Source: an uncultured Bacteroidales bacterium
GTDB lineage: Bacteria; Bacteroidota; Bacteroidia; Bacteroidales; Paludibacteraceae
Reading direction: 5' to 3'
Length of the DNA stretch: 34,457 nucleotides
NCBI GenBank assembly: GCA_902774995.1
Contig: CACYKR010000014.1
Coordinates: forward strand, 1-34,457
In this document: positions 1 through 34,457 of the stretch, piece after piece
Position numbering within the stretch: the stretch's first letter is position 1
How the letters are laid out: each line of letters opens with the position of its first letter
Notes under the pieces: model-generated
Told to the model about the DNA's origin: nothing
What the model saw: the letters and a program-made list of their open reading frames with translations, nothing else
Database searches by the model: none
Translations under genes and position numbers: made by a program

Positions 1-1
1 G

Positions 2-850
2 CCCGCCAAGAAAGAGATGAAAGCACGCCAGAAAGAGTTCGCCAAGACGCTTGCTTCGTACGCTGACTGCTACGTAATGGACGCTTTCGGTACCGCTCAC
101 CGCAAACATGCTTCGACGGCTGTCATCGCAGACTATTTCGACGCAGACAACAAGATGCTCGGTTTCCTCATGGAGAAAGAGGTAGCGGCTGTTGACGCCG
201 TACTGGGCGACATCAAACGTCCGTTCGTAGCCATCATGGGCGGTTCGAAAGTAAGCTCGAAGATCGGTATCATCGAGAACCTGCTGGGCAAAGTGGACAA
301 ACTGATTCTTTGCGGTGGTATGACCTATACCTTCGCCAAGGCCCACGGCGGCGAGATCGGCGGCTCGATCGTTGAGCTCGACAAACTGGATGTAGCCCTC
401 GGCGTAGAGGAGTTGGCCAAGAAGAACGGCGTAGAGCTCGTGCTCGCTCCGGATGCCATCTGCGCAGACAGCTTCAGCAACGACGCCAACCGGAAGGTAT
501 TCCCCTCCAACGCCATCCCCGAGGGCTGGGAAGGTCTGGACGCAGGTCCTGAGGCACAGAAGAACTTCCGCAACGCCATCAAGGGCGCCAAGACCATCCT
601 CTGGAACGGCCCTGCAGGTGTGTTCGAGTTCGATAACTTCTGCGACGGCAGCCGTGCTATCGGTGAGGCTATTGCGGAGGCTACCAAAGAGGGTGCTTTC
701 TCGCTCATCGGCGGCGGTGACTCCGTAGCGTGCGTGAACAAATTCGGTCTGGCAGACCAGGTATCGTATATCTCTACCGGCGGCGGTGCATTGCTTGAGG
801 CAATCGAAGGCAAGGTTCTCCCGGGTGTAGCTGCAATCAAAGGAGAGTAA
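2..850 (+). CDS. pgk: Phosphoglycerate kinase, 3' part (5' end outside window)
   Basis: This is the C-terminal 282 residues of phosphoglycerate kinase, the cytoplasmic glycolytic enzyme that transfers phosphate from 1,3-bisphosphoglycerate to ADP. The reading frame is open to the left edge, so the first in-frame ATG at 17 is internal and not the start. Seen: the family stretch around [15 protein letters not shown], the [12 protein letters not shown] segment, the WNGPAGVFE motif and the C-terminal nucleotide-binding GGGDSVAC loop followed by [14 protein letters not shown]. About one third of the usual length of roughly 400 residues is missing, only because of the window edge. The gene ends 3 bp before the DUF3127 gene and probably shares its transcript. 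The identification is secure. Confidence 0.97.
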
Positions 851-853
851 GCC

Positions 854-1294
854 ATGGAAGTAGTAGGAAAAATCATACAAGTTCTCCCGGAGCAGAGCGG
901 CGTAGGCCGTAACGGCAACCCTTGGAAAGTACAGCCGTACGTACTGGAGACTCTCGACCAATACCCCCGCAAGGTACATTTCGAGGTCTTCGGCGAGGAG
1001 CGCATCAAGCAGAACCCCTGCGCTATCGACCAGCTGGTGACCGTCAGTTTCGATATCGAGAGCCGCGAGTTCAACGGCCGTTGGTACACCTCTATCCGTG
1101 CCTGGCGCATCCAGCAGGGTGATACTACACAGGCAGCCGTAGCACCCGCTGCAGCACCTGCCGCCGCTCCCGCAGCGGCTCCTGTAGCAGCACCTACCCA
1201 GACCGCTCCGGCAGCCGCACCTGCCGCTGCGCCGGTGAATGTAGATCCGTTTGACGCTTCTGCCGGGGACGGCACAAGCGATCTGCCCTTCTGA
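854..1294 (+). CDS. DUF3127 protein with Ala/Pro linker and SSB-like C-terminal tip
   Basis: A 146-residue protein of the Bacteroidota family DUF3127, which has no established function. Residues 1-90 form a compact beta-rich domain (MEVVGKIIQVLPEQSG start, KVHFEVFGEERI centre) that looks like a small OB-type fold. Residues about 92-128 are a low-complexity Ala/Pro linker. The last residues are acidic and end in SDLPF. This architecture of OB-like domain, flexible linker and acidic tip ending in Pro-Phe is that of single-stranded DNA-binding protein, whose tip recruits repair proteins such as RecO. recO lies two genes downstream in the same overlapping gene run. The family call is firm. The SSB-like role is inference from architecture and context. 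An alternative is a protein-interaction adaptor that does not bind DNA. Confidence 0.85.
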   Translation: MEVVGKIIQVLPEQSGVGRNGNPWKVQPYVLETLDQYPRKVHFEVFGEERIKQNPCAIDQLVTVSFDIESREFNGRWYTSIRAWRIQQGDTTQAAVAPAAAPAAAPAAAPVAAPTQTAPAAAPAAAPVNVDPFDASAGDGTSDLPF

Positions 1295-2286
1295 TGAAAA
1301 GATGGCTTAAAATCATAGTACTGACCCTCTTGCCGGTGGCGGGCGTAGTGATATGCGCCCTCCGCTGGCAAGCGTGGTTCGGTATGCCCGCCGAGAAACA
1401 ATGGACGGGGGAGGTACAGGAATATGTCTTCCCTACGTTCGCATACGACTCCCTGCCGGGCTTTGTCATGACAGAAGAGGGATGGCAGGACACCCTGTCA
1501 CCGCAGTCACTCGACATCCTCATCATGGGCGACATACACAACAACCTCACCCTCGCCGATTATGACTCGCTCGCCGCATGGGTGCCGCAAGCGGATGCCG
1601 TGGCGCAGGTAGGCGACTGGATGCACAGGGGGCAGGAGTATTACCGCCAGTGGCTGCTCCGCGAATGGGTTCCCTCCGGCTTATGCGCCCTGCCGGTCAT
1701 CAACACACCCGGCAACCATGAGTATTCCAAAGGTCTCCACAAAACCCTGTCGCCTGTCTGGAGCTACACTTTCCCACAGCCGTCCAACGGCCCCGTTGGC
1801 GTACCGGGCAAGCATTACTACGTCGATTTCCCGCAGTTGCGCTTCATCGTTTTGGATACCAACCCGCTCACGCGGCTGGTCTATCTGACCCGCACGCTGA
1901 CCTGGCTGCGCGCGACGATGGATAGCGCCGGAGAAAGATACGTAGTGGTGATGATGCACCACCCTGTATTCTCTGTTGCCAAAGGACGGTTCAACAGTCT
2001 GATCTATCTTGCTTTCCGCCATGCTTTAAACAAAGCGGACCTCGTCATTGCCGGTCATGACCACAGTTACATGCGCCGCACGCCGTTTATGGTACTCAAC
2101 ACCTCCGGCACTCCCAAGCCGCAGCGGTTCCATTACCGCACGGATCATACCGACACCGTTCCCACATACGCCGTGCTTTCTATCCAACGTACGACGGTAG
2201 CCTACCAGCCATCACCGATGACCGTACATGTACACCGTCTGGCGGACGGCGAAGTGATCGATTTCATGTATGTTAAGCACGACTGA
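1294..2286 (+). CDS. Membrane-anchored metallophosphoesterase
   Basis: A 330-residue calcineurin-like metallophosphoesterase. An N-terminal hydrophobic segment (residues about 5-24) would anchor it in the inner membrane with the catalytic domain in the periplasm. All metal-ligand motifs are present in order: GDIH (79-82), GDW (107-109), GNHE (140-143), HH (222-223) and GHDH (254-257). An intact dinuclear metal site is therefore expected. Family members hydrolyse phosphomonoesters or phosphodiesters, and the substrate cannot be read from the sequence. The start overlaps the stop of the DUF3127 gene by one base (TGATG), implying translational coupling. The 3' end overlaps recO by 17 bp. Confidence 0.88.
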   Translation: MKRWLKIIVLTLLPVAGVVICALRWQAWFGMPAEKQWTGEVQEYVFPTFAYDSLPGFVMTEEGWQDTLSPQSLDILIMGDIHNNLTLADYDSLAAWVPQADAVAQVGDWMHRGQEYYRQWLLREWVPSGLCALPVINTPGNHEYSKGLHKTLSPVWSYTFPQPSNGPVGVPGKHYYVDFPQLRFIVLDTNPLTRLVYLTRTLTWLRATMDSAGERYVVVMMHHPVFSVAKGRFNSLIYLAFRHALNKADLVIAGHDHSYMRRTPFMVLNTSGTPKPQRFHYRTDHTDTVPTYAVLSIQRTTVAYQPSPMTVHVHRLADGEVIDFMYVKHD

Positions 2287-2839
2287 TGCGATAGTGCTGT
2301 CGTTACAGCCGATCTCGGACCAGGCGCATATATTGCACGCCTACACGCGTACGGGCGGGCGCGTCAATTATAAGGTATATGGTCTGGGACGCAAGAAAAA
2401 CGCCGGACTCTACTCACCGCTCGCCCTGCTGCAACTGACTATCGACCGACACTCCATCCGCACGGCGCAACTATCATTCGTCCCCACCGCCATTACCACC
2501 GATCCGTATAAACGCACCGTGGCGTTGTTCTTAGGCGAAGTTCTCTACCATGTATTGCGCCACCCCATGCCGGACGAAGCGATGTTCGATTTTCTATTTA
2601 ACGCCATACAGGCATTGGACAAGACGGACGAGCCGCAGAATTTCCATGTGCATTTCCTCATCGCCTTTGCGGCGCGGCTGGGTTTTGCGATGGAAGAGAC
2701 CCATCCGCTCTTCACCACCCCCACCACACGCACCGAGCGTCAAGAGCAACTGCGAGGACTATGCGCCTACTTTTCCGAACACGTAGAGACGTGGGAATCC
2801 CCTCGGTCTTTGGAAATCCTGACCGAGGTTTTTGACTAA
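2270..2839 (+). CDS. recO: DNA repair protein RecO, short form
   Basis: A 189-residue RecO-like protein. In the RecFOR pathway RecO binds SSB, anneals single strands and helps load RecA on gapped DNA. The N-terminal OB fold (residues 1-80: TTDAIVLSLQPISDQAHILH, then YKVYGLGRKKNAGLYSPL) and the following helical part (DPYKRTVALFLGEVLYHVLR) match Bacteroidota RecO. The C-terminal end (PRSLEILTEVFD) matches the family's final helix. The protein is short: Bacteroides RecO is about 240 residues, and some of the region between the helical domain and the last helix is missing here. No zinc-binding cysteines are visible. ATG 2270 lies inside the preceding gene and gives the conserved N terminus. recA itself is in the same window at 29300. 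Confidence 0.85.
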   Translation: MLSTTDAIVLSLQPISDQAHILHAYTRTGGRVNYKVYGLGRKKNAGLYSPLALLQLTIDRHSIRTAQLSFVPTAITTDPYKRTVALFLGEVLYHVLRHPMPDEAMFDFLFNAIQALDKTDEPQNFHVHFLIAFAARLGFAMEETHPLFTTPTTRTERQEQLRGLCAYFSEHVETWESPRSLEILTEVFD

Positions 2840-2873
2840 AAATGCGTCCAAAAGCAAAAAAAATGCTCAAAAA

Positions 2874-2905
2874 TTTGGTCAATTCAAAAAAAAGCAGTAC
2901 CTTTG
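2874..2905 (+). promoter_or_regulatory. Bacteroidota sigma-ABfr promoter for rpmH-rbfA operon
   Basis: The -33 box TTTG is at 2874-2877 and the -7 box TACCTTTG at 2898-2905, with a spacer of exactly 20 bp. The first gene downstream, rpmH, starts at 2963, leaving a leader of about 50 nt. Confidence 0.85.
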
Positions 2906-2928
2906 CATGCTTTTTTGACTAAAAACCC

Positions 2929-2944
2929 GTCTTCGTGAGAAGAC
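2929..2944 (+). other. Small hairpin with GTGA tetraloop in rpmH leader
   Basis: GTCTTC (2929-2934) pairs perfectly with GAAGAC (2939-2944) around the loop GTGA, a GNRA-type tetraloop. It sits in the leader between the promoter and rpmH, 18 nt before the start codon. It could stabilise the mRNA 5' end or mark a regulatory structure. The function is not known. Confidence 0.5.
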
Positions 2945-2962
2945 ATAAAATATTATTGAACA

Positions 2963-3121
2963 ATGAAACGTACATTCCAACCTTCCCAACGCAAACGTCG
3001 TAACAAACACGGCTTCTTGGAGAGAATGGCTACCGCTAACGGTCGCCGTGTATTGGCTGCACGCCGTGCTAAAGGTCGTAAGAAACTGACTGTAGCCGAC
3101 GAAGGACGCCACAAGTTCTAA
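2963..3121 (+). CDS. rpmH: 50S ribosomal protein L34
   Basis: A 52-residue, strongly basic protein starting [18 protein letters not shown] and ending [10 protein letters not shown]. It contains the L34 signature around [21 protein letters not shown]34 is a component of the large ribosomal subunit. It is the first gene after the promoter at 2874-2905. Its stop codon overlaps the rbfA start by one base (TAATG at 3119-3123). In many bacteria rpmH is followed by rnpA, but here rbfA follows directly. Identification is certain from the full-length match. Confidence 0.97.
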
Positions 3122-3456
3122 TGGAGTCCACCAGACAACACAAGATCGCTCGTCTTATTCAAAAAGACATGAGCGACATTTTATTGCGATACGCGCGCAC
3201 GCTTCATGGAACATTGATTTCCGTGAGCGAGGTGCGCGTGTCGTCTGATCTCTCTATTGCGCATATCTATCTCTCTGTCTTTCCCCATGACAAGGTAGCT
3301 TCTACGATGGCGCTGATGGAAGAGAACACACACCGTTTTCGCGGTGAACTGGGTTCATTGGAGCGTCATCAACTGCGCATCATCCCTGAGATTATCTTCC
3401 ATCTGGACGAGACGATTGACCGTATGGAGCGCATTGATGAGTTGCTGAAACAATGA
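3121..3456 (+). CDS. rbfA: Ribosome-binding factor A
   Basis: A 111-residue RbfA, a single KH-like domain protein that binds the immature 30S subunit and helps 16S rRNA 5'-end maturation. Family features seen: the start STRQHKIARLIQKDMSDIL, the central TLISVSEVRVSSDLSIAHIYLSVF strands, and the end IPEIIFHLDETIDRMERIDELL. Length is normal. It is coupled to rpmH by a one-base overlap and overlaps the ABC permease gene by 4 bp (ATGA), an order seen in other Bacteroidales. Confidence 0.95.
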   Translation: MESTRQHKIARLIQKDMSDILLRYARTLHGTLISVSEVRVSSDLSIAHIYLSVFPHDKVASTMALMEENTHRFRGELGSLERHQLRIIPEIIFHLDETIDRMERIDELLKQ

Positions 3457-4664
3457 GCCTCGAATCCCATATCGCCTGGCGGTACCTTTTCTCTAAAAAA
3501 GGGCATAACGCCATCAACATCATTTCCGGAATCAGTGCTGCTGCGGTAGCTGTCGTGACGGCAGCTATGGTTTGCGTATTATCCGTAATGAACGGCTTTG
3601 GCGAGCTGGTAGAACATATGTTCTCGGAGTTTGACCCGGTGCTGCTTGTTGTACCGGCGGAAGGCCAGACCCTTCGTACCGACACACTGCCCATCGTTTC
3701 TCTGTTGGCGCACGAAGACATCAAATCTGTCTCTATGCAATTGGAGCAGACCGCCCTCGTCCGATATAAAGACCATCAGCTCCCCGCCCGGGTGATGGGT
3801 GTGGACTCTCTCTTTTCCGCCACAGCGCATATCGACTCTATCATCACGGATGGTTTCTACTCCGTCCATGACGGCGCATTCGAGAGGGCAGTGCTCGGCC
3901 GTGGTCTGGCGGCACAGATAGGCATCAACGCCCATTTCACCGGGGCGCTGCATCTCTATGCCCCCGAACGTACGGAACGGTTGAACATACTTCGTCCGGA
4001 TCAGTCGCTGCGCCACGAGCACGCGTTTATCGCAGGCACTTTTGCGGTGAACCAGATTGAGTATGACGATCGGTTAATGCTCGTCTCCCTGCCCCTTGCA
4101 CAGCGGTTATTCGGTTATGACGGGCACACCGCTACCGCTCTCCGTATTCAACCCAAACAAGGCGTCAAACTCTCAAATATCAAATATCAAATATCAAATC
4201 ACCTGGGGCCCGGATACAGGGTTTTGGACCGCTATGAGCAGCAGCACGACTTTTTCCGTATCCTGCGGATAGAGAAGCTGCTGACCTTCCTGCTGATGGT
4301 CTTCATCCTTCTGATTGCCAGTTTTAATATCATCGGCTCCCTCTCCATGCTCATCATAGACAAACGGGACGACATCCGCATTCTCTCCCATCTAGGTGCT
4401 GACGAGGCCGCCATCCGCCGAATATTTCTCTTGGAGGGGTGGTTCATTTCGGTGTTAGGAACGATAGCCGGGCTCGTAGTAGGGGTAGTGGTATGCTTGG
4501 GGCAGCAACACTACGGATGGCTCAAACTGGGTTCCGGCACTGATTACGTCATCTCCGCCTATCCCGTTCAGGTCCAGACGCCGGATATACTGTTAGTCGG
4601 TTTGATTGTCTTCGCCTTGGGATGGTTAGCCGCATGGTACCCCTGCAAAAAAATCATGATATGA
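3453..4664 (+). CDS. LolC/LolE-type ABC transporter permease (FtsX family)
   Basis: A 403-residue inner-membrane permease of the FtsX/MacB-PCD superfamily, closest to the lipoprotein-releasing LolC/E type. Seen: the N-terminal IAWRYLFSKKGHNAINIISGIS motif, a first membrane segment (about 22-45), a periplasmic domain of about 220 residues, then three C-terminal membrane segments (about 274-300, 325-350 and 375-395). The usual fold is therefore complete. Presumed job: extract lipoproteins from the inner membrane with an ATPase encoded elsewhere. Residues about 240-250 (LSNIKYQISN) are encoded by a heptameric repeat at 4171-4199, unlike the surrounding sequence. It is followed by a lipoprotein gene with a 4-bp overlap. 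Confidence 0.87.
   Translation: MSLESHIAWRYLFSKKGHNAINIISGISAAAVAVVTAAMVCVLSVMNGFGELVEHMFSEFDPVLLVVPAEGQTLRTDTLPIVSLLAHEDIKSVSMQLEQTALVRYKDHQLPARVMGVDSLFSATAHIDSIITDGFYSVHDGAFERAVLGRGLAAQIGINAHFTGALHLYAPERTERLNILRPDQSLRHEHAFIAGTFAVNQIEYDDRLMLVSLPLAQRLFGYDGHTATALRIQPKQGVKLSNIKYQISNHLGPGYRVLDRYEQQHDFFRILRIEKLLTFLLMVFILLIASFNIIGSLSMLIIDKRDDIRILSHLGADEAAIRRIFLLEGWFISVLGTIAGLVVGVVVCLGQQHYGWLKLGSGTDYVISAYPVQVQTPDILLVGLIVFALGWLAAWYPCKKIMI
4171..4199 (+). repeat. In-frame heptamer repeat (NTMTCAA family) inside ABC permease
   Basis: Four tandem 7-bp units, one CTCTCAA-like and three ATATCAA, in the periplasmic-domain coding region. They encode LSNIKYQISN without disturbing the frame. The same unit type recurs at 22880, 23634, 25750 and 31529. 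Confidence 0.8.
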
Positions 4665-5224
4665 AAAAGTACCTCCCTATCTTAGCCCTGGCTGCACTTG
4701 TATCCTGCAAGCCCAAGATAACATATGTCTCGCCGAATGTCTTCCCTGACCGATACACCATGGCATGGGAGGAACGTCATGGTCATTGCTATGACTCCAT
4801 ACCTTACGCCGTAGTCTCCCTCGACCTCTATTCGGAAGGTCTGACGCTTGACACAGCCACACGCCGGATGCAGGGCTCTGGATATAACCTCTACCTGTCG
4901 GACATCTTCGTTCCCGGCGACACCCTCGCGCCGGGAGAATATACAAGCTTTTCTTATAGAGAAGACTCGGAAGCGAGTACCCCCTTCACCTTTCTCCCCG
5001 GTCGTGATTTTGAAGGCACGCCTCACGGCGCATACCTCTTGAAGATAGAGAACGGCAAACTGATCTCGTATCAGGTATTCCGGTCCGGTACTTTTGTCGT
5101 ACAGGACACCACCAATGGCCTCCGTTCCCTCTCCTTCACGTTCGTCTATACCGGTGCCGAGAACCGCACCGCCACCTACGAGTGTCATTTTCAAGACTCG
5201 CTACGACTATGGCCAAAACGATAA
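4661..5224 (+). CDS. Putative lipoprotein, unknown function
   Basis: A 187-residue protein with a lipoprotein signal: MKKYLPILALAALVSC, with the lipobox cysteine at residue 16. It should be exported and lipidated. The mature part is mostly beta-strand-like with no motif I recognise (KITYVSPNVFPDRYTMAWEE near the N terminus). It could be an immunoglobulin-like or jelly-roll domain, but this is not supported by a motif. The start at 4661 gives the signal peptide and a 4-bp overlap with the permease stop. The longer in-frame start at 4622 would put 13 extra residues before the signal and is unlikely. It overlaps xerD by 16 bp. The upstream Lol-type permease makes an envelope role plausible. Confidence 0.75.
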   Translation: MKKYLPILALAALVSCKPKITYVSPNVFPDRYTMAWEERHGHCYDSIPYAVVSLDLYSEGLTLDTATRRMQGSGYNLYLSDIFVPGDTLAPGEYTSFSYREDSEASTPFTFLPGRDFEGTPHGAYLLKIENGKLISYQVFRSGTFVVQDTTNGLRSLSFTFVYTGAENRTATYECHFQDSLRLWPKR

Positions 5225-6120
5225 CATCTGACGAAGCGCTCCTGCGTGAGTACCACACCTACCTGCGTCTGGAACGCAGCTACTCGCCGAATACCGTAGA
5301 GGGCTACGAAATGGACCTCGCGAAGCTGCGTGACTACGCGGCCTCCTATTCGCTGGACTATGTGCATATGGAATCTAAGGATTTGGAGGCCTTTGTCTTC
5401 GACCGGTTCAAGGAAATCAAATCGGAAGCCACGCAAGCACGCATCCTCGCCGGCATCCATGCCTGGTATCGTTTTTTACTATACAAAGATTATATAGACC
5501 AGGACCCTTCGGAACTGTTGGAAGGTCCGCGCAAATCCAAACACCTGCCTACCGTTCTCAGCCTCGATGAGGTGAACCGGATGATGGCAGCTATCGACCT
5601 CAGCACCAACGAAGGCCATCGCAACCGCGCCATGATGGAGATACTATACGGTTCCGGCCTTCGTGTGAGTGAACTGGTGAACCTGCAACTGAGCAAGATA
5701 TATCTCAACGAACACTATATGCTCATCGAAGGCAAAGGCTCCAAGCAGCGCCTCGTTCCCCTCTCGCCGGTAGCGGAAGAGTGGTTCGGATACTGGATGC
5801 AGGAACGTGCCGCATGGCCACTTAAACCCGAGTCCAGAGATCTCGCCTTTGTCAACCGTTACGGCCGCCCGCTGACCCGTGCGATGGTTTTCACCATCGT
5901 CAAGCGGCTCTGTGCCGAGGCGGGTATCACCAAGACCGTATCCCCTCACACCCTCCGCCATTCGTTCGCCACCCATCTGCTGCAGAACGGCGCAGACCTG
6001 CGTGTGATCCAGCAGCTCCTCGGTCACGAGGATTTGGCTACCACCGAGATCTACACCCACGTTGATGTAGCCGACCTGCGAAAGGCTGTATTACAATACC
6101 ACCCCGCCAACCAACATTAA
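5209..6120 (+). CDS. xerD: Tyrosine recombinase XerD
   Basis: A 303-residue site-specific tyrosine recombinase of the XerC/D type, expected to resolve chromosome dimers at dif with its partner. The N-terminal SAM-like core-binding domain spans about residues 10-95. The catalytic domain holds all active residues: R152 (GSGLRVSEL), K176 (EGKGSKQR), H247 and R250 (HTLRHSFATHLL), H273 (LLGHEDL) and nucleophile Y282 (TTEIYTHV). Length and motifs fit the housekeeping enzyme rather than an element integrase, and no attachment site or mobile-element cargo lies nearby. The ATG at 5209 (MAKTITSDEA) is preferred over 5182, which lies deeper in the lipoprotein gene. Confidence 0.9.
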   Translation: MAKTITSDEALLREYHTYLRLERSYSPNTVEGYEMDLAKLRDYAASYSLDYVHMESKDLEAFVFDRFKEIKSEATQARILAGIHAWYRFLLYKDYIDQDPSELLEGPRKSKHLPTVLSLDEVNRMMAAIDLSTNEGHRNRAMMEILYGSGLRVSELVNLQLSKIYLNEHYMLIEGKGSKQRLVPLSPVAEEWFGYWMQERAAWPLKPESRDLAFVNRYGRPLTRAMVFTIVKRLCAEAGITKTVSPHTLRHSFATHLLQNGADLRVIQQLLGHEDLATTEIYTHVDVADLRKAVLQYHPANQH

Positions 6121-6123
6121 ACT

Positions 6124-6155
6124 CGGTATATCGGCATGTCGGAATATCGGAACAT
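6124..6155 (+). repeat. Octamer repeat CGGNAYRT spanning the DUF5686 start codon
   Basis: Four tandem 8-bp units: CGGTATAT, CGGCATGT, CGGAATAT and CGGAACAT. The start codon at 6136 is part of the second unit, so both the leader and the first residues (SEYRN) come from the repeat. Confidence 0.75.
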
Positions 6156-8553
6156 AATAGTTTTTATACTGTGTATTTTGCAGTTTTGCACTTTCCGTTG
6201 TCTCGCTACGGAGACGATTATCGTGGGTGAGGTCATGAATGAGACTACGGGCGAAGCTATTCCCAATGTAAATATTCATTTCCGGGGCACAAAAATCGGA
6301 ACCACCTCCGACGAGAACGGCAACTATGTTCTCCGCGTGGACATGCAGGACAAAGCACAACTTGTTTTCTCAGCCATAGGTTATTACTCACAGCGGTTTG
6401 AGATTACACCGGGCGTTATGGCCGGGCTGCAGGTAGCGATGAAAGAGCGCTCAACGATGCTGGCAGAAGTCGTTGTGGCGCCTAACGAGAATCCGGCACT
6501 GGAGATTCTTCGCCAAGTACGTTCCCATCGCTCTGAAAACGACCGCACCCTCCATCCCGAGTCAACCGCAGACCTCCGGCGCACCCAGACGCTCTATGTC
6601 TCGCATATTTCCAAACGTCATCTGCGCCGTGCCCTCTGGCGCAGCCTGCAATCAGGGATGATCTTACAGGAAGACTCTACATATATCATGCCTCTCTATC
6701 GCGAGACACAGACGTTCCGGTTCTCCGGCGAGGACATCACACCCGCCAATGACCGGCAGACACAGACTATAGTCCTCTCCGAGACGGATTACTCATCGCT
6801 CCTTGGCGGCGAAGGAAACCTCAATTTTTACGCTCCGTCCCTCTCCATCATGGGGCATGCTTTCCTATCCCCTCTTGCTGCCGGCGGAAATCTCTATTAC
6901 CGGTATTATCTGACAGAGAGCGCAACGAATGATTCAACAGCACAAAACAGCCGCGAAGTAACGATTGCTTTCCGCACCCGCAACCCCTTCTACGCCACTT
7001 TCAACGGCGAAATGGTTATTGACACCACCTCCTACGCTCTCCGTGCCATACAGGCTTATGTCCCCTCCGAAGTAGCGGTTAACTATGTGAACAACCTGCA
7101 CGTCTCTCAGACCCTTCTGCCTGACGGCACTATCGCAGAAGAACACCTCTCCGCCTTGCTTGATTTCGTAGTCAAGACCGACCGGGCTGGTACCATTTTC
7201 CCCACCCTCTTATTAACCACCTCACTTACCAATCCTACAGGCGAAGCCGGTCTTACAGCAGAGCGGTCTTATAGTCCGCCGGACGGTCCTGTAGGCGAAG
7301 CCGATCTTGCCTCCGACTCCGCTTTCGCGGCACTCGACAGTCTGCCTGTCATCCGCGTTGCCAAATGGTTTGCCACCATCGCCGCCACCGGCTATATACC
7401 TACAGGGACCTTTCTGGATATAGGTCATGTAGAAGAAATACTACAGGTCAACCATCATGAGGGCGTACATGTGGGACTGCCGTTCCGCACGAACGAGCGG
7501 TTCTCCAAGGTCGTATCATTGGAAGCCGCAGTGGGCTATGGAGTCAAGGACCGCCGGGCTAAAGGGCTCGGACGGATATCAATCAACCTGCCTGCACTTC
7601 ACCCCAACACTCTTCAACTGGAATACCGGGAAGGCTATGTATGGTCCGAAGTAGATGATTTCGACCGGCAGTTACGGGAAAACTCCATGGGGTTGGGTAA
7701 TTTCGATTTCACGGCTTATGCTTTTGAGGCGCTCCATCGTGACAACCGTTGCATCAACACCGCCATGTACCGCCGCCAGCTCCAGCTCCGTTGGTTTGCA
7801 GACTGGGGACAGTTCTCTTCCTCCATCGGCCCTGCTACCATACTGGAGACCCAGGCTTATATCCGTGCCGGACGGAATGACCTCTATGCACCCTACACCG
7901 TACACCGCACACCCTATTCATACCAGTCGCTCAGCTTGTTCAGCCGCCTCTCTTGGGGAGAACGCAAATACGACGGGTTCTTCTCACGCAAATATGCTTA
8001 TTCAAGCAGATACCCTGTTCTCTTCACCGGCCTCGAACTCGGTCACTGGAGCCATACCACCGGAGCAGGTTTGTATGCACACTTGCGCTTATTGCTTACC
8101 CACCACGCCCAACTCGGCATGGGAGGAACGCTCAACTATGCCTTCCAAGCGGGAGCAATCTTCGGAGAGGTGCCCGCCACCCTTCTCTGGCATGCTTCGG
8201 CAAACCAGGGATACGCTTACGACCCGTACCGTTTCACGCTCCTGCACGGCTACGAACTGATGGCGGATAAATACCTTGCGCTTCAGGCCGAGTGGAATGG
8301 CCAGGGTATCCTCTTCAACCTCATTCCCGGCGTCCGCTGGCTGCACCTGCGCGAACTGGTGGAGACCAAGATCGCCTACGGCTACCTCGCTGCCCCCCAC
8401 CGCACGCTCACCGGCAACGACGCTCATACCCTGTACACCGAAATAGGCGTAGGAATCGGAAATATCCTGCGCGTTTGCGACTTGTATTCGGTATGGAGTC
8501 TCTCGCCGCAGGTGCAATGGGCATTGCGGTTCCGCATCCACCTCGGCTTGTAG
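6136..8553 (+). CDS. DUF5686 outer-membrane protein with carboxypeptidase-regulatory-like domain
   Basis: An 805-residue exported protein. Residues 1-25 are a signal peptide. Residues 28-105 are a CarboxypepD_reg-like beta-sandwich (VGEVMNETTGEAIPNVNIHFRGTKIGTTSDENGNY), as found on TonB-linked and other surface proteins of Bacteroidota. The remainder matches the DUF5686 architecture: a linker region (EVVVAPNENPALEILRQVRSHRSEN) followed by a long beta-strand-rich region expected to form an outer-membrane barrel. It ends in an aromatic-flanked strand, QWALRFRIHLGL. The function is unknown. Residues about 367-392 are encoded by an inserted GC-rich repeat (7235-7311) related to those in radA and the FAD dehydrogenase. 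The start lies within an octamer repeat. It converges with murI. Confidence 0.85.
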   Translation: MSEYRNIIVFILCILQFCTFRCLATETIIVGEVMNETTGEAIPNVNIHFRGTKIGTTSDENGNYVLRVDMQDKAQLVFSAIGYYSQRFEITPGVMAGLQVAMKERSTMLAEVVVAPNENPALEILRQVRSHRSENDRTLHPESTADLRRTQTLYVSHISKRHLRRALWRSLQSGMILQEDSTYIMPLYRETQTFRFSGEDITPANDRQTQTIVLSETDYSSLLGGEGNLNFYAPSLSIMGHAFLSPLAAGGNLYYRYYLTESATNDSTAQNSREVTIAFRTRNPFYATFNGEMVIDTTSYALRAIQAYVPSEVAVNYVNNLHVSQTLLPDGTIAEEHLSALLDFVVKTDRAGTIFPTLLLTTSLTNPTGEAGLTAERSYSPPDGPVGEADLASDSAFAALDSLPVIRVAKWFATIAATGYIPTGTFLDIGHVEEILQVNHHEGVHVGLPFRTNERFSKVVSLEAAVGYGVKDRRAKGLGRISINLPALHPNTLQLEYREGYVWSEVDDFDRQLRENSMGLGNFDFTAYAFEALHRDNRCINTAMYRRQLQLRWFADWGQFSSSIGPATILETQAYIRAGRNDLYAPYTVHRTPYSYQSLSLFSRLSWGERKYDGFFSRKYAYSSRYPVLFTGLELGHWSHTTGAGLYAHLRLLLTHHAQLGMGGTLNYAFQAGAIFGEVPATLLWHASANQGYAYDPYRFTLLHGYELMADKYLALQAEWNGQGILFNLIPGVRWLHLRELVETKIAYGYLAAPHRTLTGNDAHTLYTEIGVGIGNILRVCDLYSVWSLSPQVQWALRFRIHLGL
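7235..7311 (+). repeat. In-frame approx. 16-bp repeat element inside DUF5686 gene
   Basis: Degenerate tandem units of the type GCGGTCTTACAGCGAA, here with spacings of 16-19 bp. They include GCCGGTCTTACAGCAGA and end in GGCGAAGCCGATCTTGCC. The reading frame stays open through it. It is the same family as 13839-13912 and 30993-31065. Confidence 0.8.
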
Positions 8554-8634
8554 AATTTATTCTAAACGGACTGAAGCTTCCCGCTTCATGGGGAGAAAAA
8601 CGCTTTGGTTTGTTCTCTATGGCATTTCTTTCAG

Positions 8635-8657
8635 TATTATATACTACGTATATAATA
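8635..8657. terminator. Perfect AT-rich palindrome between convergent genes
   Basis: TATTATATAC (8635-8644) and GTATATAATA (8648-8657) are perfect inverted copies around a 3-nt loop. It lies 82 bp after the DUF5686 stop and 80 bp from the murI stop, where the two genes converge. It may serve as a bidirectional transcription stop. There is no GC-rich stem, so this assignment is weak. Confidence 0.4.
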
Positions 8658-8681
8658 CCAAGCCTTTAGTTTCCTAAAATT

Positions 8682-8725
8682 AGTGCGTGATAAGTGCGTG
8701 ATAAGTGCGCCGTTAGTGCGCCATA
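8682..8725. repeat. 11-bp tandem array, four units
   Basis: Units: AGTGCGTGATA twice, AGTGCGCCGTT and AGTGCGCCATA, each exactly 11 bp, in the convergent intergenic region 11 bp before the murI stop. The period matches two other arrays in the window (19785 and 34273) although the unit sequence differs. Confidence 0.85.
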
Positions 8726-8736
8726 AGTCTGTTATT

Positions 8737-9624
8737 TCAGGACCTGTTCCGAAAGTTCGGTAAACTGACATGCTCCGCTGCAACTGGAGTCGAGAGGAAC
8801 ACGGATGCCGATTGTGAGAAACGGTCGGCATTCTCGGTCGTCAGATACCGGCATGTGGCTCCTTGCGAGAGCTGCGAACGGTACTCCGGATGACGGATCA
8901 GGTAATCTGCCAGACTACAGGCCACCAGCTCACCCTGCGCTATGCACTGCACACCGCGTTTGGTATGCTGTGCGCTGCTTCGTACCCATTGCTCGATCTT
9001 TGCTTTGAGCAACGGATAGTGGGTACATCCCAGCACCAATGTATCTATCTGCGGGTCCCTGGCGAAAAGGTCATGCAGGTATTTGTCAACAAAATAATCC
9101 GCCCCGGGGGTGTTATGCTCGCCGTTCTCGATCAGGGGCACCCATAACGGACAGGCCTGTTGTGTCACCTGAACCTTGCCACCCGCCCCGGATAATCCCT
9201 CATAAATCTTCTCCAACTCCAGCACATAACTCTCCGAGCTGACGGTAGCGGGCGTAGCCAATATCCCCACATGCCCGTTTTTCGTAACAGACGGCACTGT
9301 CTCCACGGTCGGACGTATCACGCCGAGCACATTACGCTTCGCACCTTGCGCATTGATAACCGGCAGGTCCTTCTGCTGAATGGTTCTCAATGCTTTTGCC
9401 GATGCGGTGTTGCAGGCCAGGATCACCAGCGCACAATCCTGCTCAAAAAGAAACCGGACAGCCTGCAACGTGTATTGGTAAATCACGTCGAAAGAGTGCG
9501 TGCCGTACGGTGCACGTGCGTTGTCGCCCAGATACAGATAATCATATCCGGGTAACTCATGACGGATGGCTTCCAGAATAGTTAATCCGCCATACCCGCT
9601 ATCAAAAATACCGATTTTTGCCAT
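8737..9624 (-). CDS. murI: Glutamate racemase
   Basis: A 295-residue glutamate racemase that makes D-glutamate for peptidoglycan in the cytoplasm. Both catalytic cysteines are present: C71 in LACNTASAKALR and C200 in VLGCTHYP. The N-terminal DSGYGG loop (8-13) and GDNARAPYG (33-41) are also intact. The start is ATG 9624 (MAKIGIFDSGYGG). The upstream in-frame ATG at 9636 would overlap the -7 promoter box (9634-9641) and is unlikely. With the promoter so close, the mRNA leader would be only a few nucleotides, so the message may be almost leaderless. Divergent from dnaN, convergent with the DUF5686 gene. Confidence 0.95.
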   Translation of the reverse strand: MAKIGIFDSGYGGLTILEAIRHELPGYDYLYLGDNARAPYGTHSFDVIYQYTLQAVRFLFEQDCALVILACNTASAKALRTIQQKDLPVINAQGAKRNVLGVIRPTVETVPSVTKNGHVGILATPATVSSESYVLELEKIYEGLSGAGGKVQVTQQACPLWVPLIENGEHNTPGADYFVDKYLHDLFARDPQIDTLVLGCTHYPLLKAKIEQWVRSSAQHTKRGVQCIAQGELVACSLADYLIRHPEYRSQLSQGATCRYLTTENADRFSQSASVFLSTPVAAEHVSLPNFRNRS

Positions 9625-9633
9625 AATTTGCTG

Positions 9634-9665
9634 CAAAAGTACAAAAAAATTTGCATATGTGCAAA
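9634..9665 (-). promoter_or_regulatory. murI promoter (divergent)
   Basis: On the - strand the -33 box TTTG is at 9665-9662 and the -7 box TACTTTTG at 9641-9634, with a 20-bp spacer. The two -33 boxes of this and the dnaN promoter form the ends of the near-palindrome TTTGCATATGTGCAAA (9650-9665), so RNA polymerases at the two promoters would overlap. Confidence 0.85.
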
Positions 9666-9681
9666 AAAAAATGTACCTTTG
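9650..9681 (+). promoter_or_regulatory. dnaN promoter (divergent)
   Basis: The -33 box TTTG is at 9650-9653, followed by a 20-bp spacer and the -7 box TACCTTTG at 9674-9681. The dnaN start at 9751 leaves an AT-rich leader of about 60 nt. Confidence 0.87.
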
Positions 9682-9750
9682 TACGCTAAATTGTATGGAT
9701 TACAATAAAATTGTAAAAATAACTTGTAAAATAACTAAAAACATTCGTAT

Positions 9751-10875
9751 ATGAAATTTACTATTTCGAGTTCCAAACTCTTTTCACAACTGCAGGCGGT
9801 AAGCCGCGTAATTAACAACAAAAACTCTCTCCCTATCTTGGAGGACGTGTTGTTTGATTTGGAAGGCAACGAGTTGAACCTGACCGCTTCTGACGGCGAG
9901 ACGACTATCCGCACGGCAGTAGAGGTAGAAGGCGTAGAGGGGAGCGGCAAAGTCGCTTCGGCAGCCAAGTTGTTGCTGGAGACTCTCAAAGAGTTCAGCG
10001 AGCAGCCTTTGGCATTCACCATTGACGAGAATAATTTCGCCGTAAGCATGGTCAGCCAGAACGGGACCTATTCGTTTGTAGGAGTAAACGGCAACGAATA
10101 CCCCGAGATGCCGGCATCCGAGGCCGGTTCACGCGCCGTAGCCATCCCTGCCGGGGTACTGCAAAGCGCCATCGAGAAGACGATTTTCTGCACCGCTGAC
10201 GATGACCTGCGTCCGGTAATGAACGGAATTTTCTTTGACATAGCAGAGGACAAAGTGACGATGGTAGCTACAGATGCCCACCGTCTGGTACGTTATACCA
10301 ACACAGGAGTACAGGCTGGTGCCGCCGCCAGCTTTATTCTGCCCAAGAAACCCGCCAGTCTTCTGAAGAACCTGCTGGCAAAAGCAGAAGATGACGTAAA
10401 GGTGACTTTCGGTACAAAGAACGCCCGTTTCGAGTTCGGCAGCACGATTATCGTCTGCCGCCAGATTGAAGGCCGATTCCCGAACTACAATGCCGTCATC
10501 CCGCAGGCGAACCAGAATATCGTGACGGTTGACCGTCAGACGATTATCAACGCCTGCAAGCGCGTTGCCGTCTTTGCCAACAACGGCACTGCACAACTGC
10601 GTCTGGCGTTGAGCGACAACCAGATCAAGATCTCCGCACAGGATATCGATTTCTCCACCTCCGCGGAGGAGACGATTGCTTGCGACTACAACGGTACTCC
10701 GATGGCAATCGGCTTCAAGGCACCGTTCCTGATCGACCTGCTGTCCGCCATAGCCAGCACTGAGGTTCAGTTGAAGCTTGCCGACCCCGCCCGTGCCGGT
10801 TTGATTCTGCCGAGCGAGAACGAGGAGAACGAAGATGTTCTGATGCTGCTCATGCCGATGCTGTTAAACGACTAA
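9751..10875 (+). CDS. dnaN: DNA polymerase III beta subunit (sliding clamp)
   Basis: A 374-residue ring-forming clamp that tethers DNA polymerase III to DNA. The three repeated clamp domains are present (about 1-125, 130-250 and 255-374). Family features include the start MKFTISSSKLFSQLQAVSRVI, NSLPILEDVLF, TATDAHRL-type VATDAHRLVRY, and the C-terminal LLMPMLLND, where most clamps end in PMR or PVR-like residues. The gene has its own promoter facing murI and is followed after 10 bp by the DUF4954 gene. It is not next to dnaA here, which is common in Bacteroidota. Confidence 0.96.
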   Translation: MKFTISSSKLFSQLQAVSRVINNKNSLPILEDVLFDLEGNELNLTASDGETTIRTAVEVEGVEGSGKVASAAKLLLETLKEFSEQPLAFTIDENNFAVSMVSQNGTYSFVGVNGNEYPEMPASEAGSRAVAIPAGVLQSAIEKTIFCTADDDLRPVMNGIFFDIAEDKVTMVATDAHRLVRYTNTGVQAGAAASFILPKKPASLLKNLLAKAEDDVKVTFGTKNARFEFGSTIIVCRQIEGRFPNYNAVIPQANQNIVTVDRQTIINACKRVAVFANNGTAQLRLALSDNQIKISAQDIDFSTSAEETIACDYNGTPMAIGFKAPFLIDLLSAIASTEVQLKLADPARAGLILPSENEENEDVLMLLMPMLLND

Positions 10876-10885
10876 GCTGTTATCA

Positions 10886-12862
10886 ATGTATAGAAAACTG
10901 ACAAGCGCAGAGATTGCGCAACTGGAGGCACAAGGATGCTCGGCAAAAAACTGGGCGGAGATAGAGGTGGCACAGGCGTTTGAGCCCCAATATGTACGCA
11001 ATGCCCATTTCTCGGGTCACAACCGGTTAGGCGTTTTCCGGCGCGAGATAGAGCTGCCGGGCGGGTTGACCATCCATTCCGGTATCTACAACGCCACTTT
11101 GCACAACTGCGAAGTAGGCGACGACGCACACCTGTATAACATCCATAACTATATCGCCAACTACCACATCGGTTCCAACACCTGCATTGAGAACGTCAAC
11201 GCTATCGTAGTGGACGGACGGACAAAGTTCGGCAACGGCGTCCGTGTGCCGGTGATGAACGAAGGCGGCGGACGGGAGATACCTATCTTCAACGAGCTCT
11301 CCGCCAGTTTGGCGTATATCCTGACTCTGTACCGCCACCGGCCCAAGATGATCCGCGAGGTGGAGCGCCTGATTGATGCCTACGCCGATGCGCAGGCTTC
11401 CGATCACGGTTACATAGGAGACCATGTACGCATCCTCAACTGCGGTTCAATCAAGAACGTACGTATAGGCGACTATGCGGAACTGAGCGGAGTAAGCAGG
11501 CTCAAGAACGGCACCATCAACTCCAACGAAGCGGCTCCGGTACGGATTACCAGCGGCGTGAAGTGTACCGACTTCATCATTGCTTCGGGCGTGGAGATAG
11601 GCGATAGTACGCTGGTGGACAAGTGTTTTGTAGGCCAGGGCTGTATTTTCGACAAGCATTACTCGGCAGGCGAGAGTCTCTTCTTCAGCAACTGCCAGGG
11701 AATGCACGGCGAGGCGTGTGCCATCTTTGCCGGCCCCTATACCGTAACACACCACAAGAGCACGCTGCTGATAGCCGGCATGTTCTCCTTCCTCAACGCC
11801 GGTTCGGGCAGCAACCAGTCCAACCATATGTACAAACTCGGCCCTATCCATCAAGGTATCGCCGAGCGCGGCGCGAAGACGACGAGCGACAGTTATCTGC
11901 TGTGGCCTTCCAAAGTAGGAGCTTTCAGCCTTGTCATGGGCCGTCACACTCACCATGCCGACACCTCCGACCTGCCGTTCTCGTATCTGATAGAGAACAA
12001 CAGCGAGAGTTATCTGGTGCCGGGAGCCAACCTGCGTACCGTGGGCACAATCCGCGACGCGCAGAAATGGCCGAAACGCGACAACCGCAAGGATCCGAAC
12101 AAACTCGACCAGATCAACTTCAACCTCCTCAGCCCCTACACCGTACAGAAGATGTGGAAGGGACGCGAGGTGCTGAACGAACTGCAAGCCCTCAGCGGCG
12201 AGAACACCGAGGTGTATGGTTACAAGAACTGCAAGATACGCAACAGTTCTCTCCGCCACGGACGCGATTTGTACACAATCGGTATTCAGAAATTCTTAGG
12301 CAACAGCCTCATCAGCCGGCTGGAGAAGAAGCACTGGACAACGATGGAAGAATTGCGCGCCGCTTTGCAGCCCGACAGCCGGACCGGTCTGGGCGTATGG
12401 GTAGATCTGGCCGGTCTTATTGCACCGCGTAGCGAAGTAAGCGTCCTGATGGACGACATCGAGAACGGTGCACTCACGCTGGACGGCATCCGTACGCGGC
12501 TGGACCGGATACATGCCAACTACTACTCGTACGAGTGGACCTGGGCACTGGAGAAACTGGAGCAGGTATGGGGCTGTCCGTTAGCGGAAGTAACGCTGGA
12601 ACAGATCAAGGAGACCGTCACCGAATGGCGGGACGCCGTCGTCAAGCTGGACCACATGGTCTATGACGATGCACGGAAGGAGTTCGACCTCAACAGCCAC
12701 ACCGGTTTCGGAGCCGACGGAGACCGGGAACAAGCCGCTGCGGATTTTGAGGAAGTAAGAGGATCGTTTGAGTCCAACTCCTTCGTCAAAGCCGTACTCG
12801 AACATATCGACAAGAAAACGGCCTTGGGAGAGAAAATCTTATCGGAATTGAACAAACTATGA
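10886..12862 (+). CDS. DUF4954 protein with left-handed beta-helix (hexapeptide) region
   Basis: A 658-residue protein of the DUF4954 family, common in Bacteroidota and without known function. Residues about 60-330 hold imperfect hexapeptide-repeat strings (for example YNATLHNCEVGDDAHLYNIH and RIGDYAELSGVSRLKNGTI) typical of a left-handed parallel beta-helix, as in nucleotide-sugar and acyl transferases. The C-terminal third is helical (MEELRAAL to ILSELNKL). No signal peptide or membrane segment is visible, so it is cytoplasmic. It could be a sugar-nucleotide-linked transferase, but no active site can be assigned. It lies 10 bp after dnaN and overlaps rnz by 4 bp. Confidence 0.85.
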   Translation: MYRKLTSAEIAQLEAQGCSAKNWAEIEVAQAFEPQYVRNAHFSGHNRLGVFRREIELPGGLTIHSGIYNATLHNCEVGDDAHLYNIHNYIANYHIGSNTCIENVNAIVVDGRTKFGNGVRVPVMNEGGGREIPIFNELSASLAYILTLYRHRPKMIREVERLIDAYADAQASDHGYIGDHVRILNCGSIKNVRIGDYAELSGVSRLKNGTINSNEAAPVRITSGVKCTDFIIASGVEIGDSTLVDKCFVGQGCIFDKHYSAGESLFFSNCQGMHGEACAIFAGPYTVTHHKSTLLIAGMFSFLNAGSGSNQSNHMYKLGPIHQGIAERGAKTTSDSYLLWPSKVGAFSLVMGRHTHHADTSDLPFSYLIENNSESYLVPGANLRTVGTIRDAQKWPKRDNRKDPNKLDQINFNLLSPYTVQKMWKGREVLNELQALSGENTEVYGYKNCKIRNSSLRHGRDLYTIGIQKFLGNSLISRLEKKHWTTMEELRAALQPDSRTGLGVWVDLAGLIAPRSEVSVLMDDIENGALTLDGIRTRLDRIHANYYSYEWTWALEKLEQVWGCPLAEVTLEQIKETVTEWRDAVVKLDHMVYDDARKEFDLNSHTGFGADGDREQAAADFEEVRGSFESNSFVKAVLEHIDKKTALGEKILSELNKL

Positions 12863-13668
12863 GCGAAGCAAAAGTCACCATATTAGGATGCGGAAGTGCG
12901 AAACCGACGAAGACTACGTCTCCGTCAGGCCAGCTGGTGGAGATCAGTGACAAGTCGTTTCTCGTCGATTGCGGCGAGGGTGTGTTGCTGACGATGCAGC
13001 GGCTGGGAGTACATACCGGCAGGTTGTACAACATCTTCATCTCCCATCTGCACGGTGACCATTGCTTCGGACTGATCGGTCTGCTGACAACCTTAGGTAT
13101 GCTCAAGCGAACCCAGCCCATGCACATCTACGCCCACCCGGACCTGGAGAAACTGCTCACGCCCCTGTTGGACTACCATGCCAACGACCGCCAGTACGAG
13201 ATTATCTTCCACCCCATTAACCCGCGCAAGCACGAGGTTATCTTCGAGGACAGAACCGTGAGCGTTGAGACTATCCCTCTCAAACACGGCGTTCCTACCT
13301 GCGGTTTCCTTTTCAAAGAGACGCACCGTGTAAAAAAGGAGGACGGTTCATTCGATTATGAAACGCGCAAGCGCTACGCTTACTGCTCCGACACGCAATA
13401 CAGCGAAAAGATTGTACCTATCATCGAAGGCGTGGAGACCCTCTACCACGAGTCCACATTCCTGGAGTCGATGGCTGCACGCAGCAAAGAGGTGAAGCAT
13501 TCCACTGCCGCCGACGCAGCAAAGATAGCCCAATTGGCAAAAGCCGGCAAACTGATTCTGGGACACTACTCCGCACGCGTGGAGGATCATGATCTGTTTC
13601 TCCAGGAAGCAAAACCTATATTTGAGAACACCGTTCTCGCAGAAGAAAACAACGTAATAGAATTATAA
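12859..13668 (+). CDS. rnz: Ribonuclease Z
   Basis: A 269-residue metallo-beta-lactamase-fold endonuclease that trims the 3' trailer of tRNA precursors. This matters here because the tRNA-Gln in this window does not encode CCA. The zinc motif is complete: H63, H65, D67 and H68 in ISHLHGDHCFG, the aspartate in CSDTQYS, and the histidine in LGHYSARVED. It is somewhat shorter than the approx. 300-residue norm but no motif is missing. The start overlaps the DUF4954 stop by 4 bp (ATGA). Confidence 0.93.
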   Translation: MSEAKVTILGCGSAKPTKTTSPSGQLVEISDKSFLVDCGEGVLLTMQRLGVHTGRLYNIFISHLHGDHCFGLIGLLTTLGMLKRTQPMHIYAHPDLEKLLTPLLDYHANDRQYEIIFHPINPRKHEVIFEDRTVSVETIPLKHGVPTCGFLFKETHRVKKEDGSFDYETRKRYAYCSDTQYSEKIVPIIEGVETLYHESTFLESMAARSKEVKHSTAADAAKIAQLAKAGKLILGHYSARVEDHDLFLQEAKPIFENTVLAEENNVIEL

Positions 13669-13669
13669 A

Positions 13670-13709
13670 ATCGCCAATCACCAATCCCTTCTCCCCCTCT
13701 GAGAGGGGG
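13670..13709 (+). repeat. radA leader: heptamers plus GC-rich hairpin
   Basis: Three 7-bp units (ATCGCCA, ATCACCA, ATCCCTT at 13670-13690) are followed by a perfect hairpin: CCCCCTC (13693-13699), loop TGA, GAGGGGG (13703-13709). A C/G-rich tail follows, 22 bp before the radA start. It resembles the C-rich repeats at 24383 and 31226. Confidence 0.65.
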
Positions 13710-13731
13710 CCGGGGGGGTGTCCTAATCACC

Positions 13732-15105
13732 ATGTCCAAGCCCTCCATTCAATATGTTTGTTCGTCCTGCGGCGCCAAGGCTCCGCAGATGCTTGGCCGC
13801 TGTCCCGTATGCGGAGAATGGGGTACTTATGAGGAGGAGGTCTTACAGCGAAGCGGTCTGTCAGCGAAGCGGTCTGTCAGCGCACGCGGTCTGTCAGGCG
13901 AAGCCGGTCTTCCTAAACGCCTCCAGGAAATCGTCGCCACCGAGGAGATGCGGCTCGACATGCGCAACGGGGAGTTCAACCGTGTATTAGGCGGCGGGTT
14001 AGTGCCGGGCAGCATCGTGCTACTCGGCGGCGAACCGGGAATCGGCAAATCGACATTAGCCCTCCAAGTGCTGATGCAGCAAGGTGAACGAAAGACCTTT
14101 TACGCTTCCGGAGAAGAATCCGTGCGCCAACTCAAACTGCGCGCAGAACGGCTTGCCGGAAATGCCGAGAACCTGTTCATTAGCTCCGAGACTTCACTGG
14201 AACGTATCTTGGAACAAGTGAAAGAACTGGAGCCGGAGATAGTGGTTATCGACTCCATACAGACCATCGGCACCGAAGCGGCGGAAGCTACCATCGGCAG
14301 TCTGACCCAGGTGCGCGAATGTGCCGCACGGATCATGGAGTTTGCCAAAACGAGGAATATACCCTTTATCATCATCGGCCATATCAACAAAGAGGGCTCC
14401 CTCGCAGGCCCGAAAGTGCTGGAGCATATCGTCGATACCGTTCTGCAGTTTGAGGGTGACCAGCAATATATGTACCGTATTCTAAGGGCGCAGAAGAACC
14501 GCTTCGGTTCCACCTCCGAGATAGGCATCTATGAGATGCGGCAGAACGGTCTGCGCGAGGTAACCAATCCTTCCGAGTTACTTCTATCAACAGCCCGCGA
14601 GGGTCTCTCCGGGATAGCAATCGCCGCAGCCGTAGAAGGCGTAAGGCCGTTTCTGATCGAGGTGCAGGCACTCGTCTCTTCCGCCGCGTACGGTACACCG
14701 CAGCGTTCATCCACCGGTTTTGACGGCAGACGGCTGAATATGCTGCTCGCTGTTCTGGAGAAACGCGTAGGTTTCAAGCTGCTACAAAAAGACGTATTCC
14801 TCAATATCGCCGGAGGCCTCCGGGTACAGGACCCTGCCATCGACCTAGCTGTCTTAGCCGCCGTGCTGAGCAGTAACATGGATATCGCGTTGGACGCAGG
14901 GACATGCCTCTGCGGCGAGGTGGGACTGGCAGGCGAAATCCGCCCCGTCAACCGTATCGAACAACGTATCTCCGAGGCGCAGAAATTAGGTTTTCGGCGT
15001 ATCCTCATTCCCGCCGAGCAAAAAGTGGAATCTTCCCGCTACTCCATAGAGGTGGTACCCGTAAAAAAGGTCACAGATGCCTTTAGATTACTCATAAAGG
15101 CCTAA
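13732..15105 (+). CDS. radA: DNA repair protein RadA
   Basis: A 457-residue RadA (Sms), a RecA-like helicase that extends strand-exchange intermediates in recombination. Domains: a C4 zinc finger (C10, C13, C24, C27), a RecA-type ATPase core with Walker A GEPGIGKS (100-107) and Walker B VVIDS (171-175), the RadA-specific KNRFGS motif (255-260), and a C-terminal Lon-protease-like domain. All are intact. Residues about 38-61, in the linker between zinc finger and ATPase, are encoded by a tandem repeat (13839-13912) absent from ordinary RadA proteins. It is preceded by a heptamer/hairpin leader, and no sigma-ABfr promoter is visible, so it may be read from upstream. Confidence 0.95.
   Translation: MSKPSIQYVCSSCGAKAPQMLGRCPVCGEWGTYEEEVLQRSGLSAKRSVSARGLSGEAGLPKRLQEIVATEEMRLDMRNGEFNRVLGGGLVPGSIVLLGGEPGIGKSTLALQVLMQQGERKTFYASGEESVRQLKLRAERLAGNAENLFISSETSLERILEQVKELEPEIVVIDSIQTIGTEAAEATIGSLTQVRECAARIMEFAKTRNIPFIIIGHINKEGSLAGPKVLEHIVDTVLQFEGDQQYMYRILRAQKNRFGSTSEIGIYEMRQNGLREVTNPSELLLSTAREGLSGIAIAAAVEGVRPFLIEVQALVSSAAYGTPQRSSTGFDGRRLNMLLAVLEKRVGFKLLQKDVFLNIAGGLRVQDPAIDLAVLAAVLSSNMDIALDAGTCLCGEVGLAGEIRPVNRIEQRISEAQKLGFRRILIPAEQKVESSRYSIEVVPVKKVTDAFRLLIKA
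13839..13912 (+). repeat. In-frame approx. 16-bp tandem repeat element inside radA
   Basis: Four units of 16-17 bp of the type GCGGTCTGTCAGCGAA, opening with GGTCTTACAGCGAA and closing with GGCGAAGCCGGTCTTCC. It is translated as LQRSGLSAKRSVSARGLS followed by GEAGL, placed between the zinc finger and ATPase domains. Confidence 0.88.
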
Positions 15106-15130
15106 AAGACGTAAAAAATTCTCTTTTTTC

Positions 15131-15161
15131 TTGCATATATCGAAAAAAAGCAGTAACTTTG
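15131..15161 (+). promoter_or_regulatory. Promoter of the DUF6089-uppS-bamA-ompH operon
   Basis: The -33 box is TTG at 15131-15133 in the context CTTGCATATATCG. A 20-bp spacer and the -7 box TAACTTTG at 15154-15161 follow. The first start codon is at 15180. This also rules out the in-frame ATG at 15159, which lies in the -7 box. Confidence 0.82.
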
Positions 15162-15179
15162 CGCGCTTATTTTGTAATA

Positions 15180-15884
15180 ATGACGAAAAAGAGCCGCATA
15201 TATTGCTTTCTTTTATGTTGTTTATTTGCGTGCGTGGGCACAGGTGCTCATGCGCAGACGCAAGGACAGCCGTACACCTGCGAAATCGGTTTGCAGGGCG
15301 GTTGCGGTTACTATGTAGGTGATGCCGCCCCGCATATCTTCATGAACGTACGGGAGGCATACGGTGCCCATTTCCGTTACAAGTTCACCAAGCGCTGGGC
15401 TATTCAGGCGAAGCTATCCGGCCAGCGCATAACAGGCAGTGACTATACCATCCGTGGCGAAAAACTTGACACCAAATGGCAGAACCGGCTGTATAACATC
15501 GACGTGATGGCGGAGTTCAACTTCTTCCGCTTCGGTTCCGCCAACAAATACGACAAACGTATCCGCCCTTATACGCCATATATCTTCCTGGGTATAGGCG
15601 CAGGTATGTACAACGCCGTTGACAAAGGCATGAGCGCCACGGCTTACGTGCCGTTAGGTATCGGTTTCAAATGGAAATTCCACGACCGTTGGGGACTCAA
15701 TATCGCATGGCAGCATAATATCTACATGGCTGACAATCTGGAGGGAAGGTACACATTGGACAACAAACACCAGCTAAACGGCTGGAACTGGATGAACTGC
15801 GATTTGACAGGGATGGTCACTCTCGGCATAGTTTTTGAATTCGCCAGAGCGAAGAAAGCCTGCCGGGTATGCAATACTAATTAA
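15180..15884 (+). CDS. DUF6089-type outer-membrane beta-barrel protein
   Basis: A 234-residue protein with a signal peptide (MTKKSRIYCFLLCCLFACVGTGAHAQ) followed by alternating beta strands. It shows the DUF6089 pattern: YTCEIGLQGGCGYYVGDA, then FRYKFTKRWAIQAKLS, MAEFNFFRFG, YTPYIFLGIGAGMY and PLGIGFKWKFHDRWGL. It is predicted to be an eight-stranded outer-membrane barrel of unknown function. In Bacteroidales a gene of this family regularly precedes uppS and bamA, as here, so a link to envelope assembly is likely. The ATG at 15180 gives the signal peptide and lies 19 nt downstream of the -7 box. Confidence 0.82.
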   Translation: MTKKSRIYCFLLCCLFACVGTGAHAQTQGQPYTCEIGLQGGCGYYVGDAAPHIFMNVREAYGAHFRYKFTKRWAIQAKLSGQRITGSDYTIRGEKLDTKWQNRLYNIDVMAEFNFFRFGSANKYDKRIRPYTPYIFLGIGAGMYNAVDKGMSATAYVPLGIGFKWKFHDRWGLNIAWQHNIYMADNLEGRYTLDNKHQLNGWNWMNCDLTGMVTLGIVFEFARAKKACRVCNTN

Positions 15885-15889
15885 AACGT

Positions 15890-16633
15890 ATGGATTATAG
15901 AGCACAGATAGACAACAAGCGTCTGCCGCGGCATATCGCTATCATCATGGACGGCAACGGCCGATGGGCGAAGAAACAAGGTCTGGCACGTATGTTCGGG
16001 CACAAGCAAGGCGTAGAGACGGTGCATAACATCACCGTAGCTGCCACAGAACTGGGTATCGGGTATTTGACCCTCTACACCTTTTCCACCGAGAACTGGA
16101 ACAGGCCCAAAGAAGAGGTCGATGCGCTGATGAACCTGCTGGTGGACACCATTGTCAAGGAGACCCCCACGCTCATGGAGAATAACGTGAGGCTGCAGAC
16201 CATCGGCGATATTGACCGTCTGCCGGAAATCACAAAGCAGAAGTTCCTGGGCTGCATCAACCAGACGAGCCGCAACACAGGCCTGACGATGGTTATTGCC
16301 TTGAGTTACTCCGCCCGATGGGAGATCACCCACGCCATGCAGGAAGCGGTCAAACAAGCCCAAGCCGGTGCGCTTCGCGCTGAGGATGTGAACGAGCAGT
16401 TTGTCTCATCCCTCATGACCACACGCGACATGCCCGATCCGGATCTTCTCATCCGTACCAGCGGAGAGTACAGAATCAGCAATTTCCTGCTCTGGCAGCT
16501 GGCCTACAGCGAGCTCTATTTCACCGACTGCCTCTGGCCGGAGTTCAGCAAGGAAGAGTTCTACAAGGCCATCATCGACTACCAGAAACGCGAGAGACGT
16601 TTCGGCAAAACATCCGAACAAGTGAACAAATAA
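15890..16633 (+). CDS. uppS: Undecaprenyl diphosphate synthase (isoprenyl transferase)
   Basis: A 247-residue cis-prenyltransferase that condenses isopentenyl diphosphate onto farnesyl diphosphate to make the C55 lipid carrier for peptidoglycan and other surface glycans. Motifs: HIAIIMDGNGRWAKK with catalytic D21, GHKQGVETV, TLYTFSTENWNRP, ALSYSARWEIT and the C-terminal PDLLIRTSGEYRISNFLLWQ. All are intact and length is normal. It lies 5 bp after the DUF6089 gene and 7 bp before bamA. Confidence 0.96.
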   Translation: MDYRAQIDNKRLPRHIAIIMDGNGRWAKKQGLARMFGHKQGVETVHNITVAATELGIGYLTLYTFSTENWNRPKEEVDALMNLLVDTIVKETPTLMENNVRLQTIGDIDRLPEITKQKFLGCINQTSRNTGLTMVIALSYSARWEITHAMQEAVKQAQAGALRAEDVNEQFVSSLMTTRDMPDPDLLIRTSGEYRISNFLLWQLAYSELYFTDCLWPEFSKEEFYKAIIDYQKRERRFGKTSEQVNK

Positions 16634-16640
16634 CAACGAC

Positions 16641-19223
16641 GTGAAAAAAATACGATACATAACAGCCCTGTTGCTATGCCTGCTGTTCCTCACTCCTGCC
16701 ATCCATGCGCAGGAAGAGATAGAATATGGCATGACGCGAAAGACATACGAGATAGCAGGTATCGAGGTAGAGGGGGCGGACAGTTACGAGGATTTCGTGC
16801 TCATCGGATTCTCCGGTCTGGCAGTAGGAGATAAAATAGAAGTCCCGGGACCGCAAATCACCAAAGCCATCAAACGCTTCTGGAAACAAGGCCTTTTCTC
16901 CAACGTGAAAATCAAAACCAAGAAGACCGAAGGTTCCAAAATCTGGCTCGTCATCGAGCTGGAACAACGCCCGCGTATCAGCGAGGTACGCTACGAAGGA
17001 CTGAAGAAAAGCGAACGGGAGGACCTGGAGATCAAGGCCGGTATCCGTCAGGGAAGCCAGATGACACCGAATCTGGAGGATCACGCTAAGACGGTAATCA
17101 AGAAATACTTTGCGGAGAAAGGCTTCCACAACGCCGAAGTATATATCGTGCAGAAACCCGACGCCGACCATAAAGGCTACGTACGCGTACTCATCGCCGT
17201 GGACAAGAAAGCGAAGACCAAGGTAGGCAAGATATACCTCACCGGCAACCGGGCGCTGACCGACCTGCAGATCAACAAGGCGATGAAGAAAACCAATGAC
17301 AACCACATAATCAATCTCTTCCGCACAAAGAAATTCGTCACTACCGAATACGAAAAAGACAAGCAGGCTATCATCGACAAATACAACGAGTACGGATACC
17401 GCGACGCCTATATCGTAGCCGACAGCGTCGTGCCGAACCCCGAGAACCCCGACCGCGTCGATGTATATATCACCATCAGCGAGGGTGACAAATATTATAT
17501 CCGTTCCGTCAAATGGGTGGGCAACACACTCTATCCGTACGAGTTGCTGAACGCCACCTTAGGTGTCAAACCTGGAGATGTCTATAACCTCAAGACCCTC
17601 AACGAGCGTCTGCAGACCGACGACGACGCCGTCAGCAAACTCTATACCGACCGCGGTTATCTCTTCTTCAACGTAGAGCCTGTGGAGGTCAACGTAGAGA
17701 ACGACTCCATTGATTTCGAAATGCGTATGTACGAGGGCAAGCCCGCTACTATCAACGAAATCAATATTGTCGGAAACACCCGTGTTTACGAGCACGTTGT
17801 GCGCCGCGAACTCTACACAAAACCCGGCCAGCTATACTCCCAGTCGGATATCATGCGTTCGCTCCGCGAGCTGGCTCAGATGGGCCATTTCGACCAGGAG
17901 AAACTCGTGCCGGATATCCAGCCGAACCCCGAGGACGGTACCGTGGATATCACCTACCAGTTGGAAACCAAGTCCAGTGACCAGTTCGAGTTCTCGCTCG
18001 GATGGGGTGCTACGGGTCTGACAGGTTCGGTAGGTGTGAAGTTCACCAACTTCGCTATCCAGAACCTCTTCAACAAAAAGGCCTACCGTATTGTGCCGCA
18101 GGGCGAAGGACAGACGTTCTCCGTCAACCTCCGTACCAACGGTATCTACTCCACCTCCGTCTCGCTCTCCTTCCTGGAGCCGTGGCTGGGAGGAAAAAGG
18201 CCGAACCAGTTGAGCGCCAGCTTCTTTTTCTACAACCAGACCGGCTGGTCCAGCCGGTACCAAAGAGCTTATCAGAACCTCTATAACACCTATTCCAGCT
18301 ATTACTACTATTCCGGCAACAGCAACTACTACCAGCAGCTGGCGGAGGCAGAGGCTGACAAGGACAAGTTCATTCGCCAGTTCGGAGCCGCCATCGGTTA
18401 CGGCAAGCGTTTGAAATGGCCGGACGACTATTTCAATTTCTATGTCGAACTGGGATACACCCTCTTCTGGATGAAAGACTGGCCGTACCTGCTGATTACC
18501 AACGGTACGGCGCATAACCTCGCGCTTAACCTCCAGTTGAGCCGTTCCTCTATCGACAACCCGATATACACCCGCCGCGGTTCGCAGTTCGTATTAGGAC
18601 TGAAAATTACGCCTCCTTGGTCGCTGTTCATGAATAAGGACTACTCGGAACTGCCGGCTTCGGAGCGGTACCACCTGATTGAGTACCACAAATGGAAATT
18701 CTCGGGAAAAGTCTTCACTCCACTCACAAGGGACAGCAAATTGGTGCTCATGACGCGTGCGGAGTTCGGCTACCTCGGCCATTTCAACAAATATACCAAA
18801 TCGCCATTTGAGACTTTCTATATGGGTGGCGACGGAATGGCGGGCTACTCCTCCGGCTACTCCACCGAGTATGTTGCTTTGCGTGGTTACTCCGCCGGTT
18901 CGCTTACCCCGTACGATGCTTCCAGAGGACGAAATATGGGTTACGTATATAACAAATTCACTATGGAACTCCGCTATCCAATCACGCTGGAGCAGAACGC
19001 CACCATCTGGGCACTCGCTTTCCTGGAGGCGGGAAACTGCTTCGCGGACCTTCGCGACTACAACCCCTTCAACCTCAAGCGCTCCGCCGGTGTCGGAGTA
19101 CGTATCTTCCTGCCGATGTTCGGTCTGCTCGGTATAGACTGGGGATGGGGATTCGACGATATCAACGGTTCCAAGCAGTATAGCGGAAGCCAGTTCCACT
19201 TCGTCCTCGGACAAGATTTATAA
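16641..19223 (+). CDS. bamA: Outer membrane protein assembly factor BamA
   Basis: An 860-residue Omp85-family insertase that folds beta-barrel proteins into the outer membrane. It starts with GTG and a signal peptide (MKKIRYITALLLCLLFLTPAIHAQ). Residues about 35-430 hold successive POTRA domains (for example TYEIAGIEVEGADSYEDFVL, KVGKIYLTGNRALTDLQI and ATINEINIVGNTRVYEHVV). The barrel runs from about 440 to the end, which closes with SQFHFVLGQDL. A tyrosine-rich extracellular-loop candidate with about nine tyrosines in 20 residues is near residues 545-572. Downstream are two Skp-like chaperone genes, its usual partners. Confidence 0.95.
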   Translation: MKKIRYITALLLCLLFLTPAIHAQEEIEYGMTRKTYEIAGIEVEGADSYEDFVLIGFSGLAVGDKIEVPGPQITKAIKRFWKQGLFSNVKIKTKKTEGSKIWLVIELEQRPRISEVRYEGLKKSEREDLEIKAGIRQGSQMTPNLEDHAKTVIKKYFAEKGFHNAEVYIVQKPDADHKGYVRVLIAVDKKAKTKVGKIYLTGNRALTDLQINKAMKKTNDNHIINLFRTKKFVTTEYEKDKQAIIDKYNEYGYRDAYIVADSVVPNPENPDRVDVYITISEGDKYYIRSVKWVGNTLYPYELLNATLGVKPGDVYNLKTLNERLQTDDDAVSKLYTDRGYLFFNVEPVEVNVENDSIDFEMRMYEGKPATINEINIVGNTRVYEHVVRRELYTKPGQLYSQSDIMRSLRELAQMGHFDQEKLVPDIQPNPEDGTVDITYQLETKSSDQFEFSLGWGATGLTGSVGVKFTNFAIQNLFNKKAYRIVPQGEGQTFSVNLRTNGIYSTSVSLSFLEPWLGGKRPNQLSASFFFYNQTGWSSRYQRAYQNLYNTYSSYYYYSGNSNYYQQLAEAEADKDKFIRQFGAAIGYGKRLKWPDDYFNFYVELGYTLFWMKDWPYLLITNGTAHNLALNLQLSRSSIDNPIYTRRGSQFVLGLKITPPWSLFMNKDYSELPASERYHLIEYHKWKFSGKVFTPLTRDSKLVLMTRAEFGYLGHFNKYTKSPFETFYMGGDGMAGYSSGYSTEYVALRGYSAGSLTPYDASRGRNMGYVYNKFTMELRYPITLEQNATIWALAFLEAGNCFADLRDYNPFNLKRSAGVGVRIFLPMFGLLGIDWGWGFDDINGSKQYSGSQFHFVLGQDL

Positions 19224-19241
19224 TGTTAAAATTGCAGTATT

Positions 19242-19763
19242 ATGAGAAATATATCGTACATCGTACTTATGTCCTTCGTCCTTTGCTTTGGCACGGCTTT
19301 TGCTAAGGATCAACCGATAGCCTATATCGACATGGCATATATTTTGAAGAACCTTGCCCAATACGAGCAGGCGAACGAACAGCTCACGATGCTCTCCAAA
19401 CGCTGGCAGAAAGAGATTGACGCTGCCCAGCAGGAAGCACGTGTCATGGCTACCAACTACCAGACGGAGCAAATCTTCCTCTCCGAAACCATGCGCACCC
19501 AGCGCGAGCAGGAGATAGTGAAGAAAGAGCAGGAGGTCCTGGAACTCAAACGCAAGTATTTCGGACAGGAGGGCGAGCTTTACAAGAAACGCGAGGCACT
19601 CATCAAACCCATTCAGGATGAGATATACACCGCCATTCAGGACGTCGCCAGCGAGAAACGTATAGACATCGTCAAGGACCGCTCCGCAGACCCCGCACTG
19701 ATCTACATGTCCTCCAAACTCGACATCTCCGACCTGGTGCTCCAGAAATTAGGAGCAAAATAA
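19242..19763 (+). CDS. OmpH/Skp-like periplasmic chaperone 1
   Basis: A 173-residue OmpH (Skp) family protein. A signal peptide (MRNISYIVLMSFVLCFGTAFA) is followed by the short beta segment PIAYIDMAYILKNL. A long, highly charged coiled-coil arm (about 45-130) comes next, then the family's closing KRIDIVKDRSADPALIYMSSKLDISDLVLQKLG. Skp trimers hold unfolded outer-membrane proteins in the periplasm and hand them to BamA. The gene lies 18 bp after bamA. The next gene is a paralogue, as in other Bacteroidota. Confidence 0.92.
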   Translation: MRNISYIVLMSFVLCFGTAFAKDQPIAYIDMAYILKNLAQYEQANEQLTMLSKRWQKEIDAAQQEARVMATNYQTEQIFLSETMRTQREQEIVKKEQEVLELKRKYFGQEGELYKKREALIKPIQDEIYTAIQDVASEKRIDIVKDRSADPALIYMSSKLDISDLVLQKLGAK

Positions 19764-19769
19764 TAAGAT

Positions 19770-19836
19770 TGTTCCACGGAAGGCAAGTAAGACTTAAGTA
19801 AGACTCAAGTAAGACTTTTGTAAGGGTCGTGGAACA
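19770..19836. repeat. 11-bp tandem array enclosed by a 9-bp inverted repeat
   Basis: Four 11-bp units (AAGTAAGACTT, AAGTAAGACTC, AAGTAAGACTT, TTGTAAGGGTC at 19785-19828) are flanked by TGTTCCACG (19770-19778) and its exact reverse complement CGTGGAACA (19828-19836). The element lies between the two ompH genes and does not interrupt either. Transcribed, it would form a 9-bp stem with a loop of about 49 nt. Confidence 0.85.
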
Positions 19837-19873
19837 TTTCAAAACGAAATAAATAATATAAAATATTAAGAAA

Positions 19874-20365
19874 ATGAAAAAGATTATTATCGCAATGATG
19901 CTGGCTCTGCCGATGCTTGCCGGCGCACAGAAATTCGGTCACATCAACACCCAGGAGCTCTTCGCGCAGATGCCGGAGGTGGCACAGATCAAACTCAAGA
20001 TGGATACCATCCAAGGTCAGTACGAAGCACAACTGGCTTCGATGAACGAGGAGATTCAGAAGAAAGCACAGGACTACCAGTCCCAAGAGGCTACCATGGC
20101 GGATGCCGTAAAACAAATCCGCCAACAAGAACTCCAGGAGATGCAGCAACGTATCCAGCTCTTCTACCAGACCGCAGAGCAGGACATCCAGAAGAAACAG
20201 CAAGAACTGCTGGCTCCCGTGCACGAGAAGATGTCCAAAGCCATCAAGGCCGTAGGTGAGCGCGAGGGTTATACCTATATCTTCGACTCCGCTGCCATGG
20301 TACATATCGGCGCAGATGCCACCGACGCCACCCCCGCTGTCAAGAAAGAATTGGGAATTAAATGA
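19874..20365 (+). CDS. OmpH/Skp-like periplasmic chaperone 2
   Basis: A 163-residue paralogue of the preceding chaperone: signal peptide MKKIIIAMMLALPMLAGAQ, beta segment KFGHINTQELFAQMPEV, a coiled-coil arm rich in Gln, Glu and Lys (about 38-125), and the closing KAVGEREGYTYIFDSAAMVHIGADATDATP. It is expected to act with the first copy and BamA in outer-membrane protein delivery. The 110 bp between the two copies hold an 11-bp repeat array inside an inverted repeat, but no promoter. The stop codon is embedded in the leader repeat of the next small ORF. Confidence 0.93.
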   Translation: MKKIIIAMMLALPMLAGAQKFGHINTQELFAQMPEVAQIKLKMDTIQGQYEAQLASMNEEIQKKAQDYQSQEATMADAVKQIRQQELQEMQQRIQLFYQTAEQDIQKKQQELLAPVHEKMSKAIKAVGEREGYTYIFDSAAMVHIGADATDATPAVKKELGIK

Positions 20366-20397
20366 CCAAATGGTAAATGACCAAATGGTAAATTTTT
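20360..20397 (+). repeat. 8+7-bp leader repeat directly before the mini-ORF
   Basis: AAATGACC, AAATGGT, AAATGACC, AAATGGT, then AAATTTTT immediately before ATG 20398. The same pattern precedes recA at 29260-29299. It begins inside the last codons of the upstream ompH gene. Confidence 0.85.
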
Positions 20398-20514
20398 ATG
20401 GCTGATGGTTATTTGGAGTCCCACTATGCCGAGTACGAGAAGAAAAAGGCAGAGTGGCTCAAGAAAAAGAAAAAATGGTCTTATAAAACTACGACCAAGA
20501 ATACTAATTCGTAA
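20398..20514 (+). CDS. Small 38-residue charged protein (probable gene)
   Basis: A short ORF starting MADGYLESHYAEYEKKKAEW, rich in lysine and with a helical, amphipathic look. It ends in ...TTTKNTNS, the last residues coming from the AATTCGT repeat. It is too short for standard gene calling. In support: it begins directly after a leader repeat identical in design to the one before recA, its first 30 residues are not repeat-derived, and I recall short Bacteroidales proteins beginning MAD-x-YLE of similar length. No function can be given. A chance ORF cannot be excluded. Confidence 0.5.
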   Translation: MADGYLESHYAEYEKKKAEWLKKKKKWSYKTTTKNTNS

Positions 20515-20554
20515 TTCGTAATTCGTAATTCGTAATTTTTAATTTTTAAAGTTT
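20506..20554 (+). repeat. Seven tandem heptamers ending at the MFS start codon
   Basis: Four copies of AATTCGT (20506-20533), two of AATTTTT (20534-20547) and AAAGTTT (20548-20554) are followed at once by ATG 20555. The array is the whole spacer between the mini-ORF stop and the transporter gene. No Shine-Dalgarno sequence is present. Confidence 0.88.
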
Positions 20555-21925
20555 ATGGTTAATAAACTTCAATCGACGCTTCGTGACAGTTCGTTAGCGC
20601 GGTGGACCGTATTGGTGCTTGTAGCATCGATGATGTTCTTCGCCTACATGTTCGTGGATATTCTCTCTCCGCTGGCTTCGTTGCTTAACGACACCCTCGG
20701 ATGGGACCAGGGTGTGTTCGGCACCTACGCTGCCGGCGAGTATTTGCTCAACGTCTTCGGGTTCCTCATCCTCGCTGGTATCATCCTTGATAAGATGGGC
20801 GTCCGCTTCACGGGTCTGCTCTCCGCTTCCCTCATGGTCATCGGTGCCGGTATCAAGTATTTCGGTATCACCTGGGCGGAGGCCAATACCGTGGAGTGGC
20901 TCAACGCCTGGTGGCCCTCCATGCCGGGTAGCGCCAAACTGGCGATGTTCGGTTTCATGATCTTCGGTTGCGGGTGCGAGATGGCAGGCACTACCGTCAG
21001 CAAGATCTTAGCCAAGTGGTTCAAAGGCAAAGAGATGGCGCTCGCCATGGGTCTTGAAATGGCAATCGCCCGACTGGGTGTGTTCGCCGCCATGTGGCTC
21101 TCGCCGATGTTCAGCGAGCGGTTTGCCGTGGACGGCGTGAACTCCGTGGCTGCACCGTTCATCTTCTCCGCCCTCCTGCTGGTAGTAGGACTGCTTAACT
21201 TCTTCGTCTTCACCATCATGGATACGAAGTTTGACGCACAACTTGTGGCTATCGGAGAGGCTACCGCGGAGAAGGACCCGGAGGACGAGTTCCATGTGTC
21301 CGACCTGGCACAGATATTCCGCTCGAAGATGTTCTGGATCGTAGCGCTCCTCTGCGTGCTCTACTACTCCGCTATCTTCCCCTTCCAGCGTTTTGCAACG
21401 AACTTCCTGGAAGAGACCCTCTCCATCTCCAATGCCGAGGCGGCAGGGCTCTTCAAATGGTTCCCGATCCTGGCAATGGTGCTGACACCGTTCCTCGGTG
21501 CGTTTATCGACTACAAAGGCAAGGGTGCTTCGATGATGCTCCTCGGGGCTGTCATCATGACGGCGTGCCACCTCGTGTTCGCCTTTGTCCTGCCGGCTTA
21601 TCCGTCCAAGACACTGGCGCTCGTCACGATTCTCATCCTCGGCGTGAGCTTCTCGCTTGTACCGGCGTCCATGTGGCCGTCCGTGCCGAAGATTATCGAC
21701 GAGAAAGTGCTGGGGTCGGCGTACTGCCTCATCTTCTGGGTGCAGAATATCGGTCTGTGCCTCGTGCCGCTGCTTATCGGCAAACTGCGCGTGGCTACCA
21801 ACGGATACCTTGTTCCGATGATCGTATTCGCCTCCTTCGGCGTACTGGCATTCCTCCTGAGCCTCGCTTTGAAGATCGAAGACAAAAAGAAAAACTATGG
21901 ACTGGAACTTCCTAATAAAAAATAA
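20555..21925 (+). CDS. Major facilitator superfamily transporter
   Basis: A 456-residue membrane protein with about twelve hydrophobic segments in the two-times-six MFS pattern and a cytoplasmic loop near residues 225-260 (KFDAQLVAIGEATAEKDPEDEFH). The loop between segments 2 and 3 carries an MFS-like signature (GIILDKMGVRFTGLLSA). The substrate is not deducible. The start ATG follows the heptamer array directly, and the next MVNKLQSTLRD is not repeat-derived. It overlaps murF by 29 bp, so the transporter and the peptidoglycan gene are probably co-translated. This does not by itself identify a cell-wall substrate. Confidence 0.88.
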   Translation: MVNKLQSTLRDSSLARWTVLVLVASMMFFAYMFVDILSPLASLLNDTLGWDQGVFGTYAAGEYLLNVFGFLILAGIILDKMGVRFTGLLSASLMVIGAGIKYFGITWAEANTVEWLNAWWPSMPGSAKLAMFGFMIFGCGCEMAGTTVSKILAKWFKGKEMALAMGLEMAIARLGVFAAMWLSPMFSERFAVDGVNSVAAPFIFSALLLVVGLLNFFVFTIMDTKFDAQLVAIGEATAEKDPEDEFHVSDLAQIFRSKMFWIVALLCVLYYSAIFPFQRFATNFLEETLSISNAEAAGLFKWFPILAMVLTPFLGAFIDYKGKGASMMLLGAVIMTACHLVFAFVLPAYPSKTLALVTILILGVSFSLVPASMWPSVPKIIDEKVLGSAYCLIFWVQNIGLCLVPLLIGKLRVATNGYLVPMIVFASFGVLAFLLSLALKIEDKKKNYGLELPNKK

Positions 21926-23180
21926 AGATTCCATTACCGTCACAACAGACAGCCGGAAGGTCACTCCCGGCTCTGTTTTTGTGGCGCTCAAAGGAGAGCA
22001 TTTTGACGGGAATGACTATGTTGAGCAGGCAAAGAAAAATGGCGCAGCATATATCATCTCCGGAGAAAACGCTTTAGCTGAGTTACAAGACCTCGCACGC
22101 GCGTGGAGACGCAAGTTTAGAATTCCGGTTATTGCCATTACCGGCACCAACGGAAAGACCACTACCAAGGAACTGACGGCTGCTGTGTTGAGCAAGAAGT
22201 ATAACGTATGCTATACCCAAGGCAATCTCAACAACCAACTCGGCGTACCCCTCACCTTATTATCTATCACGCGTGCGCATGAGATAGCAATTATCGAGAT
22301 GGGGGCTTCCCACCCGGGAGATATCAAAGAACTGGTGGAAATTGCGGAGCCTACCGACGCGCTGATTACAAATGTAGGCAAAGCGCACTTACAGGGCTTC
22401 GGGTCCTTCGAAGGAGTACAGCAAACGAAAGGTGAGTTATACGATTGGATTATTGCGCATGGAGGAACAATCTTCTACAATGCAGAGAACCCGTATCTTT
22501 GCAAAATGTTGAAGAAACGTCTGCCCAAAGGACGCAAGACCATCCGTAACAAATTCAACAAGATTCATTGGTACAACGAGGTCTACTCTCCCGGTTCCGA
22601 CAAAGAAATAGGATTGTTCCGCTATCGTTCATCGGATTGTCCGATTAAGGTGTCAGAGACGCATCTGGTAGGTGGTTATAACCAGGAGAACATTGCCGCT
22701 GCATTTGCCATCGGCATGTGTATGGTTTGCACTTTCCCTGAGAGCCGCGAGGCTATATGTGAGTATGTGCCGTCCAACAACCGGTCCCAGCTCATGCAGA
22801 CGGAGAAGAACACCGTCATCGTGGATGCCTATAACGCCAACCCCACTTCCATGCAGGCGGCTATCGAGGCTTTTGACCGATATCAAATGTCAGATATCCA
22901 ATCTCAAATGCCGAAGGCCTATATCTTGGGAGCTATGCGCGAACTGGGCGAATACAGCCACCGCGAGCACCAGAATATCGTCAACATGCTGCTGGAACGC
23001 AAGGCGGAGAAGGTGTTCCTCGTCGGTCCGGAGTACAGGGAGACCACTGCGCCATACCCCGTTTATGAAAATATCGAAACACTGTACGACTACTTGAGCC
23101 GCGAACCGCTCGCAGGATACCGTATCTTGCTCAAAGGCAGCCGTTCGAACCAAATGGAAAAGATACTTCCTTTATTATGA
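21897..23180 (+). CDS. murF: UDP-N-acetylmuramoyl-tripeptide-D-alanyl-D-alanine ligase
   Basis: A 427-residue Mur ligase that adds D-Ala-D-Ala to the UDP-MurNAc tripeptide in the cytoplasm. Seen: the N-terminal substrate domain (TTDSRKVTPGSVFVALKGEHFDG), ATP-binding GTNGKTTTKE (83-92), AIIEMGASHPGDIKEL, ALITNVGKAHLQGFGS, and the C-terminal domain with VDAYNANPTSMQAAIEAF. Residues after AFDRYQ (SDIQSQMPK) are encoded by degenerate heptamers at 22880-22907, just before the conserved AYILGAMRELGEYSHREHQ. Overlaps: 29 bp with the transporter and 4 bp with the next gene. Confidence 0.95.
   Translation: MDWNFLIKNKDSITVTTDSRKVTPGSVFVALKGEHFDGNDYVEQAKKNGAAYIISGENALAELQDLARAWRRKFRIPVIAITGTNGKTTTKELTAAVLSKKYNVCYTQGNLNNQLGVPLTLLSITRAHEIAIIEMGASHPGDIKELVEIAEPTDALITNVGKAHLQGFGSFEGVQQTKGELYDWIIAHGGTIFYNAENPYLCKMLKKRLPKGRKTIRNKFNKIHWYNEVYSPGSDKEIGLFRYRSSDCPIKVSETHLVGGYNQENIAAAFAIGMCMVCTFPESREAICEYVPSNNRSQLMQTEKNTVIVDAYNANPTSMQAAIEAFDRYQMSDIQSQMPKAYILGAMRELGEYSHREHQNIVNMLLERKAEKVFLVGPEYRETTAPYPVYENIETLYDYLSREPLAGYRILLKGSRSNQMEKILPLL
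22880..22907 (+). repeat. Degenerate heptamer repeat inside murF
   Basis: Four 7-bp units in phase: ATATCAA, ATGTCAG, ATATCCA and ATCTCAA. They encode the short loop YQMSDIQSQ before a conserved C-terminal motif. The array is more decayed than those at 4171 and 25750. Confidence 0.65.
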
Positions 23181-24067
23181 CAGAGAAAAAGAAAATACAG
23201 AAATCGAATACCTGGATCCTTGTCACCGCACTGGTACTCATCATCTGCGGTCTGGTCGTCTGGAACCTCACCCAGCGAAGCGAGTTAAACGAAATGGTGG
23301 AGCAGATGACCATCGAGAAAGAGGAGTTGCAGGAAGAATACGAGGACCTGGCTATTCAGTTTGACGGTTTCCAGCAGATGGATATCCGCAACGACAGCCT
23401 CCAGGACCTCCTCTCCCGCGAGCAGCAACGCGTGCAGGACCTGCTGGAGGAACTGCGTCAGACCAAAGCCTCCAACGCCCGCCGTATAGCGGAGTTGAAA
23501 AAAGAACTGGCTACCGTCCGGATGGTGATGAAAGACTACGTTCGCCAGATCGATTCGCTCAACGCCACCAACGCACGTCTCACGGAGGAGAACCAAATCG
23601 TCCGTCGGGAGAACCAGCAGGTCAAGGAGCAAAACTCTCAACTCTCAACGCTCAACTCTCAACTCTCGGAGACTGTCACGCGTGCCTCCATGCTGGAGAT
23701 CACCGCTTGTGAGATCACTCCACTCAACAAAAACGACCACAAGACCCGCATGACGAGCCATATACGCAAACTCCAATTCGACTTCACCATCGCCAAGAAC
23801 ATCACTTGCCAGCCGGGTATGAAAGACTTGTACGTACGCGTGATGGATCCGGAGGGTATGCTTTTGGGCGAGAAGGAAGGACAACTCTTCCCCTTCGAGA
23901 GCGGCGAGATTCCCTATTCGCTCACCCAGGCCTTCGAATATACCGGAGAGGCCTATGCGGGCTCATGCTTCTGCCCCGTCGAGGAGGTACAGAAAGGCTT
24001 CTATACGGTGGATTTCTTCTGCGAGGGAAACCTCATCGGTTCGTTCCCCTTCCAGCTCAAGAAATGA
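23177..24067 (+). CDS. Single-pass membrane protein with long coiled coil, unknown function
   Basis: A 296-residue protein. After a short positively charged N terminus there is one membrane segment (about 13-31). A long Glu/Gln/Lys/Leu-rich coiled coil follows (about 34-170), then a C-terminal globular domain of about 125 residues (ITACEITPLNKNDHKTRMTSHIRKLQFDFTI; closing GSFPFQLKK). Topology suggests that the coiled coil and the globular domain lie in the periplasm. Coiled-coil residues QNSQLSTLNSQLS are encoded by a heptamer DNA array (23634-23668), which happens to suit coiled-coil propensity. It overlaps murF by 4 bp, so a cell-wall-related scaffold is possible but unproven. Confidence 0.78.
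   Translation: MTEKKKIQKSNTWILVTALVLIICGLVVWNLTQRSELNEMVEQMTIEKEELQEEYEDLAIQFDGFQQMDIRNDSLQDLLSREQQRVQDLLEELRQTKASNARRIAELKKELATVRMVMKDYVRQIDSLNATNARLTEENQIVRRENQQVKEQNSQLSTLNSQLSETVTRASMLEITACEITPLNKNDHKTRMTSHIRKLQFDFTIAKNITCQPGMKDLYVRVMDPEGMLLGEKEGQLFPFESGEIPYSLTQAFEYTGEAYAGSCFCPVEEVQKGFYTVDFFCEGNLIGSFPFQLKK
23634..23668 (+). repeat. Five-unit heptamer repeat inside coiled-coil gene
   Basis: Units ACTCTCA, ACTCTCA, ACGCTCA, ACTCTCA and ACTCTCG, each 7 bp. They are translated in frame as NSQLSTLNSQLS. Same family as 31529-31563. Confidence 0.85.
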
Positions 24068-24137
24068 CGCAAAACACCTGATTTAGGTACAAAGCGTAAC
24101 GATTTTGCACTTTTTTCGCAAAAAAAAGCCTAAAATC

Positions 24138-24168
24138 TTGCGTATGTCAAAAAATTGTTGTACCTTTG
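24138..24168 (+). promoter_or_regulatory. Promoter of the tRNA-Gln-rplY-pth transcript
   Basis: The -33 box is TTG at 24138-24140 in CTTGCGTATGTC. A 20-bp spacer and TACCTTTG at 24161-24168 follow. No other promoter is seen before rplY at 24503, so the tRNA and the ribosomal protein gene probably share this transcript. Confidence 0.85.
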
Positions 24169-24200
24169 CACCCGCTTTCCTGAATTAGGATTATCGGGGT

Positions 24201-24225
24201 CCCCGAAAATTTCTAATTTTTGGGG
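24201..24225 (+). other. 11-bp hairpin upstream of tRNA-Gln
   Basis: CCCCGAAAATT (24201-24211) pairs with AATTTTTGGGG (24215-24225) around the loop TCT, with one G-T wobble. It lies about 25 nt after the expected transcription start. A shorter competing stem CGGGG/CCCCG (24195-24206) overlaps it. Roles could be 5' end protection or attenuation, and none is proven. Confidence 0.6.
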
Positions 24226-24281
24226 AGAGCGAGAGCACGGCGAAGATTCATATGAGCAACGTAGTTGCGAATCGTATGGAG

Positions 24282-24299
24282 CCGTCGCTCGCGCGACGG
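24282..24299 (+). other. GC-rich hairpin abutting the tRNA 5' end
   Basis: CCGTCGC (24282-24288) and GCGACGG (24293-24299) form a perfect 7-bp stem with loop TCGC, ending on the base before tRNA position 1. It may help RNase P processing or insulate the tRNA fold from the leader. Confidence 0.6.
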
Positions 24300-24370
24300 T
24301 GTCCACTCGTATATCGGTATTACACCGGATTTTGGTTCCGAGAAGCGAGGTTCGACTCCTCGGTGGACAA
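24300..24370 (+). tRNA. tRNA-Gln (UUG anticodon)
   Basis: A 71-nt cloverleaf. The acceptor stem TGTCCAC (24300-24306) pairs with GTGGACA (24363-24369). The D arm has a 3-bp stem GTA/TAC and a GG-containing loop. The anticodon arm CCGGA/TCCGA has loop TTTTGGT and anticodon TTG at 24332-24334. A 4-nt variable loop and a T arm CGAGG/CCTCG with loop TTCGACT complete it. Position 27-43 is a C-A mismatch and position 9 is an unusual C. Discriminator base A is at 24370. CCA is not encoded, so 3' processing (see rnz) and CCA addition are required. It reads CAA, and CAG by wobble. Confidence 0.92.
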
Positions 24371-24382
24371 CAAAAGGGACAA

Positions 24383-24413
24383 ACCCCACCCTAACCCTCC
24401 CCACAAGGGAGGG
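24383..24413 (+). repeat. C-rich repeat with hairpin between tRNA-Gln and rplY
   Basis: The C-rich stretch ACCCCACCCTAACCCTCCCC is followed by ACAAGGGAGGG. CCCTCCC (24395-24401) pairs with GGGAGGG (24407-24413). A near copy without the closing arm lies inside the FAD dehydrogenase gene at 31226-31246. It may act as a partial terminator between tRNA and mRNA. Confidence 0.6.
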
Positions 24414-24502
24414 AATTTAATGAAAAGGGGTTCGTGTGATGGGATACGGGCAGCCACACAGAAGTTTTTACTGCCCCATATTGAGTAACACAATTTATAA
24501 CA

Positions 24503-25060
24503 ATGAAAGAATTTGCATTAGTAGGTACTCCGCGTAGCGAGTACGGAAAGAAAGCCGCTAAGGCTCTTCGCGCAGAGGATTTGATTCCTTGCAACATCTA
24601 TGGTTGCGGTCTGAACTGCACCTTCACGGTAGCAGCCGCTGACGTTCGTAAGCTGATTTACAGCCCGGACACCCAGATTGTTGACCTCACTATCGGTGAC
24701 ACCAAGACCAAAGCTATCGTTAAGGAGCTTCAGTTCCACCCTATCAGCGGTAACACGCTGCACATTGACTTCCTCGCCGTTGACGAGAAGAAGCCGGTTG
24801 TAGTGGAGATTCCTATCCAGCTGAATGGTCTGGCTGAGGGTGTAAAAGCCGGTGGCAAACTGGTTCAGGACATGCGCAAGCTCAAAGTACAGGGTATCTA
24901 CACCGCATTCCCCGATCGCATCAACATCGACGTTACCGAGCTTGGCCTGGGTAAGAAGATCGCTGTAGGTGACGTGAAGGTAGAAGGCTTGAAGTTCGTT
25001 AACCCTGCCGACGCATGTGTAGCAGAGGTTAAGGCTACCCGTCAGAGCAAACAAGCTTAA
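24503..25060 (+). CDS. rplY: 50S ribosomal protein L25 (Ctc form)
   Basis: A 185-residue L25 of the long Ctc type. It has an N-terminal 5S rRNA-binding domain (about 1-92, [29 protein letters not shown]) and a C-terminal beta domain (about 93-178, [36 protein letters not shown]). It binds 5S rRNA in the large subunit. Its leader holds the tRNA-Gln gene and several hairpins, including GGGCAG (24448-24453) with CTGCCC (24471-24476). It is followed by an apparent switch/terminator region and pth, the common rplY-pth order. Confidence 0.95.
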
Positions 25061-25065
25061 TTTGT

Positions 25066-25096
25066 CGAAAGACCGCTTTCGCTCAACGTCGAAAGC
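25066..25096 (+). promoter_or_regulatory. Mutually exclusive hairpins after rplY (possible attenuator)
   Basis: CGAAAG (25066-25071), CTTTCG (25076-25081) and CGAAAG (25090-25095) occur in a row, so the middle arm can pair with either neighbour. The second pairing extends to GCTTTCG/CGAAAGC. The segment AGACCGCTTTCGCT resembles the reverse strand of the intragenic GC-rich repeat family. Confidence 0.5.
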
Positions 25097-25099
25097 AGA

Positions 25100-25135
25100 G
25101 AGGGAGCGGGATGAACTCGCTCCCTCATTTTATTT
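25100..25135 (+). terminator. Probable intrinsic terminator between rplY and pth
   Basis: GAGGGAGCG (25100-25108) and CGCTCCCTC (25118-25126) form a perfect 9-bp GC-rich stem with a 9-nt loop, followed by ATTTTATTTCC. The T tract is interrupted, so readthrough into pth is likely, particularly as no separate pth promoter is visible. Confidence 0.75.
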
Positions 25136-25157
25136 CCTTTGAGTGCGAAGTACGGTC

Positions 25158-25178
25158 TTTCTTCTTTCTACTTTCTAC
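25158..25178 (+). repeat. Heptamer leader repeat before pth
   Basis: TTTCTTC, TTTCTAC and TTTCTAC are tandem 7-bp units ending 4 bp before the pth start codon at 25183. It parallels the heptamer leader of the MFS gene. Confidence 0.75.
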
Positions 25179-25182
25179 TGAT

Positions 25183-25746
25183 ATGAAATTCCTTATAGTT
25201 GGATTAGGAAATATAGGTGACGAGTACGCAGGCACACGTCATAACATCGGTTTTATGATGATCGATGCCTTTGCCAAATCGCTCAACGCACAATGGGAGG
25301 ACAAACGCTACGGCTTTATAGCCCGCTGCCGGGTGAAGAACGCGGAGATGGTTCTCCTCAAGCCTTCCACGTACATGAACCTCTCCGGCAACGCCGTGCG
25401 CTACTGGCTCCAGCAGGAGAAGATACCCGTGGAGAACATGCTCGTGCTTGTTGATGACCTGAATCTGCCGTTCGGTACCATCCGGATCCGCAAGCAGGGT
25501 TCCAACGGAGGCCATAACGGATTAGGCAACATCCAATCGGTATTGGGAACGGACGCATACGCACGCGTGCGGTTCGGTATTGGTAATGAGTTCACACGCG
25601 GCACACAGATCAACTTCGTGCTCGGTGAATGGACCGACGAGGAAAAGAAGTTGATCGACGAGCGGCTGAAAGTGACAAGCGAGATCATCCCGTCCTTCTG
25701 CCTTGCCGGCATTGACCGCACCATGAACCAGTTTAACGGAAAATGA
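25183..25746 (+). CDS. pth: Peptidyl-tRNA hydrolase
   Basis: A 187-residue Pth that releases tRNA from peptidyl-tRNAs dropped by the ribosome. Catalytic H20 lies in [12 protein letters not shown]. The other active-site motifs are [39 protein letters not shown] and RVRFGIG. The start at 25183 gives the conserved [15 protein letters not shown]. The longer in-frame start at 25111 lies in the terminator stem and adds 24 unrelated residues. It overlaps the downstream sulfatase gene by 4 bp. Confidence 0.95.
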
Positions 25747-27698
25747 CAAATATCAAACATCAAATATCAAACATCAAATACCACCCTTGGGTAGTAGCCG
25801 TCTGCAACTGGCTGTTAGTAATGGCTATCCTGTCCGTCTCCCGCCTGTTCTACTATCTCACGAACATGAGCACCTACCCGGATGTCAGCATGAGTCATTT
25901 GCTGGAGATGATGGCAGGCGGTATCCGGTTCGACTTGACGGCCTCGCTATACCTCAACAGCGTCTATTTCCTGATGCAGTTGCTGCCTTCTCGTTTCCGC
26001 AGCAACACTATTTACCAACAGATTGCGCGGTTTTTCTACTGGATACCTAACGGCTTGGCGATAGCTGTCAACTGCGCCGACATGGTGTACATGCAGTTTA
26101 CCGGCCGGCGGACGACGGTCACGTTCTTCACGGAGTTTCAGAACGACAGCAACTTAGCGCACATCTTCTTCACCTCCGCCCTCCAGTATTGGTACGTCAC
26201 GCTCTTTGGCATAGCTATGCTGGCGCTGATGGTACTCCTTACACGACGGACGGTAGTGACGGACGACAACCGGCATCCTGCGCTCTATTACACCACCGAG
26301 AGTCTGCTTTTCGCCCTCTCCGTCTATTTCATCGTCATCGGCATCCGTGGCGGTTTCGGCGCCTTCACCCGCCCTATCACGCTCAGCAACGCCCTCCAGT
26401 ACACCAACCGCCCCAACGAAACCAATATCGTACTCAATACGCCTTTTGCGCTCATGCGCTCATCCGAAGGACGGGTCTTTCCAAATCTCCGGTATTTTGA
26501 AGAGAACGAACTGGAGACGATCATGACTCCCGTCCACCAACCCGAAGGAAGCAAGCCGCTGGAGCAAAAGAACGTAGTGGTCTTTATCTTGGAGAGTTTC
26601 TCCAAAGAGTATTTCGGTTATTTCAACCATGACCTGGACAGCGGTACCTATCAGGGCTATACCCCGTTCCTCGATTCGCTGGCGGCGCACTCCCTGACCT
26701 TCCCGCTGAGCCTGGCTACCGGACGCAAGTCCATTGACGCCATGCCGTCCGTCTTATCCTCCATCCCGATGATTATCTCGCCTTATATCCTGACTCCCTA
26801 CTCCACCGACGAAGTATCTTCTTTGGCTTCGTATTTGGGCAAAAAAGGATGGCAGACCGGTTTCTTCCATGGGGCGCCGAACGGCTCAATGGGCTTTCAG
26901 GCTTACTCCCGGTCCTGCGGCTTTGACGCGTACTACGGCAAGGACGAATACAACAACAACGATGACTACGACGGCTATTGGGCTATCTGGGACGAGGAGT
27001 TCCTGCAGTTCTACGGCCGTACGATGAGTACGATGCAGGAGCCGTTCATGACAGCCGTCTTCACGGCTACCAGCCATCACCCTTTTCAAGTGCCCGAACG
27101 CTACGAAGGCGTCTTCCCGGAGGGCACACACCCTCTGCACCGCTGTATAGGCTATACCGACTACGCCCTGCGCCGCTTCTTTGCCTATGCCAAGACCCAA
27201 CCCTGGTACGGAAACACGCTGTTTGTGCTCACGGCCGACCATACCAACGTCCTCACCCACCCGGAATATACGACCGACAAAGGGCGGTACGAAGTACCGA
27301 TTATCTTCTTCGACCCGCAGATGGACGAGGCGGTCCGTACGCGAGAGCGCAACTACCCCGTGGCGCAAACGGATATACTGCCTTCCGTATTGGAGTATAT
27401 CGGCTATGACGAACCCTACTTCGCTTTCGGTCAAAGCGTGATCCTCTCCGATAAGAAAGAGCCGTACGTGGTAAACTACAACAACCCTGTCTATCAGATT
27501 TTCTCCGACTCTCTGCTCCTGCAGTTTGACGGGAAAGAGGTGACCGGGCTGTATAATTTCCAACAGGACAGACTGTTACAGCAGAACCTCAAAGAGCGGA
27601 TAGAAGAACCTGAGCCGCAGGCCATGCTGCGTTACTTGCAGGCTACTGTCCAGCAGTATGTCAGCCGGGTGAAAGAGAACCGGTTAACCGTAGAATAA
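25743..27698 (+). CDS. LtaS-like membrane sulfatase/phosphoglycerol transferase
   Basis: A 651-residue polytopic enzyme of the LTA synthase (alkaline phosphatase superfamily) type. About five N-terminal membrane segments (approx. 16-40, 58-80, 96-116, 145-167 and 183-203) precede an extracytoplasmic catalytic domain from about 270. Putative metal and catalytic residues: E284 (FILESFS), nucleophile S330 in [11 protein letters not shown] (Thr in Gram-positive LtaS), H445-H446 (SHHPF) and D499-H500 (TADHTN). Family members transfer or hydrolyse phosphoglycerol or phosphoethanolamine groups on envelope molecules. The substrate here is unknown. The first 12 residues ([12 protein letters not shown]) come from a heptamer repeat beginning at the pth stop, so the cytoplasmic N terminus is repeat-made. 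Confidence 0.87.
25750..25784 (+). repeat. Heptamer repeat forming the N terminus of the LtaS-like protein
   Basis: ATATCAA, ACATCAA, ATATCAA, ACATCAA and ATACCAC lie in tandem just after the shared ATGA of the pth stop and the sulfatase start. Confidence 0.85.
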
Positions 27699-27699
27699 G

Positions 27700-28107
27700 A
27701 TGGAAGTACGAGTAGACAAATATCTATGGGCGATGCGTATCTATAAGACGCGCTCCATCGCCGCGGACGCCTGCAAGAACGGGCGGGTTACCCTCAACGG
27801 TGTGCAACTCAAACCCAGCCGGACATTCAAGATAGGCGACCGGTTCAACGTACGAAAAGGGCCTATCACCTATACTTTCCGCGTGCTGCAACTCTCCGAG
27901 AACCGTCTGGGAGCCAAACTGGTGCCGGAATACATGCAGGACTGCACCGACCCCAAGCAGCTGGAACTGCTGGAGTTGGCGCGTATGGCGGGTAACGGCA
28001 GCCGGGACCGTGGCACCGGACGGCCTACCAAGAAAGACCGGCGGGAGATAGAGACCTTCATGTCCGATAACTACCTCGACGAAATAGACTGGGACGATGA
28101 AGACTAA
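27700..28107 (+). CDS. S4-domain RNA-binding protein (Hsp15-like)
   Basis: A 135-residue protein with an N-terminal S4 domain (about 2-65: VRVDKYLWAMRIYKTRSIAADACKNGRV, then TLNGVQLKPSRTFKIGDRF) and a charged tail ending EIDWDDED. Hsp15-type proteins bind free 50S subunits carrying nascent chains and help recycle them, a natural neighbour for pth. The start is 2 bp after the sulfatase stop. It overlaps the DUF4924 gene by 11 bp. The exact Hsp15 role is inferred from the family only. Confidence 0.87.
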   Translation: MEVRVDKYLWAMRIYKTRSIAADACKNGRVTLNGVQLKPSRTFKIGDRFNVRKGPITYTFRVLQLSENRLGAKLVPEYMQDCTDPKQLELLELARMAGNGSRDRGTGRPTKKDRREIETFMSDNYLDEIDWDDED

Positions 28108-28555
28108 GAAAGATAATATAGCCGAGTATATTCTCTATCTATGGCAGATGGAGGACTACCTGCGTGCTTTTCCGCAACAGGCGGAAGCGACTACGGAGTT
28201 GCATGAACTCAACGAGATGATGCACCGCGAGGGAATCATTGAAAGCGGTCATCTGCAACTCGCCTCCAATGCGCTGGACGAGTTGGAGGAACTGCACGCA
28301 CAGTTGCTGGACGAAGACGCCATGTACCGCGCGGCTATCATGCGGCTGCAACCCTCCCTCAACCTCCTCAAGGCCAAAACAGACAGGCCTACAATGAGCG
28401 ACATCGAGGCGTGCCTGCTCCTGCTCTACCAGATTATGATGCTCCGTCTGCAGAAAAAGGAGATTACGCCCGAGACGGCGCAAGTACAGCAACAAGCGAC
28501 ACAGTTGCTGCAGTTTTTGAGCAAGACCTATCGGGACTTCGATATATCTAAATAA
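28097..28555 (+). CDS. DUF4924 family protein
   Basis: A 152-residue, predominantly helical cytoplasmic protein matching the Bacteroidota family DUF4924, with the typical start NIAEYILYLWQMEDYLRAF and end LLQFLSKTYRDFDISK. The function is unknown. There are no catalytic motifs, cysteines or signal peptide. It overlaps the S4-domain gene by 11 bp and is followed by nth after 12 bp, which places it in an operon of translation and DNA-repair genes but does not define its role. Confidence 0.82.
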   Translation: MKTKKDNIAEYILYLWQMEDYLRAFPQQAEATTELHELNEMMHREGIIESGHLQLASNALDELEELHAQLLDEDAMYRAAIMRLQPSLNLLKAKTDRPTMSDIEACLLLLYQIMMLRLQKKEITPETAQVQQQATQLLQFLSKTYRDFDISK

Positions 28556-28567
28556 CGAAATATCGTC

Positions 28568-29212
28568 ATGACGACCAAACAGCGCTTTGAACATATATTA
28601 GCTTGGTTTGCTGAAAACATGCCGGTGGCTGAAAGCGAACTGAACTACCGCAACCCCTATGAATTGCTGGTAGCCGTGATGCTCTCCGCCCAATGCACCG
28701 ACAAACGCGTGAACATGGTCACACCTGCGCTTTTTGAGGCCTACCCTGATGCACGGGCGCTTGCTGCTGCTACGAGCGATGAGGTGTTCGAGTACGTCAA
28801 GTCGGTCAGTTATCCGCGCTCCAAGGCGGACCATTTGGTTGCTATGGCGCAACGGCTGATGGAGGTATACAACGGCGAAGTGCCGGACACGATTGAGGAA
28901 TTGCAGACCCTGCAGGGCGTAGGACGAAAGACCGCGAACGTCGTCTGCGCCGTGATATGGAACCAGCCTGCCATGGCGGTCGATACCCATATCTTCCGCG
29001 TCAGCGAACGCCTCGGACTGACAACCCGCAGCAAGAACCCTCTCCAGACCGAGAGACAGTTGGTCAAATACATCCCTGCGGAGATCATCCCAAAGGCACA
29101 CCACTGGCTGCTACTCCACGGCAGGTACGTCTGCCAGGCACGCAAACCACTATGCAGGCGATGCGGAATACAGGAATACTGCCGTTATTACGAAAAAAAC
29201 GAGAAAAAATAA
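28568..29212 (+). CDS. nth: Endonuclease III
   Basis: A 214-residue HhH-GPD DNA glycosylase/AP lyase that removes oxidised pyrimidines in base excision repair. The helix-hairpin-helix LQGVGRKTANVV contains catalytic K121, and D139 is in AVDTHIFRV. The [4Fe-4S] cluster cysteines C189, C196, C199 and C205 have the standard C-x6-C-x2-C-x5-C spacing. Length is normal. It is followed by the recA promoter. Confidence 0.96.
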   Translation: MTTKQRFEHILAWFAENMPVAESELNYRNPYELLVAVMLSAQCTDKRVNMVTPALFEAYPDARALAAATSDEVFEYVKSVSYPRSKADHLVAMAQRLMEVYNGEVPDTIEELQTLQGVGRKTANVVCAVIWNQPAMAVDTHIFRVSERLGLTTRSKNPLQTERQLVKYIPAEIIPKAHHWLLLHGRYVCQARKPLCRRCGIQEYCRYYEKNEKK

Positions 29213-29220
29213 GCACAACC

Positions 29221-29251
29221 TTGCATATGTGCTTTTTTTTTTGTACCTTTG
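29221..29251 (+). promoter_or_regulatory. recA promoter
   Basis: The -33 box is TTG at 29221-29223 in CTTGCATATGTGC. A 20-bp spacer and TACCTTTG at 29244-29251 follow. I see no obvious LexA-type palindrome overlapping it. Confidence 0.87.
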
Positions 29252-29259
29252 CACTCGAT

Positions 29260-29299
29260 AAATGAATAAATGGTAAATGACTAAATTGTAAATAGTTTT
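29260..29299 (+). repeat. 8+7-bp leader repeat before recA
   Basis: AAATGAAT, AAATGGT, AAATGACT and AAATTGT, then AAATAGTTTT directly before ATG 29300. It is nearly the same as the leader of the mini-ORF at 20360-20397, including the TTTTATGG junction. Confidence 0.85.
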
Positions 29300-30340
29300 A
29301 TGGCAGAGAAACTTACGCCGTCGGCAGAGAAGCTGAAAGCTTTGCAGGCCGCGATGGCAAAGATTGACAAAGAATATGGCAAGGGTGCCATCATGAAATT
29401 GGGAGACGACAAGGTGGAGAATGTAGCCGTTATTCCGACCGGCAGTCTCGGTCTCAACTACGCGCTGGGCGTAGGCGGTTATCCTCGCGGACGTATCATC
29501 GAGATATACGGTCCGGAGTCGTCCGGTAAGACCACACTGGCTATCCATGCCATGGCGGAGGTACAGAAAGCGGGTGGCATTGCGGCTATCATCGACGCCG
29601 AGCATGCTTTCGACCGTTTCTATGCAGAGAAATTAGGAGTCAACACAGATGAGTTGCTTATCGCCCAGCCGGACAGCGGAGAGCAGGGACTCGATATAGC
29701 GGACGAACTCATCCGTTCCGCTGCGGTAGATCTCGTAGTCATCGACTCAGTGGCGGCTCTGACGCCGAAAGCGGAGATTGCAGGGGACATGGGAGATAAC
29801 AAAGTCGGTCTGCAGGCGCGTCTGATGTCACAGGCGTTGCGGAAGATGACCGCTTCGGTCAACAAGACCGGTACTACCGTCATCTTCATCAACCAGCTGC
29901 GTGAGAAGATCGGTGTGATGTTCGGAAACCCGGAGACCACTACAGGAGGTAACGCACTGAAATTCTATGCTTCCGTACGTCTGGATATCCGTAAGACAGG
30001 TCAGATCAAAGACGGCGACCAAGTCAAAGGAAACCAGGTACGCGTGAAGGTGGTGAAGAACAAAGTGGCGCCTCCCTTCAAGAAGGCGGAGTTTGACCTC
30101 ATGTTCAACGAAGGTATTTCCCGCATCGGTGAGATTCTCGATTTCGCAGTGGCAACAGAGGTCATCAAGAAGAGCGGTTCGTTCTTCTCTTATGGCGACA
30201 CCAAATTAGGTCAGGGACGTGACAACGTGAAAGCGGTACTGGCGGACAATCCGGACTTATGCGACGAGATAGAGGCGAAGATCTCCGAGAAGATCAAAGA
30301 AATGGGTCTGGAAGCCGTACTCGACAAAATCAGCAGATAA
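29300..30340 (+). CDS. recA: Recombinase RecA
   Basis: A 346-residue RecA, the ATP-dependent strand-exchange protein. Seen: Walker [10 protein letters not shown] (71-79), the [10 protein letters not shown] segment, [15 protein letters not shown], the DNA-binding loop region around [46 protein letters not shown], and the basic C-terminal domain. Length is normal. Its leader is an AT-rich 8+7-bp repeat with no Shine-Dalgarno. Other recombination genes in the window are recO, radA and xerD. Confidence 0.98.
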
Positions 30341-30366
30341 AGGAGGACTAACAGCTTACCGGACCG

Positions 30367-31941
30367 GTGGAGACCAGACAATACATACTTTCTCCGCGCG
30401 AGGCGTACGTAGCCGCGCAGCAATGGAGAGTAGTCAAACGGAGTGTAGATGCACGGCAACGGGAGTTGCACGTGCATCTAACTGTTTTAGTTGACGAGAA
30501 AGGTAATCCCATCGAAAAAAACTCTCAACTCCCTTACCAACCACCTGTCTATCAGGACGTACACTCCGCAGCCCGCTCCGCTATCATTATAGGAGCCGGT
30601 CCCGCAGGGCTCTTTGCCGCACTGACACTGATAGAACAGGGTATCAAACCGGTCATCTACGAGCGCGGCAAAGAGGTCAGCGCCCGCAAACGCGACATAG
30701 CACTGCTCAACAGGAACGAAGGACTCAACCCCGAGTCCAACTACTGTTTCGGCGAAGGAGGAGCCGGTACGTTCTCCGACGGCAAACTCTTCTCGCGGTC
30801 CAAGAAGCGGGGAAACATGCAGCGGGTGATGGAGATCTTCCATTATTTCGGGGCACCGGACACCGTGCTCTACGAGGCACACGCGCATATCGGCAGCGAC
30901 AAACTGCCCGGTATCATCAAAAAAATGCGTGAGTGCATCATCGCCCACGGCGGAGAGATACACTTTGAGACTTGCATAAAAAGTCTCAAAAGTCTAACAG
31001 CCGAAGGCGGTCTTACAGCAAAGCGGTCTTACAGCGAAGCGGTCCTACAGCGTAGCGGTCTGTCGTTGGCAACGCCAATCATATTGGCCATCGGCCATTC
31101 GGCGCATGACACCTACAGGATGTTAGCCGCCGAAGGCGTGGCCCTGGAGACCAAGGGCTTTGCGATGGGTGTGCGGATCGAACACCCCCAAGCCCTCATC
31201 AACAGGCTGATGTATCATCTGACAAAACCCCACCTAACCTCCCCACTTATCAAATATGTCGGCAACGCCTCCTACAGCCTCGTGACGCAGGTGGAGGGAC
31301 GGGGCGTCTATTCGTTCTGTATGTGTCCCGGAGGACATATCGTCCCGGCGGGCAGCAGCGAAGGGACATGTGTGGTGAACGGCATGTCTGCCAGCCATCG
31401 TAACTCCCCTTTCGCCAACAGCGGCATGGTGGTCCAGATCAACCCCGAGGACATCCCCGGCAACGACCCCTTACGCGGCCTGGAATACCAAGAGGCCCTT
31501 GAACACCTCGCCTTTGAGCAAGTTCACAACTCTCAATTCTCAACTTTCAATTCTCAAATCTCTGCCGCTCCCGCGCAGCGGATGCGGGATTTCGTAGAGG
31601 GAAAGCCCTCCAAAGACCTGCCGCCGTGCAGTTATCTGCCGGGCATTGTACCCAGCCGCCTGGACCAATGGCTGCCGCCTCACATAGGCAAACGCCTGCA
31701 GCAGGGATTTCGGGATTTTGACAGGAAGTACCCCGGTTTCCTCACCAACGATGCAGTCATCGTAGGCGTAGAGAGCCGCAGCAGCAGTGCCGTCCGTATC
31801 ACACGGGATCCCGACACGCTGCAATCGGTTTCCACGCCGGGCTTATACCCCTGCGGTGAAGGGGCGGGCTACGCCGGAGGCATCACCTCCTCCGCCCTAG
31901 ACGGCATCAACGCCGCGTTGAAGATTGCCGCTTTGGCATGA
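30367..31941 (+). CDS. FAD-dependent dehydrogenase (COG2509-like)
   Basis: A 524-residue flavoprotein. A 70-residue N-terminal domain (RQYILSPREAYVAAQQWRVVKR) precedes a Rossmann FAD site (GAGPAG at 76-81, ER 99-100). The family motif NYCFGEGGAGTFSDGKLFSRSKKRG, the LAIGHSAHDTYRM region and a C-terminal PCGEGAGYAGGITSSALDG FAD loop follow. Physiological substrate unknown. The start is GTG 30367, the only possible start after an in-frame stop at 30349. An unusual AGGAGG (30341-30346) lies 20 nt upstream, rather far for a Shine-Dalgarno. Repeat-derived peptides occur at residues about 52-55, 209-233, 287-293 and 388-399, so this gene is the most repeat-laden of the window. Confidence 0.88.
   Translation: METRQYILSPREAYVAAQQWRVVKRSVDARQRELHVHLTVLVDEKGNPIEKNSQLPYQPPVYQDVHSAARSAIIIGAGPAGLFAALTLIEQGIKPVIYERGKEVSARKRDIALLNRNEGLNPESNYCFGEGGAGTFSDGKLFSRSKKRGNMQRVMEIFHYFGAPDTVLYEAHAHIGSDKLPGIIKKMRECIIAHGGEIHFETCIKSLKSLTAEGGLTAKRSYSEAVLQRSGLSLATPIILAIGHSAHDTYRMLAAEGVALETKGFAMGVRIEHPQALINRLMYHLTKPHLTSPLIKYVGNASYSLVTQVEGRGVYSFCMCPGGHIVPAGSSEGTCVVNGMSASHRNSPFANSGMVVQINPEDIPGNDPLRGLEYQEALEHLAFEQVHNSQFSTFNSQISAAPAQRMRDFVEGKPSKDLPPCSYLPGIVPSRLDQWLPPHIGKRLQQGFRDFDRKYPGFLTNDAVIVGVESRSSSAVRITRDPDTLQSVSTPGLYPCGEGAGYAGGITSSALDGINAALKIAALA
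30993..31065 (+). repeat. In-frame approx. 16-bp tandem repeat element inside FAD dehydrogenase
   Basis: Units GCGGTCTTACAGCAAA, GCGGTCTTACAGCGAA and GCGGTCCTACAGCGTA, then GCGGTCTGTCG: three exact 16-bp periods. It is translated as GGLTAKRSYSEAVLQRSGLS between two conserved strands of the FAD domain. This is the clearest copy of the family. Confidence 0.9.
31226..31246 (+). repeat. Fragment of C-rich repeat inside FAD dehydrogenase
   Basis: ACCCCACCTAACCTCCCCAC matches the intergenic C-rich repeat at 24383 except for two missing C residues. It encodes KPHLTSP. Confidence 0.55.
31529..31563 (+). repeat. Five-unit heptamer repeat inside FAD dehydrogenase
   Basis: Units ACTCTCA, ATTCTCA, ACTTTCA, ATTCTCA and AATCTCT. 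They are translated as NSQFSTFNSQIS, just before the conserved APAQRMRDFVEGK. Confidence 0.85.
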
Positions 31942-31960
31942 TAATTGCACCACTAAAAAT

Positions 31961-32016
31961 CTAGAAAACCAGAAAAACTAGTAGACTAATAAACTAGTAA
32001 ACTATAAATCTAACAA
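31961..32016 (+). repeat. 8-bp tandem leader repeat before GH28 gene
   Basis: Seven octamers in phase: CTAGAAAA, CCAGAAAA, ACTAGTAG, ACTAATAA, ACTAGTAA, ACTATAAA and TCTAACAA, ending 15 bp before ATG 32032. No sigma-ABfr promoter is visible between the FAD dehydrogenase and this gene. Confidence 0.8.
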
Positions 32017-32031
32017 TCAAAATATAATACG

Positions 32032-33525
32032 ATGAAAAAAATCTTCCTCTCCGCCCTCCTGTTGGGCGCCGCGCTCTTCGCAAGCGCCCAAAGCAAGTAT
32101 GACCATTATTACACCAACCTGCCTATCGAGATCGAGCATGTTCAGGAAGTGAAGTTCCCGGCCACTTCGGTTAACATCGCGCAATACGGCGCTGTCCCTG
32201 ACGGAAAAACCGATTGCACCGAAGCTTTCAACAAAGCCATCAAAGAACTCTCCAAGCAGGGCGGCGGACACGTCATCGTACCGCGCGGCGTGTGGAAAAC
32301 AGGACCTATCCAGCTTCGCAGCAACATCGACCTCCATCTGTCCAAAGGCGCTACTATCCTGGGGTCCGAGAACAAAGAGCTCTATGTACAGAAAGGCGAC
32401 TCCCTGCGCGACGGCAGCAAGAAATGCTATGCGCTCATCCGTGCCTCCAAATGCGAAAACGTCGGCATCACCGGCAAAGGTGTGATTGACGGCCAGGGAT
32501 TTATCTGGCGTCCTATCAAGGAGAAGAAACTCAAACGCGGCGGTGCAGGTGAGTTCTGGGATGAGGCATTGGCACTCGGGGGCACCATCAAGCCGGACGA
32601 CAAGACCTACAGCCTCTGGTATCCCTTCAACCTCAACCCGGAGCTGGGAATCCCCAATATCGCCGCTACCCCGGAGATCCAGGAGAAGATGCGTCCCCAC
32701 CTCGTCAACATCACCGATTCCAAGAATGTGGTCGTTGAGGGTGTGACCCTCCGCAACAGTCCGAAGTTCCACCTGGTGCCGACCCGCATCCGGAACCTCA
32801 TCATTGAGAACGTCACGGTTGACTGCCCGTGGTGGGCGCAAAACGGCGATGCCATGGATCCGGGTAACGTACAGGTGGCGCTGATCGCCGGTTGCCACGT
32901 CAGCGCCGGTGACGACGGTATCTGTATGAAAGGCGGCGTGGGCGACAAGGGTGTTGAAGCCGGCCCGCAACGCGACTTCCTCATCACCAACGACACCGTC
33001 TATCGTGCCCACGGAGGCTTCGTCATCGGCTCGGAGTTCTGCGGAGGCATGCAGCGCCTGATTGTCAAGGATTGTATGTTCGACGGTACGGACATCGGCT
33101 GCCGTTTCAAATCGGCTCCGGGCCGTGGTGGATGGTGCGAGGACATCTACTGCATCAATATCATAATGAAAAATATACGCGAGTCGGCTTTCTTCTTTGA
33201 ATCCGGTTATGCCGACCGTGCTGCCGGTGGCAGGGGAGCAACCGATAACGATGATAAAACGAAATTCTATCCCCATTGGAGCAATTTCACCTTCCGCAAT
33301 ATCACCTGCGTCAACCCGCAAACGGCGGTGGACATCACCGGTCTGAAAGGTCTGCCTGTTCATAACCTGACCTTCGAAGGTGTCAGCTTCTACGGCGTGA
33401 AAGAGGGTATCAAGATGGACTACGCAGAGGACATCACCTTCACCAACTGCCTCATCACTCCCGCCAAGGAGCACACCCTCAAGCACACCAAGAACATCCT
33501 TTTCAACGGCTCCCCGCTGGAATAA
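32032..33525 (+). CDS. Glycoside hydrolase family 28 (polygalacturonase-type)
   Basis: A 497-residue exported enzyme: signal peptide MKKIFLSALLLGAALFASA, an N-terminal VNIAQYGAVPDGKTDCTEAFNKAI motif, then a right-handed parallel beta-helix. The GH28 catalytic set is present in order: N271-G-D273 (QNGDAMDPGN), D294-D295 (GDDGICMK), H327-G-G (AHGGFVIGSE) and R358-x-K360 (CRFKS). GH28 enzymes hydrolyse galacturonosyl or related linkages in pectin. The NGDAMDP form and the long insertion around residues 155-225 suggest a non-endo subtype, possibly an exo- or rhamnogalacturonan-active enzyme. No SusC/SusD pair or other pectin genes are adjacent, so the gene is isolated from a polysaccharide-utilisation locus within this window. 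Confidence 0.92.
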   Translation: MKKIFLSALLLGAALFASAQSKYDHYYTNLPIEIEHVQEVKFPATSVNIAQYGAVPDGKTDCTEAFNKAIKELSKQGGGHVIVPRGVWKTGPIQLRSNIDLHLSKGATILGSENKELYVQKGDSLRDGSKKCYALIRASKCENVGITGKGVIDGQGFIWRPIKEKKLKRGGAGEFWDEALALGGTIKPDDKTYSLWYPFNLNPELGIPNIAATPEIQEKMRPHLVNITDSKNVVVEGVTLRNSPKFHLVPTRIRNLIIENVTVDCPWWAQNGDAMDPGNVQVALIAGCHVSAGDDGICMKGGVGDKGVEAGPQRDFLITNDTVYRAHGGFVIGSEFCGGMQRLIVKDCMFDGTDIGCRFKSAPGRGGWCEDIYCINIIMKNIRESAFFFESGYADRAAGGRGATDNDDKTKFYPHWSNFTFRNITCVNPQTAVDITGLKGLPVHNLTFEGVSFYGVKEGIKMDYAEDITFTNCLITPAKEHTLKHTKNILFNGSPLE

Positions 33526-33573
33526 TACAAAAATTTTGCATTTTTTGTCAGAAATATTTGGTTATATCTAATT

Positions 33574-33709
33574 CCGCCGGAGGACAGCGTATGTCTGTTT
33601 CCGGCGGATTGTATCCGCCGCCTTTCTTTCGTCCCCTTCTCGCGCATCATTGCGCGAGCCCTTATTTCGTTCATTGCGTCCGGATTTTATCCGGACACGG
33701 CTTCGCCGT
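33574..33709. other. Cluster of GC-rich hairpins in intergenic region
   Basis: The 186-bp gap 33526-33711 holds no gene but has successive palindromes. CCGCCGG (33574-33580) can pair with CCGGCGG (33601-33607). CGGCGGAT (33602-33609) can instead pair with ATCCGCCG (33613-33620). CTCGCGCA/TGCGCGAG is at 33639-33658, GTCCGGAT/ATCCGGAC at 33678-33696 and ACGGC/GCCGT at 33697-33709. Lying between convergent genes, one or more probably ends transcription, but the number exceeds what a terminator needs. Confidence 0.8.
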
Positions 33710-33711
33710 CA

Positions 33712-34113
33712 TTAATTCGTAATTTTCAATTCCCTATACATCTGCACATACACATACGTGTACAGACTCCCGTGCCCTTTCTCACCTTCTTTTATGCCGG
33801 CGCGGTACGCTTGAAACCGCTCCTGCCACTCCTTTGCCTCGGCTACTGCCTCGGCGGAACACTCCTCCGGCTTGCGAGCGGCTTTCTCGATGGCATGGGC
33901 ACGTTTCTGCGCGGCTTTGATCAACTCCCGGTTCTGCGTCGCACCCTCGGACCACGCACCCTCATGTTTCTGCATGAAATAAATCTGGTGCTCACTACCG
34001 CTCCCTTGCCGGTGCCGAGACACCAGCCGCATGCCGTGGCTCTCACTGTATTTCTTACTGTCCAAAGCCCCCGTCAGTTGTTCTACAATGTCATGATACT
34101 TTACTTTTCCCAT
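33712..34113 (-). CDS. Small hypothetical protein, unrecognised
   Basis: A 133-residue charged protein (start MGKVKYHDIVEQLTGALDSK) without signal peptide, membrane segment or cysteine. The middle is rich in Arg, His and Gln (RLVSRHRQGSGSEHQIYFMQKHEG). A long helix follows (NRELIKAAQKRAHAIEKAARK, then AEAVAEAKEWQERFQAYRAG), with a closing LYTYVYVQMYRE. It may be nucleic-acid binding, but I recognise no family. The last residues (ELKITN) are encoded by AATTCGT-type heptamers at 33714-33734, so the gene end has been extended or replaced by repeat. A good promoter lies 270 bp upstream, and the long leader contains another repeat array. Confidence 0.65.
   Translation of the reverse strand: MGKVKYHDIVEQLTGALDSKKYSESHGMRLVSRHRQGSGSEHQIYFMQKHEGAWSEGATQNRELIKAAQKRAHAIEKAARKPEECSAEAVAEAKEWQERFQAYRAGIKEGEKGHGSLYTYVYVQMYRELKITN
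33714..33734 (-). repeat. Heptamer repeat at the 3' end of the hypothetical gene
   Basis: On the + strand AATTCGT, AATTTTC and AATTCCC are tandem 7-bp units overlapping the last codons of the - strand gene. Same unit as the MFS leader array at 20506. Confidence 0.65.
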
Positions 34114-34210
34114 AGCAATAATTTTTTAGGTTTGTATATTTTTTAAGGTTTGTTTCTTTGTCAGCCTCCTCCCCGCATTCATTTGTTTTTGTATGTTTTT
34201 CGTGGCTAAT

Positions 34211-34359
34211 GATGGGGGTTTATAGTATTGCAATGAATTTCTGTATAATCGTCACCGTGGATGCATACTGAGCTAGACGATACCTAGACCATACCTAGAC
34301 CATATAAACTACGTCACAGGTACATCACTCCCCTGTCCTTTACCCCTGCAACCCCCATC
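34211..34359 (-). other. Long-range inverted repeat in the leader of the hypothetical gene
   Basis: GATGGGGGTT (34211-34220) and AACCCCCATC (34350-34359) are exact 10-bp inverted copies with 129 bp between them. They enclose the 11-bp array at 34273-34305. In the - strand transcript they would form a closing stem for a structured leader. The stretch 34114-34383 has no ORF that I can support. Confidence 0.6.
34273..34305. repeat. 11-bp tandem array, three units
   Basis: CTAGACGATAC, CTAGACCATAC and CTAGACCATAT, exactly 11 bp each, inside the leader of the - strand hypothetical gene and inside the 10-bp inverted repeat. Confidence 0.87.
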
Positions 34360-34383
34360 TTTCCGTTTTACACTTTTCCGCTG

Positions 34384-34415
34384 CAAAGGTACAACAAAAA
34401 ATCGACATATGCAAA
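34384..34415 (-). promoter_or_regulatory. Promoter of the hypothetical gene, long leader
   Basis: On the - strand TTTG (34415-34412) in TTTGCATATGTC, a 20-bp spacer, and TACCTTTG (34391-34384). The start codon is at 34113, giving a leader of about 265 nt, much longer than any other in the window. Confidence 0.85.
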
Positions 34416-34457
34416 TTTTGTTCCCATTTCCTGTAATACATCCGCCCTGTATTCTCT

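Follow-up and report, generated by a model that had tools for sequence, protein, structure and literature searches.

Repeat arrays in the window

The window, i.e. the whole stretch of 34,457 nt analysed here, is one contig (C14) of a genome of 2.18 Mb in 114 contigs with a completeness of 87%. Three of its genes, for an FAD-dehydrogenase, RadA and a DUF5686 protein, carry arrays in which heptamers (rulers) alternate with mini-hairpins. Plain heptamers occur at three further places.

7232..7310, + strand: array in the DUF5686 gene (6136-8553); hairpins of 9, 7, 11 and 9 nt separated by 7-nt rulers
13840..13913, + strand: array in radA (13732-15105), in the linker past the zinc ribbon; hairpins of 7, 7, 8 and 9 nt separated by 7-nt rulers
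30992..31064, + strand: array in the FAD-dehydrogenase gene (30367-31941); rulers in order GTCTAAC, GTCTTAC, GTCTTAC, GTCCTAC, GTCTGTC; hairpins GCCGAAGGC (31000-31008), GCAAAGC (31018-31024), GCGAAGC (31034-31040) and GCGTAGC (31050-31056)
4173..4199, + strand: plain heptamers TCAAATA without hairpins, of the same repeat class, in the ORF 3453-4664
23633..23667, + strand: plain heptamers AACTCTC, in the ORF 23177-24067
31518..31562, + strand: plain heptamers of the TTCTCAA type that encode NSQFSTFNSQIS, in a second variable loop of the FAD-dehydrogenase

An initial annotation of this DNA had described an exact 16-bp period in the FAD-dehydrogenase gene and related copies in radA and the DUF5686 gene. 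Both were borne out: GCGGTCTTACAGCGAA-type units recur exactly every 16 nt, at 31007, 31023 and 31039, and the copies in the other two genes are the arrays listed above. The encoded peptide and the rotation of frames by the 16-nt unit are also as described. Allowing up to three mismatches, the unit has seven matches in the window against 0.32 expected, and none of 100 shuffles reached seven.

All three arrays follow one grammar: a 7-nt ruler (RTCYNNC), an A, a mini-hairpin, a G and the next ruler. The window holds 12 hairpins in total, and all nine internal spacers are exactly 7 nt long despite hairpins of 7, 8, 9 or 11 nt. The 16-nt period is the sum of the ruler and a 9-nt block and arises only where the hairpin has 7 nt; in the DUF5686 gene, the period ranges from 16 to 20. 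The 16-bp unit is not featureless: it combines a heptamer ruler with a hairpin, and the two arms of the hairpin change in concert. The predicted DNA folding energy of the three arrays was not better than that of shuffled sequences (z from -1.57 to 1.38).

The window also contains a 15-nt tandem repeat (TAAATGACCAAATGG) at 20359-20393 and 29259-29293, just upstream of the gene at 20555 and of a recA-like gene at 29300. Copies of it occur in the nearest relative found (G136) as well. The transporter gene region 20475-21892 barely aligns with this relative while both of its flanks do, and judging from the alignment it is a probable gene replacement.

Distribution of the repeat family

The distribution was mapped with a pattern of 22 bases and up to three mismatches, with the reversed pattern as control. 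Matches were found in 144 of 178 genomes of the genus, at 0 to 153 per genome, and the control gave 0 or 1. Genus genomes with one or two matches may owe them to chance. In a family sample of 300 genomes, 92 of 120 genus members matched and 13 of 180 members of other genera; twelve of these 13 had one or two matches and one (G186) had six. Across the phylum (395 genomes sampled), matches occurred in 61 of 394 genomes besides the window's own, with at most three in each (control: up to two). Hence, the family is widespread in the genus and scarcely found beyond it, and the other sampled Bacteroidota are mostly at chance level.

The initial annotation had proposed a search of the genome and its relatives, and further arrays were indeed found. 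Within the window's genome, one gene on another contig (C41) has two more arrays and C38 has one partial array. A shorter pattern gave 87 and 49 matches versus 58 and 40 for the reversed control, a small excess. Of the two outcomes that had been named as counting against the family, the same peptide in distant genera or no more copies in the genome, neither arose.

A scan of named genomes yielded at least 118 stretches with the pattern. Among the 118 matches listed, 99 come from gut or rumen assemblies with the name Bacteroidales, Bacteroidia or Paludibacteraceae, 14 come from other Bacteroidota (Saprospiraceae, Kordia, Flavobacterium, Flavobacteriales and one unplaced), one is named Lachnospiraceae and four were taken as chance. 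Of the last four, Pseudomonas, Microbacterium and a Proteobacteria assembly have a single match each; Phyllobacterium (L173) was judged by its name and has no strict array. The arrays of the other Bacteroidota follow the same grammar, with spacers of 7 nt in 36 of 53 cases and of 14 nt in five of 53. In the named strain Flavobacterium lotistagni CYK-4, the array is visible by eye.

The contig named Lachnospiraceae (UBA9736; L166) has the repeat inside a DUF2520 gene, and this bin is possibly wrongly assigned. No exact match to the repeat was found in viral contigs, so carriage by phages is not supported. Among the matches listed from the open-licence literature (titles and abstract openings), no description of this repeat family was found.

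Spacing of the hairpins

Spacers were counted in a main set of 99 gut Bacteroidales loci, chosen by taxon name rather than by locus-by-locus confirmation of genus membership. A spacer is the distance between successive A-hairpin-G blocks, which were located by their pairing and by the following GGTC or GATC. Of 296 spacers of up to 45 nt, 228 measured 7 nt and 39 measured 14 nt. The pattern used to fetch the loci itself holds one 7-nt ruler and one GCGAAGC hairpin, and it imposes 58 of the 228 7-nt spacers and 72 of the 192 7-nt hairpins. Among the 238 spacers not imposed, 170 were of 7 nt, 39 of 14 nt and one of 21 nt. Lengths of 6, 8, 9, 11, 15 and 20 nt occurred once each, four spacers were of 23 nt and 18 were longer. 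The 14-nt spacers are two heptamers (e.g. GTCTAAC-GTCCAAC), and the 23-nt spacers fit 7+9+7 with an unrecognised hairpin. The hairpin block itself ranged from 9 to 19 nt in the 99 loci; longer hairpins came with the same ruler.

Some figures stem from an older set of 107 loci, which includes eight strays (L165, L166, L173, L177, L185, L186, L193 and L199). These are the stop-codon and open-frame counts, the flank profiles with the core dinucleotides, the host peptides, the tandem-period counts, the heptamer-neighbour test, the gaps between any triloop hairpins, the dapA spacers and the AATAAAC-type rulers. The dapA loci, fetched by protein, had spacers of 7 nt in six of 14 cases, 14 nt in three and 21 nt in one. 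They also revealed a second ruler type, the 7-nt AATAAAC or ACTAAAC between hairpins such as GCCGAAGGC and GCTCCGAAGGAGC. An AATAAAC-type ruler between two hairpins was found in 13 cases; we judge four of them to be real (all in dapA: L302, L303, L307 and L320) and the others to be chance matches in AT-rich sequence.

Less specific counts gave a more mixed picture. The gaps between any GNA or ANA triloop hairpins with stems of at least three pairs measured 7 nt in 17 cases, 5 nt in 13 and 8 nt in eight. Exact tandem repeats in the 796 kb of the older set had periods of 7, 14, 21 and 28 in 33, 18, 13 and four cases, with 0 in the shuffle. Other periods were also above the shuffle (15 cases of period 24, 12 of period 11 and 10 of period 8), and the 69 cases of period 16 reflect the selection of the loci for the repeat. 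A plain heptamer of one pattern adjoined or lay in seven of 122 arrays versus 104 of 6100 random segments, a weak result beside the spacer test.

Stems and loops

The 99 loci contain 287 units with 71 distinct hairpins, and 192 of the 287 units have a 7-nt hairpin (2-bp stem, 3-nt loop). The mean stem of the 71 distinct hairpins was 2.70 bp, compared with 1.63 bp when arms were swapped among hairpins of equal length (a maximum of 2.00 in 1000 swaps). In the 120 7-nt hairpins that were not imposed, 86 stems were G-C over C-G, 33 were other Watson-Crick combinations (18 G-C/T-A, 12 A-T/C-G, three A-T/T-A), one had a mismatch and none had a G-T pair. GNA loops were present in 97 of these 120 (GAA 47, GCA 25, GTA 18, GGA 7). 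The oligonucleotide d(GCGAAGC) forms a highly stable hairpin.

Hairpins of 8–16 nt comprised 299 Watson-Crick pairs, five G-T pairs and 15 other non-pairing cells, assuming loops of 3 or 4 nt. Single-arm states do exist in this class. One-sided states are rare, which suggests that a single event often alters the two arms together, as in template switching.

Arrays in genes

ORFs were picked greedily by length, without a gene finder. Of 117 strict arrays, 73 lay in sense orientation in an ORF, six in antisense, 35 were intergenic and three were at an ORF edge. This mapping agrees with the earlier view of a dispersed family that sits in frame in unrelated conserved genes. The repeat itself is not free of stops. 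In the older set, a core with TAA, TAG or TGA occurs in 23 of 75 arrays within ORFs and in 18 of 37 between them, and in genes the stops fall in frames that are not read. In the same set, 37 of the 75 arrays within ORFs and five of the 37 intergenic ones had three open frames on the sense strand, and two of the 75 had them on the antisense strand. Each 16-nt unit shifts the frame, so that three successive antisense units usually run into a stop. In genes, the coding strand is nearly always the one poor in stops, and the bias towards one orientation follows from the stops on the opposite strand.

Of 61 host proteins, 53 were scanned with Pfam; the rest were four copies of radA, a duplicate UvrB and three proteins of less than 180 residues. 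In 23 of the 53 (hand count), the array was strictly within one Pfam-matched stretch. These hosts include RNB exonucleases (two), SMC_N, the UPF0004 part of a MiaB-like protein, QueA, DapA and LpxB. Others are the NUDIX part of a MutY-like protein, a Mur ligase, glutamate racemase and M16 (two) and M20 (two) peptidases. Four scanned hosts (L120, L126, L128 and L163) gave no Pfam match.

Some arrays lie at the limits of genes or domains. The single ORF L105:5893-7110 (+) contains a PcrB/GGGP synthase domain (36-238) and a TadA-like deaminase (262-406) joined exactly by a hairpin array (residues 242-265), an apparent gene fusion through the repeat. In L055, an in-frame array joins, by eye, the end of an RND-type transporter to the apparent lipoprotein start of the next gene. 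In two LptE genes (L156:3806-4372 and L179:3884-4444), it stands right past the start codon, in the basic part of the signal peptide.

Variable loops in orthologues

The initial annotation had asked whether the segments are clean insertions. The orthologue alignments showed no clean insertion into a conserved stretch: the same loops of sister species contain other heptamer arrays or palindromes. At the array site of the FAD-dehydrogenase, the hairpin repeat was present in five of the 30 best orthologues, counting that of the window itself. The remaining ones had plain heptamers (GGAAAAT, AGTCGAA, AGAGGTT, CATCAGC, CTTTCAA), a palindrome that encodes LTSPQGE (CCTCCCCACAAGGGGAGG) or some other sequence. 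The second loop of this protein and the radA linker showed the same pattern, with hairpin arrays or palindromes in other species at the second loop. Compared with G136 (89% alignment identity), ~100 bp of the FAD-dehydrogenase gene at 30969-31071 could not be aligned, and the flanking blocks were 96% and 92% identical. Further parts of the window elsewhere were also unaligned.

In DapA, the site lies between EASGN and SGDD. Read by eye, the 30 best orthologues had GTC-type hairpin repeats in 11 cases, the TAAAC ruler with hairpins in five, plain heptamers in 10, other palindromes in two and almost nothing in two. All 30 were in frame and free of stops across the site. A stop was flagged inside the dapA match of G162 and G133 (both among the 30), with a stop-free translation of the site stretch. 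Stops were likewise flagged inside the FAD-dehydrogenase match in G080 and the radA match in G156, and the dapA match of G112 was in two pieces in different frames. Aligned to 1o5k, whose fold we take to be a barrel, the site falls after a helix and before a barrel strand. The segments are loops in which repeats are exchanged rather than single clean insertions.

Other repeat types were seen in the same loops of FAD-dehydrogenase, radA and dapA orthologues. A second, unrelated coding palindrome family (CCTCCCC-loop-GGGGAGG, peptide LTSPQGE/SPKGKGE) occurs e.g. in L205, L210, L217, L222, L249 and L319, and a third (CCCCCTCAATCCCCCC...GGGGGG, peptide LNPPIEGG) in L218 and L223. In L204, L205, L213 and L230, heptamer arrays are broken by longer inserts with pieces in common (e.g. 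CCATAC and AGATAAGAA); these may be another decorated heptamer family.

Comparison with known repeats

The closest known kinds are the heptanucleotide repeats and the CGTC REPs/RPEs. Long heptanucleotide simple-sequence repeats of bacteria are reported to have been treated by Mrazek 2007 (via PMC4679880 and PMC4692102); cyanobacterial and Xanthomonas heptamers and TAACTGA repeats belong to this kind. Like these, the family has a 7-nt quantum, is tandem and is patchy among species. Its 14-nt spacers are two plain heptamers, the period is 7 or 14 nt in 170 and 39 of the 238 non-imposed spacers, and plain heptamers occur in the same loops. The difference is that most heptamers here are split by hairpin blocks of 9–19 nt, which leave the count undisturbed. 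Moreover, the Xanthomonas and TAACTGA repeats are mainly intergenic, whereas the arrays here are mostly in genes.

Rickettsia palindromic elements and CGTC REPs are short and palindromic, lie in frame in unrelated proteins including uvrB and have no known transposase (PMC3733652). The CGTC repeats include Rickettsia and a Bacteroidetes species (PMC3733652). They have a stem of 8–9 bp, a loop of 4–5 nt and a CGTC tag, form head-to-head dimers and are rarely clustered (PMC3733652). In the present family, stems are mostly 2–4 bp and loops mostly 3 nt, the tandems are head-to-tail and the hairpin sequence varies between neighbours. With any base allowed before GTC, the last hairpin of 115 arrays was followed by GGTC in 102, GATC in eight, TGTC in two, AGTC in two and CGTC in one. 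The family shares the in-frame position in unrelated genes with the CGTC repeats and lacks both their tag and their stem size. The comparison with Rickettsia made in the initial annotation is apt as an analogy and does not extend to membership.

GTAG REPs with RAYT (PMC3733652) are similar in that they are small hairpins, sometimes intragenic and clustered, but the family here has no GTAG tag, and no RAYT association was found. The BrickBuilt MITE minisatellite of Porphyromonas gingivalis (PMC4596501) is likewise a short tandem repeat dispersed in a Bacteroidales genome. Unlike the family here, its unit is 23 nt long with inverted-repeat ends, and it is described as always intergenic (PMC4596501); by eye, the flank profiles of our arrays had no inverted ends of the MITE type. 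PARCELs (PMC2996958) are tandem coding repeats with dyad symmetry. The protein motif that they encode has 25 residues and occurs in ORFs without a known function (PMC2996958), whereas here the peptide is not kept and the hosts are known enzymes. By eye, the conserved amphipathic motif of 25 residues is absent from the host peptides, which use different frames. Template-switch mutations (PMC8794818) resemble the hairpins in that both arms change at once and stems are perfected. They are described for RNA genes (PMC8794818), and their application to coding repeats would be an extension.

Two candidate enzymes were rejected. The RAYT/IS200 transposase (RAYT/Y1_Tnp, PF01797) was above the cut-off in 48 of 178 genomes, most of these matches being weak and partial, and no link to the repeat was found. 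Loss of the hairpin nuclease SbcD (TIGR00619) does not discriminate, as other genera are often without SbcD too: it was above the cut-off in 46 of 160 family genomes, one of which (G101) is in the genus, with at least 16 genus members among the genomes listed.

Proposed mechanism and alternatives

We give a probability of about 0.5 to the following reading. The lineage-specific tandem DNA repeats, [7-nt ruler RTCYNNC]+[A-mini-hairpin-G], would slip in 7-nt steps, have their hairpin arms corrected by a template and pass the filter of the reading frame. The data themselves show the 7-nt quantum of the ruler, the paired stem changes, the filter by reading frame and the replacement of repeats in fixed loops. 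Replication slippage in 7-nt steps would let the repeats grow and shrink, as proposed for plain heptanucleotide repeats. The hairpin would be folded out during slippage, and hence would not be counted in the step. According to the proposal of Mrazek 2007, as reported in PMC4679880, heptamers dominate since 7 nt may be the contact length of the polymerase. Hairpins that leave the ruler undisturbed fit this idea. Hairpin-templated correction would hold the arms matched, and template switching is described as making and repairing hairpin stems (PMC8794818). Selection would require of the insert only an open frame, a length divisible by three and a position in a loop that tolerates it. Slippage accounts for local growth and not for the arrival of units in unrelated genes. 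For this step, the least certain one, our guess is that the polymerase may switch at short GTC microhomologies. Several points speak against the slippage account: the lack of a folding-energy excess, the other tandem periods above the shuffle and the single-arm states in hairpins of 8–16 nt. Moreover, none of the arrays was observed to vary within a species.

The main rival for the dispersal step is an enzyme acting in trans. The arrays would then belong to a non-autonomous mobile element in the manner of REPs/RPEs, moved by an enzyme that recognises hairpins, and would have grown by repeated insertions or local duplications. The arrays are dispersed through the genomes, and core dinucleotides seem common within some of them (GT in CALZRN, TA in CACWNR; by eye in 13 genomes, the others being mixed). 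Conservation of the flanks stops at about RTCYNNCA (left) and GGTC(T) (right), although detection imposes much of this and it argues weakly for defined ends. Against this, PF01797 is absent from the five genomes richest in the repeat (G161, G123, G095, G084 and G040), and the array ends are, by eye, not inverted repeats. We consider a mobile element unlikely, at about half the weight of the slippage reading. The initial annotation had left the choice between an element and templated duplication; the paired stem changes favour a templated process, and no link to RAYT was found for the element. Exchange of alleles between species by homologous recombination could drive the turnover of loops, with the repeats themselves being old. 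The unaligned ~100 bp between highly similar flanks and the recurrence of the same insert types in several species would suit it, but the 7-nt quantum, the paired stem changes and the many unrelated host genes would remain unexplained, which makes it improbable as the driver.

The hairpins might also act in RNA, through regulation, mRNA structure or ribosome bypassing that leaves the insert untranslated. Paired changes that preserve stems and the shared orientation of in-gene arrays would agree with this. However, 7-nt hairpins have no G-T pairs although RNA would allow them, 35 of 117 arrays are intergenic and the orientation is already explained by stops on the opposite strand. With mobile bypassing elements (byps), the insert is untranslated and the frame need not be kept. 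Keeping it would be needless under bypassing, and the alignments place all 30 best dapA orthologues in frame across the site. A role in RNA is thus slightly less probable to us than recombination. We consider selection for the encoded peptide itself, as a linker or basic segment of some use, very unlikely. Inserts do lie in linkers and near some signal-peptide starts (LptE), but the frame rotates with each unit, a changed stem means a changed peptide and the corresponding site of sister species encodes unrelated peptides. An origin by chance or as an assembly artefact of metagenomes is hardly credible. The genomes are mostly metagenome assemblies, but the reversed control gave 0 or 1 match per genome, and the repeat occurs in many independent projects and in the strain CYK-4.

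Implications

Unrelated important genes carry these repeats as extra protein loops, and conserved proteins thus differ between species at these places. Such loops will mislead annotation, trees and structure prediction in gut Bacteroidales. The arrays are also a natural test of what a slippage step counts, as a hairpin block adds 9–19 nt and the ruler is unchanged. If the slippage reading is true, it ties the preference for heptamers among long bacterial microsatellites to the entry of hairpin repeats into coding genes without a known transposase. It would also provide a route to species-specific loops in core enzymes such as DapA, RNase R-like proteins, UvrB, RadA, glutamate racemase and LpxB. 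In its widest form, a 'hairpin-blind heptamer ruler', the idea is more tentative, and we put it somewhat below even odds: a 7-nt process at the DNA level may rewrite surface loops of housekeeping proteins throughout the genus, and species-specific segments would then arise by mutation and not by adaptation.
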